NCBI RefSeq assembly: GCF_014595955.1
Contig: NZ_JABVCF010000006.1
Span: forward strand, 248,001-312,000
DNA length: 64,000 bases
Origin: Pseudaminobacter soli (ex Zhang et al. 2022)
GTDB lineage: Bacteria; Pseudomonadota; Alphaproteobacteria; Rhizobiales; Rhizobiaceae
Direction of reading: 5' to 3'
The notes under the pieces are model-generated. The model made no database searches. It was not told the origin of the DNA and worked only from the letters and a program-made list of their open reading frames with translations. Positions 1-64,000 of the stretch are shown here, piece after piece. Each line of letters begins with the position of its first letter. Within the stretch, counting starts at the first letter, position 1. Made by a program: the position numbers and the translations under genes.

Positions 1-147
1 AAGTCGCTCGACGAACACACGCCCGCGAGCCGGCCGACGGTGGAGACGATCACGACCCGCATCGGCCCGCTGCGCAACAAGACCGCGCACGAGAGCGGAT
101 CGGGCGATGCCGGCGAGGGCCGCCGCGAGCGTCGCCGCCGTGCGTAG
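1..147 (+). CDS. C-terminal end of an unidentified protein (5' truncated by window edge)
   Basis: The first 147 bases are open in frame 1 and end at TAG 145-147, giving a 48-residue tail. It contains RIGPLRNKTAHESG and ends in a strongly basic run (GRRERRRRA). A basic C-terminal tail of this kind is common in nucleic-acid-binding or ribosome-associated proteins, but there is too little sequence to name a family. The next gene starts on the opposite strand and converges with it, with a gap of only 6 bases. Confidence 0.45.
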   Translation, partial: KSLDEHTPASRPTVETITTRIGPLRNKTAHESGSGDAGEGRRERRRRA

Positions 148-153
148 GCCGGC

Positions 154-606
154 TCAGGTCAACGCCGGAACCACGATGTCCTGGAAAACGCGGACGTAGT
201 GCCGCTCGCGTTCTTCAAGCCACTCGTAGCCGCGCGGCCAGCTTGACGCGTCGGTGACGGGCAAGGGCAGGCGGCTGAGATAGCAGCACCCCTTGAAGCC
301 GAGCAGGGAGGCATCGAGCGCGGAGCCCAGATCAGGCTCGTAGGCGGAAAGCCGGCTGACGGTCGTCGCCCATTTCTCTCCCCGCTGTCCTCTCGCGAAC
401 AGGCCGACGCTGCGGTTCGCGACGTAAAGCGAGAGAACGAGGTCGTCGGCGACCCGGCGCCAGCGCGAATAGAGGCTGCCATGTTCGATGCGGGCGTCGT
501 CCCGCCGGGCGATGTACCCGTCCCAAAATCGCTTGATCTCCGCAGCCGACAGCGAGCGCGGGCCGCCGTGCGCAAAATCCCATTCGTCTATCTCGCCATC
601 CGACAT
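154..606 (-). CDS. hypothetical protein, 150 aa
   Basis: The gene runs from ATG 606-604 to TGA 156-154, with a good Shine-Dalgarno (GGGAGA) just upstream of the start. The product is soluble-looking, with many aromatic and charged residues and a GCCYLS motif near residue 106. There is no signal peptide or membrane segment. I do not recognise the family. The position of the SD and the codon use (G/C in third positions) support a real gene. The upstream region carries a palindromic repeat (689-821), so it is probably transcribed alone. Confidence 0.6.
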   Translation of the reverse strand: MSDGEIDEWDFAHGGPRSLSAAEIKRFWDGYIARRDDARIEHGSLYSRWRRVADDLVLSLYVANRSVGLFARGQRGEKWATTVSRLSAYEPDLGSALDASLLGFKGCCYLSRLPLPVTDASSWPRGYEWLEERERHYVRVFQDIVVPALT

Positions 607-688
607 GGAAATCTCCCGCCCGTTCGCTGGAACAGTCTATAGTTATCCTACTGATTATGAACGGTGGGCGGCTTCGCCAGTGCAATAC

Positions 689-821
689 CCCCTCTCCGTC
701 TCGCCCTTCGGGCTCGCTCTCCCCCGCTCCGCGGTGGCGAGGAAGGACGCCCGCCCGCTCGGCGCCCCTTCCTCGCCCCATTTAGGGGGAGAGGTGCCGA
801 CCGCAGCGAGCCGGAGAGGGG
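689..821. repeat. Rhizobial-type palindromic intergenic element
   Basis: Two outer arms, 689-704 and 806-821, are inverted copies that match at 15 of 16 positions. They enclose a perfect 11-bp inner stem (736-746 with 767-777). The element fills the gap between the two minus-strand genes at 154 and 843. Its right half (AGGGGGAGAGGTGCCGA...) resembles the repeat found inside the ABC ATPase gene at 59344. Dispersed elements of this style are common in Rhizobiales; no coding function is implied. Confidence 0.7.
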
Positions 822-842
822 AACATGCTCGCGACAACTCAC

Positions 843-1427
843 CTATAGATCCTCGATGTCGCGCCGCGCCCTTTTGAGGATGTCGCGTGCCTTGCGCGCC
901 TGCTCGCGGGTGAACTGGCCGCGCCGAAGCCGCATGTACACGGACTTGGCGACCTCCCTCACCTCCTCGCCGAGCGAAATGTCTTCGCCCTGCGCGACCT
1001 CGTCGATCTGGGCGTTGATGCGCGCCAGATCCTCGGCATTTTCCTTGAGATACGTCCTTCCCTGGTCGGTGATGGAATAGAGGCGCTTGTTGCCGTCCGC
1101 CTGGGACACGACAAGATCGGCCTCCTCCATCATCTGCAGCATCGGATAGATCGCGCCGGGGCTCGGGCTGTAGGCGCCCTGGAAGCGTGTCTCCAGAGCC
1201 TTGATGATGTCGTAGCCGTGACGCGGCTGCTCGGCGATGAGTCCGAGCACCACGAGGCGCAGAGCGCCTGGGTCGAACATACGCGGACCGCGCCCGCCGA
1301 ACGGGCCACCGCGGTGGCGGCCGAAAGGGCCACCGCCGCCGCGTCCACCGAAACGGCTGCCGCCCTCACCCGACGCCATCGCCCAGCCGCCGCACGCGTG
1401 CCGAGAGCCATAGAACCGACCGAACAT
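843..1427 (-). CDS. PadR family transcriptional regulator
   Basis: 194 aa. Residues 1-50 are a low-complexity Gly/Arg-rich stretch (GGRGGGGPFGRHRGG). A PadR winged helix follows from about residue 53 (ALRLVVLGLIAEQPRHGYDI, then PGAIYPMLQMMEEADLV and GNKRLYSITDQGR), and a helical dimerisation tail ends the protein. The Gly-rich N-terminus followed by PadR is seen in many rhizobial homologues. An SD (AGGAGG) lies just upstream of ATG 1427-1425. PadR proteins are usually autorepressors that respond to ligand or stress, and a matching operator candidate lies at 1459-1486. The regulated target, apart from itself, is not evident. Confidence 0.85.
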   Translation of the reverse strand: MFGRFYGSRHACGGWAMASGEGGSRFGGRGGGGPFGRHRGGPFGGRGPRMFDPGALRLVVLGLIAEQPRHGYDIIKALETRFQGAYSPSPGAIYPMLQMMEEADLVVSQADGNKRLYSITDQGRTYLKENAEDLARINAQIDEVAQGEDISLGEEVREVAKSVYMRLRRGQFTREQARKARDILKRARRDIEDL

Positions 1428-1458
1428 CTTCGCCTCCTATTCAGCGATGCATCGTTCC

Positions 1459-1486
1459 GACGATATATCTATGGGACGATATATCG
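1459..1486. promoter_or_regulatory. Candidate PadR operator
   Basis: GACGATATATC occurs twice as a direct repeat (1459-1469 and 1475-1485), and the second copy includes the perfect palindrome CGATATATCG (1477-1486). The site lies 32-59 bases upstream of the padR-family start codon. An AT-rich ATATATC core is unusual in this GC-rich background and resembles known PadR-type operators, so autoregulation is the likely role (inference). Confidence 0.55.
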
Positions 1487-1686
1487 TTTGCAAGGGGCGA
1501 CAGCTATCTGGGCGAGGCAGCTAATCTGCCCCGGCCTATCGCTGGTGAAAGGGAAGCACCTGTCCTACCGGACATTGAGGGTTCGAAGGAACACGGCGCT
1601 TCACAAGCAGTTGGAAGAATAGATGCCGTCGGAACGTTCAAAGATCAGCTGAGGACAACTCCCCGGCTCTATAGGGAGAGATTATC

Positions 1687-2065
1687 ATGAGAACAATCTC
1701 AGTCGGATTGGCGATGCTTCTGGTGAGCTCCGGCGCAGCGCTAGCGGCCACACCAGCCAAGACCACAGAAGGCCCGAGCGGTAAGATCTGGACCGATCAG
1801 AAAGGCATGACGCTCTACACCTTCGACAAGGACGCGGGCGGGAAATCGAACTGCTACAAGCAGTGCGCGGCGACCTGGCACCCGCTGAAGGCCGGCAAAT
1901 CCGCGCGGGCCTCGGGCGAGTGGACCGTCGTCAATCGTACCGACGGTTCGAAGATTGTGGGCCCATGAGGGCAAACCCCTCTACACCTACGTCGGCGACA
2001 AAAAGGCCGGCCAGGTCACTGGCGACGGCCAGGGCGGAGTCTGGCACGTGTTGAAGGCCAAGTAG
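1687..2065 (+). pseudogene. Secreted Lipoprotein_15-type repeat protein (COG4315), frameshifted
   Basis: The frame opens at ATG 1687 with a clear signal peptide (residues 1-20, ending AALA). It carries the first family repeat (GMTLYTFDKDAGGKSNCYKQC, then ATWHPL), and stops at TGA 1966-1968 after only 93 residues. Directly after this, in the +1 frame, the expected continuation is intact: WAHEGKPLYTYVGDKKAGQ, then GGVWHVLKAK, ending at TAG 2063-2065. The two halves join if one base is removed near 1953-1962. Without the change the product would be about 125 aa, the usual size of these secreted repeat proteins. The frameshift may be a real mutation or a sequencing error. The family's function is unknown. 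Confidence 0.75.
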
Positions 2066-2267
2066 GCCTGGCCGGCGCTCCGGATCTTGCCGGCTTTGTT
2101 GAACTTCAGTTTGAAATTTCTGGCGAACCCCGTAAGTTTCCGTGGGCCCGCGCGGCTCTCTTACTGGTGAATCTGAAACAAGCCACACGCTTGAACTTCG
2201 GCCATCCTGGGCACGAAATCAGGCTTCTCTAGAACGGACAGCGGATGACCTGTTCATCGGGATCGCA

Positions 2268-2822
2268 ATGACGAAGAAACGGGTCGCGCTCTACACTTTC
2301 GGCATATTTCGTGCACCCGCCACCGATGCGGCGAACCAGGGTTTTCACGATCGCAACGACCGCAACCTCCTCGCCGTTGAGCGGAGCGAAGGGTTCATCG
2401 CTCGATCAGGCTACGATGAAGAGCCTGGACCGGAAAGCTGGGGCAAGCAGGTCTTCCCACGTTTCTATGTCGAACGCGGGGACGGCTGGTCTCCTTCGAC
2501 GCTGTCTTTGTGGAAGAATTTGGAATCGCCGATGGCATTCGCCTATGCAGGAATTCATGCCGAGGCGTTGAGGCATGGGCGTGAGTGGTTCACGAAACCC
2601 GTTTGGCCGCCTTATGTCCTTTGGTGGGTCGGGAGCGATCATGTTCCCACTTGGGTCGAGGCAGTGGCCAGACATGAGCATCTGCATGATCTCAATCCCA
2701 GCCCTTCCGCTTTCGATTTCAAGACGCCCTTCGACGAACACGGCCGTCCCACGACAGTTGACCGGGATGCGGTCAAAGGAAACATACGGCTCAACGAGGA
2801 GCGACAGAGGCAGGCGACCTGA
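2268..2822 (+). CDS. DUF3291 domain protein
   Basis: 184 aa from ATG 2268. The open frame extends further upstream, but the conserved family start is MTKKRVALYTFGIF. Family features seen are the N-terminal ALYTFG strand, GFHDRNDRN, GFIARSGYDEEPGPESWG, PRFYVERGDGWSPSTLSLW and the HAEALRHGREWF block. DUF3291 proteins are small, soluble ferredoxin-fold proteins related to antibiotic-monooxygenase-like barrels; no reaction is established. It converges with the methyltransferase at 2833 (10-base gap). Confidence 0.8.
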   Translation: MTKKRVALYTFGIFRAPATDAANQGFHDRNDRNLLAVERSEGFIARSGYDEEPGPESWGKQVFPRFYVERGDGWSPSTLSLWKNLESPMAFAYAGIHAEALRHGREWFTKPVWPPYVLWWVGSDHVPTWVEAVARHEHLHDLNPSPSAFDFKTPFDEHGRPTTVDRDAVKGNIRLNEERQRQAT

Positions 2823-2832
2823 TCCATTCCAC

Positions 2833-3636
2833 TCAGGCTGGAACGCCTCCCCGGCTGGCCCAGGCCGTCGCTGCGAAGGAGCGCGGGCCGTCAGGGCGGC
2901 CGCCTTCATAGGCGGTCCGTACAGCAGCTTCCGCCTGCGGGCGTTCCTCCGGCGCCAGCGAGGCGATGAATTTTCCCGGCGGTCCCTCACCCGCGGCGAT
3001 CGGCGCCCAGTAGTCGTCGAACGAGCCGAAATCCATCCGGATCGTAAGCTCCGCCTCCTCGACCTCGAGCAGCCCGCCGTCGATGAAGGCCTGCCTCAGT
3101 TCGCCCGGCCGCATCATCTGCTGAGCGAAATAGCGGGCGCGAGCTTGGCGGGCATTCTCGCTGTTGACGGCCAGCGTATCCCACAGCATCCGGAAGCTCG
3201 GCAGCCCGCCATAGTGGTCCCACACAGCCGCTGTCACGACCCCGCCCGGGCGCACGACGCGGCGCATCTCCGAAATGGCCTTCGCAGTCTCCGGGACGAA
3301 ATGAAGGACCAACTGCGAGAAGGCCCGATCGAAATGTTTGTCCTCGAACGGAAGCGCACAGGCGTCGGCTTCCTGAATGGTGATGCGCGGATCCGAGTTG
3401 CGCCGCTGCGCCTCCTGCACGAATACGGTCTCAACGTCGATCGCGGCCACCTCGCGGACGTTCGCGGCCTTCGGCAGAGCGAAGGTGAGGCTCCCCGTCC
3501 CGCAGCCGACATCAATGATCCGCTCGCCGTCGGACAGCCCGCCGAACTCGATGAGCAGCGGCGCGAGGCGCTTGCTCCAGCGTCCCATCAGTTGCTCGTA
3601 GCCTGCGACATGATTCACATTGAAACTGGACGTCAT
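2833..3636 (-). CDS. Class I SAM-dependent methyltransferase
   Basis: 267 aa from ATG 3636-3634, which has a strong SD (GGGAGGG) upstream; a longer upstream frame exists but lacks support. SAM-binding motif I is RIIDVGCGTGSLTFAL, followed by the acidic motif II region (VAAIDVE) and DACALPFEDKHFDRAFSQLVLHF. The C-terminal part is variable, as in small-molecule methyltransferases of the UbiE/COQ5-like superfamily. The substrate cannot be inferred from the sequence. It appears monocistronic, between convergent DUF3291 and the minus-strand DUF1810 gene 76 bases upstream. Confidence 0.85.
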   Translation of the reverse strand: MTSSFNVNHVAGYEQLMGRWSKRLAPLLIEFGGLSDGERIIDVGCGTGSLTFALPKAANVREVAAIDVETVFVQEAQRRNSDPRITIQEADACALPFEDKHFDRAFSQLVLHFVPETAKAISEMRRVVRPGGVVTAAVWDHYGGLPSFRMLWDTLAVNSENARQARARYFAQQMMRPGELRQAFIDGGLLEVEEAELTIRMDFGSFDDYWAPIAAGEGPPGKFIASLAPEERPQAEAAVRTAYEGGRPDGPRSFAATAWASRGGVPA

Positions 3637-3712
3637 GGGCGACCCTCCCGACCAGCACCAAGGAAGCGTTAAATTATTGCCTGCCGATCGACTTGCCAAG
3701 CCATGGCACCGC

Positions 3713-4150
3713 TCAGGCCTCGCCGCGAGTGGCAAGCAACTGCAGTGTCTTCTCGTCCGGCTTACCTGTGAAGAACACCACCAGACCCTCCGCGAATACA
3801 TAGCCCGGCGCGACCTGGTCGAAGAGCGTCAGGCAGGAGCGGAATTTGAAGTCGTCCGGGCTGCCGAAGATCTCATGCGCGCTGCGGTCGCGATGCTGAA
3901 GCACCGCACGTACCGTCTGCCGGAGGCGAGCGCCAAGCACCGGATGATCGAGGTAGGCCCGCGCTTCGGCCAGCGAGCCGATCGCGTAGCGCTGCGACAT
4001 CGCGCTGAAGCCGAGGCCGGCGAATTGAGGGAAGATGAACCACATCCAGTGGCTGCGTTTGCGCCCGGCAACTAGCTCGGCAAGCGCGGTCTCGTACACC
4101 CCCCCTTGAGCCTCCACGAACCGCCTGAGATCGAAAGGATCGTCATTCAT
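3713..4150 (-). CDS. DUF1810 domain protein
   Basis: 145 aa from ATG 4150-4148 (MNDDPFDLRRFVEAQ). Family hallmarks are the N-terminal DPFDLRRFVEAQ, KRSHWMWFIFPQ, GLGFSAMSQRYAI and YLDHPVLGARLR. The length matches DUF1810 proteins (about 140-145 aa). This family is predicted to be an alpha-helical calpastatin-like fold of unknown function. It is transcribed divergently from the SDR gene, sharing a 158-base intergenic region. Confidence 0.85.
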   Translation of the reverse strand: MNDDPFDLRRFVEAQGGVYETALAELVAGRKRSHWMWFIFPQFAGLGFSAMSQRYAIGSLAEARAYLDHPVLGARLRQTVRAVLQHRDRSAHEIFGSPDDFKFRSCLTLFDQVAPGYVFAEGLVVFFTGKPDEKTLQLLATRGEA

Positions 4151-4308
4151 TGGAAAAAAATCCGGGGCGCCGCGTTCGCCGCGGCGAAGTCCAAAGCCTA
4201 GCATCGTCCGATTATCGCGCAAGGCGAACCCGCTCCCTGCAATCGTCTGCAGCCGTTCAACCTTTGTGGCGGTTGCGCGTTGGGCTGGATCGAACAGGAG
4301 GCCATCCC

Positions 4309-5280
4309 ATGCAGAACGATGTGAAGGCGGAAGGCGAAGCCAAAAAACAGCGCGAAATCCAGAAGCAGGTCGACAGCACCGACCAGAAGAAGGGCGAAGG
4401 CGGCGAACAGGGTGCCATGCAGGCCGGCGCGAGGGAATATCCCGAGCCGCCCTTTCCGGAACAGCACCACCCCAAGCCTGGTGAGGAGTGGAAGATTGAC
4501 CCGCCGCCGATGTACGACGCTCCCTATTACATCGGATCGAAGAAGCTCGACGGGAAGGTGGCCCTCATCACCGGCGGCGATTCAGGGATCGGCCGTGCCG
4601 TCGCCGTGCTGTTCGCCCGCGAAGGCGCCGACATAGCGATCTCATACCTTTCCGAGCACAAGGACGCAGAGGAGACCAAGCGGGCGGTCGAGGCGGAGGG
4701 CAGGAAATGCATCCTCTTCCCCGGTAATGTCGCCGACGCAGATTATTGCCGTTCGGTAGTGTCCGAGACCGTAAAGCGGCTGGGCGGCCTCGACGTGCTG
4801 GTGAACAATGCTGCCTTCCAGATCCACTCATCCGACTTCGAGGACCTCACCGAGGAGCACTTCGACACCACGATCAAGACCAATCTCTATGGCTATTTCC
4901 ATATGGCCAAGGAGGCCGTGCCCCAGATGAAGCCGGGCTCCGCGATCATCAACACCGGCTCGGTGACCGGGATCGAGGGCAGCAAGGAACTGATCGACTA
5001 CTCCATGACCAAAGGAGGCATACACGCCTTCACGCGCGCTCTTTCCGGTAATCTCGTCTCCAAGGGCATCCGCGTGAATTGCGTCGCGCCCGGTCCGGTG
5101 TGGACACCGCTGAACCCGTCGGAGAAGGAGGCGGAAGACGTCGCGCAGTTCGGCGCGAAGACCCCGATGAAGCGTCCCGCCCAGCCGGAGGAGATCGCCC
5201 CGGCTTACGTTTTCCTGGCCTCGCCGCAGTGTTCGAGCTACATCACCGGCGAGATCCTGCCGATCGTCGGCGGGTACTGA
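4309..5280 (+). CDS. SDR family oxidoreductase (YghA/general-stress type)
   Basis: 323 aa from ATG 4309, preceded by SD AGGAGG. Residues 1-80 form a charged N-terminal extension ending in the family block YPEPPFPEQHHPKPGEE. The Rossmann NAD(P) motif TGGDSGIG is at 88-95 and NNAA at about 166-169. Catalytic S218, Y231 and K235 (YSMTK) are all present. This subgroup includes E. coli YghA and Bacillus GSP39-like proteins, which are stress-linked dehydrogenases of uncertain substrate. No operon partner is apparent. Confidence 0.88.
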   Translation: MQNDVKAEGEAKKQREIQKQVDSTDQKKGEGGEQGAMQAGAREYPEPPFPEQHHPKPGEEWKIDPPPMYDAPYYIGSKKLDGKVALITGGDSGIGRAVAVLFAREGADIAISYLSEHKDAEETKRAVEAEGRKCILFPGNVADADYCRSVVSETVKRLGGLDVLVNNAAFQIHSSDFEDLTEEHFDTTIKTNLYGYFHMAKEAVPQMKPGSAIINTGSVTGIEGSKELIDYSMTKGGIHAFTRALSGNLVSKGIRVNCVAPGPVWTPLNPSEKEAEDVAQFGAKTPMKRPAQPEEIAPAYVFLASPQCSSYITGEILPIVGGY

Positions 5281-5327
5281 CGAGCGGCGGGGCAGAGCCG
5301 ATTCACCGCTCCGCCGCTATCCGGCTA

Positions 5328-6026
5328 TCAGGTTCTGGCGAACGCGCGCATGTGGAACGCCTGCATGTCGGCTGGATAGCGATAGTCGGCCCCATGCGGG
5401 CAGGCGTTGCGGTCGAGGCAGCCGCCCGTCATGCAGTCCCCTCCTGCGCTGGACCTGACGTGGGCAAGGCATCCCTGGTAATCAAACCCTGCTGCCGAGT
5501 GGGCCCGGACCGGACATGCCTTAAGGCAAGGTTTGTCCGGACAGTCGTCGCACAGATGGACCGGCGCGCTCGCCTCCGCAAGCTCAAGGACGACATCGAA
5601 CAGCAGGGCTCCGCGATAGGCGTGCCACAGCCCGTATTGCGGATGCATGAGGATGCCAACCGGCGAAGGCTTCAATCCTTCCGCGCGGATCGCCCATTGC
5701 TGGAAGGGCAGATAGGGCTTGTCCGACGGCGACACAGCGCGCGCGCCGAAGCGGGTTCCGACGGCGCCGATCACCTCGCGGCACCAGGTGTCGAGCGGAT
5801 TTTCGATATCTTGTCGCTGTCTTGACCGCCACTGGTGGAAATGCGGCCAGTGGGCGGCACCGGCATTGCCGACCAGCAGAACACATCTCGCTGGGTCGTC
5901 CAGCATACCGGGCGGCGCGGCGTCTTCACCTGAGAAGTTGAAGCCGCCGCGCAGCGCGAGACCATGAACGGCCAGCGCGGCGTCGATTTCATCGACGCCG
6001 GGACTGCCGCTCACGCCCGCAATCAT
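5328..6026 (-). CDS. 4Fe-4S ferredoxin-like protein of the corrinoid methyltransferase cluster (QueG-like Cys pattern)
   Basis: 232 aa. The C-terminal third carries a cluster motif CDDCPDKPCLKACP (C159, C162, C167, C171) and four further cysteines (C186, C198, C203, C209), so one or two 4Fe-4S clusters are likely. The N-terminal part has no signal peptide. The arrangement recalls epoxyqueuosine reductase QueG, which combines 4Fe-4S clusters with cobalamin, but the protein is shorter and the spacing differs. It lies 89 bases downstream of the MttB-family gene on the same strand, so it is probably co-transcribed. An electron-transfer role in keeping the corrinoid reduced is an inference from context. 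Confidence 0.7.
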   Translation of the reverse strand: MIAGVSGSPGVDEIDAALAVHGLALRGGFNFSGEDAAPPGMLDDPARCVLLVGNAGAAHWPHFHQWRSRQRQDIENPLDTWCREVIGAVGTRFGARAVSPSDKPYLPFQQWAIRAEGLKPSPVGILMHPQYGLWHAYRGALLFDVVLELAEASAPVHLCDDCPDKPCLKACPVRAHSAAGFDYQGCLAHVRSSAGGDCMTGGCLDRNACPHGADYRYPADMQAFHMRAFART

Positions 6027-6115
6027 TTCTTGACTGGCGGATCGGAGAAGGCGCTCCGCCAGACTTCCTTGTGGATGATGTTGGCCACTTTAGCCCGGCC
6101 TGAAACGGGCTCTTT

Positions 6116-7687
6116 TCAAGTGAAGGCGTCTGGCATCGAGTTCTTCTTCTTGGTGATGAACTCGTTCAGCGCCTCGTCGATTGCAGGGTCGAGATACGGC
6201 GCCTCGTAGTTTTCCAGCCAGCGGCGGGCGAGTTCGTTGGCGCGCTGCGAGGCGCTCTTCTGCCCCTCTGCCTGCCATTGCTCGTAGGAGTTGTTGTCAG
6301 CGATGCTGGAACGATAGAAGGCCGTCTGGAAGTTCGCCTGGGTATGGTCGCAGCCCAGGAAATGGCTGCCGGGCCCCACCTGGCGGATGGCGTCCATCGC
6401 CTGCCCGTTCTCGGAGAGGTCGACGCCTTCGGAGAGGCGTTGGCTCATGCCGAGTTGGTCGACGTCCATCATGAACTTCTCGTAGCAGGAGGCGAGACCG
6501 CCTTCGAGCCAGCCGGCCGCATGCAGCACGAAATTTGTGCCGGCAAGCAGTGTGGAATTGAGCGTGTTGGCGCTCTCATAAGCCGCCTGTGCATCCGGGA
6601 TCTTGGAGGCGCAGAGCGAGCCGCCGGTGCGGAACGGCAGGCCGAGGCGGCGAGCAAGCTGCGCAGCGCCGTAGGAGACGAGCGACGGCTCCGGCGTGCC
6701 GAAGGTCGGCGCACCCGACTGCATCGAGATCGATGAGGCAAAGGTGCCGAAGATGACCGGCGCGCCGGGGCGGATGAGTTGGGTGAAGGAAGCACCGGCC
6801 AGCACTTCGGCCAGAACCTGGGTCAACGTCCCGGCCACGGTCACCGGGCTCATCGCGCCGGCAAGAATGAACGGCGTGACGATGCAGGCTTGGTTGTTGC
6901 GCGCATAGACCTTGAGCGCCCCGAGCATGGTCTCGTCGAAGACCATCGGCGAGTTGGCGTTGATCAGGCTGGTCAGCACCGTGTTGTTCTGGACGAAGTC
7001 GTCGCCGAACACGATCTTGGCCATCGCTACCGTGTCCTCGGCGCGCTCCGGCGCCGTCACCGAGCCCATGAAGGGCTTATCGGAATAGCGGATATGGCTG
7101 TAGATCATGTCGAGGTGCCGCTTGTTCACCGGCACGTCGACCGGCTCGCACACCGTGCCGCCCGAATGATGGATCGACGGCGCCATGTAGGCGAGTTTCA
7201 CGAAATTGCGGAAGTCCTCGATTGTGGCGTAGCGTCGGTTGCCGTCGAGGTCGCGCACGAAGGGCGGACCGTACACCGGTGCGAACACCGTCGCCTTCCC
7301 GCCGATCTCGACGGAGCGGGCCGGGTTGCGCGCATGCTGGGTATAGACCGGCGGAGCGGTCTTCAGCAGCGAGCGCGGCAGGCCTTTCGGAAAGCGCACG
7401 CGCTCTCCCTTGACGTCCGCGCCAGCCTGCTTCCACAGTTCTAGCGCCTCGGCGTCATCGCGGAACTCGATACCAACCTCCTGGAGCACCGTGTCGGCAT
7501 TGGCCTCGATGAGGGCGAGCCCCTCCTCGTTCAGCACCTCGTAGAGCGGAATGTTGCGCTTGATGTAGGTGAGTTGGGTGCCCGGGCCGCCGCCGGTGCG
7601 CGCCGCACGCCTTGCCGCCGCGCCGCCGCGATCGCCGCGCCCTCGCCTGCCGCTGCCTTCCTGATCCGCAGTCAGGTTCTCGCTCAT
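6116..7687 (-). CDS. Trimethylamine methyltransferase (MttB) family protein, non-pyrrolysine
   Basis: 523 aa from ATG 7687-7685; a basic, Gly/Arg-rich leader (GRRGRGDRGGAAARRAARTG) precedes the TIM-barrel domain. Family landmarks include LYEVLNEEGLALIEANADTV, PVYTQHARNPARSVEIG, HHSGGTVCEPVDVPVNKRHL and TGGSLCASKIPDAQAAYES. The frame is uninterrupted and ends in TGA, so no amber codon is read as pyrrolysine. Non-Pyl members (for example MtgB) demethylate glycine betaine or related quaternary amines, passing the methyl group to a Co(I) corrinoid protein. The corrinoid partner is encoded at 8562 and the downstream methyl-THF machinery at 11794-16995. The exact substrate is not determinable here. 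Confidence 0.88.
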   Translation of the reverse strand: MSENLTADQEGSGRRGRGDRGGAAARRAARTGGGPGTQLTYIKRNIPLYEVLNEEGLALIEANADTVLQEVGIEFRDDAEALELWKQAGADVKGERVRFPKGLPRSLLKTAPPVYTQHARNPARSVEIGGKATVFAPVYGPPFVRDLDGNRRYATIEDFRNFVKLAYMAPSIHHSGGTVCEPVDVPVNKRHLDMIYSHIRYSDKPFMGSVTAPERAEDTVAMAKIVFGDDFVQNNTVLTSLINANSPMVFDETMLGALKVYARNNQACIVTPFILAGAMSPVTVAGTLTQVLAEVLAGASFTQLIRPGAPVIFGTFASSISMQSGAPTFGTPEPSLVSYGAAQLARRLGLPFRTGGSLCASKIPDAQAAYESANTLNSTLLAGTNFVLHAAGWLEGGLASCYEKFMMDVDQLGMSQRLSEGVDLSENGQAMDAIRQVGPGSHFLGCDHTQANFQTAFYRSSIADNNSYEQWQAEGQKSASQRANELARRWLENYEAPYLDPAIDEALNEFITKKKNSMPDAFT

Positions 7688-7941
7688 GGTCAGATTTCCC
7701 TGAAATAGTTGTCCCGCCGCGGCCAGCGCGACAAGATGGCCGGATCGTAATCGAGCATCGCTTTCGAAACGGCCCGGGAGCGCCAAGCCCTGTCGCAAAA
7801 TAGACAAGCGTGTCGCCTTACGTGCAACCACATCTCAATAAAGAAACTTGCGATGAATTTTCGGTTTGCCGTCGGTTTCGGGCCGATCCGTTCGTCCTAT
7901 CATCGACGAGGCCGGACTTAGGCTCAACACAGGAGAAGGCA

Positions 7942-8364
7942 ATGCGCGTGATGATACTGGTAAAGGCAACAGTTGACAGCGAAGCGGGCACCATGCCCAC
8001 GACCGATATGTTTGAGGCCATGGGCAAGTACAACGAGGAGTTGATCAATGCCGGCATATTGCTGGCAGGCGAAGGCCTGCACCCTTCATCCAAAGGAAAG
8101 CGGGTTGCCTTCGACGGGTCGAACCGTACTGTGATCGACGGGCCCTTCGCCAATACGTCGGAGCTTGTCGCTGGTTTCTGGCTCTGGCAGGTCAAGGACA
8201 TGGCCGAGGCCGTGGAGTGGGTGAAGCGCTGCCCCAACCCCATGCCGGGGCCGAGCGAGATCGAGATTCGGCCGGTCTTCGAGGCGGCCGATTTCGGCGA
8301 GGCGCTGACGCCCGAACTGGCCGCGCAGGAAGACAGGATGCGCGAGAGGCTCGCCGATCGCTGA
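7942..8364 (+). CDS. YciI-family (DGPF domain) protein
   Basis: 140 aa from ATG 7942, preceded by SD AGGAGA. It starts MRVMILVKATVDSEAG, with the family segments YNEELINAGILLAGEGLHPS, DGPFANTSELVAGFWLWQV and EAVEWVKRCPNPMPGPSEIEIRP. DGPF/YciI proteins are small dimeric ferredoxin-fold proteins with an often conserved His/Asp pair; the function is mostly unknown. It is divergent from the MttB gene across a 254-base promoter region and precedes the corrinoid protein gene. Its inclusion in the one-carbon cluster may be incidental. Confidence 0.82.
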   Translation: MRVMILVKATVDSEAGTMPTTDMFEAMGKYNEELINAGILLAGEGLHPSSKGKRVAFDGSNRTVIDGPFANTSELVAGFWLWQVKDMAEAVEWVKRCPNPMPGPSEIEIRPVFEAADFGEALTPELAAQEDRMRERLADR

Positions 8365-8389
8365 GCCGCCGGCTCATTGGCTCAATCAC

Positions 8390-8417
8390 GGCGCAAGCAG
8401 TCGACGGTGCTTGCGCC
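8390..8417 (+). terminator. Hairpin after the YciI-family gene
   Basis: A perfect 10-bp stem (8390-8399 GGCGCAAGCA with 8408-8417 TGCTTGCGCC) and 8-base loop, 26 bases after the stop codon. There is no U-tract, so it may be a weak terminator or an mRNA 3' stabiliser. It separates the YciI gene from the corrinoid-protein gene. Confidence 0.45.
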
Positions 8418-8561
8418 TCAGCACTACGGGTGCCAATGCGACGGTCGCTTTCCTTTTGCGGGGCGTCGCAAATCAGCTAAGGCTTCCCCGTCCCTGCAGG
8501 ATAGATATCAGCGTCCCGGAACGCCGGCACTAAACCCCGCGCATTGATGGAATTTGAGACG

Positions 8562-9257
8562 ATGGCCGACGACGAGATCATCCTGTCCGAACTCTCCGAC
8601 GAAGAACTCGTGCAGCAGATGCACGACGACCTCTATGACGGTCTGAAGGAAGAGATCGAGGAAGGCACCAACATCCTGCTGGAGCGCGGCTGGGTGCCCT
8701 ACAATGTGCTGACCGAGGCGCTGGTCGAAGGCATGCGCATCGTCGGCGAGGACTTTCGCGACGGCATCCTGTTCGTTCCGGAAGTGCTTCTTTCGGCGAA
8801 CGCGATGAAGGCCGGCATGGCGATCCTGCGCCCGCTGCTGGCCGCCACCGGCGCGCCGAAGCAGGGCAAGATGGTGATCGGCACCGTCAAGGGCGACATC
8901 CACGACATCGGCAAGAACCTCGTCGGCATGATGATGGAAGGCGCCGGTTTCGACGTGATCGACCTCGGCATCAACAATCCGGTCGAGAAGTATCTCGACG
9001 CCATCGAGGAACATCAGCCGGACATCGTCGGCATGTCGGCGCTGCTCACCACCACCATGCCCTACATGAAGGTCGTGATCGACACGATGAAGGAGAAGGG
9101 CATCCGCGACGACTACATCGTGCTGGTCGGCGGCGCGCCGCTGAACGAGGAGTTCGGCAAGGCTGTCGGCGCCGACGCCTACTGCCGCGACGCGGCGGTG
9201 GCGGTGGAGACCGCGAAGGAACTGGTCAAGCGCCGGCACAACAGCCGGGCAGCCTGA
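8562..9257 (+). CDS. Corrinoid protein (MttC/MtgC type), methyl carrier
   Basis: 231 aa. ATG 8562 (MADDEIILSELSDEELV) was chosen because it matches the family start; TTG 8544 and ATG 8547 are in frame just upstream. Residues 15-95 form the helical cap domain of methionine-synthase type. The B12-binding domain follows, with the signature D112-x-H114-D115-x-G117 (GDIHDIGKNLVG), the SALLTT block at 159-164 and VGGAPLNEE at 189-197. H114 would be the lower axial cobalt ligand. It carries the methyl group between the MttB-family enzyme and the methyl-THF transferase encoded at 13902. Confidence 0.93.
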   Translation: MADDEIILSELSDEELVQQMHDDLYDGLKEEIEEGTNILLERGWVPYNVLTEALVEGMRIVGEDFRDGILFVPEVLLSANAMKAGMAILRPLLAATGAPKQGKMVIGTVKGDIHDIGKNLVGMMMEGAGFDVIDLGINNPVEKYLDAIEEHQPDIVGMSALLTTTMPYMKVVIDTMKEKGIRDDYIVLVGGAPLNEEFGKAVGADAYCRDAAVAVETAKELVKRRHNSRAA

Positions 9258-9274
9258 CACCTCGAAGAAACGAA

Positions 9275-9298
9275 GAAGCCCCGGGTGACCGGGGCTTC
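9275..9298 (+). terminator. Strong hairpin between convergent corrinoid-protein and entericidin genes
   Basis: A perfect 10-bp stem (GAAGCCCCGG / CCGGGGCTTC, 9275-9284 and 9289-9298) with a GTGA loop, 18 bases after the corrinoid-protein stop. It lies 26 bases beyond the stop of the minus-strand entericidin-like gene, so it probably serves both strands. Confidence 0.65.
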
Positions 9299-9324
9299 GG
9301 CATTTGGGGGACTTGGATCAGGTC

Positions 9325-9462
9325 CTATTGAACCGTCTCTGCGACCGCGCTGACGGTGCCTTTGATATCCTTGCCTGCCCCGCGAACGGTGTTCGCACAG
9401 GCCGAAACGGCCAGCGCGCATGCCAGCAGAACGGCAAGCGATGCGATGCGGGTCGATGTCAT
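9325..9462 (-). CDS. Entericidin A/B family lipoprotein
   Basis: A 45-residue product read from ATG 9462-9460 to TAG 9327-9325. It has a short basic N-terminus (MTSTR), a hydrophobic core, lipobox AVSAC (C22), and the short family tail NTVRGAGKDIKGTVSAVAE. The length and GAGKDI motif are diagnostic of entericidins, small membrane lipoproteins that behave like a toxin/antidote pair in E. coli and are single, stress-linked genes in many rhizobia. It sits on the opposite strand inside the one-carbon cluster, between the corrinoid protein and DUF1638 genes. Confidence 0.85.
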   Translation of the reverse strand: MTSTRIASLAVLLACALAVSACANTVRGAGKDIKGTVSAVAETVQ

Positions 9463-9518
9463 TGGAGCTGATTCCCTCTTCGGCTATGGTGCCAGACGGA
9501 ATATGGTGCCTGAGGAAA

Positions 9519-10160
9519 ATGGGCAAGTTTCAAAGTAGTTCCGTCAACGATCCGCAAAAGCTGGGTGCGCATTCGGCTGAGCGCGTGCTGGTGATTGCCT
9601 GCGGGATGCTCGCGCGGGAAATCCTGGCTGTGAAGGCGCAGGCCGGGCTGGACCACCTCGACCTGACCTGCCTCCCAGCCGAATACCATTTCCGTCCGAA
9701 CATGATCGCACCCGAGATGGACAAGGCCATCGAGCGCGCCAAGGCCGAAGGCTACCGGCACATCTATGCCGGCTACGCCGACTGCGGCACCGGCGGGATG
9801 CTTGACAAGGTGCTGGAGCGGCATGGGGTTGAACGGCTCGCCGGACCGCACTGCTTCTCCCTCTACCAGGGCACCGCAGCCTTCGAGGCGATTGGCGACC
9901 GCGACATGCTCGCCTTCTACATGACCGATTTCCTCTGCCGCCAATTCGACAGCTTCTTCATGAAGCCGCTCGGGCTCGACCGGCATCCGGAGCTCATCAA
10001 GGATTTCTTCGGCAACTACGAGAGGCTGGTCTACCTGGCGCAGACCAACGATCCTGAGTTGGACAAGGTCGCCGAGGACGCGGCGAAACTGCTCGGCCTT
10101 CAGTATGAGCGGCGCTACACCGGCTATGGCGACCTGGAGACCAGCCTACGGGCGCTCTAG
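9519..10160 (+). CDS. DUF1638 domain protein
   Basis: 213 aa if ATG 9519 is used (GAGGA lies very close upstream; GTG/ATG alternatives exist further upstream, so the start is uncertain). Family features are RVLVIACGMLAREILAV, DLTCLPAEYHFRPNMIAPEM, YAGYADCGTGGMLDKVLERH and GPHCFSLYQG. DUF1638 genes repeatedly occur beside MttB-family and corrinoid genes in Proteobacteria and methanogens, but the biochemical role is not known. The conserved Cys/His residues (C in IACGM, YADCGTGG, GPHC) suggest metal or corrinoid binding (inference). Confidence 0.85.
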   Translation: MGKFQSSSVNDPQKLGAHSAERVLVIACGMLAREILAVKAQAGLDHLDLTCLPAEYHFRPNMIAPEMDKAIERAKAEGYRHIYAGYADCGTGGMLDKVLERHGVERLAGPHCFSLYQGTAAFEAIGDRDMLAFYMTDFLCRQFDSFFMKPLGLDRHPELIKDFFGNYERLVYLAQTNDPELDKVAEDAAKLLGLQYERRYTGYGDLETSLRAL

Positions 10161-10264
10161 CTCGACCGAATCCTTGCCCAGCAGCACCTCATCGGGGTGC
10201 ATCTCGGAAAGAATCCAGAGCCTCATTTCGTTACTGTTGTTGGTGATGAGAAGGAGGCGTCGAG

Positions 10265-10714
10265 ATGAGCGGAATTCGATCTTGCGCAGGCGCGTTGCTG
10301 ATATCGCCTGTCCTTGTCACGACCGCGTGGGCAGCCGATGAGCCCGCCACGGTGAAAGTGGCTCTACTCGATATGTCGAGCGCCATGCCGACAGAAAACA
10401 TGGCGTCAATTCGAACGGACAAGCCGACCGCGAAGGCAGGGCCGGTGACATTTGACGTCACCAACTGGTCGAAGAGCGTGCATGAAATGGTAATTGTCTC
10501 CGTCGACCGCCCGAACTCGCCGCTGCCCTATGACAATGCACGTGCGAGAGTGCCGGAAGAGCAGATTAAGGTTCTTGGCGAAGCCGAGGACATTCAACCA
10601 AGCGGCTCGAAAACGCTGGAAGTCAGCCTGCCGCAGGGCTCCTACCTGCTGATCTGCAATCGGCCAGGCCACTATGCGGCCGGCATGGTCACGCCGTTCA
10701 GCGTCACGCCCTAG
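10265..10714 (+). CDS. Periplasmic cupredoxin-domain (blue copper-like) protein
   Basis: 149 aa with a good SD (AGGAGG) and a signal peptide (residues 1-23, cleaved after AWA). The beta-sandwich domain ends with CNRPGHYAAGM, which provides C131, H136 and M141. With H73 (KSVHEMVIV) these are the four classical type 1 copper ligands. It is probably an exported electron carrier or copper-binding protein. Its place within the one-carbon cluster, 104 bases after DUF1638, may hint at an electron sink for demethylation, but this is speculative. Confidence 0.85.
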   Translation: MSGIRSCAGALLISPVLVTTAWAADEPATVKVALLDMSSAMPTENMASIRTDKPTAKAGPVTFDVTNWSKSVHEMVIVSVDRPNSPLPYDNARARVPEEQIKVLGEAEDIQPSGSKTLEVSLPQGSYLLICNRPGHYAAGMVTPFSVTP

Positions 10715-10839
10715 TCGTGCGCCGCCAGGCATTCGCTCCAGCCTCGGCCACTCGAACAACGCGCCCTCACCAACGCTTAACCCCGCCGTGATCAGAATGG
10801 CATCCTTCCGTGCGAACTTGCGGAAGGCGGCGGGGCGGC

Positions 10840-11667
10840 ATGATTGCTGAGACGGGCAGTTTCGGTACAGAACAGCCTGGAGGCAGCGCCTCCCGGCGCG
10901 GCCCAGAGGCGCTAATAGTCATCGTGACCGAGGGCGGCCCGCATATCTGGGGTATCGTCAACGCCATTGCCGCCCGATTCGGGCGGCCCACCGTTATCCT
11001 TGAAAATCCCGAGTCGAAGTCGGTGATCCTGAGAAGGCGCGCCCGTCGCCTGGGCTGGATCTCGACCGCAGGACAACTCGGCACGATGGTGATCATCCGA
11101 GGCGCCAAGGTTCTGATGACACGGCGGCTCGCAGAACTCGCCCAGAATGACGGTTTCGACACTAGCCCTCCCCCGGCGGACACGATCATAAAGGTACCTT
11201 CGGCAAATAGCCCAGAGTTCGTGAAAGCCATCCGGCGCATCAACCCGGATGTTGTGCTGCTTGCCGGCTGCCGCCTGCTCAAGCCCGAAACGCTTGCCGC
11301 GATCCCGTGCCCGGTCCTCAACTACCATGCCGGGATCACGCCGAAGTACCGGGGCATGAACGGCGGCTACTGGGCGCTCGCCACCGGTGACGCGGCGAAT
11401 TTCGGCACGACGGTGCACCTCGTGGATGCGGGCGTGGACACCGGCGCGGTACTCCATCAGGTGCAGGGCCGGCCAGCAAAAGGCGACACGATCGCCACTT
11501 ATGCGCTGACGATGGCGGCTCTTTCCCGCGACATCTGCATCCGGGCGATCGAGGACGCGATTTCCTACAAGCTTTCACCATTCGAGCCGGCGCTCACCTC
11601 CCGTCAGTGGTATCATCCGACCCTCTGGTCCTACCTTTGGACGGGCCTCACGCGCCGGGTCTGGTAA
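10840..11667 (+). CDS. Formyltransferase family protein
   Basis: 275 aa from ATG 10840 (a GTG at 10810 is in frame). The catalytic half is clear: NYHAGITPKYRGMNGGYWAL supplies N161 and H163, and VHLVDAGVDTGAVLHQ supplies D200. These form the N-H-D triad of 10-formyl-THF-dependent transferases (PurN, Fmt, ArnA families). The N-terminal half is less typical, with an Arg-rich segment (VILRRRARRLGW). The acceptor is unknown. Lying between DUF1638 and the methyl-THF genes, it could use or regenerate formyl-THF, or modify a metabolite of the pathway (inference). Confidence 0.75.
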   Translation: MIAETGSFGTEQPGGSASRRGPEALIVIVTEGGPHIWGIVNAIAARFGRPTVILENPESKSVILRRRARRLGWISTAGQLGTMVIIRGAKVLMTRRLAELAQNDGFDTSPPPADTIIKVPSANSPEFVKAIRRINPDVVLLAGCRLLKPETLAAIPCPVLNYHAGITPKYRGMNGGYWALATGDAANFGTTVHLVDAGVDTGAVLHQVQGRPAKGDTIATYALTMAALSRDICIRAIEDAISYKLSPFEPALTSRQWYHPTLWSYLWTGLTRRVW

Positions 11668-11793
11668 TCCCCGCATCTTTGCTGTTTGCGACGGCTCGAC
11701 GCGTCGCTTTTGAAGGCCCGGGCGTCGTGCCATGAGAAGCGGCGTTTCCGGCGTTGCGGCAATGCTCGCCGCGACAAATCAGCGAGTTTCCAA

Positions 11794-12096
11794 ATGGCCG
11801 ACCTCATCGTGGTCTACTGGCGCGACATCCCCGCCCAGGTCATCGTCAAGAAGGGCCGGCAGAGCGCCAAGCGCGAGCTGCCGTTGCGCTTCACCGAAGC
11901 CATCGACATGGCAGCCATGCGCTCCGGCGCGGCCGAGACCGACGCCTATCTGCAGGAATGGCGGAAGGCCGACCCGGTGCCGGTGAGCGACGACCTCGAA
12001 GCCGAGGCGGAGAAGGCCGCGACTGAACTCGACGCCGCCTATGACCGTGAGCGTCTGGTTGCTCTGGCCAAGTCGGGAGGCAAGGAAAATGGCTGA
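11794..12096 (+). CDS. PF13769-type 'virulence factor' domain protein
   Basis: 100 aa from ATG 11794 (MADLIVVYWRDIPAQVIVKKG). The start WRDIPAQVIVKKGRQSAKR and the RFTEAIDMAAMRSG block are typical of the short family annotated as virulence factor. Despite that name, its members usually lie beside MTHFR_C and methyl-THF genes. It overlaps the next gene by 8 bases (ATG 12089 before TGA 12096), so the two are translationally coupled. The function is unknown; a small partner of the Fe-S/MTHFR_C protein is plausible. Confidence 0.82.
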   Translation: MADLIVVYWRDIPAQVIVKKGRQSAKRELPLRFTEAIDMAAMRSGAAETDAYLQEWRKADPVPVSDDLEAEAEKAATELDAAYDRERLVALAKSGGKENG

Positions 12097-12739
12097 GCGG
12101 CCGGCATCGACAACGGCGAAGGGCCCGGCCGACGCTCCCGTTGTGCCCGCTCCGGCGGCGACGCCTGGGGTGACCCAGGCAACGATCGTCAAGCGCAGCG
12201 CGCCGAAGAGCGACTACAAGCCGGCGGACGTCTCCCCGCAGCGCCGCGTACAGCGAAAGACATACACCGTGCGGCTCTGGGCGGTTCGCAATTCGCGGCT
12301 GCTCGAATGGTTCTACGCGCGGTTCGCGGACGTGTTCCTGCTGCTGCATCCGGTTTGGAAGGGCATCGGCTATTCCCGGGTCGAAGCGCCGGTGAAGTTC
12401 GTCGAGAAGCGCGTGAAGGGTTTCATGTTCGACTGCCGCATGTGCGGCCAGTGCGTGCTGTCCTCCACCGGCATGTCGTGCCCGATGAACTGCCCTAAGC
12501 AGCTGCGCAACGGCCCCTGCGGCGGCGTTCGTGCCAATGGCAACTGCGAGGTCGAGCCAGACATGCCCTGCGTGTGGGTGAAGGCCTGGGAAGGCTCCCG
12601 CAACATGGCCAAGGGCGACGCCATCCTGAACATCCAGAAGCCGGTCGACCAGTCGCTGCGCGAGACCTCGGCCTGGCTGCGCGTTACCGCGCAGGCCGCC
12701 GCGGAGCGCGAACAGTCCAAGGCTGGAGCCAACGCATGA
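12089..12739 (+). CDS. Methylenetetrahydrofolate reductase C-terminal (MTHFR_C, Cys-rich) protein
   Basis: 216 aa from ATG 12089, with SD GGGAGG. An Ala/Pro-rich N-terminal 50 residues leads to a helical segment, then the Cys-rich core C116-x2-C119-x2-C122, C131, C135, C144, C153 and C161 (for example DCRMCGQCVLSSTGMSCPMN). This is the MTHFR_C/zinc-ribbon-like Fe-S domain that accompanies MetF homologues in acetogens and methylotrophs. It overlaps the MetF-like gene by 4 bases (ATGA at 12736). It probably forms a complex with that reductase and handles its electrons. Confidence 0.88.
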   Translation: MAERPASTTAKGPADAPVVPAPAATPGVTQATIVKRSAPKSDYKPADVSPQRRVQRKTYTVRLWAVRNSRLLEWFYARFADVFLLLHPVWKGIGYSRVEAPVKFVEKRVKGFMFDCRMCGQCVLSSTGMSCPMNCPKQLRNGPCGGVRANGNCEVEPDMPCVWVKAWEGSRNMAKGDAILNIQKPVDQSLRETSAWLRVTAQAAAEREQSKAGANA

Positions 12740-13836
12740 TGCCCGCCCGTCCCATCCAGCGCGACGAGAATCCGGCAGGCGTCCACCTGCCGCTCGACCC
12801 CCTGCCCGGCCACACCTCCCGCGGCCGCCTCGAGCGCGTGCTGCGGCGCGGCGAGTTCGCGGTTACGGCTGAGCTCAACCCGCCCGACAGCGCCGATCCG
12901 GAAGACGTCTACAACCGCGCCAAGATTTTTGACGGCTGGATCGACGGCATCAACGCGGTGGACGCCTCCGGCGCCAACTGCCACATGTCTTCGGTCGGAA
13001 TCTGCGCCCTGCTCACCCGCATGGGCTATGCGCCGATCATGCAGATCGCCTGCCGCGACAAGAACCGCATCGCCATCCAGGGCGACGTGCTCGGAGCGGC
13101 GGCGATGGGCGTCGCCAACATCCTCTGCCTCACCGGCGACGGCGTGCAGGCCGGCGACCAGCCCGGCGCAAAGCCGGTGTTCGATCTCGACTCGACCTCG
13201 CTGCTCGAGACGATCCGCATCATGCGCGACAACGGAAAATTCCTGTCGGGCCGCAAGCTGACGACGCCGCCGCAGGTTTTCCTGGGCGCCGCCGTCAACC
13301 CCTTCGCCCCGCCCTATGATTTCCGCCCCATCCACCTTGGCAAGAAAATCGCCGCCGGCGCCCAGTTCGTGCAGACCCAGTACTGCTTCGACGTGCCGAT
13401 GTTCCGCGGCTTCATGGAACGGGCGCGCGACCTCGGCTTCACCGAAAAGGTGTTCATCCTGTGCGGTGTCGGCCCGCTCGCCTCGGCCAAGACGGCCAAG
13501 TGGATCCGCTCCAACGTCCCAGGCATCCACATCCCCGACGCCGTAATCAAGCGGCTTGAGGGCGCGCAGGACCAGAAGGCGGAAGGCAAGCGCCTCTGCA
13601 TCGACATCATCAACGAGGTAAAGGAGATCCCCGGCGTCGCGGGCGTCCATGTGATGGCCTACCGCCAGGAGGAATACGTCGCGGAGATCGTCGACGAGTC
13701 CGGCGTTTTGAAGGGACGCCGGCCGTGGAAACACGAGCCGCGTCCCGATGACCACCTCGTCGCGGATCGTCTCGGCCATATCCTGAACGACGACGTGACA
13801 GAAACCCAAACCGACATGGTGAAGTCGGCGCACTGA
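12736..13836 (+). CDS. Methylenetetrahydrofolate reductase (MetF-like)
   Basis: 366 aa, starting in the ATGA overlap with the MTHFR_C gene. The TIM-barrel is divergent from biosynthetic MetF but retains the substrate and flavin regions: FAVTAELNPPDSADPEDV, NILCLTGDGVQAGDQPGAKP and AGAQFVQTQYCFDVPMF. In this context it would run in the oxidative direction, converting methyl-THF made by corrinoid transfer into methylene-THF. Pairing with a separate Cys-rich subunit rather than direct NADH use is the norm in such clusters. Well supported by sequence; direction is inference. Confidence 0.88.
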   Translation: MMPARPIQRDENPAGVHLPLDPLPGHTSRGRLERVLRRGEFAVTAELNPPDSADPEDVYNRAKIFDGWIDGINAVDASGANCHMSSVGICALLTRMGYAPIMQIACRDKNRIAIQGDVLGAAAMGVANILCLTGDGVQAGDQPGAKPVFDLDSTSLLETIRIMRDNGKFLSGRKLTTPPQVFLGAAVNPFAPPYDFRPIHLGKKIAAGAQFVQTQYCFDVPMFRGFMERARDLGFTEKVFILCGVGPLASAKTAKWIRSNVPGIHIPDAVIKRLEGAQDQKAEGKRLCIDIINEVKEIPGVAGVHVMAYRQEEYVAEIVDESGVLKGRRPWKHEPRPDDHLVADRLGHILNDDVTETQTDMVKSAH

Positions 13837-13865
13837 CGCGCTCGGCTTGAACCGTAACGAATAAC

Positions 13866-13887
13866 GATATAAAGAAGTCTTTATATC
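13866..13887. promoter_or_regulatory. Perfect inverted repeat, candidate SahR/ArsR-type operator
   Basis: GATATAAAG (13866-13874) and CTTTATATC (13879-13887) are perfect inverted copies around AAGT, ending 14 bases before the start codon at 13902, next to SD GAGGAGAG. The AT-rich dyad stands out in this background. It resembles the TATAAAGA/TCTTTATA dyads reported upstream of methionine-cycle genes in Alphaproteobacteria and attributed to the ArsR-type regulator SahR. Position over or just downstream of a promoter suggests repression. Confidence 0.6.
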
Positions 13888-13901
13888 ACGAGGAGAGATT
13901 A

Positions 13902-14870
13902 ATGACCCGCACTATCGTCGCATCCGCGACCCGGGAAATCGTCATCGGCTTCGACCAGCCCTTCTGCGTGATCGGCGAACGCATCAACCCGACCGGCCGC
14001 AAGAAACTCGCGGCCGAGATGGCCGCCGGAAATTTCGACACGGTGGTGAAGGACGCGCTCGAGCAGGCCGCCGCGGGCGCGACCATGCTGGACGTCAATG
14101 CCGGCGTGACCACCGTGGACCCGAACGCCACCGAGCCGGGCCTGCTGGTGAAGACGCTGGAGATCGTCCAGAACACCGTCGACCTGCCGCTTTCGATCGA
14201 CTCCTCCGTCACCGCAGCGATCGAGGCCGGGCTGAAGGTCGCCAAGGGCCGTCCGCTCGTGAATTCGGTTACCGGCGAGGAGGAGAAGCTCGAAGCCATC
14301 CTGCCTCTGATCAAGAAGTACAACGTTCCGGTGGTCGCGATCTCCAATGACGAGACCGGCATCTCGATGGATCCGGACGTGCGCTTCGCGGTCGCCAAGA
14401 AGATCGTCGAGCGCGCCGCCGACCATGGCATCCCGGCCCACGACATCGTCGTCGACCCGCTGGTGATGCCGATCGGCGCGCTGGGCTCGGCCGGCCAGCA
14501 GGTGTTCGCGCTGCTGCGCCGCCTGCGCGAGGAGCTCAAGGTCAACACCACCTGCGGCCTTTCCAACATCTCCTTCGGCCTGCCGCACCGCCACGGCATC
14601 AACGGCGCCTTCATTCCGATGGTGATCGGCGCCGGCATGACCTCGGCGATCATGAATCCCTGCCGTCCGCAGGAGATGGAGGCCGTGCGCGGCGCCAACG
14701 TGCTCAACGGCACCGACAAGGACTGCATGACCTGGATCAAGACCTACAAGGACTACAAGCCGGGCGAGCACGCCGCGCCTGCGCCGGTTCAAGTCAACGC
14801 TCCCGGTGAAGCTGCTGCCGGCGGCCGCCGCCGCGGCGGTCGCGACGCGCGCCGGTCTGCTCAGGGCTGA
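13902..14870 (+). CDS. Methyltetrahydrofolate:corrinoid protein methyltransferase (MtgA/MtrH-like, pterin-binding)
   Basis: 322 aa, SD GAGGAGAG. The pterin-binding TIM barrel begins CVIGERINPTGRKKLAAEM, followed by GATMLDVNAGV, DLPLSIDSS, RPLVNSVTGEEEKLEAILP and VVDPLVMPIGALG, as in MetH module 2, AcsE and MtgA. The last 25 residues form a basic tail (GGRRRGGRDARR) not needed for the fold and similar in style to the MttB leader. It should transfer the methyl group from methyl-Co(III) corrinoid protein to THF. It may form its own transcription unit with the following activator gene, behind the dyad at 13866. Confidence 0.92.
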   Translation: MTRTIVASATREIVIGFDQPFCVIGERINPTGRKKLAAEMAAGNFDTVVKDALEQAAAGATMLDVNAGVTTVDPNATEPGLLVKTLEIVQNTVDLPLSIDSSVTAAIEAGLKVAKGRPLVNSVTGEEEKLEAILPLIKKYNVPVVAISNDETGISMDPDVRFAVAKKIVERAADHGIPAHDIVVDPLVMPIGALGSAGQQVFALLRRLREELKVNTTCGLSNISFGLPHRHGINGAFIPMVIGAGMTSAIMNPCRPQEMEAVRGANVLNGTDKDCMTWIKTYKDYKPGEHAAPAPVQVNAPGEAAAGGRRRGGRDARRSAQG

Positions 14871-14890
14871 CGCCCCTCCAGGAGGGCCAC

Positions 14891-14908
14891 GTGGCCGAAA
14901 CGATATGA
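14891..14908 (+). other. Five-codon leader frame overlapping the activator gene start
   Basis: The only strong SD here (AGGAGG, 14880-14885) is spaced 5 bases from GTG 14891, which opens a tiny frame encoding MAETI and ending at TGA 14906-14908. That stop overlaps ATG 14905 of the activator gene (ATGA). This is the geometry of translational coupling. Alternatively the SD could serve ATG 14905 poorly from 19 bases away. Confidence 0.35.
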
Positions 14909-16995
14909 ATGCGCCAGTAAATCAAACCGATCCCCTCATCCTGTTCATGCCGTCGGGTAAGCGTGGACACTTCCCGGTCGGTACGCCGGTGCTCGACGCG
15001 GCCCGACAGCTTGGTGTCTATGTGGAATCGGTGTGTGGCGGTCGCGCCACCTGCGGCCGCTGCCAGATCGAGGTGCAGGAAGGCAATTTCGCCAAGCACA
15101 AGATCGTCTCCTCCAACGACCACATCTCGCCGAGGGGCCCGAAGGAGGAGCGCTACGACCGCGTGCGCGGCCTGCCCGAGCATCGCCGTCTCTCATGCTC
15201 GGCAACAATCCAGGGCGACCTCGTCATCGACGTCCCGCAGGACACGGTGGTCAACGCGCAGGTAGTGCGCAAGGCGGCCGTCGACCGCCACATCGAGCGC
15301 AACCCCGCCATCCAACTCTGCTATGTCGAGGTCGATGAGCCCGACATGCACAAGCCACTGGGCGACCTCGACCGGCTCAAGGTCGCGCTGGAAAAGGAGT
15401 GGGGCTGGAAGAACCTCCTAATCGCTCCCCATCTCATCCCGCAGATCCAGAAGATCCTGCGCACGAAACTGCCCGACCAGCCGGAGGTGACCGAGGGCAA
15501 ATGGGGTGTGACCGCCGCGGTCCATCGCGACACGGATTCGTCGCGGCCCTTCATCACCGCTGTCTATCCCGGCCTCAAGAACGAAGCCTACGGCATCGCC
15601 TGCGATATCGGCTCGACCACCATCGCCATGCATCTGGTGTCGCTGCTGTCGGGCCGCATCGTCGCTTCCTCGGGCGCGCCCAATCCGCAGATTCGCTTCG
15701 GCGAAGACCTGATGAGCCGCGTTTCCTACGTGATGATGAACCCCGACGGCCGCGAGGCGATGACCAAGGCCGTCCGCGAGGCGGTCAACAATCTGATCGG
15801 CAAGGTGTGCGATCAAGGCGGCGTCGACCGCCATGACATCCTCGACTCCGTGTTTGTCGCCAATCCCATCATGCACCATCTGTTCCTCGGCATCGATCCG
15901 ACGGAACTGGGCCAGGCGCCGTTCGCACTCGCTGCGTCAGGTGCCCTGCAATATTGGGCGCATGAGATCGACATCGACATCAACGGCGGCGGGCGCCTCT
16001 ACACGCTTCCCTGCATCGCCGGCCATGTCGGCGCCGATGCGGCTGGAGCCGCCCTTTCGGAAGGACCGTACCGGCAAGACAAGATGATGTTGCTGGTCGA
16101 TGTCGGCACCAATGCCGAGATCATCCTGGGTAATCGCACGCGCGTCGTTGCCGCCTCCTCCCCTACCGGCCCGGCCTTCGAGGGCGCCGAGATCTCCGGC
16201 GGCCAGCGCGCCGCGCCCGGTGCCATCGAGCGCGTGCGCATCGACCCCGAGACGCTGGAGCCGAAATTCCGCGTCATCGGTGTCGACAAATGGTCCGACG
16301 AGGAGGGTTTTGAGGAAGCTGCGGGCGAGGTCGGCGTTACCGGCATATGCGGTTCGGCCATCATCGAGGTGGTGGCGGAAATGTATCTCACCGGCATCAT
16401 CTCGGAGGATGGCGTGGTCGACGGCACCCTCGCCGCCCGCTCTCCGCGCATCTTCCAGCACGGCCGTACCTTCTCATACCTCCTGCGCGATGGCGAGCCG
16501 CGACTGGTCATCACGCAAAGGGACGTGCGCGCCATCCAGCTCGCCAAGGCAGCCCTTTATGCCGGCGTGAAGCTTCTAATGGAAAAGCAGGGGGTCGATC
16601 ATGTCGACATGATCCGCTTCGCGGGCGCCTTCGGGACCTTCATCGACCCGAAATACGCCATGGTTCTTGGCCTCATCCCCGATTGCGACCTCGCCGAAGT
16701 CAAGGCGGTCGGCAACGCCTCGGGCACCGGTGCACTCATGGCGCTGCTCAACCGCGGTCATCGACGCGAGATCGAGGACGAGGTCCATCGCATCGAAAAG
16801 ATTGAGACCGCGCTGGAGCCGCATTTCCAGCAGATCTTCATCGATGCGATGGCGCTGCCTAACAAGGTGGACCCGTTCCCTCGCCTCGCCGAGCAGGTCA
16901 AGTTGCCGCCGCGCAAGGTGCTGGAGGAAAGCGCCTCCGATGGACCACCACGGCGACGCTCGCGCGACGAGCGGGCTGCCAGACGGCCACGATAG
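14905..16995 (+). CDS. Reductive activator of corrinoid proteins (RamA/RACo-like: 2Fe-2S ferredoxin plus ASKHA/DUF4445 domain)
   Basis: 696 aa from ATG 14905 (MNAPVNQTDPLILF). Residues 10-105 are a plant-type [2Fe-2S] ferredoxin with C44, C50, C53 and C98 (SVCGGRATCGRCQ, LSCSA). The middle and C-terminal parts form the RACo-type ASKHA ATPase (GIACDIGSTTIAMHLV; LLVDVGTNAEIILG; SSPTGPAFEGAEISGGQRAA; RFAGAFGTFIDPKYA), and a basic tail ends the protein. Such proteins use ATP to drive reduction of Co(II) back to active Co(I) when the corrinoid is accidentally oxidised. That need is acute in an aerobe. Confidence 0.93.
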   Translation: MNAPVNQTDPLILFMPSGKRGHFPVGTPVLDAARQLGVYVESVCGGRATCGRCQIEVQEGNFAKHKIVSSNDHISPRGPKEERYDRVRGLPEHRRLSCSATIQGDLVIDVPQDTVVNAQVVRKAAVDRHIERNPAIQLCYVEVDEPDMHKPLGDLDRLKVALEKEWGWKNLLIAPHLIPQIQKILRTKLPDQPEVTEGKWGVTAAVHRDTDSSRPFITAVYPGLKNEAYGIACDIGSTTIAMHLVSLLSGRIVASSGAPNPQIRFGEDLMSRVSYVMMNPDGREAMTKAVREAVNNLIGKVCDQGGVDRHDILDSVFVANPIMHHLFLGIDPTELGQAPFALAASGALQYWAHEIDIDINGGGRLYTLPCIAGHVGADAAGAALSEGPYRQDKMMLLVDVGTNAEIILGNRTRVVAASSPTGPAFEGAEISGGQRAAPGAIERVRIDPETLEPKFRVIGVDKWSDEEGFEEAAGEVGVTGICGSAIIEVVAEMYLTGIISEDGVVDGTLAARSPRIFQHGRTFSYLLRDGEPRLVITQRDVRAIQLAKAALYAGVKLLMEKQGVDHVDMIRFAGAFGTFIDPKYAMVLGLIPDCDLAEVKAVGNASGTGALMALLNRGHRREIEDEVHRIEKIETALEPHFQQIFIDAMALPNKVDPFPRLAEQVKLPPRKVLEESASDGPPRRRSRDERAARRPR

Positions 16996-17003
16996 CAGAG
17001 AAC

Positions 17004-17033
17004 AGACGGGCGCCTCGGCGCCCGTCTTGCTTT
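17004..17033 (+). terminator. Rho-independent terminator of the one-carbon operon
   Basis: An 11-bp perfect stem (AGACGGGCGCC / GGCGCCCGTCT, 17004-17014 and 17017-17027) followed by TGCTTT, 9 bases after the activator stop codon. Confidence 0.75.
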
Positions 17034-17100
17034 GGGGCCCGCTCCAATTCATTTGTATACGAATGTTTCAGGCGGGGCTTCCGCTGTTACATTCCGGGGA

Positions 17101-17124
17101 GTTTCGGCGAAATCACGCCGAAAC
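17101..17124. repeat. Inverted repeat upstream of a DUF1127 gene
   Basis: GTTTCGGCG (17101-17109) and CGCCGAAAC (17116-17124) form a perfect 9-bp stem with a 6-base loop, about 80 bases before the DUF1127 start at 17203. It could be a 5' UTR hairpin or an operator. No U-tract follows. Confidence 0.4.
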
Positions 17125-17202
17125 ACTGAAGCCCGATATCTCCTATGGGCGGACGGATTTCCGGAATGGGTCCGGAACCGGAACTCGCAAGAGGAGATGA
17201 AC

Positions 17203-17388
17203 ATGTCGATACTCAACGATATCGGCCGGCTCGGCGCCTCTCTCCGGAAGGCGCGACGCAACCAGTTGGCGGTCCGGGAGATGAACGCCCTGCCGCCTGA
17301 ACTTCAGAAGGACATCGGCTGGCCGGCGGATCCGGGCGCCAAGTCGGTCTCGACTATCCGGTCAGCATACTGGATGTCGCTGCGCTAG
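17203..17388 (+). CDS. DUF1127-like small Arg-rich protein, 61 aa
   Basis: Translated from ATG 17203 with SD GAGGAG spaced 6 bases; a second ATG at 17197 abuts the SD and is less likely. The product has an amphipathic helical start (MSILNDIGRLGASLRKARR) and the DUF1127-like helix MNALPPELQKDIGWP shared with the protein at 18544. DUF1127 domains in Alphaproteobacteria are small, basic and often RNA-binding or stress-associated. The gene ends 30 bases from the stop of the LysR gene on the opposite strand. Confidence 0.75.
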   Translation: MSILNDIGRLGASLRKARRNQLAVREMNALPPELQKDIGWPADPGAKSVSTIRSAYWMSLR

Positions 17389-17418
17389 GAGAGATACTAC
17401 GTGCAGAAGGGGTGCCGG

Positions 17419-18318
17419 TCAGAACCGACCGGTCTCCTTAAAATTCTCGAACGTCGCGCGGATATGGTCGGCCACTGCCTTCACCGGTGCGCTGGCATCG
17501 GGAGCGACTATCATGCCGAGGCTGTAGCTGCCGATCTCCGGCATGCCGTCCTTCGGACCAAGCTCGACCATATCATTGCCGAGAAACGACTTCGGCAGCG
17601 GCGCCACCGCCAGATCGGCGAGGATCGCGGCGCGCTGGCCGGCCGTATGGGCGCTCATATAGGCGACGCGGTAATTGCGGCCTTCGCGGCCGAGCGCCTC
17701 GAGCGCGCCGGCGCGCCAGGCGCAGCCCTCTTCCCAGAGCGAGACGGGCAGCGGCTCGCGAAGATGCGCGCAGCCTCCCTTGGCCCCCGCCCAGACGATC
17801 GGCTCGGTCAGCAGCACCTCGCCACCCATGGCGCTGGTCCTGGCGGAGTGGGTGAGCAGCGTAAGGTCCAGCGCGCGATCGTCCATGCGCCGGCGCAGGT
17901 TGACACTCTGATCGATGGTCACGTCGACCGCGATCGAGGGATGCGACTGGGCGAAGCGTTTCAGCACATGCGGCAGCACGCGCTCGCCATAGTCGTCCGG
18001 CGAGCCAAGCCGCACCACGCCCACGATATCGGGAACGATGAACTTCGAGACCACCTCGCGGTTGATTGCGAGCAGGCGACGCGCGTAGCCGAGCAGCATC
18101 TCGCCGTCGGTAGTGAGCGTCACCGAGCGCGCGTCACGGGTGAACACCGAGCGGCCGAGAATATCCTCGAGCTTCTTGATCTGCATCGAAACGGCAGAGG
18201 GCGTGCGGAACACCGCATTTGCCGCGACCGTGAAACTTCCCGTCTCGGAGATCGCGACGAAGGTGCGGAGCACGTCGAGATCGAGCAAAGGCAGCGGATG
18301 ATTGAGAGGTGCGTTCAT
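17419..18318 (-). CDS. LysR family transcriptional regulator
   Basis: 299 aa from ATG 18318-18316. The N-terminal HTH is clear (LDVLRTFVAISETGSFTVAANAV, then SAVSMQIKKLEDILG), with the periplasmic-binding-like effector domain after residue 95. It lies between two DUF1127 genes, divergent from one and convergent with the other. In Brucella and Agrobacterium the LysR regulator VtlR activates small DUF1127 genes and AbcR sRNAs. The synteny suggests a comparable circuit, but orthology cannot be confirmed from this sequence alone. Confidence 0.88.
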   Translation of the reverse strand: MNAPLNHPLPLLDLDVLRTFVAISETGSFTVAANAVFRTPSAVSMQIKKLEDILGRSVFTRDARSVTLTTDGEMLLGYARRLLAINREVVSKFIVPDIVGVVRLGSPDDYGERVLPHVLKRFAQSHPSIAVDVTIDQSVNLRRRMDDRALDLTLLTHSARTSAMGGEVLLTEPIVWAGAKGGCAHLREPLPVSLWEEGCAWRAGALEALGREGRNYRVAYMSAHTAGQRAAILADLAVAPLPKSFLGNDMVELGPKDGMPEIGSYSLGMIVAPDASAPVKAVADHIRATFENFKETGRF

Positions 18319-18328
18319 GGCTCACCTA

Positions 18329-18374
18329 TTCAATAAAACTAATCGCAGACATCATTCCATTTCGTTTGATTGAA
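18329..18374. promoter_or_regulatory. Candidate LysR operator in the divergent LysR/DUF1127 region
   Basis: TTCAATAAAAC (18329-18339) and GTTTGATTGAA (18364-18374) are inverted repeats matching at 10 of 11 positions, with centres 35 bases apart. They lie just upstream of the LysR start codon (18318) and far upstream of the divergent DUF1127 gene (18544). An AT-rich dyad in a divergent LysR promoter is the usual place for the autoregulatory site. Confidence 0.5.
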
Positions 18375-18543
18375 CATGATGACTGCCCCATAGTCAAGCT
18401 GTCGGAAGCGGCGATCTTGTCATCCTGACAATCCCGCCCGGGAATTTAGGAAAAGTAGACTGCAGCGGATCGCGTTGCCGGAAAGACCGGCGCGTGTCGA
18501 CGGCCGGCTCTTGCCCAGGCCGGCTAACTGAAAGGAGAAAGAA

Positions 18544-18729
18544 ATGTCTATCTTCTCTGCAATCAGCCGATTGGCCGCCGAGTACAGCGAGGCGCGCGTC
18601 CGCTACTTGACCGAACGCCAGGTTCGGGCCCTTCCCGCCGAAATCCAGAAGGATATCGGCTGGCCGGATGTCTACGAGCGTCCCCGTGCTCGCTACGCCC
18701 GCCCGTCAGACGGGATACCACGCCATTGA
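18544..18729 (+). CDS. DUF1127-like small protein, 61 aa
   Basis: ATG 18544 has a good SD (AAGGAGAA). The product starts MSIFSAISRLAAEYSEARVR and contains TERQVRALPAEIQKDIGWP, the same helix as the protein at 17203 (LPPELQKDIGWP). It is divergent from the LysR gene and is therefore its most likely target. A terminator follows at 18748. The two copies on either side of the LysR gene look like an old local duplication. Confidence 0.78.
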   Translation: MSIFSAISRLAAEYSEARVRYLTERQVRALPAEIQKDIGWPDVYERPRARYARPSDGIPRH

Positions 18730-18747
18730 GGACCAACAGCAACGATT

Positions 18748-18782
18748 GACCCGCCACCACATAAGTGACGGCGGGTCTTTTG
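18748..18782 (+). terminator. Rho-independent terminator after the DUF1127 gene
   Basis: Stem GACCCGCC (18748-18755) with GGCGGGTC (18770-18777), loop of 14 bases, then TTTTG. It lies 18 bases beyond the stop codon. Confidence 0.7.
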
Positions 18783-18933
18783 CTCGATTTGTCGCTATGC
18801 ACTGCAGGCATGACGCATATGACAAAGCCGCATATCGGCTAGCATACGCCATAAAACCTTGATAACTCTGGATACTTTCTCCATTGTCGGGTTTACGGCA
18901 TGTCGCAATCGACGTAATCCGCTTCGCTTTCTC

Positions 18934-18948
18934 TGCTGCATTGCAGCA
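18934..18948. promoter_or_regulatory. Palindrome TGCTGCATTGCAGCA upstream of a small gene
   Basis: A perfect 7+1+7 palindrome 91 bases before ATG 19040. Its core TGCATTGC also occurs twice upstream of the DUF1127 gene at 37989, at a similar distance. This suggests a shared regulator, perhaps LysR-type. The rest of the 310-base gap 18730-19039 holds only the terminator at 18748; I see no other gene in it. Confidence 0.45.
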
Positions 18949-19039
18949 AAGGAATGACTACATAGGCTGTGTCAACCGAGATGCCCCACTCCTGAATGAT
19001 CTGCGAAGGCACCCCGTGTGAACTGCATGGAGACGTGTC

Positions 19040-19180
19040 ATGAGATTCTTTTCCCGCCTCTTCGTTCGTCATAACGGCACGAACATCACGACCGCGCTGG
19101 AGCGTCAGCGGCTTGGACGCACGATGCCCGGCCAGTCCGGCGCCATCGCCGCCGCCCGCTACGGCTTTGTGGTCCGCTAA
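19040..19180 (+). CDS. Small Arg-rich hypothetical protein, 46 aa
   Basis: Reads MRFFSRLFVRHNGTNITTAL onward, with a basic segment ERQRLGR, and ends AARYGFVVR at TAA 19178-19180. It sits between a palindromic promoter element (18934) and a good terminator (19212), which supports a transcribed gene. The RBS is weak (GGAGACG). The family is not recognised; its size and charge resemble the DUF1127-type mini-proteins nearby, without clear homology. Confidence 0.5.
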   Translation: MRFFSRLFVRHNGTNITTALERQRLGRTMPGQSGAIAAARYGFVVR

Positions 19181-19211
19181 GACAGCGAAACCGCAAAAAC
19201 CTCCTACCCCC

Positions 19212-19251
19212 AAGGCCGCCCGGATCCCCTCCGTCGCGGCCTTTCTCTTTT
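19212..19251 (+). terminator. Rho-independent terminator
   Basis: Stem AAGGCCGC (19212-19219) with GCGGCCTT (19236-19243), followed by TCTCTTTT. It ends the transcription unit of the 46-aa gene. Confidence 0.65.
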
Positions 19252-19318
19252 GCGCTCGGCGTGGCGGCTGGGAACCGATGTATTCGCCTCCCCGTTCATC
19301 CGCAAAAGGAGACGAATG

Positions 19319-19570
19319 ATGGCCAAGGTGGTCTATCGGGTTGTCGAGCACAACGGCGGGTGGGCCTATAAGGTGGGCGATGTCTATTCCGAGACCTTCG
19401 GCAGCCATGCGGAGGCTCTCGCAGCCGCGGATGCAGCCGCTTCCGAGCAGGAAGTTGCGGGGAGTACGGAGGACATCGAATATCAGGACGCCAAGGGCGA
19501 ATGGCATGAGGAGGTCGCCTCCGGCGACGATCGGCCCGATGCCGAGGTGGAGGATGAGGGGAAGCAGTGA
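19319..19570 (+). CDS. DUF2188 domain protein
   Basis: 83 aa from ATG 19319 (ATG 19316 is adjacent), with SD AAGGAG. It begins MAKVVYRVVEHNGGWAYKVG, which is the DUF2188 pattern, followed by SETFGSHAEALAAADAAA and an acidic C-terminus. DUF2188 proteins are small and of unknown function. The last codon overlaps the GTG start of the DUF982 gene (GTGA at 19567), so the two are translationally coupled. Confidence 0.82.
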   Translation: MAKVVYRVVEHNGGWAYKVGDVYSETFGSHAEALAAADAAASEQEVAGSTEDIEYQDAKGEWHEEVASGDDRPDAEVEDEGKQ

Positions 19571-19797
19571 GGTTCGCTCAATCCGTACGTCTGCGGGTCG
19601 ACGGCGGTGTGGCGGATGTAGCCGACCTCATCCAGGCGCGTGAGATCCTGACAGAATCCTGGCCCGCGGAACGTGGCCCTCGTCACCGCGACGCTCTCGA
19701 GACAGTGCTCAAGGTCATCGACGGCCATCGCTCGACGCAGGACGCGGAGACAGCGTTGCGCGATGCAGCCAGCGAGGCGGGCATCCTAGCAAACTGA
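19567..19797 (+). CDS. DUF982 domain protein
   Basis: 76 aa starting at GTG 19567 within the GTGA overlap with the DUF2188 stop. Family features are the VRLRVDGGV strand, AREILTESWPAERGPRHRDA and the C-terminal DAASEAGI. DUF982 is largely restricted to Rhizobiales, which supports the host assignment; its role is unknown. An overlapping GTG start with no separate RBS implies coupled translation. Confidence 0.8.
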   Translation: MRFAQSVRLRVDGGVADVADLIQAREILTESWPAERGPRHRDALETVLKVIDGHRSTQDAETALRDAASEAGILAN

Positions 19798-19846
19798 AGG
19801 ACGTGGAGCCGAGAGGCTCGGACCGCATAGAAGCGGTCCTAAAACC

Positions 19847-20386
19847 TCACCGCACCTGATCCAGCAGTCGCTTGCACTCCAGGAGATCGAACAGCGCCTC
19901 CTGCAGCAGCGCGCGGTTGTCGCGCGACAGCTTGCCCGAATCCGACTGGACCGGCCCCTCCTCGTCGGCCTTGCCGAGCCCGAAGAAGCGTCGGCTGGGC
20001 TTGGCTTTCGCCTCGCCCACCAGCACCTCGTCGTCGCTGCGAGGCTGTGCGGCCGGGGTGAGCGGGATCTGCGCGGCCTGCTTGCGCTGGGCGATCGCCT
20101 CGATCGCGCTCCTGTCGCCATTGCCCACGGCGATCAGGAAATGATTGCCGTTCTCGCGCAAGAGCTTCTGCACGCCCTTGATCGTGTAGCCCTGATCGTA
20201 GAGCATGTGCCGGATGCCCTTGATGAGCTCGACATCCTGAGGCCGGTAATAGCGCCGCCCGCCGCCACGCTTCAGCGGCTTGATCTGATTGAAGCGGGTT
20301 TCCCAGAAACGCAGCACGTGCTGCGGCAAATCAAGATCTTCCGCCACCTCCGAGATGGTGCGAAATGCGTCGGGACTCTTGTCCAT
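19847..20386 (-). CDS. MerR family transcriptional regulator
   Basis: 179 aa from ATG 20386-20384, with SD GGGAGA. The MerR helix-turn-helix and wing are at the N-terminus ([38 protein letters not shown]). A long C-terminal region lacks the Cys metal-binding loop, so it is probably not a metal sensor. A MerR-like gene directly downstream of ihfA and the fabH-plsX block is a conserved arrangement in Alphaproteobacteria. Confidence 0.87.
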
Positions 20387-20511
20387 GGCTCTCCCACCGC
20401 GCGCCAACAATATCGCGCACCCTCATGGCCCGCGACCTCTCCGATTCGACGTCTATTCCAGACCTTTGGCGGGCTGTTTTCAAGCCCGCGAAATCATCAA
20501 AGCGCGGCCAA

Positions 20512-20859
20512 TCAGGTTGCAGGTTCGCGCGCGCTGGCCGGCGCCTTGGATTTCGATTTCTGCTGATGTGAGCGAAGGATGCGGTTCTTGAGGACGTTCG
20601 ATGCCTTGAAGGTCATCACGCGCCGGGGCAAAATCGGCACCTCTTCGCCAGTCTTCGGGTTGCGGCCGATGCGCTCGTTCTTGTCGCGCACCTGGAAGGT
20701 CGCGAATGACGAAAGCTTCACCACCTCGCCGCGGACGATCGCCTCGCAGATCTCGTCCAGGACCGACTCGACCAGTTGGGCCGATTCTGTGCGCGAAAGC
20801 CCTACCTTGCGATAGACGGCCTCGGCGAGATCGGCGCGCGTCAGTGTCTTTCCCGCCAT
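20512..20859 (-). CDS. ihfA: Integration host factor alpha subunit
   Basis: 115 aa. It starts [20 protein letters not shown] and contains [20 protein letters not shown], in which the NP segment of the beta arm holds the proline that intercalates in DNA, then [14 protein letters not shown]. The C-terminus is extended and basic ([12 protein letters not shown]), as is usual in Rhizobiales. It forms the IHF heterodimer with IhfB, bending DNA in recombination, replication and sigma-54 promoters. It lies between fabH (upstream) and the MerR gene on the same strand. Confidence 0.95.
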
Positions 20860-21001
20860 GGCTTTCCAGCCCTCCTCCGTCGCGCCAATAAGGGTCCGAA
20901 TACGTTAGGAAATCGGGTCCCGCAGGTCAAGAACCGAACCGGGCACCCAGCCGGAAGTGACCGGCTCATTTCTTGCGCCTCATCGGCCCCATGGAAAACA
21001 G

Positions 21002-21973
21002 CTACCAGCGGATGAGAACCGCGCCCCAGGTGAAGCCGCCGCCCATAGCCTCCAGCATGACCAAATCACCCTCGCGGATGCGTCCATCGCGCACAGCAAC
21101 ATCCAGTGCGAGCGGTACCGAGGCGGCCGATGTGTTGCCATGCAGGTCGACTGTGATCACCACCTTCTCGTCGGCTATGCCGAGCTTCTTGGCGGATGCG
21201 TCGATGATGCGCTTGTTCGCCTGGTGCGGCACGAACCAGGTCAGATCCTCGGCCGTGATGCCGGCGCGGTGGAAGGTGTCCTCGATGACGTCCGTTATCA
21301 TGCCGGCCGCGTGCTTGAAGACTTCCCTGCCCTCCATGCGCAGATGGCCGACAGTGCCTGTGGTGGATGGACCGCCATCGACGTAAAGCTTGTCCTTGTG
21401 CGTGCCGTCCGAGCGCAGACTGGCCGCCAGCACGCCGCGGTCCGCGACGCTGCCCTCCCCTTCCTCAGCCTCCAGGACCAGCGCCCCCGCGCCGTCGCCG
21501 AACAGCACGCAGGTGGTTCGGTCGCTCCAGTCCAATATACGGGAGAAGGTCTCGGAGCCGATCACCAAGGCACGCTTGGCGAGACCGGCGCGGAGATGCG
21601 AATCGGCGGTCGCGACCGCGTAGACAAAGCCACTACACACCGCCTGCATGTCGAAGGCGAAGCCGTGCCGCATGCCCAGCCTATGCTGGATCTCGACCGC
21701 GGTGGCCGGAAAGGTGTTGTTCGGCGTCGAAGTGGCGAGCACGATGAGGTCGATGTCGGCCGGAGTGAGACCCGCATTCTCGAGTGCGGCGCGTGCTGCT
21801 GCCTCTCCGAGCGAAGCCGTCGTCTCGTCCTCGGAAGCGATGTGGCGCTGGCGAATCCCGGTGCGCTGCACGATCCAGTCGTCGGATGTGTCGAGCATGC
21901 CCTCGAATTCGGCATTCTTCATGATTCGGCGCGGGAGGGCGGAGCCGACTCCCCGCACGACAGATCTGATCAT
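21002..21973 (-). CDS. fabH: Beta-ketoacyl-ACP synthase III
   Basis: 323 aa. The catalytic triad is intact: C113 ([10 protein letters not shown]), H250 ([10 protein letters not shown]) and N280 (LHGNTSAAS). The N-terminal [18 protein letters not shown] and the C-terminal [13 protein letters not shown] are typical. It condenses acetyl-CoA with malonyl-ACP to start fatty acid synthesis. plsX lies 11 bases upstream on the same strand with SD AGGAAA in the gap, so the two are co-transcribed. Confidence 0.96.
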
Positions 21974-21984
21974 TCCAGTATTTC

Positions 21985-23049
21985 CTATTGGTCCGCCTGC
22001 TCGGAGGCTGCGGTTCTAGGTGCCGAACAGGGATGGCGCGCGTGAAACAGGTCGAGGTCCGCCTCGATGCGGTCGAGCAGGCGATTGCGAACCATGTCGT
22101 AGGCCAGTTCGATCGCGGCGGCGAAACCCTCGTCGTCGGTTCCGCCGTGGCTCTTGACCACGACGCCGTTCAGGCCGAGGAACACGCCTCCATTCGCCTT
22201 GCGGACGTCCATCTTCTCCCGCAGCCGGTCGAAGGCCCCCTTTGCGAATATATAGCCGATTTTGGCCATCAGCGTGCGGCTCATGGCGCTGCGCAGATAG
22301 CCCGAGATCTGCCGCGCTGTCCCTTCCGCCGTCTTGAGCGCAATGTTGCCGGCAAATCCCTCCGTCACCACCACGTCCACCGTGCCCTTGCCGATGTCGT
22401 CGCCTTCAACGAAGCCCTGATACTGCATCGAGGACAGGTTGGCGTCGCGCAGCAGACGGCCGGCGTCCTTGACCTCTTCCTGGCCCTTTATCTCCTCCAC
22501 ACCGACATTGAGCAGGCCGACCGTCGGCCGCTCCATGCCGAACACTGATCGGGCCATGGCGGCACCGAGAATGGAAAAGTCGACGAGCTGGTGCGAATCC
22601 GCGCCGATCGTTGCGCCTACGTCGAGGACGACGCTCTCGCCGCGCACCGTCGGCCAGATCGCCGCGATCGCCGGCCGCTCGATATTGGCCATGGTGCGCA
22701 GGCAGAACTTCGACATCGCCATCAGCGCACCGGTGTTGCCCGCGGACACACACGCTTCCGCCTCGCCGCTCTTCACCGCCTCGATGGCCTTCCACATGGA
22801 GGACTTCCAGCGTCCCTGGCGAAGCGCCTGGCTCGGCTTGTCGTCCATGCGCACGGAAACATCGCAGTGAACGAACTGCGAAATGGGCGCCAAAATCGGG
22901 AACTTGTCGAGTTCGGGCCGGACCGCGTCGGTGCGGCCGAAGATGAGGAAATTGACGTCAGGCCGCCGCTTGGCCACTTTCGCAAGCGCCGGGATGATCA
23001 CCGATGGCCCGTGATCGCCGCCCATTGCATCGATGGATATCTTGATCAC
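21985..23049 (-). CDS. plsX: Phosphate acyltransferase PlsX
   Basis: 354 aa, starting [20 protein letters not shown], the diagnostic PlsX opening. Further hallmarks are [55 protein letters not shown] and the C-terminal [13 protein letters not shown]-like block ([20 protein letters not shown]). It makes acyl-phosphate from acyl-ACP for phospholipid synthesis. It heads the plsX-fabH-(ihfA-merR) block. Confidence 0.96.
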
Positions 23050-23158
23050 GCGCCGTCGTTCTCGCTCTCGTCTCGCAAATCGCGCCGGGACGGGCGCTGT
23101 GGGAAGATAGCGCTTTTATGCTGCCGCACAACGGGAGCGCAACAGGCGGCGTGCGAAA

Positions 23159-23716
23159 TCAGGTCTTTGGAAAGAGCTGACGCAGCTTCCGCTGCAGTTC
23201 GTTTTCTTCCTCATCGCGCGCAGGCTCCTGCTTGTCAGGCACGGCAGCGCCAAGCTTGCGAGGATAGGGATCGATCCCCAGCGCGAAGAACTCCTCGGTC
23301 AGCGCTCCGACATCGATGCGGTCGCCGGAGAATGTCTCAGGGCTGTCGGGGCCTTCCGGATCGATCATGATCTCGCCGCCGACGCCGAATCCCTCCCGTC
23401 CAAGACGAGAATCCTCGGGCAGGAACACTGCCGATATTTCTTCGTCGACCCTGTTCGTGACCGGCTCGAGGGTGACAACGCAGACCTGCACGACATCGGC
23501 CTCGACACGCCCCTCGATCTTCACGCCGTTGCGCTTCCAGGGCGACACCGCGAGTTCGGCGTGAAGACGCTCAATCGCCTCCAGACCATGGACTGCAGCA
23601 AGCTCGGCCTTCTCGGCTTCGGACGCGTCGATCTTGACGGTGAGGCCGGTCTTGGGGAGCCGCGCGACATTGACCTCGTAGCTGATCGGGCTTCTCTCCG
23701 GGGCTTGTGCTCTCAT
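23159..23716 (-). CDS. YceD/DUF177 family protein (large rRNA accumulation)
   Basis: 185 aa from ATG 23716-23714, which overlaps the stop of the upstream gene (ATGA). DUF177 features are SPISYEVNVARLPKTGLTVK, CVVTLEPVTNRVDEEISAVF and the acidic C-terminal DPYPRKLGAAVPD block. In other bacteria YceD supports 23S rRNA accumulation and is tied to rpmF-plsX-fabH. Here it keeps the position next to plsX; rpmF is absent, as is usual in Rhizobiales. Confidence 0.88.
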   Translation of the reverse strand: MRAQAPERSPISYEVNVARLPKTGLTVKIDASEAEKAELAAVHGLEAIERLHAELAVSPWKRNGVKIEGRVEADVVQVCVVTLEPVTNRVDEEISAVFLPEDSRLGREGFGVGGEIMIDPEGPDSPETFSGDRIDVGALTEEFFALGIDPYPRKLGAAVPDKQEPARDEEENELQRKLRQLFPKT

Positions 23717-24285
23717 GGCTGGGCCTCCGCCTCGCTCGGCACGCCTTGGGCGATCGGGGCCGGGAAGCTGACCTCGCCCATAAGGATCGCGTCGATCGAC
23801 TGGGCCTTGAGCCCGGCATTCAGCTCCGCGACATAATCGGCCAAGGCACTGGCCTGGGGCCAATCCCGAACGTCCGGCCGCACGTTTCGGGCCAGCGCGG
23901 CGGCCAATTCGGGTCTATTCCCGGCGTCCAGCGCCGCCGCATAGGCCGCGGTGCGGCCATAGAACATGCGCGCGAGTTTCTTCATGCGCTTCGGCACGCC
24001 GACATCGCTCACCCCGAGCTCGCGAATCGAGTGGTCGACCTCCTTGAAGAACTCGTCGATCAGTTCCTGAGCGATCTCCGCGGCAATGCCAGTCTCCCCT
24101 TTGAGCCGGTGCTGGAGGAGAAACATGTGGAGCGACAGCATCTCGAAACGGCCGAGCGGGGTATCGGGCACTTCCCAGACCGAATAAAGGAACTCGCGCC
24201 TAGCCGCTGCCACGATTTGCTCATACAGCGCGTCAACGATCTGACGGTTGCGGTTCCGCTCGCGGCCGAACAGACGTTGAAACAT
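23713..24285 (-). CDS. Ubiquinol-cytochrome c chaperone family protein (UQCC/CBP3)
   Basis: 190 aa from ATG 24285-24283 (MFQRLFGRERNRNRQIVDAL). Family features are ALYEQIVAAARREFLYS, VPDTPLGRFEMLSLHMFLL, FFKEVDHSIRELGVSDVGVP and KRMKKLARMFYGR. Homologues of mitochondrial CBP3/UQCC1 help cytochrome b maturation and bc1 complex assembly. It is translationally coupled to yceD and divergent from bamE. Confidence 0.88.
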   Translation of the reverse strand: MFQRLFGRERNRNRQIVDALYEQIVAAARREFLYSVWEVPDTPLGRFEMLSLHMFLLQHRLKGETGIAAEIAQELIDEFFKEVDHSIRELGVSDVGVPKRMKKLARMFYGRTAAYAAALDAGNRPELAAALARNVRPDVRDWPQASALADYVAELNAGLKAQSIDAILMGEVSFPAPIAQGVPSEAEAQP

Positions 24286-24434
24286 GATCTTATACTCCCC
24301 AGCCCAGAGCAGCGGGCTGGTCTTATTGCATCGTCGACCGGGCTGGTTTACCGCATTTGCGGTGTTGCACAAGGCGCGGCCGGATCAGGGATACCAGGGA
24401 GTTGTCGTTGAGGGCGAGGGAATTCAAGGGGGCG

Positions 24435-24917
24435 ATGATGACCCGGTCTATAGGAATCGCCGCAGCATTGGCAGGGGTGGCCGCGCTGTCGGCCTGCAAT
24501 TCCTCGAAGGTCATGGGTGATCTCTCCCCCGGAGAGACGCTGACCCAAGGCTACGTAATCGATCAGCAGCAGATCGATCAGGTGCCGGTCGGATCAAGCC
24601 GTGAGCAGGTGATTCTCGCGCTCGGCAGCCCATCCACCACCGCGACCTTCGACAACGAAGTGTTCTACTACATTTCTCAGAAGCGCCACCGCCCGGTGGC
24701 CTTCGCCAATGCCAAGCTCGTCGACCAGCACGTGCTTGCGGTCTATTTCGGCGGCGACGGCCGCGTCACCCAGATCGCCAATTACGGCATGAAGGACGGG
24801 AAAGTCTTCGACTTCGTCTCCCGCACCACGCCGACGGCGGGCAAGGACCAGAACTTCATCGGCCAGATCCTCGCCGGCGCGACGGGCCGTCCGCTCAGCC
24901 TGCCCGGGCAGCAATAA
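24435..24917 (+). CDS. bamE: Outer membrane protein assembly factor BamE (SmpA/OmlA)
   Basis: 160 aa from ATG 24435 (ATG 24438 is adjacent) with SD AAGGGGG. It is a lipoprotein: the signal peptide ends in lipobox LSAC (C21). The BamE domain has YVIDQQQIDQVPVGSSREQV, LGSPSTTATFDNEVFYYIS and QHVLAVYFGGDGRV. It is the small lipoprotein of the BAM complex at the inner leaflet of the outer membrane. Divergent from the UQCC gene, a conserved alphaproteobacterial pairing. Confidence 0.93.
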   Translation: MMTRSIGIAAALAGVAALSACNSSKVMGDLSPGETLTQGYVIDQQQIDQVPVGSSREQVILALGSPSTTATFDNEVFYYISQKRHRPVAFANAKLVDQHVLAVYFGGDGRVTQIANYGMKDGKVFDFVSRTTPTAGKDQNFIGQILAGATGRPLSLPGQQ

Positions 24918-24969
24918 GTCTGGCGTATCGATGGCATAAGCCGTGTACGCCTGTGACTGGATTCGTTTG

Positions 24970-25305
24970 ATGTCTCGCCTGTTGGCAGCAGTGCTGACAT
25001 TGGCAAGTGTCGTGTCTGCTGTCCTGACTTCAGTCGCCACGGCATCGAACATCGGATTCCTCCAGCCAACCGACGCATGGGGTTATCGCCCCGCAGGACA
25101 CGTCGCGGTGATCGAAAATCACCGCATCAAGCAATGCGGCAAGGAGGCGAACGGGCAGGCGATCACCTGCCCGCAGAGCCTAGCTGTCCTCCCAGCCGTC
25201 GTTTCATGCTGGCCCGATAAGCCGGCCGAGGCCTGCGGATCAACCATCGATTCGCATTTCGAAAGCAGCCACGCCGACGTCCGACTCCGACCTCCCAAAG
25301 CCTGA
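24970..25305 (+). CDS. Hypothetical exported protein, 111 aa
   Basis: From ATG 24970 the product has a plausible signal peptide (MSRLLAAVLTLASVVSAVLT, cleavage near ATA-S) and a mature part with four cysteines (CGKEANGQAITC, SCWPDKPAEAC) that could form two disulfides. No family is recognised and the RBS is weak. Codon use is moderately biased. It may be a real periplasmic protein, but support is limited. Confidence 0.4.
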   Translation: MSRLLAAVLTLASVVSAVLTSVATASNIGFLQPTDAWGYRPAGHVAVIENHRIKQCGKEANGQAITCPQSLAVLPAVVSCWPDKPAEACGSTIDSHFESSHADVRLRPPKA

Positions 25306-25404
25306 CCTTCGCGATTCGAAGCGCTGAGCGCCGCGCCATCGGCCGGCGTCCCAGCAGTCGCCAGCTCAATGGAAAGCGGTCGCACTGACCGCTGGAAGGT
25401 CTTC

Positions 25405-26079
25405 ATGTCGTCAACCGCAATCACCCGCCGGCACTGTGTGCTGGGCGCGACAAGCCTTGCGGCGCTTGCCCTGGGCGGATGCGTCTCCACCCCCGTCCCG
25501 GTCCCTGCACCAAAACAGCCGGAGGAAGAAAAGGTCCGCCCCGAGCTTCTGGGCTATGGGCCGCTTCCTCACGAGCGCTTTCCAGTGCGCGCCGCGCGAT
25601 TGGATCTCATCGATCCAAAATACTATCGCCAAATTGTCGAGGACCCGACCGGCGAACGCCCGGGCACGGTCGTGGTCGATACGCAAAGCCGCTTCCTGTA
25701 CTGGGTCATGCCGGGCGGCAAGGCGATGCGCTACGGCGTCGGCATCGGACGCGACGGCTTCGCCTGGGGCGGTCGCGCCATCATCGCATACAAGCGCGAG
25801 TGGCCACGCTGGACCCCGCCGGCGGAAATGATCCAACGCCAGCCGGACCTGGAAAAGTATCGCTACGGCATGGAGCCTAGCCTGACCAATCCGCTCGGTG
25901 CGCGGGCACTCTATATCCACCAGGACGGCAGGGACACCCTCTATCGCCTGCACGGCACGATGGAGGAGCATACGATCGGAAAGGCCATCTCGAGCGGCTG
26001 CGTACGCCTGCTCTTCCACGATGTGATCGATCTCCACGACCGCGTACGAGACGGGTCACCGATCCACGTCATACACTGA
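25405..26079 (+). CDS. L,D-transpeptidase (YkuD) lipoprotein
   Basis: 224 aa from ATG 25405, with GGAAGG upstream. Signal peptide with an Arg pair (TRRHCVLGATSLAALALGGC) and lipobox LGGC. The YkuD domain starts near PGTVVVDTQSRFLYWVMPGG and ends with the catalytic motif HGTMEEHTIGKAISSGCVRL, with nucleophile Cys in SGCVR. It would form 3-3 crosslinks in peptidoglycan or attach outer-membrane proteins to it. A second, shorter YkuD protein is encoded at 52405. Confidence 0.92.
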   Translation: MSSTAITRRHCVLGATSLAALALGGCVSTPVPVPAPKQPEEEKVRPELLGYGPLPHERFPVRAARLDLIDPKYYRQIVEDPTGERPGTVVVDTQSRFLYWVMPGGKAMRYGVGIGRDGFAWGGRAIIAYKREWPRWTPPAEMIQRQPDLEKYRYGMEPSLTNPLGARALYIHQDGRDTLYRLHGTMEEHTIGKAISSGCVRLLFHDVIDLHDRVRDGSPIHVIH

Positions 26080-26248
26080 CGCTGAGCGCACCGGGTGGGC
26101 TTTGCAATATGGTATGCCCCTCACCCGGCCTTGGATCTGCGGCGGGGTGAGACGGCACATGCGATCTACCCGCCCAAAAGGGCGGGCCCCGATCAGCGAG
26201 CCAGCGGTTGCCGATCTCGGACACCGCGCGGCCGCCCGCCGCAACCGT

Positions 26249-26908
26249 TCAGGCGGTCGGCTGCTTGGTCGTCCTCAGATAGGGCAGGACCGTCTCGTAG
26301 GCGCCGAACCGCCGCGCCGCGTCCTCATTGGAGACTGCGGCCGTGATGATCACATCCTCGCCCTGCTTCCAATTGGCCGGGGTGGCGACCTGATGTTTGG
26401 CGGTCAGTTGGATGGAGTCGATCGTCCGCAGGATCTCGTCGAAGTTGCGGCCGGTCGTCATCGGATAGCTGAGGATCAGCTTGATCTTCTTGTCCGGGCC
26501 GATGACGAACACCGAGCGGACCGTGGCGTTGTCGGCCGGCGTGCGGCCCTCCGAGGTGTCGCCTGCCCCTGCCGGCAGCATACCGTACAGCTTCGCGACC
26601 TTCAGATCCCGGTCGCCGATGAGCGGATATTTCACGACATGGCCGGTCGCGACCTTGATGTCGTCCTGCCACTTCTGATGGCTCTCGACCGGATCGACCG
26701 AGATGCCGATGATCTTGACGTTGCGCTTGCGGAACTCGTCTTCCAAGCCGGCCATCGCGCCCAGTTCGGTCGTGCAGACCGGCGTGAAATTCTTGGGATG
26801 GCTGAACAGGACCGCCCAGCCGTCACCGATCCAGTCGTGGAAATTGATGGTGCCCTGGGTCGTCTCTGCAGTGAAATCGGGCGCCGTGTCGTTGATGCGA
26901 AGGCTCAT
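26249..26908 (-). CDS. Peroxiredoxin, 1-Cys (Prx6) type
   Basis: 219 aa, beginning MSLRINDTAPDFTAETTQGT. The peroxidatic Cys45 lies in the Prx6 motif PKNFTPVCTTELG, and GISVDPVESHQKW and LPAGAGDTSEGRTPADNATV follow. There is no resolving Cys in the usual position, and the length (about 220) fits the 1-Cys class. It reduces hydrogen peroxide and alkyl hydroperoxides in the cytoplasm. It appears monocistronic, with SD AGGGAG upstream. Confidence 0.94.
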   Translation of the reverse strand: MSLRINDTAPDFTAETTQGTINFHDWIGDGWAVLFSHPKNFTPVCTTELGAMAGLEDEFRKRNVKIIGISVDPVESHQKWQDDIKVATGHVVKYPLIGDRDLKVAKLYGMLPAGAGDTSEGRTPADNATVRSVFVIGPDKKIKLILSYPMTTGRNFDEILRTIDSIQLTAKHQVATPANWKQGEDVIITAAVSNEDAARRFGAYETVLPYLRTTKQPTA

Positions 26909-27061
26909 GGCAAATCTCCCTTGTTGGGGTCAAATCCTCTTGCGCGGCCGCGCTGAATAGATCGCCAGGATGGAGCCTCTGGACATCAGGTTCAAGCAGG
27001 CGAACCACACGCGCGCAGCTACTTCGCGCAAAATACAACGTGTTCAGAGCGTTGTCGGCAG

Positions 27062-27094
27062 AAAAAAAGACCCGAGGGATCGCTCCCTCGGGTC
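27062..27094 (-). terminator. Rho-independent terminator of hppA
   Basis: On the minus strand an 11-bp stem (GACCCGAGGGA / TCCCTCGGGTC, 27084-27094 and 27069-27079, loop GCGA) is followed by seven T residues (27068-27062). It lies 22 bases after the hppA stop. This is the cleanest intrinsic terminator in the window. Confidence 0.9.
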
Positions 27095-27116
27095 CGGTAT
27101 TCGCGCTGTACTTTGC

Positions 27117-29258
27117 TCAGTGGTGCGCGAGCACGGCGAGCAGAAGCAGAGCGACGATGTTGGTGATCTTGATGGCCGGGTTGACGGCTGGTCCGGCGGT
27201 GTCCTTGTAGGGATCGCCTACGGTGTCGCCGGTGACCGAAGCCTTGTGCGCCTCGGAGCCCTTCACGTGCTTGACGCCGCCCTTGTCGACGAAGCCGTCT
27301 TCAAAACTCTTCTTCGCATTGTCCCATGCGCCTCCGCCGGAGGTCATGGAGATCGCGACGAACAGCCCGTTGACGATCACACCGAGGAGCGAGGCGCCGA
27401 GTGCGGCAAAGGCCGAAGCCTTGGATCCGGAGATCAGCAGCACGCCGAAATAGACGACCAGCGGCGCCAGGACCGGCAGGAGCGACGGAACGATCATCTC
27501 CTTGATTGCCGCCTTGGTGAGCAGGTCGACCGCGCGGGCATAGTTCGGCTTGGCCGTGCCCTGCATGATGCCGGGGTTCTCGCGGAACTGCTTGCGCACT
27601 TCCTCGACGATCGAACCGGCGGCACGGCCTACCGCCGTCATCGCGATGCCGCCGAACAGGTAGGGGATCAGTCCGCCGAAGAGCAGCCCGGCCACGACGT
27701 AGGGGTTGGACAGGTCGAAGGAGACCGTTCCGACATCCGAGAAGTAGGGGAACTGCGTCGGGTTCTGCGCGAAGTACTGCAGGTCGTAGCTGTAGGCGGC
27801 GAAGAGCACCAGCGCGCCGAGACCGGCGGAGCCGATTGCGTAGCCCTTGGTGACGGCCTTGGTGGTGTTGCCGACCGCGTCGAGCGCGTCGGTGGATTGC
27901 CGGACCTCCTTGGGCAGGCCGGACATTTCGGCAATGCCGCCGGCATTGTCGGTGACCGGACCGAAGGCGTCGAGCGCCACGATCATGCCGGCGAGGCCGA
28001 GCATGGTGGTGACGGCGATCGCCGTGCCGAACAAGCCGGCCAACTGGTAGGTGGCGATGATGCCGCCGACGATGACGATCGCGGGCAGCGCCGTCGCTTC
28101 CAGCGAGACGGCGAGGCCCTGGATGACGTTGGTGCCGTGGCCGGTCACCGAGGCCTGGGCGATCGAGTTCACTGGCCGCTTGTTGGTGCCAGTGTAGTAC
28201 TCGGTGATTACGACGATCAAACCGGTCACCAGTAGGCCGACGAGGCCGCAGATGAACAGGTTTGTGCCGGTGACGGCGATGCCGCCCGCCGTGCCGATCT
28301 CGCCCCACCCTATGGTGAGCGAGGTGGCGGCGCCGAGGCCGATGATCGACAGCAGGCCGGTGACGATCAGGCCCTTGTAGAGGGCGCCCATGATCGAGCC
28401 GTTGGCGCCGAGCTTCACGAAGAAGGTGCCGACGATGGAGGTGATGATGCAAGCACCGCAGATCGCCAGCGGATAGAGCATCGCGCTGCCGAGCACGGCG
28501 GTACCGCCGAAGAAGATCGCGGCAAGCACCATGGTCGCGACCACTGTGACCGCATAGGTCTCGAACAGGTCGGCTGCCATGCCGGCGCAGTCGCCGACAT
28601 TGTCGCCGACATTGTCGGCAATCGTCGCTGGATTGCGCGGATCGTCCTCGGGGATGCCGGCTTCGACCTTGCCGACGAGGTCACCGCCGACGTCCGCACC
28701 CTTGGTGAAGATGCCGCCGCCGAGACGCGCGAAGATGGAGATCAGCGAAGCGCCGAAGCCCAGCGCCACGAGGGCGTCGATGACCTGACGGTCAGCCGGC
28801 GCATAGCCCAGCGGGCCGGTGAGGATCCAGTAGTAGACCGAGACGCCGAGCAGAGCGAGGCCGGCAACCAGCAGCCCGGTGATCGCGCCGGACTTGAAGG
28901 CAATGTCGAGACCAGCCGCCAAGCTGTTGGAGGCGGCCTGGGCGGTGCGGACGTTGGCGCGCACCGAAACATGCATGCCGATGAAGCCGGCCGCACCTGA
29001 AAGCACGGCACCGATCAGGAAGCCGATCGCGGCGGTGCCGGAAAGCAGCCACCATGCAAGCAGAAAGACGACCACGCCGACGATGGCGATGGTGGTGTAT
29101 TGGCGGGCCAGATAAGCCTGCGCACCCTCCCGGATGGCGCCGGCGATTTCCTGCATGCGTGCATTTCCCTGGTCGGAGGCAAGCACCGACTGAGTCGCCC
29201 AGACCGCGTAGGCAACGGAAAGCAGACCGCAGGCTATGACGACGTAAAGCATTGTCAT
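27117..29258 (-). CDS. hppA: Membrane-bound proton-translocating pyrophosphatase, K+-independent type
   Basis: 713 aa with about 16 membrane segments. The catalytic loop is [20 protein letters not shown], then [19 protein letters not shown]. The segment [16 protein letters not shown] carries Lys where K+-dependent enzymes have Ala (GNTTAA), which marks the K+-independent class. It couples PPi hydrolysis to H+ export, or in acidocalcisomes to acidification. It has its own terminator (27062) and an upstream region with 11-bp direct repeats (29386-29428). Confidence 0.95.
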
Positions 29259-29385
29259 TGCCGATTCCCTGATGATTGCCCGGAAAGCTCCTCCCCCCGG
29301 GCTTCGAGGCGGGGCCGATTCCCGGGCAGGGTGCCGGCCAATCGCACCGCAAAATGCGAAAGTCAGCCGCTATCGTCAAGGTTTC

Positions 29386-29428
29386 GTTTAGGTTTTGCCC
29401 AAGTCTTGCCCAAATCGGTTTAGGTTTT
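29386..29428. repeat. Direct repeats upstream of hppA
   Basis: GTTTAGGTTTT occurs at 29386-29396 and 29418-29428, and TTGCCCA occurs twice between them. The block lies 128-170 bases upstream of the hppA start and just inside the MFS-side of the gap. It may be a regulator binding array or promoter of hppA (the minus strand) or chance. The rest of 29259-29454 shows no gene. Confidence 0.4.
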
Positions 29429-29454
29429 ACTTGGCCATGAGTTGGCTCAGAGGA

Positions 29455-30657
29455 TCATGCCACCACCGCTTTGCGCCGCGTCAGCGCGAGCAGGCCCAGC
29501 GCACCGAGGCATAGAAGCACCACCGGGAAGATGATCCAGTTCAGCATCTCCCAGCCCCAGGCGTTGTAGACCGCGCCTGACATCAGCGAACCGAAAGCGA
29601 CAGAACCGAACAGGATGAGATCATGCAGGCCCTGCACCTTGCCCTTCTCGGACGGCGTGTAGGTCTCGGCCACCATTGCCGTGGCGCCGATGAAACCGAA
29701 GTTCCAGCCGAGCCCCAGCAGGATCAGCGACGCCCAGAACTGCCAGAGCGCAATCCCGGACAGCGCGACAATGCCGCATCCGACCAGCAGGACGAGCCCG
29801 AGGGCGACGATGCGCTCCACACCGAAACGCTGGATCAGTGCGCCGGTGATGAAGCTCGGGCCGAACATCGCCATCACATGCCAGGAGATGCCGAGCGTCG
29901 CCTCGTCCGGCGAGAAGCCGCAGCCCACCATGGCGAGCGGCGCGCCCGTCATGACGAAGCTCATCAGCGCGTACGACCCGACGCCGCACAGGAGACCAAC
30001 CATGAAACGGGGCTGACGAACGATCTCGGAAAGGGGCCGAGCCGGCGTGTCTGCCTCGGCACCATGGGAATGGCGGCTGTCGCGCACTCTCAAGAAGGAC
30101 AGGATGATCGCGCCGACGATTGCAATTCCGATAAGCGCGGCAAAGGAGCCGGCGAACATTACCGGCGCCAGGAGTTCGCGCGTGAAGATGACGATCTGCG
30201 GACCGATGATTGCGGTGACGAGTCCGCCGGCCAGCACGAAGGAGATCGCCTTCGGCTTGAACTGCGGCGGCGCATTGTCAGCCGCGGCGAAGCGGAACTG
30301 CTGCACGAATGCGCCGCCGACGCCGATGACGAGAAGGCCGATGGCGAAAAGCCAAAAGCCGCCCTGAAACAGCGCAAAGGTCGCCGTCGCTCCGCCAAGC
30401 CCGGTAATGAGCGTGCCGAGTTGAAAGCCGTTCTTCTGACCGACCGCCTTGATCAGCGCCGCCGCCGGAAGCGCGCCCAGTGCCACGCCGAGATTGAAGC
30501 CGGTGACCGGCGCGGTGGCGAGCGACTTGTCGGGACCGAGGAGATAATGCCCGGCGAGCGCGCCGATCGAGATGGCGATCGGCCCGGCCGAGCCGAGGAT
30601 CGCCTGCGCGGACGCGAGGATGAGCGCCGTCCGCCTCGCTTCCCTCTCTGCACTCAT
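29455..30657 (-). CDS. MFS transporter
   Basis: 400 aa with 12 predicted membrane helices. Helix 1 is ALILASAQAILGSAGPIAIS; the central cytoplasmic loop is RVRDSRHSHGAEADTPARP. The start ATG overlaps the nusB stop by one base (TGATG), so the gene is coupled to the rib-nusB operon. Homologues include rhizobial YfcJ/drug-type MFS carriers. The riboflavin context makes a role in flavin or precursor transport conceivable, but no specific signature supports it. Confidence 0.85.
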   Translation of the reverse strand: MSAEREARRTALILASAQAILGSAGPIAISIGALAGHYLLGPDKSLATAPVTGFNLGVALGALPAAALIKAVGQKNGFQLGTLITGLGGATATFALFQGGFWLFAIGLLVIGVGGAFVQQFRFAAADNAPPQFKPKAISFVLAGGLVTAIIGPQIVIFTRELLAPVMFAGSFAALIGIAIVGAIILSFLRVRDSRHSHGAEADTPARPLSEIVRQPRFMVGLLCGVGSYALMSFVMTGAPLAMVGCGFSPDEATLGISWHVMAMFGPSFITGALIQRFGVERIVALGLVLLVGCGIVALSGIALWQFWASLILLGLGWNFGFIGATAMVAETYTPSEKGKVQGLHDLILFGSVAFGSLMSGAVYNAWGWEMLNWIIFPVVLLCLGALGLLALTRRKAVVA

Positions 30658-31154
30658 CAGGCCGGCTTTCCGCGTCCCTCGTTGCGCAGCCGGCGGGCGA
30701 TGCGGTCGAGAACCGCATTCACCAGCTTGGGCTCCTCATCTTCGTAGAAGGCTTTTGCGATATCGACATATTCCGACACGATCACCGCAACGGGAACGTC
30801 GGCCCGCTCCAACAACTCGTAGGCGCCAGCGCGCAGAATGGCGCGCAGCGTGGAGTCCAGTCGGGAGAGCGGCCAGTCCTCGGTGAGCGCCTGGCGGATC
30901 ACCGGGTCGATCGTCTTCTGATTCTCGACGACGCCGGACAGGATAGCGCGGAACCATTGCGCATCCGCCTCCCGGTACGTCGCCCCGTCGACTTCCTTGC
31001 CGAGCCGGAAGGCCTCGTATTCGGCGGCGATCTCCAGCAGGCCGACGCCCGCCACATCCATCTGGTACAGCGCCTGAACGGCGGCCAGGCGGGCGACGCC
31101 GCGCTTATTGGCCTGACGTACAGGCTGCTCGACACGACCTGCAGGTTTGGACAC
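30657..31154 (-). CDS. nusB: Transcription antitermination factor NusB
   Basis: 165 aa. The NusB fold is recognised by [60 protein letters not shown] and [20 protein letters not shown]. It binds boxA RNA with NusE during rRNA transcription. The order ribD-ribE-ribH-nusB is conserved in Proteobacteria; ribH ends 2 bases before its start. Confidence 0.95.
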
Positions 31155-31156
31155 GA

Positions 31157-31648
31157 TCAGCGCGCTCCGAGCCGGTCGCGAATGGCGATCATGGTCAAGG
31201 CAGCGCGAGCCGCGAAACCGCCCTTGTCGCCTTCCGTGCGGCGGGCACGCGCCCAGGCCTGCTCCTCGTTCTCGGTGGTCAGGATGCCATTGCCTATCGC
31301 CAGCGATTCGTCGACCGCAAGATCCATCAGGGCGCGCGAGGATTCGTTGGCGACGATGTCGAAGTGATAGGTATCGCCACGGATCACCACGCCGAGCCCG
31401 ACGAAGCCGTCATAGACGGTGCCTCCCTCCTCCTCGCCATCGAGAGCGAACGAGATCACAGCGGGAATCTCCAACGCGCCAGGCACCGTCACCACGTCAT
31501 ACGTGGCGCCTGCCTCGTCCAGCGCGGCCTTGGCGCCCTCCAGCAGGGCGTCCGCGAGCGCGTCGTGGAAGCGCGCCTCGATGATAAGCAGGTGGGCGGA
31601 CTCCTTCGGTCGAAGGAACCCCTTGCCCTGGTCAGAAATGCCAGCCAT
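31157..31648 (-). CDS. ribH: 6,7-dimethyl-8-ribityllumazine synthase
   Basis: 163 aa from ATG 31648-31646, chosen because SD GGAGA precedes it; an ATG at 31672 is in frame. Family segments are [58 protein letters not shown] and [17 protein letters not shown]. It condenses the ribityl-aminouracil with the 4-carbon butanone phosphate in the penultimate riboflavin step. Part of the nrdR-ribD-ribE-ribH-nusB transcription unit, although 98 bases separate it from ribE. Confidence 0.95.
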
Positions 31649-31746
31649 GTCGGTCTCCGGGTCGCCGGTCATCTAGGCCGAACCGCCCCCCACGGCAAGC
31701 GCTTCGTGGTTGAAGAATGTTCAAGCCTTCGAGCGCCCTTCGAGAC

Positions 31747-32364
31747 TCACAACCCCTCCCGCGCCGCCTCCGCCAGCCGGGCCGCATAGCGGGCCATGGT
31801 ATCGATTTCCAGATTGACGCGGTCGCCGACCTGCCGCTCGCCCCAGGTCGTCACCGCGAGCGAGTGCTGGATAAGAAGCACGTCGAAACGCGTTCCCTCC
31901 ACCTTGTTGACCGTCAGGGACGTGCCGTCGAGCGCCACCGAACCCTTCGGCGCAATGAACTTCGCCAGAGCTGCGGGAGCCTCCAGAGTGAAACGGACCG
32001 CCTCACCCTCTTCCTCGCGCGCCACGATCTCCGCCGTCCCGTCGACATGGCCGGAGACGATGTGCCCGCCGAGTTCGTCGCCGATCTTCAGGGCGCGCTC
32101 GAGATTGACATGAGTGCCGGACTTCCAGTCCGACGCGGTCGTGAGCCGTAGCGCCTCTTCCCAGGCCTCCACCTCGAACCAGCGCTCGTTTGAGCCTTCG
32201 GCCGGCAGGGCTACGACAGTGAGGCACACGCCGCCGGTGGCGATCGAAGCTCCCATCGCGATCGTGCGCGGATCGTAGGTTGTGCGCACCCGCAGGCGCA
32301 CGCCCTTCGGCAGCGGACGAACATCCTCGATGGCGCCAATGTCGGTGACAATGCCCGTGAACAT
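31747..32364 (-). CDS. ribE: Riboflavin synthase, alpha subunit
   Basis: 205 aa starting MFTGIVTDIGAIEDVRPLPK, the diagnostic opening. The duplicated barrel is visible as two lumazine-protein modules, with GASIATGGVCLTVVAL in the first and GSVALDGTSLTVNKVEGTRF in the second. It dismutates two lumazine molecules to riboflavin. Its start overlaps the ribD stop by one base. Confidence 0.95.
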   Translation of the reverse strand: MFTGIVTDIGAIEDVRPLPKGVRLRVRTTYDPRTIAMGASIATGGVCLTVVALPAEGSNERWFEVEAWEEALRLTTASDWKSGTHVNLERALKIGDELGGHIVSGHVDGTAEIVAREEEGEAVRFTLEAPAALAKFIAPKGSVALDGTSLTVNKVEGTRFDVLLIQHSLAVTTWGERQVGDRVNLEIDTMARYAARLAEAAREGL

Positions 32365-33491
32365 CAGGAGGTCCTTTCGTATTCGATCAGCCGGTCCTTG
32401 CCATAGCTGGCGGTGCGCACAGCTTCGAAGCCGGGCGGAATCGAGTTCTCGTTGATCGGGGAGGCAATGCCGTCGGTACCAACCTGCGCGTCCCCCGTGA
32501 ACAGTGCGATCCGGTCCACCAGCCCTGCATCCAGGAAACGGCGTGCGGTTTCGGCCCCGCCCTCCAGCAGGACGCTCTTCAGCCCGATGACGCCTAGGAC
32601 GCGAAGAATCTCGACCGGATCGAACCGCCCCTTGTAATCCGACCCGATGGTTCGAATGTCGGCGCCGCGTTCCTTGAGTGCATCGAGGCGACGCCGATCG
32701 GCCTTCGCACTCGCCAGCATCAGGACACGGGGCGGCGCCGCGTCGTCGAAGAGCCTCGAGGCTGGTGGCGTTCGCAAGAAGGGATCGATGATAACCCGCG
32801 TCGGAGAGCGCGTCTCAAGCCCAGGCAGGCGCACATTGAGCAGGGGATCGTCGGCGACCGCCGTGCCGACCCCGACCATAATTGCCTCGTGCTCGACGCG
32901 CATCATCTGCACGGCTCGGCGAGCGGTTTCGCCGGTGATCGGCACCTGCCCGGCGCCGCTGCGCCCGATCATGCCGTCCGCCGAGACGGCCATCTTGAGC
33001 GTCAGCCAGGGCCGCCCCCTGCCCTTCAGCGACAGGAACCCCGCCATCGCATGGCGCGCCTCGTCTTCGAGGCAGCCGCTCGCCACTTCGATGCCCGCCT
33101 GCCGCAAGATGGAGACCCCTCGCCCCGCGACACGCTTGTCGGGGTCGAGCGCGGCGATCACCACGCGAGAGACCCCGCATGAGACAAGCGCATCGGCGCA
33201 AGGGGGCGCCTTGCCGATGTGCGAACAGGGCTCCAGCGTCACATAGGCGGTCGCGCCGCGCGCTGCCTCGCCTGCCTCACGGAGTGCGACCAGTTCCGCA
33301 TGGGGGCGGCCGCCGAACGCGGTGACGCCGCGCCCCACGATCACCGGATCGCCCGCGCCCTGGCGCACGATCAGCGCGCCGACGGACGGGTTCTCTCCCG
33401 TGAGGCCGCGATTCCAGAGGGACAGGCGGATCGCCGCCGCCATGAAGCGCCGGTCCGTCTCCGTCCATTCAGCCGATTGCCCGCCCGACAT
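32364..33491 (-). CDS. ribD: Bifunctional riboflavin deaminase/reductase
   Basis: 375 aa. The N-terminal deaminase domain has the zinc motif HAELVALREAGEAA and TLEPCSHIGKAPPCADALV. The C-terminal reductase begins with RPWLTLKMAVSADGMIGRSG and continues with ILRVLGVIGLKSVLLEGGAE. It carries out the second and third steps of riboflavin synthesis. nrdR precedes it by 3 bases. Confidence 0.95.
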   Translation of the reverse strand: MSGGQSAEWTETDRRFMAAAIRLSLWNRGLTGENPSVGALIVRQGAGDPVIVGRGVTAFGGRPHAELVALREAGEAARGATAYVTLEPCSHIGKAPPCADALVSCGVSRVVIAALDPDKRVAGRGVSILRQAGIEVASGCLEDEARHAMAGFLSLKGRGRPWLTLKMAVSADGMIGRSGAGQVPITGETARRAVQMMRVEHEAIMVGVGTAVADDPLLNVRLPGLETRSPTRVIIDPFLRTPPASRLFDDAAPPRVLMLASAKADRRRLDALKERGADIRTIGSDYKGRFDPVEILRVLGVIGLKSVLLEGGAETARRFLDAGLVDRIALFTGDAQVGTDGIASPINENSIPPGFEAVRTASYGKDRLIEYERTS

Positions 33492-33494
33492 GGC

Positions 33495-33959
33495 TCAGTC
33501 GGCGTCCTCTTCCGCTTTCAGTTCGCCAAGCAGTTCGTGGAAATCCTTGGCCTCGCGGAAATTGCGGTAGACGGAAGCGAAGCGTACATAGGCGACGTCG
33601 TCGAGCAACTTCAGCGCCTCCATGACCAGTTGCCCAATGTCGTCGGAGGGGATCTCCGTCTCGCCGCTGCTTTCGAGCTGGCGCACGATCCCGGAGACGG
33701 CACGGTCCACCCGGTCGGGATCGACATTCCGCTTGCGCAGGGCAATCTCGATCGATCGCGCCAGCTTGTCGCGGCTGAACGGGACTCTGCGACCCGACTT
33801 CTTGATCACCGTGAGTTCGCGCAACTGCACTCGCTCGAAGGTGGTGAAGCGGCCGCCACAGTCCGGACAAACGCGCCGGCGGCGGATCGCCGCGCCGTCC
33901 TCGGCGGGACGTGAGTCCTTCACCTGAGTTTCCTGGGACTGGCAATAAGGGCAGCGCAT
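33495..33959 (-). CDS. nrdR: Transcriptional repressor NrdR
   Basis: 154 aa with the N-terminal zinc ribbon [35 protein letters not shown] and the ATP-cone ([20 protein letters not shown]). It senses dATP/ATP and represses ribonucleotide reductase genes. It heads the riboflavin cluster here; in many rhizobia glyA lies upstream, but here the next upstream feature is trigger factor. Confidence 0.95.
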
Positions 33960-34071
33960 CCGCGTCTCTCAATTCCGGCCAGTGCAAGAAGCTGACGCCC
34001 CTCGAGTCGCTGGCCTCGGCAGCTACTTAGGCGCGGCCGTCAGAAATCTCAAACGCCCGCCCGAAACGACA

Positions 34072-34093
34072 AAGGCGGGATAACTCCCGCCTT
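34072..34093 (-). terminator. Hairpin after trigger factor
   Basis: A 9-bp perfect stem (AAGGCGGGA / TCCCGCCTT, 34072-34080 and 34085-34093) with loop TAAC, 54 bases after the tig stop. Only a weak T-rich stretch follows on the minus strand. Confidence 0.5.
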
Positions 34094-34146
34094 CGATCCG
34101 ATTTGCACGCCTACTGCGTGCCCGGCCCAGCCGAGTAGCGTTGGCT

Positions 34147-35631
34147 TTACTCCGCCTCGGCTTCCTTGGCGGCCGCCTTCTTCTTGGCCGGCGCCTTCTT
34201 CTTGGGCTCGTCGCCCGCGGCACCCTCTTCCGCCGGGGCCGACTTCTTCGCAGCCTTCGCCTTTGCAGCCGGCTTGTCGGAGCCTTCGGCTTCCTCGTCT
34301 TCCGCCATCAGCTCTTCCTTGCTGACCTTCTTGTCAGTCACGGAGATCTCGCCGAGCAAATGGTCGACCACCTTCTCCTCAAAGATCGGCGCGCGAAGCG
34401 TGGTCAGCGCGGAGGGATTGTTGCGATAGTAGTCGAAGACGCCCTGCTGCTGGTCGCCGGGGAAGCGCCGGACGAAGTCGAAGAGCGCCCGCTGCATTTC
34501 CTCGTCGGAGACCTGGACGCCGGCCTTCTCGCCGATTTCCGCCAGAACCAGCCCAAGCCGCACACGGCGCTCGGCGAGCTTCTGGTAATCGGCGCGAGCG
34601 GCTTCCTCAGTCGTGTCCTCGTCGGCGAAGGTACGGCCGGCCGCCTCGAGGTCACGGTTGACCTGGGCCCAGATGTTTTCGAACTCGGCCTCGACCAGCT
34701 TGGACGGAGCCTCGAACGAATAGGCCGAATCGAGTTGGTCCAGCAGCTGGCGCTTGACCTTCTGTCGGGTCATCGAACCATACTGGCTCTCGATCTGGCC
34801 CTTGACGATCTCGCGCAGGCGCTCGAGCGACTCCAGGCCAAGGTTCTTCGCCATCTCGTCATTGATTTCCAACTCGCCCGGGGCGGCGACTTCCTTCACG
34901 GTGACGTCGAAGGTGGCTTCCTTGCCGGCGAGATGCGGCGCCGTGTAGTCCTCGGGGAAGGTCACGGTGATGGCCTTCTCGTCGCCCGCCTTGGTGCCGA
35001 CGAGTTGATCCTCGAAGCCGGGGATGAACTGCTTGGAACCCAGCACCAGCGGCTGATCGGTACCGGCACCGCCAGCAAATGCCTCGCCGTCGATCCTGCC
35101 GACATAGTCGATCGTGACGCGGTCGCCCTCGGCGGCAGCACCGTCCTTCGGCGAATAGCTGCGCGAGGATTCGGCGACACGCTTGACCTGCTCGTCGATC
35201 TCCTCCTCCGGCACGTCATAGACCGGGCGGGTGACGGAGATGGTCGAAACGTCCTTGATCTCGATCGGCGGAATGACCTCGTAGGCCAACTTGAACTCGA
35301 AGTCGGCGCCGCCGGAGAGGATCTTCTCGGCTTCCTTTTCGTCCTCGGTCATGGTGACCTCGGGCTGCATGGCAGCCTTCTCGCCGCGCTCGGCGACGAT
35401 GCTGCGCGGCGAATCCGAGAGAATCTCGTTCACCACCTCGGCCATGAAGGACTTGCCGTAGACCTTGCGCAGGTGCTGGATCGGCACCTTGCCGGGGCGG
35501 AAACCGTTGATGCGGACCTTGCCGCGCGCATTCTCCAGGCGCGCCATCAGCTTCGATTCCAGGTCCCCGGCGGGCACCTTGACGGTGATCTCGCGCTTCA
35601 GGCCGGAATTCAGAGTCTCGGTAACCTGCAT
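34147..35631 (-). CDS. tig: Trigger factor
   Basis: 494 aa from ATG 35631-35629 ([20 protein letters not shown]). It has the ribosome-binding N-domain ([20 protein letters not shown], the GFRxGKxP signature), the FKBP-type PPIase domain ([20 protein letters not shown]) and the helical C-domain. It ends with a 45-residue Lys/Ala/Glu-rich tail ([20 protein letters not shown] onward), making it longer than the E. coli protein (432 aa). Co-translational chaperone. The low-complexity tail is common among rhizobial homologues. Confidence 0.96.
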
Positions 35632-35926
35632 CGTCAAACCTTTGTCATCTCGAACGGGCAGCGACCTGTTCCTGTCGCCTCCCTGAAAACCTCTATGCCG
35701 GGGCGGCACTCTGTCGCGAAGGAGAAACCTAGCCCCTGCTTCGTTCCGAATTCAGGGAGAGATGTTCTCACTGCGCTCCAGGACTGCTCGGTAAGCCTTT
35801 GTTTTTCCTACTTGGCACCGCGCTTGCCCAAAGCGGACAGTCACATCCCGTCAATTTGTGACGCCTTTTGTCACAGCAAGGGCGCTTTTTCAAGCGCTGC
35901 CGAACGACGCATCCTTGCTTGATTTC

Positions 35927-36011
35927 TGGTGCGGATGAAGGGACTCGAACCCCCACGCCTTGCGGCACCGGAACCTAAATCCGGCGCGTCTACCAGTTCC
36001 GCCACATCCGC
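35927..36011 (-). tRNA. tRNA-Leu (anticodon UAG)
   Basis: Read on the minus strand it starts GCGGATGTGGCGGAACTGGT, with acceptor arms 36011-36005 and 35937-35931. The anticodon arm CCGGA-TTTAGGT-TCCGG gives anticodon TAG. A long variable arm (class II), T-arm with GTTCGA, and an encoded CCA (35929-35927) complete it, 85 bases in total. On the minus strand downstream, a short GCGCTT/AAGCGC hairpin (35882-35897) may end the transcript. Confidence 0.95.
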
Positions 36012-36091
36012 ACTTTTTCGGCATTCCCATGAAGGCGAGCCGGTGTCAACGTCGGTTGCCCCGCAACGTCTCCAAACAGCACCGGCGCCAA

Positions 36092-36673
36092 CTAGTAAAG
36101 CGGCTCCTGGTACAGTTGCATGTCACCGTCCATCAGCGCCTTGATCTGAGGGGTTCCGTCGGAGCCGACCGCCACGACGACCGCGAAGTTGCGGACGTTC
36201 ATGTCGCGCTCGATCGCCCTGCCCTCGCCTTCGAGCAGATAGAAGCGCTCGAGACCGTACTCGACACGGATCGCGGTATCGCCTTCCAGGCTTTGCCCAT
36301 CATAGGCGCGGCCCAAAATGTCGACTTCCTCCGGCGCGAGCGCACCGGATGGTGGGGCGTCCAGATTGGCGGCTGCAGGCTGCCAGAAGCCGTCGGCTCC
36401 CTTGCGCAAACGCACATAGACCATATGCCCCTTCGTGGACTTGGCCTGCGGAGGCTCGACCAGCAGACTGGTTGGGATTCGGGAGATGTCGTAGCCCAGC
36501 CGCACATAGTCGCCGCGCAGGAGATCGCGCGGATCAACCGGGGCGACCTTCAGGATGACCTCGCGGCCGTCCCGCAGGACCGCCGCCCTCGCCATGACGA
36601 TCCAGGAGAGAAACCCAATCTGGACGAGTGCCACGGCGATCGCGGCAATCAGCAGGCCATTGCTTCTGCGCAT
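36092..36673 (-). CDS. GDYXXLXY domain protein
   Basis: 193 aa with one N-terminal membrane helix (LLIAAIAVALVQIGFLSWIV) and the family motif GDYVRLGY at residues 54-61. The start codon overlaps the stop of the DUF2157 membrane protein by one base, which is the usual pairing for this family. Likely a membrane-anchored periplasmic subunit acting with DUF2157; the function is unknown. Confidence 0.85.
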   Translation of the reverse strand: MRRSNGLLIAAIAVALVQIGFLSWIVMARAAVLRDGREVILKVAPVDPRDLLRGDYVRLGYDISRIPTSLLVEPPQAKSTKGHMVYVRLRKGADGFWQPAAANLDAPPSGALAPEEVDILGRAYDGQSLEGDTAIRVEYGLERFYLLEGEGRAIERDMNVRNFAVVVAVGSDGTPQIKALMDGDMQLYQEPLY

Positions 36674-37767
36674 CAGGCCGCCCTCAGGTTCATGCGCCGC
36701 TCTACCCGGATAATGAGGAGGGCGATCAGGGCAAGCACCACGCCCGATGCCAGGAAAAGGCCGGCGGTTCCGAGCATAGTGCCCAGCGTCGTCACATAGA
36801 GAAAGCACAGCTCGAAGGTGAAGCCGAGATAGGCGATCCAGCGCAGTCCGCGGCTCTCGCGACCGGCCAGCAGCAGCGCCGCGATGATGGCCGCGAAGAC
36901 GATCACTGCGGCGAGGACGAGAGTGGCCGTCTCCTCCATGTGGTCGAACTGCAGCATGGCCGCCCCCGTCAGGAAGCCGATCAAGGCGTGCATGTCCAAC
37001 CGGCCGTCCAATCGCACGATCTGCTCCGTCCGTTTCGGATCCAGGACAGCAACTGCAAAAAGCAGCGCCGACACTCCGGCCAACACAAGCGAGACCGCCG
37101 TGACGTCGTAGTGGAAGGCTAGCACCACGGCATAGAGCACCAGCGACAGGGCAACGAGATGTCTTGCATAGGAACTGCCGGTCCACAGCGAGACCGCCCA
37201 CACCAGAGCGGCCACAATCGGATAGGCCCGCGACAGGTCGCCACCGCTCCACAAGTCGAAGCCTTTCGCAACCATCCAAAAGACGGCGATGCCGCCTGCG
37301 CCAATGGTCAGCGGGCCGGAGCGGAGCACCGCCGCCGCCAGCAGGGTTCCGCCGAACCAGGTGAGCAGCGCTGCCTCCTCGTCGCCCGACAGATGATACA
37401 TCTGCCCGATCAGCGCGATGGCACCGCCGAAAGTGGCGGCCGCGATCAGCCAGGCGCCTTCCGCCAGCGCGTCATGGCCGCGCAGCTTGAGCAAGGCCCC
37501 GCCGACATAACCGACGAAGATCAAACAGAAGAGCAGGACAACCCGGGTGAGGCGCGGGATCGCTTCCCAGTTCGATGCGACCACCAGCAGAACCGCCGCA
37601 CCGAGCAGCAGTGCCGCCATCATCATCAGAACGAAGCCAAACGAAAGCGAGCGCCGGTCCTGGGAGACGGCGTCGGCCAGCAGCGCGTCTGCCGTCGAAC
37701 GGTCGACAAGCCCGCGTGTAACCCACCGATCCAAGTCCTGTTTCAGTCTCTTCGTGTATGCCGCCAT
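36673..37767 (-). CDS. DUF2157 multi-spanning membrane protein
   Basis: 364 aa from ATG 37767-37765. A cytoplasmic helical start (KRLKQDLDRWVTRGLVDRST) holds the DUF2157 signature and is followed by about 10-11 membrane helices, with IGQMYHLSGDEEAALLTWFG between them. It forms a two-gene unit with the GDYXXLXY protein (1-base overlap). The family occurs widely in Proteobacteria without a known role. Confidence 0.85.
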   Translation of the reverse strand: MAAYTKRLKQDLDRWVTRGLVDRSTADALLADAVSQDRRSLSFGFVLMMMAALLLGAAVLLVVASNWEAIPRLTRVVLLFCLIFVGYVGGALLKLRGHDALAEGAWLIAAATFGGAIALIGQMYHLSGDEEAALLTWFGGTLLAAAVLRSGPLTIGAGGIAVFWMVAKGFDLWSGGDLSRAYPIVAALVWAVSLWTGSSYARHLVALSLVLYAVVLAFHYDVTAVSLVLAGVSALLFAVAVLDPKRTEQIVRLDGRLDMHALIGFLTGAAMLQFDHMEETATLVLAAVIVFAAIIAALLLAGRESRGLRWIAYLGFTFELCFLYVTTLGTMLGTAGLFLASGVVLALIALLIIRVERRMNLRAA

Positions 37768-37878
37768 CGCGCCTTGCCTTGCCCTCCGCGACATTAGGTC
37801 AAAACCCTAACTTCTTGACATCAGGCGACTTCCCCGAACTGCAGCATACGGGCCACAGGCTTTCAGGAATCGTTAATG

Positions 37879-37901
37879 TTGCATTGCACCATTTGCATTG
37901 C
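37879..37901. promoter_or_regulatory. Direct repeats TTGCATTGC upstream of the DUF1127/sRNA locus
   Basis: TTGCATTGC occurs at 37879-37887 and 37893-37901 (14-base period), about 90-110 bases before ATG 37989. The same TGCATTGC core forms the centre of the palindrome at 18934, again about 95 bases before a small gene. It is likely a regulator binding site (inference). Confidence 0.45.
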
Positions 37902-37988
37902 TGCTATGCGGCATCAGCCCTTTCAGATCACGGCGAACGCACATAGATACCGCCTCGACAACGAATTGAGAAACACCCGGGGCTGACA

Positions 37989-38129
37989 ATGAACCTGATC
38001 CGAAACTACCGCAACTGGCGCCGCTATCGCGAGACCGTCTCCGAGCTGAGCCGCCTCTCCAACCGCGAGCTTTCCGATCTGGGCATCACCCGCGCCGACA
38101 TCCGTTCGGTCGCCAGGAAGGCTATCTAA
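37989..38129 (+). CDS. DUF1127 protein, 46 aa (CcaF1-like)
   Basis: The product MNLIRNYRNWRRYRETVSEL onward contains the classic DUF1127 core (LSRLSNRELSDLGITRADI) and ends RSVARKAI. The gene is followed within 11 bases by a hairpin array with CTCCTCCC loops. In Rhodobacter, the DUF1127 protein CcaF1 is co-transcribed with CcsR (cuckoo-family) sRNAs and binds RNA; the arrangement here matches. TTGCATTGC repeats precede it. Confidence 0.9.
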   Translation: MNLIRNYRNWRRYRETVSELSRLSNRELSDLGITRADIRSVARKAI

Positions 38130-38139
38130 GGGCTTCGGT

Positions 38140-38246
38140 CGGGACCGACCTCCTCCCCGGTCCCGCCGGATCAGGCCAGTTTTCTCCTCCTCCCGAAAAC
38201 TGGCCGCTCCTAACGGCACCCGCCGGATCTCCTCCCCCGGCGGGTG
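38140..38246 (+). ncRNA. Cuckoo/CcsR-type sRNA locus, copy 1 (three hairpins with CTCCTCCC loops)
   Basis: Three perfect hairpins occur in tandem, each with a 10-base loop ending in CTCCTCCC. Hairpin 1 has stem 38140-38147/38158-38165 and loop ACCTCCTCCC. Hairpin 2 has stem 38174-38184/38195-38205 and loop TCCTCCTCCC. Hairpin 3 has stem 38217-38226/38237-38246 and loop ATCTCCTCCC. The loop is complementary to Shine-Dalgarno sequences. Stems differ in sequence while loops are conserved, which indicates selection on the loop. It follows the DUF1127 gene by 10 bases and is probably processed from the same transcript. Confidence 0.8.
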
Positions 38247-38259
38247 CTGTTTCCGAAAT

Positions 38260-38284
38260 GGAACTTCTGTGAAGTCCCGAAGTT
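38260..38284 (+). promoter_or_regulatory. Possible EcfG/RpoE2-type promoter between the sRNA arrays
   Basis: GGAAC (38260-38264) is followed after 18 bases by TT (38283-38284), which fits the rhizobial general-stress sigma consensus GGAAC-N18/19-TT. It could drive the second sRNA array, although about 110 bases separate it from the first stem. Chance matches to so short a motif are common. Confidence 0.3.
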
Positions 38285-38400
38285 TGAAGGCGCAGAAGCA
38301 AACCTCGGAAGCGGCTGACATCCGGACGTTTTGACGCATTGGTCAGCCGGTTCGAATATGTTGAAAGGCGCCTCGCACGCCACCATATGCGAGCAGAACA

Positions 38401-38508
38401 TCGCTGCACCCCTCCTCCTCCCAGGTGCAGCGACTACGGGCAGTATCACCTCCTCCCGATACTGCCCGGCCAAAGCGACACCCGCCGGATCTCCTCCCCC
38501 GGCGGGTG
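38401..38508 (+). ncRNA. Cuckoo/CcsR-type sRNA locus, copy 2 (three hairpins with CTCCTCCC loops)
   Basis: A second set of three hairpins. Hairpin 4 has stem 38401-38410/38424-38433 and loop CCTCCTCCTCCCA. Hairpin 5 has stem 38437-38447/38458-38468 and loop ACCTCCTCCC. Hairpin 6 has stem 38479-38488/38499-38508 and loop ATCTCCTCCC. Hairpin 6 is identical to hairpin 3 over 30 bases, whereas stems 4 and 5 differ from 1 and 2 but keep the pairing. This shows duplication followed by compensatory change. The 38130-38611 gap contains no further gene apart from these arrays. Confidence 0.8.
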
Positions 38509-38611
38509 TTGTACATTGAGGCCCCCTTTTCCGCACGGTTGTGTGTCTGGCGCATGGCGCCAAGCGGCCCTATGTCTGCGCGCGTTCACCGCGAAGACGT
38601 GGAGCCTCAAG

Positions 38612-39568
38612 ATGATCACGCGCGAGCTAGGCCAAACCGGCATTTCCATTGCCCCCCTTGTGCTGGGCGGCAATGTTTTCGGGTGGACGGCCGACAAGGA
38701 CACATCCTTCAAACTGCTGGATCGCTTCGTCGAGGCTGGCCTGAACGCGATCGACACCGCCGATGCCTATTCGCGCTGGGTGCCCGGCCACTCGGGCGGC
38801 GAATCGGAGAGCATCATCGGCGAGTGGCTGAAGTCGCGCGGCAATCGGGAGAAGGTAGTCGTGATCACAAAGGTCGGCTCGGATATGGGTCAGGGGAAGA
38901 AGGACCTGTCCGCGAAGTGGATCTTCGAAGCGGTGGAAGCGTCGCTCCGCCGGCTGCAGACCGACCACATCGACGTTTATCTCTCGCATTGGCACGACCC
39001 GGATACGCCATATGCGGAGACGCTCGGCGCCTATGACAAGCTTCTGAAGGCGGGCAAGGTGCGGGCGATCGGCGCGTCGAATCTCGACGCGGCCCAGCTT
39101 CGCGAGTCGCTAGAGGTCGCCCGCAAGGAGGGACTGCCCCGGTACGAGATCCTCCAGCCCGAATACAATCTCTACGACCGCAGCAGCTACGACGGGCCGC
39201 TGCGAGACCTCTGCATCGCCGAAGGGTTGGGCGTCATCACCTATTACAGCCTCGCGAGCGGCTTCTTGACCGGAAAGTACCGCAGCGAAGCCGATCTCGG
39301 CAAAAGCCCCCGCGGCCAAGGCGTCGCCGGCTATCTCGATTCGCGCGGCTTCGCGATTCTCCACGCGCTCGACGCGGTCGCGCTCAAGCATAGTAGCAAG
39401 CCGGCGGAGGTGGCGCTTGCCTGGGTCATTGCACAGGAAGGCGTGACCGCTCCGATCGCCAGCGCCACCTCGCTCGGGCAGATGGAAAGCCTGATCAACG
39501 CGGTCAGCCTGAAGCTCGATGCTGAAGATATTGCCATGCTCGACAAGGCGAGCGCACCCTCTTCATAG
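38612..39568 (+). CDS. Aldo/keto reductase
   Basis: 318 aa from ATG 38612 with SD GGAG. The AKR catalytic tetrad is complete: D48 (NAIDTADAY), Y53, K87 (VVITKVGSD) and H126 (YLSHWH). The NADP-binding region is in the C-terminal barrel (ITYYSLASGFLTGKYRSEAD; APIASATSLGQMESLINAV). It resembles the YajO/Tas-like AKRs; the substrate is not known. The upstream gap holds the sRNA arrays. Confidence 0.92.
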   Translation: MITRELGQTGISIAPLVLGGNVFGWTADKDTSFKLLDRFVEAGLNAIDTADAYSRWVPGHSGGESESIIGEWLKSRGNREKVVVITKVGSDMGQGKKDLSAKWIFEAVEASLRRLQTDHIDVYLSHWHDPDTPYAETLGAYDKLLKAGKVRAIGASNLDAAQLRESLEVARKEGLPRYEILQPEYNLYDRSSYDGPLRDLCIAEGLGVITYYSLASGFLTGKYRSEADLGKSPRGQGVAGYLDSRGFAILHALDAVALKHSSKPAEVALAWVIAQEGVTAPIASATSLGQMESLINAVSLKLDAEDIAMLDKASAPSS

Positions 39569-39577
39569 GCTTCCAAA

Positions 39578-40150
39578 TCAGCGTTCGCCCCACACGCCGC
39601 GGGTGCGCCAACGCGTCAGTGGCATGATGTCCGGCGCGCCTCCAGCGGGCTCGAACCAACTGTCCACCACCCATTTCTCGCCGGTCCTGTCGGCAACGAC
39701 GGCAGTGAAGTGCGGGTAGCGGCCGTCCGCGAAGAAACCGCGGGACGTTTTGCGCTCGACCGTGTGATGCTTGAGCAGACCGCGCGTCTCGAGCAGTTTG
39801 AGCAGGCTGGTGGTGTTGGTCGATTCGTCGACACAATCCATCTGACCGCGTTCATGGCTGCCGCCGAGATCGCCCTTGGGTCGGTCCTTCACCCCAATCG
39901 CCCGGGTCGCCTTGCGCTCATAATACTGCACGGCCCTGGAAATGGCGCGGCGCTCAGCCTTGGCCGAAGAGGCTCCGATGCGCATGATCGCTGCGATGCT
40001 TTTCAGGTCCGCCGAGCCGAATTCAAGCCGCGTCTTGAAGGTGCACGAGAATCCGTGACACACGGTCAGCGCCACCGCGTGACTCACGCTGACGGCTAGC
40101 GCCGACAACGCGACCAAGCCCGCGATGGAAAGCATTCTGCCCCTCGCCAT
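39578..40150 (-). CDS. Exported protein with possible Cys-His-Asp hydrolase site
   Basis: 190 aa from ATG 40150-40148 (GAGAGCC upstream; ATG 40159 is an alternative). Signal peptide: [20 protein letters not shown] region. The mature part has two early cysteines (LTVCHGFSC, maybe a disulfide). Its C-terminal half aligns a Cys ([16 protein letters not shown]), a His (RYPHFTAVV) and an Asp ([13 protein letters not shown]) in the order and spacing of a transglutaminase/papain-like triad. No named family is recognised. Divergent from trmFO. Confidence 0.6.
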
Positions 40151-40238
40151 GGCTCTCATGATGGTCGTGGCCGGCTCCGGTTGCAAGCCGCGCAGGGAGG
40201 GCGTTGCGTTCCATGGAAGCCAGGCCTATTTCCCGGAC

Positions 40239-41642
40239 ATGAAACCCATTCACATCATCGGCGGCGGCCTTGCCGGTTCGGAGGCCGCCTGGCAGGCAGC
40301 CCAGGCCGGGGTTCCGGTCGTCCTTCACGAGATGCGCCCGGTGCGCGGCACCGATGCGCACAAGACGGACGGGCTGGCCGAACTGGTCTGCTCGAACTCC
40401 TTCCGCTCGGACGATGCCGAGACCAACGCGGTCGGGCTGCTGCATGCCGAGATGCGGCTCGCCAACTCCCTCATCATGGCCTGCGGAGATGCCAACCAGG
40501 TGCCGGCGGGCGGAGCGCTGGCTGTGGATCGCGACGGCTTTTCCTCAGCGGTGACGGCCAAGCTCGAAGCTCACCCGCTGATCACGATCGTGCGCGAGGA
40601 AGTTTCCGGCCTTCCGCCGGAGGAGTGGGACCAGGCGGTCATCGCGACCGGGCCTCTGACCGCGCCGTCGCTCGCCCAGGCCATCGCCGACCGCACCGGA
40701 GCCGATTCGCTCGCCTTCTTCGATGCGATTGCCCCGATCATCCATTTCGACACGATCGACATGAACGTCTGCTGGTTCCAGTCGCGCTACGACAAGGTGG
40801 GCCCGGGCGGAACGGGCAAGGACTACATCAATTGCCCCATGGACCGTCACCAATACGAGGCCTTCGTCCAAGCGCTGGTCGACGGCCAGAAGACCGAGTT
40901 CAAGGAGTGGGAGGGCACCCCCTACTTCGACGGTTGCCTGCCGATCGAGGTGATGGCCGAGCGTGGCCCGGAGACGCTGCGGCACGGTCCGATGAAGCCG
41001 ATGGGCCTCACCAACGCGCATAACCCCACCGTCAAGCCGTATGCGGTCGTCCAACTGCGCCAGGACAACGCGCTGGGCACGCTCTACAACATGGTCGGCT
41101 TCCAGACGAAGCTGAAGCACGGCGGGCAGGTGCGCATCTTCCGCACGATCCCGGGCCTGGAGAATGCGGAGTTCGCTCGCCTCGGCGGCCTGCACCGCAA
41201 CACCTACATCAACTCGCCGGTGCTCCTCGATCCGACGCTGCAGTTGAAGGGCCGTCCCGGCCTGCGCTTCGCCGGTCAGATCACCGGCTGCGAAGGCTAT
41301 GTGGAGAGCGCGGCCGTGGGACTGCTCGCCGGCCGCTTTGCGGCCGCTGAGCGGCTCGGCCAGGATTTGGCCGCGCCTCCGCCAAGCACGGGCTTCGGTG
41401 CTCTGCTCGGCCACATCACCGGCGGCCACATCGTTTCGGACGACGAGCCCGGAAAGCGCTCGTTCCAGCCGATGAACGTCAATTTTGGGCTTTTCCCGCC
41501 TATCGAAGCGCCTAGGACGGAAGGTAAGCGCCTGCGCGGCAAGGAAAAGACTGTCGCCAAGAAGAGGGCGCTCACCGCTCGCGCGCTGGCCGACTGCCGG
41601 GCGTGGCTGGGGCTGCCGGAGGTGGCGGAGGCTGCGGAGTAG
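40239..41642 (+). CDS. trmFO: Methylene-THF--tRNA-(uracil-54-C5) methyltransferase
   Basis: 467 aa from ATG 40239 ([20 protein letters not shown]). FAD-binding [50 protein letters not shown] and [20 protein letters not shown] are all TrmFO signatures. It forms T54 in tRNA using methylene-THF and FADH2. Monocistronic here; it converges with the squalene/phytoene-synthase-like gene, 10 bases apart. Confidence 0.95.
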
Positions 41643-41652
41643 AGCCCCCGCC

Positions 41653-42495
41653 CTACCACCCTGTCGCCGCTGCCCTGAAAATCGCCAGCTGCCGTTTCCA
41701 GGCGGGGACTTCCGCCGGCTCCCGCAGGAGCCGCGCGCCCTTCCCTGAAGCCGCCTTCAGCCACGCCGGTACGGTCGCGATCGGCAGGAATGCAGGCCGA
41801 AGGCTGCGCGGCAGGGCGTGGAGGGCCGGTCGGCAGGCCTCCAGGTGCTCGCTTGCAAGCGCCACCATCGCCTCTACGACCCGACCTGCGGCCGCGACAA
41901 CTGTCTCGCCTTGGAAAGCCTCCGGGGTGGCGCCAGCCGCCTCGAGGACGTCGTGGGGAATGAAACTCTGACCCCGCGACCGCGAAAGCGGCAGTTTCCT
42001 GAGGATTCCGGCGATGCCCAGTGCGCAGCCGGCGTGGCCGGCGAGATCGGCGACGCTAGGGGCCGCTTCGCGGTCGAGGATCATGGCGGAAAGCTGGAGC
42101 ATCAAACCGTCAGTCTCGCCGCAATAGCCCTCGAGATCGGTCCGCGACGGCATCGGGTCGTCGTAGAGATCGAAGATGCGTGCCTCGAGATAATTCTCGA
42201 AAGCAGCATCCGGCAACTGGTAGTGGTCAATCGCCCGGTTCAGCGCATCGGCGATCGGATGTCCCGTCGCCGTTCCGGGCTGGCGATTGGCGATCGTATC
42301 GCGCCACCATTGCAGGCGCATCTCTCCAGCAAGGGGTTCGCGAATACGGTCCCTGACGCCCGCGATCTCGACATTGAAGGCATAGAGCGCCAGCAGCGCC
42401 TCCCGTCTTTCGGGAGGCGCATAGAGCGCGGAAAGATAGCGGTCGTGATCGGCCGCGCGCACGGCTTCGGCGATCGGATTCCCTGTTCCGGCCAC
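41653..42495 (-). CDS. Squalene/phytoene synthase family protein, NDUFAF6-like
   Basis: 280 aa starting with the DRYLSALYAPPERREALLAL block typical of NDUFAF6/Sicily rather than of carotenoid enzymes. The aspartate-rich motifs of true prenyl synthases are degenerate: the first site reads YAFNVEIAGVRD, the second YCGETDGLML. So head-to-head condensation is unlikely. Mitochondrial NDUFAF6 is a complex I assembly factor. It lies 1 base downstream of the NDUFAF3-like gene, which supports a respiratory assembly role (inference). Confidence 0.82.
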   Translation of the reverse strand: MAGTGNPIAEAVRAADHDRYLSALYAPPERREALLALYAFNVEIAGVRDRIREPLAGEMRLQWWRDTIANRQPGTATGHPIADALNRAIDHYQLPDAAFENYLEARIFDLYDDPMPSRTDLEGYCGETDGLMLQLSAMILDREAAPSVADLAGHAGCALGIAGILRKLPLSRSRGQSFIPHDVLEAAGATPEAFQGETVVAAAGRVVEAMVALASEHLEACRPALHALPRSLRPAFLPIATVPAWLKAASGKGARLLREPAEVPAWKRQLAIFRAAATGW

Positions 42496-42496
42496 C

Positions 42497-42886
42497 TCAG
42501 TCGACGGCGATCAGGGCCGCAGCCACGGCGCGGTCTTCGGCCAGCAGGACGTTGTAGGTCCGGACCGCCGAGCCGGTAGACATCGGGTCGGTGGAGATGC
42601 GGGCAGCCTTGAACATCTCACGCAGCGGCTTCGGCAGCAGCCGCAATTCCCTGCCCATGCCGACCAGAAGGATTTCGATCTCCTCCGCCTGCTCAAACAC
42701 AAGGCGAAAGTCGTCCCGTGTCAAAGCGTCAGGATCTGACGGCTCCCAGCCATGAATGCCGGACGGCAGGCAGAGCAGCGAGCCGCGGTGCGACATGTCG
42801 GCGAATCGGAACCCGCCGTTGCCGTAGGCGTCGATCGGCGCACGTCCAGGGAAGTGCGCCTCTCGAATGACGATCCCGGGGCTCAT
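42497..42886 (-). CDS. Mth938-like domain protein (DUF498, NDUFAF3 homologue)
   Basis: 129 aa from ATG 42886-42884 (GTG 42889 is also in frame). Conserved features are IDAYGNGGFRFADMSHRGSL, the IEILLVGMGRELRLLPKPLR strand-loop and VRTYNVLLAEDRAVAAALI. NDUFAF3/C3orf60 homologues assemble complex I in mitochondria, and the bacterial gene is usually next to secDF, as here (start overlaps the secDF stop by one base). Confidence 0.88.
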   Translation of the reverse strand: MSPGIVIREAHFPGRAPIDAYGNGGFRFADMSHRGSLLCLPSGIHGWEPSDPDALTRDDFRLVFEQAEEIEILLVGMGRELRLLPKPLREMFKAARISTDPMSTGSAVRTYNVLLAEDRAVAAALIAVD

Positions 42887-45456
42887 CACTTCGCGGGCAG
42901 CGGTCCTGCGGCCTCGGCCGCAGCTTCCTTGGCCTCTTCAGAGCCCGGCGCGTAGGCCGTCGGCCGTATGTGGAAAAGTATCAAGATCGGCGCCGCGATG
43001 AAGATTGACGAGAACGTGCCGATGAAGACGCCGAACAGCATGGAGGCGACGAACGAGCGGATCACCTCGCCGCCGAGCAGGAAGAGCGCCAGCAGGGCCA
43101 GGAAGGTAGTCGCCGAGGTCATCGTCGTGCGTGACAGCATCTCGTTGTCGGAAAGATCGAGAAGCTGGCCGAGCGGCATCTTCTTGAATCGCCTAAGGTT
43201 CTCGCGCACCCGGTCGTAGATGACGACCGTATCGTTGAGCGAGTAGCCCACGATCGTCAGGATCGCAGCGACCGTCGACAGGTCGAACTGTAATTGCGTG
43301 ACAACAAGGAACCCGAGGGTCAGGATAATGTCGTTGACCGTGGAGACGATGGCGCCGATCGCGAACTGCCACTCGAACCGGACCCAGACGTAGACCAGGA
43401 TCGCGCCTAGCGCCACAAGGACGCCGACGATCGCAGTCCAGGCAAGCTCGCCCGAGACCGCCGGCCCAACCTGCTCCGTGCGCCTGATCTCGTAATCCGA
43501 GGACAGCGCCATATTCGCCTTGGCGACGATAGAGCTTCCGGTCCCCTCCTGCTCGCCATGCTCCATGCCGATGCGGATGAGAGCGTCGGAGTCCGAGCCG
43601 AAGCCCTGCACCTGAACCTCACCGATACCGCTCTCAACCAGCCGGTTGCGGATATCGCCTATGTCGGCCGCGCCGGACTTGGCCCGGACTTCCATGATGG
43701 TGCCACCGGTGAAGTCGATGCCGAAGTTGGGTCCCACCGTGAACAGAAGCACTATGGAACCCAGGCAAAGCGCCATGGACACGGCAAAGGCTTGCAGACG
43801 CACCTTCATGAACGGAATGCGCGTGACCTCCGGCACCAGCCGGAAATAGCCCTTCGGAAGCTCCTTAGGCTTGCTGCGCTTGAGCCATACCGCAACCAGC
43901 AAGCGGGTCAGGGTGAATGCGGTGAAGACCGTGGTCAGGATGCCAATGGCCAGCGTGACGGCAAAGCCGCGCACCGGGCCCGACCCGAGGAAGAACAGCA
44001 CGACCGCGGCAATCAGGGTCGTGATGTTGGAATCCAGGATCGTGGCGAGCGCCTTCTTGAAGCCCGTATCCACCGATTGGATGATCGAGCGCCCCGCTCG
44101 CCGCTCTTCTCGTATGCGCTCGTAGATGAGCACGTTGGAGTCGACGGCCATGCCGACGGTCAGCACGATACCGGCGATGCCGGGCAGCGTCAGCGTGGCG
44201 CCGAGCGCTGAAAGGATGGCGACCAGGAGGATGACGTTGGCGGCGAGCGCCACGTTGGCGATCCAGCCCAGGAAGCCGTAGGCTCCGATCATGAAGAACA
44301 CGACGAGGACGGAGCCGACGATTCCCGCCATCTGACCCGCCTGGATCGAATCCTCGCCGAGGCTCGGGCCGACGGTGCGCTCTTCGACGATGGTGAGGTC
44401 GGCCGGCAGCGCGCCGGCGCGCAGCAGCACCGCCAGGTCGTTCGCCGATTGCGGGGTGAAATTTCCGGAGATCTGGCCCGTGCCGCCCAGGATCGGCTCC
44501 CGGATCTGCGGGGCCGAGATCACCTCCTTGTCGAGGATGATCGCGAACAGGCGGCCGACATTCTGCTGGGTAGCCTGGCCGAAGCGAGCCGCGCCCTTGC
44601 CATCGAAGCGGAAGGACACGACGGGCTCGTTGGTCCGCTGGTCGAAAGTCGCCTGCGCATCGACGAGGTTCTCGCCCGAAACGATGACGCGATCCTCGAT
44701 GAGATAGGGCACAGGCGGATCATCGGTGGAGTACAGCACGGACGAGCCTGCCGGCGCACGGCCCTGGATCGCCTCCTGGACCGGCATCGACTGATCGACC
44801 ATCTGGAAAGTCAGCTTGGCCGTCTGGCCGAGGATCTCCTTCAGCCTTTGCGGATCCTGCAAGCCCGGCACCTGGACCAGGATGCGGTCCGAACCCTGGC
44901 GCTGGATGATCGGCTCGGTCGTGCCAAGCTCGTTGACGCGACGGCTGAGGACCTCGATCGACTGGGTCACCGCCGAGGACGTGCGATAATTGATGCCCTC
45001 ATCGGTGAGCGTGTAGCGGAACAGGCCCGGTTCAGGCTCTTCCAGTGTGAGTTCGTGTATGTTCCCCGCCCCGAACACGCTACTGGTGACGGGCTGCGTC
45101 AGTGAATTGAGCGCCTGCTTTGCCTTCTCGACCTCGTTGGCGTCGCGGATGCGGACCTGAACCGTGCGTCCAGTGCCCGCAAGTCCCGTATAGCCGATGC
45201 GCGCATCGCGCAGCAGCGTGCGGATGTCGTCGCGCACCGCCTGCAGTCGCTCGGCGATCATGTCATTGCGGTCGACGGCCAGCAGGATGTGCGAGCCGCC
45301 CTGAAGATCGAGGCCGAGCGTCATCGGCCGACTGGGTATCCAGCCGGGCAGGCTTGCGCGCGTCTGTTCGGACAGGAGATTGGGAAGCGCGAAAATGACG
45401 CCGATGAGCACTACGGCCCAAATCCCGATCGTCTTCCAGCGTGAGAAGTATAGCAT
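42886..45456 (-). CDS. secDF: Protein translocase subunit SecDF (fused)
   Basis: 856 aa. The SecD half starts with a membrane helix, GLDLQGGSHILLAVD, and later the channel helix GIVLTVGMAVDSNVLIYERI. The SecF half has NFGIDFTGGTIMEVRAKSG and GYSLNDTVVIYDRVRENLRR. About 12 membrane helices in total. SecD and SecF are fused into one protein, as in Rhizobiales. It uses the proton gradient to complete protein export and works with YajC encoded 47 bases upstream. Confidence 0.96.
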   Translation of the reverse strand: MLYFSRWKTIGIWAVVLIGVIFALPNLLSEQTRASLPGWIPSRPMTLGLDLQGGSHILLAVDRNDMIAERLQAVRDDIRTLLRDARIGYTGLAGTGRTVQVRIRDANEVEKAKQALNSLTQPVTSSVFGAGNIHELTLEEPEPGLFRYTLTDEGINYRTSSAVTQSIEVLSRRVNELGTTEPIIQRQGSDRILVQVPGLQDPQRLKEILGQTAKLTFQMVDQSMPVQEAIQGRAPAGSSVLYSTDDPPVPYLIEDRVIVSGENLVDAQATFDQRTNEPVVSFRFDGKGAARFGQATQQNVGRLFAIILDKEVISAPQIREPILGGTGQISGNFTPQSANDLAVLLRAGALPADLTIVEERTVGPSLGEDSIQAGQMAGIVGSVLVVFFMIGAYGFLGWIANVALAANVILLVAILSALGATLTLPGIAGIVLTVGMAVDSNVLIYERIREERRAGRSIIQSVDTGFKKALATILDSNITTLIAAVVLFFLGSGPVRGFAVTLAIGILTTVFTAFTLTRLLVAVWLKRSKPKELPKGYFRLVPEVTRIPFMKVRLQAFAVSMALCLGSIVLLFTVGPNFGIDFTGGTIMEVRAKSGAADIGDIRNRLVESGIGEVQVQGFGSDSDALIRIGMEHGEQEGTGSSIVAKANMALSSDYEIRRTEQVGPAVSGELAWTAIVGVLVALGAILVYVWVRFEWQFAIGAIVSTVNDIILTLGFLVVTQLQFDLSTVAAILTIVGYSLNDTVVIYDRVRENLRRFKKMPLGQLLDLSDNEMLSRTTMTSATTFLALLALFLLGGEVIRSFVASMLFGVFIGTFSSIFIAAPILILFHIRPTAYAPGSEEAKEAAAEAAGPLPAK

Positions 45457-45503
45457 CTGTGTCTGCCTGTCCGGCCTGGAGGGCTGCTAGCGTCGCCAGG
45501 CGG

Positions 45504-45839
45504 TTATTTCTTGGCGTTCTGGTTGGCTACCGGCTCGCCCTTCACCCGCACTTCGGAGATGGTGGAGCGTAGCGCCGTGACCTTCATGCCGCCAAGGTCG
45601 ACTTCGAGTTCGTTGTCGTCGGTGACCTTGGTGACCTTGCCGATAAGGCCGCCGCCGGTCACGACCGTATCGCCACGGCGAATAGCCGAGAGCATCTCCG
45701 TCCGGCGCTTCAGCTGCTGCCGCTGCGGCCGGATGATCAGGAAATACATGATCACGAAGATGAGGACGAACGGCAGAATACTGACCAATACGTCCGGAGT
45801 CGCGCCCGCGCCCTGTGCATATGCCGGCGTCACGATCAT
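45504..45839 (-). CDS. yajC: Sec translocase accessory subunit YajC
   Basis: 111 aa from ATG 45839-45837 (MIVTPAYAQGAGATPDVLVS), SD AGGAG. One membrane helix (ILPFVLIFVIMYFLIIRPQR) followed by the family stretch QRQQLKRRTEMLSAIRRGD and VVTGGGLIGKVTKVTDD. It forms the SecDF-YajC complex. The DUF815 ATPase gene is divergent upstream. Confidence 0.95.
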   Translation of the reverse strand: MIVTPAYAQGAGATPDVLVSILPFVLIFVIMYFLIIRPQRQQLKRRTEMLSAIRRGDTVVTGGGLIGKVTKVTDDNELEVDLGGMKVTALRSTISEVRVKGEPVANQNAKK

Positions 45840-46098
45840 GCAGATTGCTCCTGAAAATGGAAAACAGGCCGCTGGAGGCCCCTCAAAAGGTGCGCGGAAT
45901 ATAGTGTCTTGGACCGGCAATGCAACCGGCGCGAACAGTCGGAGGCCAACTGAGGCGATATCACGCGGCACGCTCCGGCAATCCTCCAACGCGGCATGGC
46001 GCGGCCCGGTACTGCCGGCCCATGTCATCGGAAAGCTCTTGGGCCACCGCAAAGTTTGTCGTATGCGCTCTGGCGACGCAAGCGACCGGGAATTGCAG

Positions 46099-46968
46099 AT
46101 GTCGAACGTGAACTTCCAGGCCCTCGAGGAAAAGCTCGAAAGGCTGATCGAGGCAGTCGCGCGGATCGCGCCGCCACCGCCGCCGGAAACGGATGTCGAC
46201 AGCGCGGATTGTTTCGTCTGGTCAGTTGAACAGGGCCTGCTGGAGCCCGTGCGGCGCGTGAACCGGGTCGATATCGGGCTGATCCGGAGTGTCGACCGCG
46301 TACGCGACATCCTCGTTGACAACACCAGGCGCTTTGCGACGGGGCTGCCGGCCAACAACGTGCTCCTTTGGGGCGCGCGCGGCATGGGCAAGTCCTCGCT
46401 GGTCAAGGCCGCGCATGCGACGATCATCCAGGAGACCGGCTCGCCGCTGAAGCTGGTGGAAATCCACCGCGAGGACATCGACAGCCTGCCGAGCCTGATG
46501 GGCATCCTGAAGCGCTCGCCGCATCGCTTCGTTCTGTTCTGCGACGACCTCTCGTTCGACCACGACGACACCTCCTACAAGTCGCTCAAGGCGGCACTGG
46601 AGGGCGGCGTGGAGGGGCGGCCGGCCAACGTCATCTTCTACGCCACGTCGAACCGCCGCCACCTGCTGCCGCGCGACATGATCGAGAACGAGCGCTCCAC
46701 CGCCATCAATCCGTCCGAAGCCGTTGAAGAGAAGGTCTCGCTATCGGACCGCTTCGGCCTCTGGCTTGGATTCCACAAATGCTCGCAGGACGAGTATCTC
46801 GACATGGTCGACGGCTACGTGCGCTATCACGGCCTCGATGTCGATCCCGAGGTCCTGCGGGCGGAGGCTCTCGAGTGGGCAACCACGCGCGGCAGCCGCT
46901 CCGGCCGCGTCGCGTGGCAGTTCATCCAGGAACTCGCCGGCCGCCTCGGCCAGCCGCTTAGGGATTGA
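46099..46968 (+). CDS. DUF815 family AAA ATPase
   Basis: 289 aa from ATG 46099 (an in-frame ATG at 46063 would add 12 residues). The N-terminus is a short coiled segment (FQALEEKLERLIEAVARI). Walker A is GARGMGKSS (92-100), Walker B is FVLFCDDLSFD, and the family segments FYATSNRRHLLPRDMIENER and SDRFGLWLGFHKCSQDEYL follow. DUF815 ATPases are AAA+ proteins of unknown target, commonly found between yajC and nlpD in Alphaproteobacteria. Confidence 0.92.
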   Translation: MSNVNFQALEEKLERLIEAVARIAPPPPPETDVDSADCFVWSVEQGLLEPVRRVNRVDIGLIRSVDRVRDILVDNTRRFATGLPANNVLLWGARGMGKSSLVKAAHATIIQETGSPLKLVEIHREDIDSLPSLMGILKRSPHRFVLFCDDLSFDHDDTSYKSLKAALEGGVEGRPANVIFYATSNRRHLLPRDMIENERSTAINPSEAVEEKVSLSDRFGLWLGFHKCSQDEYLDMVDGYVRYHGLDVDPEVLRAEALEWATTRGSRSGRVAWQFIQELAGRLGQPLRD

Positions 46969-47050
46969 GCTGAGGGCTTGTTCTTGCCATTGCGGGGGAG
47001 ATGAAGGCCGACGCCTTCTCTCCCCTCACCCGAGAGGTGATAGCGACCGC

Positions 47051-48553
47051 CTACTCCAGGAAGGTCGACGGATCGACCGGCGCGGAATTCTTGCGCACCT
47101 CGAAGTGCAGCTTCGGCGCATTAGCGTTGCCGCTCATGCCCGAGAGCGCGATATCGTCGCCGCGCCTGACCTTCTGGCCGCGCTGCACCTTCAGTTCGCT
47201 GGCATGGCCATAGACAGTGACCAGCCCGTTCTCGTGACGCACCAGCACCGTGTTGCCGAATTCCTTGAGCCCGTCGCCGGCATAGATGACGACGCCGTTC
47301 TCCGCCGCCTTGACCGGCGTGCCGGGAGGAACCGCGATGTCGATGCCGTCCTTCTGGCCCTTGCCATAAGACGAAATGACCTTGCCGCGTACCGGCCAGC
47401 GCATGCGGCCGATGCCGGTCGAGTTGGGCGCGGCCTCCTGCGAAATTTCCGCCTGCTCGATGATCTTGTCCTTCTTGGGCGGCGTATAGCTGGCGACCTG
47501 TGCCTCCTTGGCAGCTTCCTTCGCTGGCTGAACCGTGCTGGTGGCGACCGGGTCCACCTTCGGAGCGGCCTGCGCTACCGCCGTCTGGCCCGCCGACGGG
47601 ACCTTCAGCGTCTGGCCGACCCTGACGATCCCGTCCTGCATCCCGTTCGCCGCCTTTAGCGCGGATACCGAGACGCCGGTCTTCTTGGCGATTCGGGTCA
47701 GCGTGTCGCCTTCCTGGACCGTGTAGGCACCGGCCGACGCGACCGCCGCCGGCTTCACCGGATTGGCGTCGCTGGACGGCGCTGCATTCGCATCGCCAGA
47801 GCCGTCCCTCACTTTCGGCTGCTGCGGCAGGACCGCCAAATTGCCCTGCGGCGCCTGACCGGGCAGCGGCAGCTTCTCTGAAGGCTGCCTCGACCCGGCC
47901 GAGGTGTTCGCAGAGGCGACCTTCGGAGCGCTGTCGGGAGTCGAGCCCGGCGCCTTATTCGAGTATGTTGGGATGACGATCTTCTGGCCGGCCTGCAGAC
48001 TGCTATCGCCGGGAAGACCGTTGACCTGTGCGATCACGTTCGCAGGCACGCCATAGCGCTTCGACAGGCTGTAGACCGTATCGCCCGACTTGACCGCAAC
48101 CTGGGTACCGCCGGCGCTCGACCATCCGGCCGGATTTGAACCCTGCGTCGGGGCAGCCGGCTGTCTGGCCGGCGCTGCCGCCACCCTGGTCTCAGACGAC
48201 CGAGTCTCCGGCTGAGCCGAGGGGAAGGACGAATTGGACGGCGACTGCGGGCGCGCGAGGCTCTCGCTCGTCATGGGCTGGGAGGTTGCGGGTGTCAGGG
48301 ACTGGCGGCTGACCGAGCCGGTCGGAACGCTGTCGACGGGAGCGGCCGCGTAAGCACCGTCGCCCCCCGGATAGGGCTGCCCCTCGTTCTTGATGATCTG
48401 CCGCTGATTCGTCGTCGAGCCTGTGAAGATGTCATCGAGCCCATTGAAGCGGGTGACCTGCGAACTGCAGCCCGCCGCCATTCCCGTCACCAGAAGCAGG
48501 GCAGCGCCATGCCACAGCTTGCGCTTGTCTGACCGCAACACACTCACCAGCAT
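47051..48553 (-). CDS. nlpD: NlpD-like LysM/M23 lipoprotein, probably catalytically inactive
   Basis: 500 aa lipoprotein (lipobox AAGC, C29). Two LysM domains lie in the middle (VAVKSGDTVYSLSKRYGVPA and YTVQEGDTLTRIAKKTGVSV), separated by Pro/Ser-rich linkers, and a C-terminal M23 domain. In the M23 domain the zinc ligands are degenerate: HxxxD is replaced by KDGID, and the HxH pair is KLH; only the YGHAS His remains. This is the pattern of NlpD/EnvC-type amidase activators, not of peptidases. The pcm-nlpD order is conserved (E. coli surE-pcm-nlpD). Confidence 0.92.
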   Translation of the reverse strand: MLVSVLRSDKRKLWHGAALLLVTGMAAGCSSQVTRFNGLDDIFTGSTTNQRQIIKNEGQPYPGGDGAYAAAPVDSVPTGSVSRQSLTPATSQPMTSESLARPQSPSNSSFPSAQPETRSSETRVAAAPARQPAAPTQGSNPAGWSSAGGTQVAVKSGDTVYSLSKRYGVPANVIAQVNGLPGDSSLQAGQKIVIPTYSNKAPGSTPDSAPKVASANTSAGSRQPSEKLPLPGQAPQGNLAVLPQQPKVRDGSGDANAAPSSDANPVKPAAVASAGAYTVQEGDTLTRIAKKTGVSVSALKAANGMQDGIVRVGQTLKVPSAGQTAVAQAAPKVDPVATSTVQPAKEAAKEAQVASYTPPKKDKIIEQAEISQEAAPNSTGIGRMRWPVRGKVISSYGKGQKDGIDIAVPPGTPVKAAENGVVIYAGDGLKEFGNTVLVRHENGLVTVYGHASELKVQRGQKVRRGDDIALSGMSGNANAPKLHFEVRKNSAPVDPSTFLE

Positions 48554-48659
48554 CGCAATAACCCGCTCTAACTCGGAACAACCGTCATGATTAAAGCGCG
48601 TTAATGTTACTGGGCGGTTAAACCTTTAATCGTGTTTGCCGGGTTTTTTGGCGAAATCG

Positions 48660-49313
48660 TCAAAGGACCGCGGCGACACCCTTCAGAAGGGGTTGGAAGC
48701 GCACCTCGCCGATCTCCTCGCGGTCGAATCGGCTGCCGACCTTGGTCAATCGCACCAGAACCTGACGACCTTCTTCTGGGCCGATAGCGGCGACCATGGT
48801 GCCGCCCGAAGAGAGTTGGTCGACGAAAGTCCGCGGATGGCTGTCGCATGCCGCCCAGATCACGATCCTGTCGAACGGACCCTCCGCCGCCAAGCCGTTC
48901 GATCCATCGGCCTGGCGGGCATGCACGTTCTGGATGCCGAACTGCTCGAACCGCTGCCGCGCCTGCTCGGTGAGCGTCTTGTAGCGATCGAGCGTCGTTA
49001 TCTTGCCGGCAAGCCGCGAGACGACCGCCGCCGTATATCCTGAGCCGGTGCCTATCTCCAGCACGCGATTGCCGGGCTCGAGAGCAAGCGCGGTTATCAC
49101 CTGCGCCTGGAGGTCGACGCCCTCGATCGCCTCGCCGCATTCGATCGGCAGCACCCTTTCCGACCAAGCCAGGCTTGAAAAATGAACCGGCAGAAAGGCC
49201 GAGCGCGGCGTTGCCTCGAAGGCTGCCATGACATCGCGCGAGACGGCACCGCGGCCGCGCATCCTGAGCAGAAAGGCCGCGAACCCCTCGCGGTCGGGCC
49301 CGGCTGCCATCAT
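48660..49313 (-). CDS. pcm: Protein-L-isoaspartate O-methyltransferase
   Basis: 217 aa from ATG 49313-49311 (ATGATG). SAM motif I is [20 protein letters not shown], with [20 protein letters not shown] upstream and the motif II region [20 protein letters not shown]. It repairs isoaspartyl residues in damaged proteins. Its start overlaps the surE stop (ATGA), so the two are coupled. Confidence 0.94.
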
Positions 49314-50071
49314 GAAAGTACGCTGGCCAGCCGGTCGCGCAACTCATGCGCGGTGAGATCGAGCTTGAGCGGCGTGACGGCGATCTGTCGTCTGGCCACA
49401 GCGTGGAGATCGGTACCCTCCGGCGGCTCGTGGGTCCCCTTGCCGAAGCGCAGCCAGTAGTAGGGAAGTCCTCGGCCGTCGGCCCGCTCGTCGATCCACA
49501 TATTGTAGGAGAGCTTGCCCTGCTGCGCGACGGTGACGCCCTCGACCTCGTCCGGAGCGCAGTTCGGGAAATTCACGTTGAGGAAAATGCCGGCAGGCAG
49601 GTCGGCGGCGAGAAGCTTGTCGAGAAGCGCCGGCGCATGCGCCTCGGTCGTCTCCCACGGCAACTCGCGACCGATGCCTTCACGGACTCGGTAGGCTTGA
49701 CTGAGAGCGATGGAGCGTATGCCGAGAAGGGTGCCTTCCATCGCGCCGGCGACGGTGCCCGAATAGGTGATGTCGTCGGCGACGTTCGAGCCGGAGTTGA
49801 CGCCCGACAGAACGAGGTCCGGAGGTTCGGGCAGGAGCTTCTTCACCCCCATGATGACGCAGTCGGTCGGTGTGCCGCGCACCGCGAAGTGTTTGTCGCC
49901 GAGTTGCCGCATTCGCAGCGGCTGGGAGAGCGAAAGCGAGTGGGCGAAGCCCGACTGGTCGGTCTCGGGCGCGACCACCCAGACATCGTCACTCAGCCGC
50001 CGCGCAATCCGCTCCAGGAGTTGCAGGCCCTCGGCATGGATGCCGTCGTCATTGGTCAGGAGAATGCGCAA
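49310..50071 (-). CDS. surE: 5'/3'-nucleotidase SurE
   Basis: 253 aa. Translation starts at TTG 50071-50069, 2 bases after the serS stop, because [15 protein letters not shown] must begin there and no ATG is available. Metal-binding DD is in [15 protein letters not shown] and [20 protein letters not shown] (the NxGxN metal and catalytic region) are intact. Nucleotide and polyphosphate phosphatase linked to stationary-phase survival. Operon serS-surE-pcm. Confidence 0.95.
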
Positions 50072-50073
50072 GA

Positions 50074-51390
50074 CTAGATCCCGATTTTCTCGATGCCCCC
50101 CATATAGGGCCGCAAAGCTTGCGGAATGCTGATCGAGCCGTCCTCGTTCTGATAATTCTCCATGACAGCGATCAGCGCGCGCCCGACGGCGACCCCCGAC
50201 CCGTTCAGCGTGTGCACATAGGCGGTGCCCTTCGCCTGCCCCGTCTCGGGATCCTTCGGACGATAGCGGGCCTCCATGCGTCGGGCCTGGAACTCTCCGC
50301 AAACAGAGCAGGAGGAGATCTCGCGATAGGTGTTCTGACCGGGCAGCCAGACCTCGATGTCGTAGGTCTTGCGCGCGCCAAAACCCATGTCGCCGGTGCA
50401 CAGCGCGACGGTGCGGAACGGTAGCTCGAGCCGCTTCAGAACCTCCTCCGCGCACTGCGTCATGCGTTCGTGCTCGGCCAGCGAGTTCTCCTGGTCGGTG
50501 ATCGAGACCAACTCGACCTTATAGAACTGGTGCTGGCGCAGCATGCCGCGGGTGTCGCGCCCGGCGGATCCGGCCTCCGCCCGGAAGCATGGCGTCAACG
50601 CGGTATAGCGTAGCGGCAGGTCGTCGTGCTTTAAGATTTCCTCGCGGACGAGATTGGTGAGAGAGACCTCCGCAGTCGGGATGAGCCCCAGCCTGCCCTC
50701 GCCATGCTGGACGAAAAAGAGATCGTCCTCGAATTTCGGCAACTGGTTGGTCCCGAACAGGACCTCGTCGCGGACCAGCAGCGGCACCTGCACTTCCGTA
50801 TAGCCGTGCTCGGACGTGTGCAGGTCGAGCATGAACTGGCCGAGCGCACGTTCGAGCCGCGCCAACTGTCCTTTCAGCACTGTGAAGCGCGAGCCGGAGA
50901 GTTTTGCGGCGCGCTCAAAATCCATCTGACCGAGCGCCTCGCCGAGTTGGTAATGCTCCCTGGTCCAGTTATGCCGCTGCGGCACACGCCCGACCTTGCG
51001 GACCTCGACATTGTCGTGCTCATCCTTGCCTACCGGCACGTCGTCCAGCGGGATGTTGGGGATGACGGCCAGCGCATCCTCCAGCCTCTGGTCGTTCTCG
51101 CGCTCGACCTGCTCGCCGCCGGCGAGGAAGTCCTTGATCTGGTTGACCTCCTCCTTCAGCCGCTCGGCAAGCTCCATGTCCTTGTTGCGCATGGCGTTGC
51201 CGATCTCGCGGGAGGCGGCGTTGCGCCGCTCCTGCTTGGCCTGCAGTTCGCCCAGATGCGCCCGCCGCGCCTCGTCGAGCGCCAGCAGGTTCTCCACCGT
51301 CGAGGCAGCCTCCTCGGACGACCACTGGCGCTTCATCAGCGCTTCGGCGAGGGCCTTTGGGTTCTCGCGAATCCATCTAATGTCGAGCAT
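50074..51390 (-). CDS. serS: Seryl-tRNA synthetase
   Basis: 438 aa. N-terminal coiled-coil tRNA-binding arm (residues about 30-110), then the class II catalytic core: motif 2 at [20 protein letters not shown] and motif 3 at [20 protein letters not shown], plus [20 protein letters not shown] between. The Ser/Thr-binding TAEVSLTNL motif is present. It charges tRNA-Ser and is followed by surE two bases later. Confidence 0.96.
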
Positions 51391-51533
51391 GGCGGAATCG
51401 GACGGTCCGGTTGATGGGGAGTTTGCGCTCCGCTCATGCCGAACCCGTGCGGCCGTGTCAAATCAAGCTCATGGGTTACGCTTGCCGACGTGCATCTGCG
51501 CTTCGACAACCGGCAACGGAAAGCAGTTCAAGC

Positions 51534-52292
51534 CTAGTTGCGGTAGGACGGGTCCTTGCTGTCCAGCATGTCCTTGAGCGCTTCGAAATGCGCAAAGGCC
51601 ATGCCCTTGTATTCGAGCCAGTCCTGCGCGGTCTTCTCGGCAATCCGATCCGACATGACGTTGAGCGGCTGACCGCTGGCATAGGCCAGCATCAGCGTCT
51701 TGCTCGCCCTTTCGAAGAAATAGAGGTGCTCGAAAGCCTCGGCCACCGTCTCGGCAGTGACCGTCACGCCGTGATTTCCCATGAGCAGAATGGGATGATT
51801 TCCCAGCGCCTCCGCGAGGCGTGCTCCCTCTGCCGCGTCGTCGGCGATGCCGCCGAAGCCGAGATCGACGCCGACCATGCCGAAGAACCGCGCCGTGTTC
51901 TGGTCGATCGGCTTCATGGTCGGGTCCTTCAATCCCGCCAGAGCGGTGGCATATGGCGGGTGGCAGTGGAGAAGGACGCGGGCGCTCGGCCTGCTCCTGT
52001 GGATGCTGCCGTGGATGCACCAGGCCGAAGGATCCGGCGGATTTGGTCCATCCATGACCTCGGGATCGTCGGCATCGAGCAGGAGCAGGTCGCTGGCGCA
52101 GATCTGGGAGAAATGCTTCCAGCGCGGGTTCATCAGGAAGCGTCTGCCGTCCTCCGAGACTGCGGCGCTGAAGTGGTTGCCCACGGACTCGTGCCAATCG
52201 AACTCGACGGCCAGTCGAAAGGCCGCAGCTAGATCGACGCGCAGTTCGCGCTCGGCACTATCCGTTCCAATTCCAGTCGACGCGTTCTGCAC
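51534..52292 (-). CDS. Class II aldolase/adducin family protein
   Basis: 252 aa. GTG 52292 is preferred because a strong SD (GGAGGAG) lies 7 bases before it; the frame is open further upstream without such support. Zinc ligands of the family are present: HxH in VLLHCHPPYATALAG and a further His in LLMGNHGVTVTAETV. The acid/base Glu region is not clearly identified. Related to ribulose-phosphate 4-epimerases and rhamnulose/fuculose-phosphate aldolases; the substrate is unknown. Confidence 0.87.
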   Translation of the reverse strand: MQNASTGIGTDSAERELRVDLAAAFRLAVEFDWHESVGNHFSAAVSEDGRRFLMNPRWKHFSQICASDLLLLDADDPEVMDGPNPPDPSAWCIHGSIHRSRPSARVLLHCHPPYATALAGLKDPTMKPIDQNTARFFGMVGVDLGFGGIADDAAEGARLAEALGNHPILLMGNHGVTVTAETVAEAFEHLYFFERASKTLMLAYASGQPLNVMSDRIAEKTAQDWLEYKGMAFAHFEALKDMLDSKDPSYRN

Positions 52293-52404
52293 CCGGGTTC
52301 TCCTCCAAAAGCCAAGTCGGTAACGTTCTATCCCGAACGAGCCGTCTGCGCATGGGCCACGTGCAAGCACCGATGCGGGCAACATGCGCGTCGTCGGATC
52401 GGGT

Positions 52405-52836
52405 TCAATTCACCACCACGATCTGCGTGTTGCCCGGCCCGACCTCCTGCACCAGGCTGTAGAACTCCGCTGCGTTCGGTGTCGCAAGCCGAACGCAGCC
52501 GTGCGAGGCGGGACGGCCAAGCGCCTTCACTGCGGTGGTGCCGTGGACCGCGTAGCCGCCGTGGTAAAACACGGCATATGGCATCGGCGCATCGTCGTAC
52601 GTCCGCGAGCGCCACATCTTGTGGATGCGAGTCGGGCGCCAGCTTCCGCGCGGCGTCACGAAACCGTCGCGCGCCGTCGAAACTTTCCAGACATGCAGCA
52701 CCCTGCCGTGCCGCAGGACAGTCATCGTTTGGTTACTGATATCCACCTGGGCCACAAGGCTCGCCGCGGCCGCCGTTCCGGCGCCAAGCAACGACAGGCC
52801 GCAGATGGCGAGCGCCGCGAACAGAACTTTTCTCAT
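52405..52836 (-). CDS. L,D-transpeptidase (YkuD domain), 143 aa
   Basis: Signal peptide (residues 1-24, ending GTAAAA) then a minimal YkuD domain: LVAQVDISNQTMTVLRHGRV, PRGSWRPTRIHKMWRSRTYD and the catalytic HGTTAVKALGRPASHGCVRL with Cys in HGCVRL. It is probably periplasmic, making or recycling 3-3 crosslinks. It is the second YkuD protein in the window and unlike the one at 25405 has no lipobox. Confidence 0.92.
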   Translation of the reverse strand: MRKVLFAALAICGLSLLGAGTAAAASLVAQVDISNQTMTVLRHGRVLHVWKVSTARDGFVTPRGSWRPTRIHKMWRSRTYDDAPMPYAVFYHGGYAVHGTTAVKALGRPASHGCVRLATPNAAEFYSLVQEVGPGNTQIVVVN

Positions 52837-53011
52837 GATGTCCCCTTACTCAAATACCCTCGCCGCAACGGGCGGACGCGCGTAACTCTCTGAAATATCA
52901 ATATTCCTCATCTCGGCGGCGGTTCTGCATCACCGGACGGGAGTTGAACTTGCTAGGCAGTGGCCGAACAGGCCCTTGCCAATCCCCTCCCCCACCTGCT
53001 CTCATCAAGCC

Positions 53012-54286
53012 ATGAACGACCGTCTCATCGAGGCAATTGCCGAACGTCGCGAAGACCTCGTTTCGCTCACCCTAGAACTAATCCGTTTTCCGACGGTAAA
53101 TCCGCCCGGCGAAGCATACAGGCCCTGCGCCGAGCACATCGGCGCCCGGCTTGGCGAAGGCGGCTTCGCAATCGAATACATCCGCGCGGAGGGCGCTCCC
53201 GGCGACAGCGACCGCTATCCCCGAACCAACATCGTCGCGCGCCGTGAAGGTGAGTTGGCCGGTCCGACAGTGCACTTCAACGGGCACATCGACGTGGTCG
53301 AGCCCGGCCAGGGCTGGAGCCTTGACCCGTTCAAGGGAGTCGTACGCGACGGCCGGGTCTATGGCCGCGGCGCCTGCGACATGAAGGGCGGCCTGGCCGC
53401 GGCGATCATTGCGGCGGAAACCTACATCGATCTCAATCCGAGCTTTCCGGGCGCAATCGAGATTTCCGGAACCGTGGACGAGGAATCGGGCGGATTCGGC
53501 GGGGTGGCTTGGCTCGCCTCACGCGGCTACTTCTCGAAACCGCGGGTGGACCACGTCATCATACCCGAGCCGCTCAACAAGGACCGCATCTGCCTCGGCC
53601 ATCGTGGCGTATGGTGGGCCGAAATCGAGACGAAGGGCGAGATCGCCCATGGCTCGATGCCGTTCCTGGGGGATTGCGCGGTACGCCATATGAGCGCGGT
53701 GGTGGCGGCGTTCGAGGCCGAGTTGTTTCCTCTACTCGAGGCCAAGCGCACGCGCATGCCGGTCGTGCCGGAGGGCGCGCGCCGCTCGACACTCAATCTC
53801 AACTCGGTCCATGGCGGACAGACTGACGATTTCCGGCCGGGGCTGCCCTCGCCCAACGTTCCGGATTCTTGCCGCCTGATGATCGACCGCCGCTATCTTC
53901 TGGAAGAGCATCCGGACGAGGTGAAGGACGAGGTCATTTCCATCCTCGAGGGACTGCGCCGTTCCCGCCCGCGATTCGACTACGAGATCCGCGACATCAT
54001 GGAAGTCCGGCCGCTGATGACCGAGCCGGACGCGCCTGTTGCCGCCGCGCTTGCCCACGGCATCCGCGCCGTGTTCGACCGCGAGCCCGACTATGTCATC
54101 TCGCCCGGGACCTACGACCAGAAGCACGTCGCGCGCATCGGCCAGCTTTACGATTGCGTGGCGTACGGGCCCGGCATCCTCGACCTTGCGCACCGACCCG
54201 ACGAGTGGGTCGGCATCGATGACATGGTGGAATCGGCGCAGGTGATGGCGATCGGCTTGGACCTGCTGCTGCGGGGAACGGGCTGA
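53012..54286 (+). CDS. M20 family peptidase (ArgE/DapE type)
   Basis: 424 aa from ATG 53012 (MNDRLIEAIAERREDLV). Zinc-site motifs of the family are present: FNGHIDVVEPG, YGRGACDMKGGLAAAI, TVDEESGGFGG, the dimerisation-domain segment KGEIAHGSMPF, and a late metal-binding His (LDLAHRPDEWVGIDD). Such enzymes remove N-acyl or aminoacyl groups (acetylornithine, succinyl-DAP, dipeptides). Proximity to a dipeptide-type ABC transporter suggests use of imported peptides or acylated amino acids (inference). Confidence 0.9.
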   Translation: MNDRLIEAIAERREDLVSLTLELIRFPTVNPPGEAYRPCAEHIGARLGEGGFAIEYIRAEGAPGDSDRYPRTNIVARREGELAGPTVHFNGHIDVVEPGQGWSLDPFKGVVRDGRVYGRGACDMKGGLAAAIIAAETYIDLNPSFPGAIEISGTVDEESGGFGGVAWLASRGYFSKPRVDHVIIPEPLNKDRICLGHRGVWWAEIETKGEIAHGSMPFLGDCAVRHMSAVVAAFEAELFPLLEAKRTRMPVVPEGARRSTLNLNSVHGGQTDDFRPGLPSPNVPDSCRLMIDRRYLLEEHPDEVKDEVISILEGLRRSRPRFDYEIRDIMEVRPLMTEPDAPVAAALAHGIRAVFDREPDYVISPGTYDQKHVARIGQLYDCVAYGPGILDLAHRPDEWVGIDDMVESAQVMAIGLDLLLRGTG

Positions 54287-54288
54287 CG

Positions 54289-54798
54289 TCAGATGGTCCG
54301 CGCCGATACCTTCAACTCCGGCCGCTGATTGATCGTCTGCAACACCACGCAATAGCGCTCGGTGAGTTTCAGCAGCGAATCGATGCGCTCCTGCGGCTCG
54401 TCGGTGTCGATCTCGAAGGTTAGGCGAATCGCCCGGAAACCGACAGGCGCGTCCTTGGCCACGCCCAAGGTGCCGCGGAAGTCGAGATCACCCTCCGCCG
54501 TCACGCCGGCTCCGTTCAGTCGGAATTCAAGCGCCGTTGCGACCGCCTTCAGCGTGACGCCGGCACAGGCGACCAGCGCCTCCAGGAGCATGTCGCCGGA
54601 GCAAAGGTCGAAGCCGCTGCCGCCGGTGGCCGGATGCAGGCCCGCGACCGCGATCGCACGGCCCATTTCGACCTTGCAGGCGATCGCCTGGTCATCCAGC
54701 GTGCCCTTCGCGCGCAGCGTGATCACCGCCCGCTCCGGGTTGTCGCGGTAGGCTTGCTTCAAAGGCGCCTGCTGCGCTTTCAGGCTTGCGGCATCCAT
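54289..54798 (-). CDS. OsmC family protein
   Basis: 169 aa. The OsmC/Ohr fold is recognised by GGSGFDLCSGDMLLEALVAC and TLKAVATALEFRL, with the redox-active Cys pair C66 and C78 (FDLCSGD and LVACAG) and the C-terminal LLKLTERYCVVLQTI. It probably reduces organic hydroperoxides. It converges with the M20 peptidase gene, 2 bases between stops. Confidence 0.88.
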   Translation of the reverse strand: MDAASLKAQQAPLKQAYRDNPERAVITLRAKGTLDDQAIACKVEMGRAIAVAGLHPATGGSGFDLCSGDMLLEALVACAGVTLKAVATALEFRLNGAGVTAEGDLDFRGTLGVAKDAPVGFRAIRLTFEIDTDEPQERIDSLLKLTERYCVVLQTINQRPELKVSARTI

Positions 54799-55006
54799 GC
54801 TGGTCCTCCTCGAAAGCGGCGCAGGTTAACCCTCGTTGGACCGATAGGCCAGCGCTCTCCGATGTTGGGATCGAGCGTCTTCTCCTGCCTAGTCTCCGTC
54901 CTCGTGCGGCCACATGACTGTTCCCTGAGGTCAATTGCCGATTTACTACGGTCCCAAATCAGGATTGTATCCGGGCGGAGTTTCCGGGACCGAAGGGGAA
55001 ATGCCG

Positions 55007-56488
55007 ATGAAACGGTGGACGACGTTCGTTGCTGCGGCCGCTATGGCGATTGCCGCCTCGACCACGGCCTTTGCCGCGCGCACCGATCTCGTGCTCGGCA
55101 TGGTTTTGGAGCCGCCGCATCTCGACCCGACGGCCGGTGCCGCGGCGGCCATCCGCGAGGTGGTCTACGCCAACGTCTTTGAAGGTCTCACCCGCATCGG
55201 TCCCAGCGGCGAGGTGCTGCCGGCGCTAGCCGAAAGCTGGACCGTTTCCGATGACGGCAAGGTCTACACCTTCAAGCTGCATAGCGGCGTCAAATTCCAC
55301 GACGGTTCCGACTTCGGCGCCGACGACGTGAAATTCTCCCTCGATCGCGCCCGCGCCGCGGATTCGACCAACGCCCAGAAGGGGCTGTTCGAAGCGATCG
55401 ACACGGTCGAGGTCGTCGACCCGACCACGGTGAAGGTGACGCTGAAGCACCCGCAGGGCGCCTTCCTCTACAATATGGGATGGGGCGATGCGGTGATCGT
55501 GTCGCCCAAGTCGGCCGACACCAATAAGGAAAAGCCGATCGGTACCGGTCCGTTCAAGTTCGACAGTTGGGCGCGCGGCTCCTCGATCAAGCTGGCCAAG
55601 TCCGACAGCTATTGGGGCGAGCCGGTCCAGCTCGACAAGGCCGAGTTCCGCATCATCCCCGACGCCTCGGCCGCGCTGCCGGCGCTGCTCTCGGGCGACG
55701 TGCAGGCGTTTCCGAACATGCCGGTCGGCGACAGCCTCCCGCAGATTCAGGCGGACCCGCGCTTCAAGGTGGTGATCGGCTCGACCGAGGGCGAGACTAT
55801 CCTGACCATGAACAACAAGAAGCCGCCCTTCGACAATCTCAAGGTGCGGCAGGCGATTTCGCGCGCGCTCGACCGCCAGGCGATCATCGACGGTGCATCG
55901 ACCGGGCTGGGCACGCCGATTGGCTCGCACTTCTCGCCCGCCAACAAGGACTATATCGATCTGACCGGCACCTATCCGCACGACATCGCCAAGGCCAAGG
56001 AGTTGCTGAAGGAAGCTGGCCTCGAAAATGGCTTCAAGACCACGCTGAAGCTGCCGCCCCCGACCTATGCCCGCGACGGCGGCCAGGTCATCGCCTCCGA
56101 ACTGCGCGAGATCGGCATCGACGCCGAGATCATCCCGCTCGAATGGGCCGACTGGCTGAAGCAGGTTTTTACCGACAAGGACTACGACCTTACCATCGTG
56201 TCCCACGTCGAACCCAACGATATCGGCATCTACGCGCGCAAGGACTACTACTTCAATTACGACAGCCCGGCCTTCGACAAGGTCATGAGGGATCTCGACC
56301 TGACCACGGACGAGACAAAGCGGAGCGAGCTCTACGGCGAGGCGCAGAAGATTCTGGCACAGGACGCCCCGGTGGGCTTCCTGTTCGAACTGCCGAAGAT
56401 CGGCGTGTGGGATGCGAAGATCGAGGGGCTGTGGGAGAACGCACCGATCCCGGCTAACGACCTGACGAAGGTGAAGTGGGTGGATTAG
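55007..56488 (+). CDS. Peptide ABC transporter substrate-binding protein (SBP_bac_5)
   Basis: 493 aa from ATG 55007; ATG 55001 lies too close to the SD GAAGGGGA. Signal peptide MKRWTTFVAAAAMAIAASTT, cleaved after AFA. Family features are LVLGMVLEPPHLDPTAGAAA, LAESWTVSDDGKVYTFKLHS, GVKFHDGSDFGADDVKFSLD, and DNLKVRQAISRALDRQAIID. The substrate is predicted to be di- or oligopeptides or similar. The permease genes follow after a 268-base gap that contains palindromic repeats. Confidence 0.93.
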   Translation: MKRWTTFVAAAAMAIAASTTAFAARTDLVLGMVLEPPHLDPTAGAAAAIREVVYANVFEGLTRIGPSGEVLPALAESWTVSDDGKVYTFKLHSGVKFHDGSDFGADDVKFSLDRARAADSTNAQKGLFEAIDTVEVVDPTTVKVTLKHPQGAFLYNMGWGDAVIVSPKSADTNKEKPIGTGPFKFDSWARGSSIKLAKSDSYWGEPVQLDKAEFRIIPDASAALPALLSGDVQAFPNMPVGDSLPQIQADPRFKVVIGSTEGETILTMNNKKPPFDNLKVRQAISRALDRQAIIDGASTGLGTPIGSHFSPANKDYIDLTGTYPHDIAKAKELLKEAGLENGFKTTLKLPPPTYARDGGQVIASELREIGIDAEIIPLEWADWLKQVFTDKDYDLTIVSHVEPNDIGIYARKDYYFNYDSPAFDKVMRDLDLTTDETKRSELYGEAQKILAQDAPVGFLFELPKIGVWDAKIEGLWENAPIPANDLTKVKWVD

Positions 56489-56496
56489 CACCAATG

Positions 56497-56703
56497 CTCC
56501 CCGCCCCCTTGAGGGGATGGCTATCGCATATGGATACGTCGGGGAGCCTGGGCGAAATTCTACCCCCAACTCTAACCCCTCCCCACAAGGGGGAGCGGGA
56601 CGGGTTCGCCACGACTAACGTCGAAATCGTCGAAGCTTGGCGCCGGGCGGCCGTCGCGCAGAGCTCCCCGCCCCCTTGTGGGGAGGGGCCAGGGGTGGGG
56701 GTA
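56497..56703. repeat. Cluster of palindromic repeats between the SBP and permease genes
   Basis: Two 33-base arms, 56561-56593 and 56671-56703, are inverted copies matching at 29 of 33 positions (core CCCTCCCCACAAGGGGG). A related segment GCTCCCCGCCCCCTTG recurs at 56497 and 56664. This is typical of rhizobial dispersed palindromes. Such a structure may lower permease expression relative to the binding protein, as REP-like elements do in other ABC operons (inference). Confidence 0.7.
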
Positions 56704-56756
56704 ACCGCATATGCGATTGCTCTACCCTCTAGCTGGAGGAAAAGGTCGGCTCAGCC

Positions 56757-57701
56757 ATGACCGCCTACCTTCTTAACCGCCTCATCACCGGCCTGGCTAC
56801 CCTGCTGGTGGCCTCGCTGGTCGTATTCGCAGTACTGGAGGTACTCCCGGGCGACCCGGCGCGGCTGATGCTCGGCATGAACGCGACCCCGGACGCGGTG
56901 GAGGCGCTGCGCGAGCAGATGGGGCTGAACCAGCCGGTGCCGCTGCGCTATCTCGACTGGATCGGCGGCATGCTGAGCCTCGACTTAGGCAAGTCATACA
57001 CCTATTCGGTGCCGGTCCTGGATTTGGTCAAGGAACGCGTCGCAGTTTCGCTGCCACTCGCCGTGATCGCGCTCGTGCTCTCGGTTGCGATCGCCATTCC
57101 CGTCGGCGCCTTCGCCGCCCAGCGTCGTGGGCGCGCAGGCGATACGCTCAGCATGGGCGCCGCCCAGATCGGGGTGGCGGTTCCCAACTTCTGGTTCGCG
57201 CTGATCCTCATCTACATCTTCGCGGTGTGGCTGCGGCTGGTTCCCGCCGGCGGCTTTCCCGGGTGGAGCGCCGGCGTCTGGCCGGCGCTGAAGGCGCTCA
57301 TTCTTCCCGCCATCGCGCTGGCGCTGCCGCAGGCAGCGATCCTGGCCCGGGTAACCCGATCCTCACTGGTCGAGGTACTCGGGGAGGATTTCATCCGCAC
57401 TGCGCGGGCCAAGGGACTGCCATTCGACCGGGTGCTGTGGCGGCACGCGTTGCGCAACGCGCTTATCCCTGTGGTGACCATCGTCGGCCTGCAGTTCTCC
57501 TTCCTGCTCGCCGGCACCATCATCATCGAGAATGTATTCTACCTGCCTGGGCTGGGGCGCCTCATCTTCCAGGCGATCACCCAACGCGACCTGATCGTGG
57601 TGGAGAGCGTCGTCATGCTGCTGGTGGCGAGCGTGATTGTCGTGAACCTACTCGTCGACCTTTCCTATGCGGTTGTCGACCCGCGGCTGAGGGCGCGGTG
57701 A
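56757..57701 (+). CDS. Peptide ABC transporter permease (DppB type)
   Basis: 314 aa with six membrane helices; it starts MTAYLLNRLITGLATLLVAS and contains the family N-terminal TM_PBP1 region (LEVLPGDPARLMLGMNATPD). The EAA-like loop is FIRTARAKGLPFDRVLWRHA, which docks to the ATPase. SD GGAGG. It overlaps the next permease by one base (TGATG). Confidence 0.94.
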   Translation: MTAYLLNRLITGLATLLVASLVVFAVLEVLPGDPARLMLGMNATPDAVEALREQMGLNQPVPLRYLDWIGGMLSLDLGKSYTYSVPVLDLVKERVAVSLPLAVIALVLSVAIAIPVGAFAAQRRGRAGDTLSMGAAQIGVAVPNFWFALILIYIFAVWLRLVPAGGFPGWSAGVWPALKALILPAIALALPQAAILARVTRSSLVEVLGEDFIRTARAKGLPFDRVLWRHALRNALIPVVTIVGLQFSFLLAGTIIIENVFYLPGLGRLIFQAITQRDLIVVESVVMLLVASVIVVNLLVDLSYAVVDPRLRAR

Positions 57702-58564
57702 TGACACACACCGCTACCCCCCACGGCTTCGCCGACTTCCTCGCCCGCGCCTTCGCCAGCAGGTCGTTCGTGCTCGGCCTCGTCATCACCGCAGCGATCG
57801 CGCTGATGGCGTTGGTCTCCTTTTTCTGGACTCCCTACGACGTGACGAAGCTGGTCGTTCAGAATCGCATGCTGCCGCCCTCCTGGGTCCATCCCCTCGG
57901 CACCGACCAGTTCGGGCGCGACGTGCTCTCCATGATCATGGTGGGAGCGCGGAACTCGATCGCGGTGGCGCTCGTGGCGGTCGGCATCGGTATGGGCGTC
58001 GGCGTGCCGCTCGGCTGCCTCGCCGCGGCGCGCGGCGGCTGGCAGGACGAAGCGGTGATGCGCTTCAACGACGTGGTCTTCGCCTTCCCGGCGCTGCTTT
58101 CGGCCATCATGATAACCGCCGTGTTCGGGCCCGGCGCGGTCAACGCGATCATCGCCATCGGCATCTTCAACATCCCGGTGTTCGCCCGGGTCGCCCGCGC
58201 CGGCGCGCTGGCGATCTGGCCGCGCGAGTTCATCCTCGCTGCCCGTGCGGCCGGCAAAGGCAAGGCGAGCATCACGATCGAGCACATCCTTCCCAACATC
58301 GCGACTATGCTGCTGGTGCAGGGCACGATTCAGTTCGCCCTCGGTATCCTTGCCGAGGCTGGGCTCTCCTACGTGGGCCTCGGCGCACAGCCGCCGATGC
58401 CGAGTTGGGGCCGCATGCTGTTCGACGCCCAGACCCGCATGATGGTCATGCCTACGCTCGCCATCTTTCCCGGACTGGCGATCGTCATCACCGTGCTCGG
58501 CCTCAACCTACTCGGCGACGGCGCCAGCGACGCGCTCGATCCAAAACTTGCCGGGCGCAGATGA
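57701..58564 (+). CDS. Peptide ABC transporter permease (DppC type)
   Basis: 287 aa with six membrane helices. Typical DppC features are PSWVHPLGTDQFGRDVLSMI, VPLGCLAAARGGWQDEAVMR and the EAA loop FILAARAAGKGKASITIEHI. Its stop overlaps the ATG of the ATPase gene by four bases (ATGA), confirming an operon. Confidence 0.94.
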   Translation: MTHTATPHGFADFLARAFASRSFVLGLVITAAIALMALVSFFWTPYDVTKLVVQNRMLPPSWVHPLGTDQFGRDVLSMIMVGARNSIAVALVAVGIGMGVGVPLGCLAAARGGWQDEAVMRFNDVVFAFPALLSAIMITAVFGPGAVNAIIAIGIFNIPVFARVARAGALAIWPREFILAARAAGKGKASITIEHILPNIATMLLVQGTIQFALGILAEAGLSYVGLGAQPPMPSWGRMLFDAQTRMMVMPTLAIFPGLAIVITVLGLNLLGDGASDALDPKLAGRR

Positions 58565-60207
58565 GCCTGCTTTCGATCAACGGGCTCCGCGTATCGATCG
58601 GTGCGGCCGACATTCTCAAGAAGGTCGACCTGACGGTCGAGCCTGGAGAGGTGGTCGGCCTCGTTGGGGAATCCGGCTCGGGCAAGTCGATGACCGCGCT
58701 GTCGATCATGCGGCTCCTGCCGCATGGAGCACGCGCAAGCGGCAGCGTGCTGTTCGAAGGCAAGGAGCTTCTCGCCGCCAGCGAGACCGAGATGTGCCGG
58801 CTGCGCGGCGACGACATCGGCATGGTGTTCCAGGAGCCGATGACGGCGCTCAACCCGGTGAAGACGATCGGTGAGCAGGTCGCGGAGGGTGTTCGCTGGC
58901 ACACGGGCGCTGGCCGCTCCGAGGCGGAGGACCGTGCGCGGAAAATGCTCGACCGGGTGGGGTTGCCGGCGGCTCGGTTCCCCCTCTCCCGCTACCCGCA
59001 CCAGCTCTCCGGCGGCCAGCGCCAGCGCGTGGTGATCGCGATCGCCTGCGCGCTGAAGCCAAAACTGCTGATCGCCGACGAGCCGACCACTGCGCTGGAC
59101 GTCGTCCTGCAGGCGCAGATCCTCGATCTGCTGCGCGAGCTTTCGGCCGAGAACCGCATGGGCCTGCTCCTGATTTCGCACGACCTGGCGGTGGTCACCG
59201 AGATGTCGACCCGCATCGCGGTCATGCACTCCGGCGAGGTTTTGGAGACCGGCGAGCCCGCCCGGGTCCTCTCCGAGCAGCGGCATCCCTATACGCGCCA
59301 GCTTGCGCTGGCATCGGTGTACGTGCCCGAAGGGCGCCGCTTATCCTCCCCCCTTGAGGGGGAGGTGCCGCCAGAGGCGGCGGAGGGGGTCGCCTCGGCG
59401 CTCCTCTCCGTCGAGAACCTGACCCACGACTATCCCGGTCAACGCGCATCGCTCTTCAGCAAGGCGTCGTCCTTCCGCGCCTTGGACGACGTGTCCTTCA
59501 ATCTCGAAGCTGGCCGCTCGCTCGGGCTGGTGGGCCGCTCAGGCTGCGGAAAGTCAACGCTGGCGCGGCTGGTGCTGGCGCTGGACACACCCACGTCCGG
59601 GACCATCCGCTTCATGGGCGAGACCGTCACCGGCAGAAAGGAAGCCGAGCTTCGTCCACTGCGCCGGAACATGCAGATCGTGTTTCAGGACCCGTACGGC
59701 TCCTTCGACCCACGCCACCGGGTGGAGCGGCTGGTCTCGGAGCCGCTCGCGCTGCTCGATCCTGTTCCCTCGCACGAGAAGCGGCGCGAGCTCGTTGCCG
59801 AGGCTCTGCACCAGGTCGGCATGAAGCCCGACGATATGCGCAAGTACCCGCACGAATTCTCCGGTGGGCAGCGGCAGCGCCTGTCGATCGCCCGCGCCAT
59901 CATCACACGGCCGAAGCTGGTCGTCGCCGACGAGGCGGTGTCCTCGCTTGACGTGTCGATCCGGGCGCAGATCCTCGACCTCTTCGCCGATCTCAACCGG
60001 CGGCTGGGGATCGCCTACCTCTTCATCACCCACGACCTCACCGTCGCCCGCGCCATCACCGACGAGGTTTTGGTGATGCATGAAGGCAGGATCGCCGAGC
60101 AGGGCCCGACCGCCGCCGTGCTCGACAATCCGCAATCGCAAGCCGCCCGCGAGTTGGTCGCCGCAGCGCCGGACCTACGGAAGGCAATCGCGCGACGGTT
60201 GCAGTAG
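58561..60207 (+). CDS. Double ABC ATPase for peptide uptake (DppD-DppF fusion)
   Basis: 548 aa. Domain 1 (residues about 1-258): Walker A GESGSGKSM, signature LSGGQRQRV, Walker B LLIADEPTTALD. Domain 2 (about 280-548): Walker A GRSGCGKST, signature FSGGQRQRL and Walker B LVVADEAVSSLD. Domain 2 Walker B has Ala-Val where domain 1 has Pro-Thr, but the catalytic Glu is kept in both. The linker (residues 262-279, SSPLEGEVPPEAAEGVAS) is encoded by an inserted palindromic repeat. It powers the two permeases encoded upstream. Confidence 0.94.
   Translation: MSLLSINGLRVSIGAADILKKVDLTVEPGEVVGLVGESGSGKSMTALSIMRLLPHGARASGSVLFEGKELLAASETEMCRLRGDDIGMVFQEPMTALNPVKTIGEQVAEGVRWHTGAGRSEAEDRARKMLDRVGLPAARFPLSRYPHQLSGGQRQRVVIAIACALKPKLLIADEPTTALDVVLQAQILDLLRELSAENRMGLLLISHDLAVVTEMSTRIAVMHSGEVLETGEPARVLSEQRHPYTRQLALASVYVPEGRRLSSPLEGEVPPEAAEGVASALLSVENLTHDYPGQRASLFSKASSFRALDDVSFNLEAGRSLGLVGRSGCGKSTLARLVLALDTPTSGTIRFMGETVTGRKEAELRPLRRNMQIVFQDPYGSFDPRHRVERLVSEPLALLDPVPSHEKRRELVAEALHQVGMKPDDMRKYPHEFSGGQRQRLSIARAIITRPKLVVADEAVSSLDVSIRAQILDLFADLNRRLGIAYLFITHDLTVARAITDEVLVMHEGRIAEQGPTAAVLDNPQSQAARELVAAAPDLRKAIARRLQ
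59344..59393. repeat. Palindromic repeat inserted in frame in the ABC ATPase linker
   Basis: The DNA includes the inverted repeat TCCCCCCTTGAGGGGGA and a GCCGCC/GGCGGC pair, the same style as the intergenic elements at 689 and 56497. It adds residues 262-279 between the two ATPase domains without disturbing either. The encoded SPLEGEVPPEAAEGV is Glu/Pro-rich and probably unstructured. Confidence 0.7.
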
Positions 60208-60238
60208 GAGGGATGATGGGCGCTGGCCGCCGCCGCTT

Positions 60239-60294
60239 CGTCATCCTAGGGCCAAGCAGCCGCGGAACGGCGTCGCGAAAACCCTAGGATGACG
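60239..60294. repeat. Dispersed inverted repeat between convergent genes
   Basis: CGTCATCCTAGGG (60239-60251) and CCCTAGGATGACG (60282-60294) are perfect 13-bp inverted arms around a GC-rich centre. The right arm covers the nitroreductase stop codon (TAG, 60286-60284). This CGTCATCCTAGGG palindrome is a common scattered element in rhizobial chromosomes. Between convergent genes it could act as a bidirectional terminator. Confidence 0.75.
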
Positions 60295-60880
60295 GTTCGT
60301 CCGTCCACGGCCCCGCATACTCGCTGACCAGCGTCGCCACCTCCGGCCGCGGCCGCTCCATCGGCTTGCCCTCGTAGGTGCCGATGTGGACGAAGCCGAT
60401 GACGCGCTCATGCGGGGCAAGGCCCAGGAGCCTCCTGCCCTCCTCCACGTCCGCGTACCAGTTGGTGATCCAGTTGGCGCCGTAGCCTAGCCCGCCCGCC
60501 GCGTGCAGCAGGTTCATCGCCACAGCCGCGCCGGAAAGACGCATCTCCCATTCGGGGATCTTCGGATTCTCCTTCGGGCTCGAGATCACTCCGATCACGA
60601 GAGGCGCGCGGGAAAAGCGTTCGCGCTCCTTCTGCTTGCGGCCTTCCGGCAGGGGTCCTTCGAGCTTCTCGGCAAGTGCGGCCAATCCTTCGCCGATTTC
60701 TTCGCGCGCCTTGCCCCGGTAAAGGATGAAGCGCCACGGCGCCAGTCGCCCGTGGTCGGGCACCCTGGTCGCCGCCTTTAGCATCAGCGCGATCTCCTCG
60801 TCGCTGGGGCCGGGCGCCTTCAGGTCCTGGATCGGCGCCGAACTGCGCGAGAGCATGAAATCGATGATGGGCGACGCCAT
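60284..60880 (-). CDS. Nitroreductase family protein (YdjA-like)
   Basis: 198 aa from ATG 60880-60878, SD AGGAAA. FMN-binding nitroreductase features are LSRSSAPIQDLKAPGPSDEE, PDHGRLAPWRFILYRG, and AMNLLHAAGGLGYGANWIT, with VIGFVHIGT near the C-terminus. The short single-subunit form resembles YdjA. It is an NAD(P)H-dependent flavin reductase of unknown natural substrate. Confidence 0.9.
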   Translation of the reverse strand: MASPIIDFMLSRSSAPIQDLKAPGPSDEEIALMLKAATRVPDHGRLAPWRFILYRGKAREEIGEGLAALAEKLEGPLPEGRKQKERERFSRAPLVIGVISSPKENPKIPEWEMRLSGAAVAMNLLHAAGGLGYGANWITNWYADVEEGRRLLGLAPHERVIGFVHIGTYEGKPMERPRPEVATLVSEYAGPWTDEPSS

Positions 60881-61014
60881 TCTTATTTCCTGGTATCCGG
60901 GAAGGGTGTTTGGGACAGCAGTATCCTGCCTGCAGTCATAGCGCGGTTGACCAGCATGCCAAGTGGCCACGCGGTGTCTTGAAATTGCCACCGGCTTCAT
61001 CTTCAAAGCAACTG

Positions 61015-61980
61015 ATGCTCATTTCGAATCCGCACCTGTTGATCGGGGCTCTAGCCCTTGCCTTGCTTGCGATCAAGCCAGGGACCGCAATGTCGCAGGA
61101 TCTGGGCGACCGCCTGCCCCGAATCGAGCTGCCCGGACTCTCCGAATATGCTCCCTCCACCCCGACCTCGCCGATGGCCACCGCGGGTCTCGGACGAATC
61201 ACTCTCACGGGTCAACTCGTGAAGGATGGAGCCGAAATCCCGAAGGGTCTGGTCTGGAGGGTGTTCGACACCGAGCCGGGTCCGAACGGCAAGCTTCGGC
61301 TCGTCGCCTCTGCGCGGGGTGGCACTCAGTCCTTCGATCTGGCGCCGGGGCAATATCTCGTCCACGCCTCGTATGGCCGCGCCGGAGCGACCAAGCGCAT
61401 CTCGGTGGGCAGTGACGCAAAACGTGAGGCCTTCGTGCTCGACGCGGGCGGCCTGAAGCTGGATGCCGAGAACTCCGGCGGCCAGCGGATCGCCTCCGAC
61501 AAGCTGCGCTTCTCCATCTACGAAGCGCAGGAGAAGGCGAATGGTGAGCGGGCGCTGATCCTGCCCGACGTCAGTCCCAATACGGTGGTGCGCCTCAACG
61601 CCGGCACCTACCACGTCGTCTCCACCTACGGGAACGTCAATGCGGTGATCCGCTCCGACATCAAGGTCGAGGCGGGCAAGCTGACCGAGGCGACCGTTCA
61701 GCACAGCGCTGCCGAGTTGACGCTGAAGCTCGTCCGCGAGGCGGGCGGCGAGGCGATCGCCGACACCTCCTGGTCGGTGCTGACCACGGCAGGCGATCCC
61801 GTTCGTGAAAGCGTCGGCGCCTATGCGTCGATGGTGCTGGCCGAAGGCGACTACACCATCGTCGCCAAGAATCGCGACCACATCTACCAGAAGGATTTTA
61901 CGGTCGCTGCGGGCCATAGCCAGGAGGTCGAGGTGCTGGCGGACGAAACGGCACCCACTGCGACAGAGGGCGCGGACTGA
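61015..61980 (+). CDS. Exported protein with repeated beta-sandwich modules
   Basis: 321 aa from ATG 61015. Signal peptide: MLISNPHLLIGALALALLAI, cleaved near TAMSQ. The mature protein has three or more carboxypeptidase-regulatory-like modules, each ending in a pattern of Gly-x-Tyr, basic strand and acidic strand (APGQYLVHASYG, NAGTYHVVSTYG, AEGDYTIVAKNRD). There is no enzyme motif. It resembles rhizobial secreted or periplasmic proteins of unknown function. The codon use matches neighbours. Confidence 0.75.
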   Translation: MLISNPHLLIGALALALLAIKPGTAMSQDLGDRLPRIELPGLSEYAPSTPTSPMATAGLGRITLTGQLVKDGAEIPKGLVWRVFDTEPGPNGKLRLVASARGGTQSFDLAPGQYLVHASYGRAGATKRISVGSDAKREAFVLDAGGLKLDAENSGGQRIASDKLRFSIYEAQEKANGERALILPDVSPNTVVRLNAGTYHVVSTYGNVNAVIRSDIKVEAGKLTEATVQHSAAELTLKLVREAGGEAIADTSWSVLTTAGDPVRESVGAYASMVLAEGDYTIVAKNRDHIYQKDFTVAAGHSQEVEVLADETAPTATEGAD

Positions 61981-62032
61981 GCGGGGCGATATCCCCGCTC
62001 GACCTCAAACCGCGAATGGTCGCTCCTGACCT

Positions 62033-62999
62033 CTAGACCGCTGGGGTTCTGGCTGCCGAACTGGCCGATCGTCGCCTCAACTTGGGCATGACAAGCCGCT
62101 TTCGCGACTTCTCGGGCGGCCGAAGATCGCGGACTGCCGCCTGCAGCCGCGCCAGCAGGAGTTTTCGATCGCGCAGGGGCTCCAGCGTCGACCAGTGCAG
62201 CACCGGCCCGATGCGCGCATGGACCGGTTTTCCGGAGAGCCGGGCGAACTCGCGCACGAGCAGCGAGAGCCTCAGCGTCAGCGACAGGTTTCCGACGAAG
62301 CGGGCGAGGTTGTGCTCGCTGTCGGCGAGGTTCATGTACGCTGACGAGGTGGAAGAGCCGGCCGTTCTGGCCCTCGAAGTGGATCGGGATCACCGACGCC
62401 TTCGCATCCTGCACGAGCCGCGCGACGAACACCTTCCAAGGCAGGTCCTGAGCCCTGCCCAGCACTTTCGGCGCGGTCGCCACGCCCCCGGCGGGGAAGA
62501 TCACGACCGTGACCCCCTCCTTGAGCAGGCGGATGGCCTCGTGGCGCACGGCCAGATTGTTCTTCAACGCCTCCTTGGTTTCGGTGAAATCGACCGGCAG
62601 CGAATAGGGAAGAATCTCCGGGACCTTCATCAGGTCGGCCGCCAACATCACCCGGAACGGCCGGTCCAACTGCTCGGCGAGAGACAGGATGGCGAGACCA
62701 TCACCTATGCCGAAGGGATGATTGGCGATCATGACCAGCGGCGTGTCGGGAAGCTGCTCGGGCGGCCATGTTCCTTTATGGACAAGGTCCACGCCGATCA
62801 ATTCCAGCGCACGGGCGAAGCTGCGCCCGCTGCCCGACAGTACCTCTTGGCGCCAGGCATCATAGAGCGCCGCATAGCGGCTGCGGCCTGACAGCCCTTC
62901 GACCAACCGGATAAGCCAGCGCTTGAGGCGCGGCTGATTGTCATTCGAATAGGAGAGCTCGGAAAAGCGCTCACGCGGAATCTTCGCACCGATCATCAT
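62033..62999 (-). pseudogene. PlsC-like lysophospholipid acyltransferase, frameshifted
   Basis: The frame from ATG 62999-62997 encodes the N-terminal two thirds of a COG3176-type acyltransferase, including the motif NHPFGIGDG (His...Asp) and VTVVIFPAGGVATAPKV. At about 62333-62345 the homology moves to another frame, where it continues as YMNLADSEHNLARFVGNLSL, then TLRLSLLVREFARLSGKPV, to the stop at 62033-62035. One surplus base explains it. The repaired protein would be about 321 aa. A stable hairpin (63000-63007 with 63015-63022) directly precedes the start and no SD is visible. Confidence 0.7.
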
Positions 63000-63040
63000 G
63001 GCGCTCGGAGTAGTCGAGCGCCATGACAGGCGTGTGAAGC

Positions 63041-63059
63041 GCGCCCCCGGGGAGGGCGC
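63041..63059 (-). terminator. GC-rich hairpin after thrS
   Basis: GCGCCC (63041-63046) pairs with GGGCGC (63054-63059), 8 bases beyond the thrS stop. There is no U-tract, so termination activity is uncertain. Confidence 0.3.
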
Positions 63060-63066
63060 CCTCCGA

Positions 63067-64000
63067 TCAGGCTGCTTCGGCCTTGCGGAGACGCTTCAGA
63101 TCCGGAGGCACTGCCTCCTCGTCCAGCATTGACACGGCCTTTTCGAGCGAGAGCGACTGCTGGTCGCGCGAGCCCAGGCGCCGCAGGTTCACCGTGCCCT
63201 CTTCCGCCTCGCGCTTGCCGCAGACGAGGATAGCGGGGACCTTGGCAAGACTGTGCTCGCGGACCTTGTAGTTGATCTTCTCGTTGCGCAAATCGATCTC
63301 GGCCGAAAGCCCCGCCGCCTTGAGCTTCCTGACGACCTCGCGGGCATAGTCGTCGGCCTCGGACGTGATCGTCGCCACCACGACCTGGACTGGTGCGAAC
63401 CATAGCGGGAAGTGGCCCGCATGGCTCTCGATGAGGATGCCGAGGAAGCGCTCGAGCGAGCCGACGATGGCGCGGTGGACCATGACCGGCTGCTTCTTCT
63501 CCGAATCGCGGTCGATGTAGAAGGCCCCGAAACGCTCCGGCAGGTTGAAGTCTACCTGGGTCGTGCCGCACTGCCACTCGCGACCGATGGCATCTCGCAG
63601 CGTGTACTCGAACTTGGGGCCGTAGAAGGTGCCCTCGCCCTCGTTGATGCCGGCCTTGATGCGGCCGCCGGATTCAGCCTCCATCTTCGCCAGCGCCCGC
63701 TTGAGGATGTCCTCGGCGTGGTCCCACATCGCATCCGTGCCGACGCGCTTCTCCGGCCGGGTGGCGAGCTTGACCACGACATGCTCGAAGCCGAAATCCT
63801 CGTAGACCGACATCATGAGATCGTTGATCTTCAGGATTTCCGCCTCGAGTTGCTCCTCGGTGCAGAAGATGTGGGCGTCGTCTTGCGTGAAGCCGCGCAC
63901 GCGCATCAGTCCGTGCAGCGCGCCGGACGGCTCGTAGCGGTGGACAGCGCCGAATTCGGCAAGGCGGATCGGCAGTTCGCGATATGACTTCAGGCCGTGC
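63067..64000 (-). CDS. thrS: Threonyl-tRNA synthetase, C-terminal part (5' end beyond window)
   Basis: About 311 codons are present, running to the right edge. They cover the class II core from motif 2 ([40 protein letters not shown]) through motif 3 ([20 protein letters not shown]), and the C-terminal anticodon-binding domain ([18 protein letters not shown], then [20 protein letters not shown]). The catalytic zinc-site Cys lies outside the window, while its His partners are here (the DDAHIF and VMVHR regions). Charging of tRNA-Thr. Confidence 0.95.

Follow-up and report, generated by a model that had tools for sequence, protein, structure and literature searches.

Two tandem units matching the αr14 small RNA family follow a DUF1127 gene with a candidate LsrB/VtlR-type operator in Pseudaminobacter soli

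What are the two arrays of hairpins that directly follow a short DUF1127 gene in Pseudaminobacter soli, and might gene and arrays be controlled together? DUF1127 has been called an intriguing puzzle, being RNA-binding in Rhodobacter and protein-binding in Agrobacterium, and opinions differ on whether RNA or protein is its target: CcaF1 of Rhodobacter acts on RNA, the short DUF1127 proteins of Agrobacterium work via PhoR, and Salmonella YjiS does not bind RNA. We analyzed computationally a 64,000-nt stretch of the P. soli genome (hereafter the window), and the features of the locus are collected in Table 1. The genome of the window holds seven DUF1127 genes, two of which are directly adjoined by αr14, the RNA family that both arrays match.

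Table 1 Features of the DUF1127-αr14 locus (positions are those of the window)
Feature	Coordinates	Strand	Basis
Composite LsrB/VtlR-type (LysR) operator candidate, TGCA-N6-GCAT-N3-TG-N3-T	37885..37907	+	Exact sequence match
Tentative sigma-70 core promoter, CTTTCAG-N17-TAGATA	37920..37949	+	By eye, analogy with NfeR1 CTTAGAC-N17-CTATAT
DUF1127 gene, small arginine-rich protein, 46 aa	37989..38129	+	Pfam PF06568, 60.3 bits, E=1.4e-16
αr14 unit 1, three aSD hairpins, starts one base after DUF1127 stop codon	38130..38252	+	RF02344, 91.4 bits, E=2.5e-15, model 1-123
Hairpin 1 of unit 1, CCUCCUCCC loop	38137..38167	+	Folding
Hairpin 2 of unit 1, CCUCCUCCC loop	38174..38205	+	Folding
Hairpin 3 of unit 1, UCUCCUCCC loop, 30-base core common to hairpin 6	38212..38251	+	Folding
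RpoH-like promoter candidate, TTGAAA-N16-CCATAT, separated from unit 2 by 7 bases	38361..38388	+	Pattern match
αr14 unit 2, three aSD hairpins	38396..38514	+	RF02344, 93.9 bits, E=6.9e-16, model 1-123
Hairpin 1 of unit 2, CCUCCUCCC loop	38401..38433	+	Folding
Hairpin 2 of unit 2, CCUCCUCCC loop	38437..38468	+	Folding
Hairpin 3 of unit 2, UCUCCUCCC loop, weak U tail behind	38476..38511	+	Folding

The preliminary description of this locus had noted a DUF1127 gene followed by two sets of three hairpins with anti-Shine-Dalgarno (aSD) loops, an arrangement confirmed by the Pfam match of the gene and by six CTCCTCCC motifs (38150, 38187, 38229, 38415, 38450 and 38491), each enclosed in a stem. Two further motifs occur elsewhere in the window (16155 and 29288, the latter also passing a loose six-pair stem test), giving a total of 8 against a shuffle mean of 3.67 (8 reached in 1 of 100 shuffles); this number by itself is not very unusual, and what is unusual is the clustering of the motifs in paired stems. 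Folding of 38127-38520 yielded -192.6 kcal/mol (z = -10.2; none of 100 dinucleotide shuffles as good), and when the hairpins were folded singly, five of the six beat all 200 shuffles. Hairpin 1 of unit 1, matched by 5 of 200 shuffles, is the weakest and contains a one-base bulge; the earlier wording of six perfect hairpins therefore goes slightly too far, although six hairpins are indeed present. The third hairpins of the two units share an identical 30-base core, as had been described, and the next pair outward shows a compensatory G-C to A-U difference between units. The loop motif is predicted to be unpaired in all three hairpins of each unit, with the full CCUCCUCCC in loops 1, 2, 4 and 5 and UCUCCUCCC, differing in its first base, in loops 3 and 6. 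A small conserved hairpin between the units (CTCGCA...TGCGAG), picked out by eye, is at most tentative, another fold having the lowest energy (z=-1.67).

On the 3′ side, the arrays are followed by an aldo/keto reductase gene (38612-39568), whose place is taken in two genomes of the genus (G002 and G003) by a stretch similar to the beginning of the GidA/TrmFO-type gene that the window has at 40125-41642; the reductase was therefore gained or lost within the genus.

Both units match the Rfam ar14 model (RF02344) over its full length and above its gathering cut-off of 58.8 bits, and six αr14 hits occur in the genome of the window. By this assignment, the arrays are two tandem units of a known sRNA family, αr14 (the NfeR1 family). 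Its founder, NfeR1, is described with three hairpins, CCUCCUCCC in each and highly differing stems (PMC10746234), and S. meliloti carries six copies of it (PMC7143759). A proposal of 2011 envisaged a single group whose members vary between two, three and four hairpins (PMC3927594), and the pairing of DUF1127 with cuckoo RNAs has already been published as the “CIN1 locus” (PMC10253847). The present locus is of this kind, with CcsR-like aSD RNAs accompanying a short DUF1127 gene, and the preliminary description, which had pointed to the cuckoo/CcsR family, was right about the group and the link to DUF1127; the exact family is αr14/NfeR1 (RF02344). Because each unit has three hairpins instead of the two per RNA of the Rhodobacter form, we did not file the units as CcsR itself. 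Neither of the traits that had been singled out as departures is one, since three hairpins per unit are the norm in αr14 and tandem units are frequent among relatives. A generic repeat or terminator artefact was ruled out by the ar14 scores and by covariation.

This covariation was assessed on αr14 units from the loci collected up to that step, of which 168 were distinct and 77 non-redundant, 60 of the latter being chosen for a structure alignment. RNAalifold on the MAFFT alignment recovered 23 pairs, all of them belonging to hairpin 2 or 3, and 21 of these show at least one compensatory change. Hairpin 1 was unpaired in this consensus, probably through misalignment, and we therefore applied to all three hairpins of the 77 units an arm-swap test, in which each unit's own left and right arms were compared with arms exchanged between units at a stem score of 7 or more. 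Own arms reached this score in 55 of 77 units for hairpin 1 (vs 12% of swaps) and in 71 of 77 for hairpin 2 (vs 20% of swaps); for hairpin 3, whose stem sequence is more conserved, the contrast was smaller (76 of 77 vs 65% of swaps). The stems are maintained through compensatory change. The earlier claim that they diverge yet keep pairing thus stands, and the covariation check proposed along with it found support by both methods. A loop that stays constant while the stems around it vary is expected for pairing in trans.

Beyond the window, αr14 matched at E<=0.001 in 146 of 151 sampled genomes of the family (137 over the cut-off), and DUF1127 was present in 146 of the 151; at the same E-value threshold for αr14, 15 of the 289 genomes of the class sample matched, and the cut-off was passed solely by the genome of the window. 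Both αr14 scans used the stricter filter settings of Infernal, at the cost of weak matches. The class sample does not support a spread of αr14 over the whole class. Tandem αr14 units behind DUF1127 were present in all four genus genomes examined (three units in G001), and αr14 units are adjacent in 60 of 114 αr14 clusters, which rules out an arrangement specific to the window. Relatives of the DUF1127 gene were examined at 80 named loci, the best hits to the window's DUF1127 in a contig scan and mostly from Mesorhizobium: in 72 a CTCCTCCC hairpin lies on the same strand no more than 700 nt downstream (46 with four or more such loops), and none has one within 700 nt on the opposite strand, a few loci ending sooner. 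One of the remaining loci (L130) has a hairpin upstream only and seven have none by the CTCCTCCC pattern; by Rfam, two of these seven carry ar14 downstream (L093, and L123 at ~1 kb), and the other five do not. Rfam on 20 of the 80 loci placed ar14 over the cut-off in 11, and four loci with one hairpin each (L080, L121, L125 and L126) gave no ar14 hit over it. When αr14 loci from other family genomes were picked by αr14 score (L030-L059), a same-strand DUF1127 was found within the available flanks in 22 of 30. With D for DUF1127 and a for an αr14 unit, the order within the 114 clusters was DDaa in 36, Da in 25, a in 18, aaDD in 8, DDaaa in 8, Daa in 6 and otherwise in 13; clusters and loci were chosen by similarity and the same genome may occur twice, so that these counts are not unbiased frequencies.

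An αr14-type array also lies 33-72 nt (stop codon to first loop) downstream of a phasin-like gene in all four genus genomes examined. In the genome of the window (array C23:296415-296528) this gene matches Pfam Phasin_2 (E=1.6e-16), Pfam having been run on that fragment only. Phasin-like gene and array constitute a second 3′-UTR-linked aSD array.

What might control the locus is suggested by the composite operator ahead of DUF1127, the one match in the window. For LsrB, a consensus GCAT-N3-TG-N3-T has been proposed and matched at abcR1 (PMC8844928), and the nfeR1 site reads TGCA-N6-GCAT (PMC10746234); the composite comprises both published halves overlapping, with the joint spacing taken from the window locus and its congeners. 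Exact matches number three in the 6.1 Mb genome. The second of them (C1:445943-445965) is intergenic in a divergent gene pair, presumably amino-acid binding-protein-like and cystathionine-lyase-like genes as named from sequence, and the third falls within an ORF. If one mismatch is allowed, the composite matches 71 times genome-wide against 25 for the reversed pattern, and near matches are therefore not specific; the second DUF1127-αr14 pair of this genome carries it with one mismatch. At 80 homologous operon starts, the composite was exact in 55 and had at most one mismatch in 65, at -104 to -141, and at least two in 15. Among the controls at the one-mismatch level, the reversed pattern matched at none of the 80 starts, the opposite strand at 1 and the stretch behind the first DUF1127 at 5. 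Because the spacing was read from the window locus and the starts, mostly from Mesorhizobium, related by descent and possibly including the same genome twice, are not independent, these counts express conservation and not independent hits.

The VtlR motif CAATGCAGCCATGCA (PMC12595884) was found within 3 mismatches at 66 of 78 DUF1127-first loci (vs ~1.3% of shuffles) and at 10 of 36 αr14-first loci (vs ~1.5% of shuffles), in 8 of these 10 at 48-55 nt before the unit. LsrB binds and activates the NfeR1 promoter (PMC10746234), and VtlR activates short DUF1127 genes of Brucella and the Agrobacterium ortholog atu1667 (PMC12595884, PMC7486931), a small gene whose authors left protein versus RNA action undecided (PMC7486931). 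Judged by its sequence, the DUF1127-αr14 locus has a putative operator of this LsrB/VtlR type. One solo αr14 of the genome (contig C27) has GCAT-N3-TG-N3-T 55 nt upstream, and those on contigs C23 and C30 have neither operator form within 260 nt upstream. The AbcR RNA (ar15; C3:133753-133867) lies directly behind a LysR gene, which is likely the LsrB/VtlR ortholog; in S. meliloti, lsrB adjoins an AbcR sRNA (PMC8844928). AbcR as a carrier of the exact composite was rejected, being absent among the three exact genome matches.

By analogy with NfeR1, whose own sigma-70 promoter (CTTAGAC-N17-CTATAT) sits immediately before the RNA (PMC10746234), a tentative core promoter can be drawn ahead of DUF1127, relative to which the operator would fall at roughly -71 to -49. 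A simple consensus scan of 37750-38620 found no sigma-70 promoter and no terminator, and TTGACG-N17-GAATAT at 38331 was rejected as a sigma-70 promoter, since the scan did not pick up so weak a match. Past the end of the DUF1127 coding sequence, no NfeR1-type promoter was found by a scan that a divergent one might escape. The distance from the last DUF1127 codon to the start of the first loop is 24-32 nt in most Mesorhizobium loci, so that the gap between gene and RNA offers no space for a promoter; one ahead of unit 1 may lie inside the DUF1127 gene. Hairpin 3 of αr14 typically forms a Rho-independent terminator, and in this genome the third hairpins of both units have strong stems and weak U tails. 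The RpoH-like pattern before unit 2 matches once in the window against 0.01 expected; for comparison, the S. meliloti RpoH1 promoter reads CTTGAA-N16-CCTATAT (PMC8844928). The candidate is the same in G002 and G003, reads CCACAT in G001 and is found in none of the other 80 of 84 downstream stretches. That it drives unit 2 is suggestive only.

The pattern GGGAGGAG-N4-9-ATG occurs at 61 sites in the genome (60 distinct), as compared to 7 for the reversed pattern. Behind these sites stand six PF01547 binding-protein genes against 0.44 expected (p=4e-6, from 43 such genes and an assumed 5,900 genes in the genome); a control SD pattern had one PF01547 link among 100 listed of its 133 sites (0.73 expected), and the two patterns compared directly for PF01547 gave p=0.012. 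The 30 fetched GGGAGGAG loci contain 22 ORFs that are at least 200 aa long, and 9 of these encode periplasmic binding proteins of several Pfam families, compared to 0 of 6 for the control pattern (p=0.07). One of the 60 sites is antisense to AbcR. Genes with a perfect SD match thus appear enriched in ABC-transporter binding proteins, in line with the reported NfeR1 targets, two binding proteins (PMC8844928) and ntrB (PMC10746234). General ribosome titration, suggested at the outset, has no specific support, and the target-site enrichment favors pairing with transporter mRNAs.

We think it somewhat probable that the locus is an LsrB-driven operon encoding a DUF1127 protein and two NfeR1-like sRNAs that repress transporter mRNAs, a reading of which we infer every step (LsrB binding, co-transcription, processing, RpoH use and repression). 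In such a stress- or nutrient-responsive operon of a Mesorhizobium-like bacterium, a LysR regulator of the LsrB/VtlR type would bind the operator candidate and switch on the promoter, and one RNA would carry DUF1127 plus two αr14 (NfeR1/cuckoo) units. RNase E would cut the units from the 3′ part of the DUF1127 mRNA, perhaps with the help of the DUF1127 protein as for CcaF1/CcsR, and unit 2 may also have its own start at the RpoH-like promoter. The three aSD loops of the mature sRNA would pair with Shine-Dalgarno regions, mainly in mRNAs of ABC-transporter periplasmic binding proteins, and this pairing would block translation.

The two units could instead be separate sRNA genes with promoters of their own (RpoH-like for unit 2, inside DUF1127 for unit 1), DUF1127 being a mere neighbor under similar control. 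NfeR1 does have a sigma-70 promoter of its own, no DUF1127 is nearby in 18 of the 114 αr14 clusters and αr14 comes first in 18 others, the VtlR-type motif precedes some of the αr14-first loci, mostly by 48-55 nt, the RpoH-like site lies just before unit 2, and AbcR1 and AbcR2 of S. meliloti are divided between LsrB and RpoH1 (PMC8844928). We nevertheless consider separate genes fairly unlikely, since the stop-to-hairpin distance leaves no space directly upstream of unit 1, the operator precedes DUF1127 and not the RNA, the consensus scan gave no sigma-70 match, and the RpoH-like site occurs in 3 of 84 downstream stretches, all from this genus.

Action of the arrays in cis, by stabilizing or processing the 3′ ends of DUF1127 mRNA, or as general SD sponges with no specific targets, is improbable in view of the constant loop sequence with variable stems, the repression of named mRNAs by NfeR1 and the enrichment of binding-protein targets, even though the arrays directly follow DUF1127 and a similar one follows the phasin-like gene. 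Nor do the arrays look like silent duplicates, in one unit or both: the stems are intact in the two units, the third-hairpin cores are identical and tandem units recur throughout the genus genomes examined, which leaves this reading very improbable despite the weak U tails and the northern blots of S. meliloti, where only one αr14 copy out of six gave a dependable signal (PMC7143759).

Compared with described systems, the locus shares with NfeR1/Smr14C2/SmelC397 of S. meliloti (αr14) the three aSD-loop hairpins, the ~120 nt unit and the variable stems, and with NfeR1/αr14 generally the several copies per genome, the LsrB-type operator and the ABC-transporter targets. It differs from NfeR1 in having tandem units directly behind DUF1127 (a comparison that covers nfeR1 without its flanking genes), in an operator placed before DUF1127 and not directly before the RNA, and in weak terminator tails. 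In ccaF1-CcsR1-4 of Rhodobacter sphaeroides (CIN1 locus, cuckoo RNAs), DUF1127 is likewise followed by several same-strand aSD-loop sRNAs, which are described as sharing its transcript and being matured by RNase E together with the DUF1127 protein; that locus has an RpoHI/RpoHII promoter and four CcsR copies (PMC10253847), whereas here an RpoH-like site stands before unit 2 and there are two copies of three hairpins each. CcaF1 has 71 aa and the DUF1127 protein of the window 46 aa. The Rhodobacter RNA RS0680a, which we take to be a CcsR RNA, serves as a further comparison. It has two hairpins (PMC3927594), against three here. The VtlR/LsrB-activated DUF1127 genes (Agrobacterium atu1667, Brucella) have in common with the present one a short DUF1127-type gene and an upstream LysR-type operator, and the accessible portions of their descriptions do not mention αr14 behind the gene. 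To our knowledge, AbcR1 and AbcR2 (ar15), which are of a different RNA family, have no link to DUF1127. They are similar in being tandem S. meliloti sRNAs that repress ABC transporters, one LsrB-driven and the other RpoH1-driven (PMC8844928).

The RNA family and the type of locus are thus known already, and the window holds a well-conserved member. New, as a lead that can be tested, is the LsrB/VtlR-type operator apparently common to the DUF1127-αr14-αr14 group. We found no literature joining the LsrB/VtlR-DUF1127 and LsrB-NfeR1 threads, which is weak evidence of novelty because key papers lay outside the literature covered; the main text of a Mesorhizobium huakuii sRNA paper, in its accessible part, mentions neither ar14 nor DUF1127. 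More tentatively, and with considerable doubt, the activation of DUF1127 genes by LsrB/VtlR and that of NfeR1 by LsrB might be facets of one module, in which a redox-sensing LysR regulator would drive an operon of DUF1127 and its own αr14 RNAs, matured with the protein's help, and the second RNA copy would have gained an RpoH promoter in this genus, so that these closely related RNAs would respond to two stress signals in the manner of AbcR1/AbcR2. DUF1127 and αr14 under one operator would open the RNA-versus-protein question about DUF1127 to direct testing in rhizobia, and a common operator could help explain the many gene changes in mutants of the LsrB/VtlR-type regulator.
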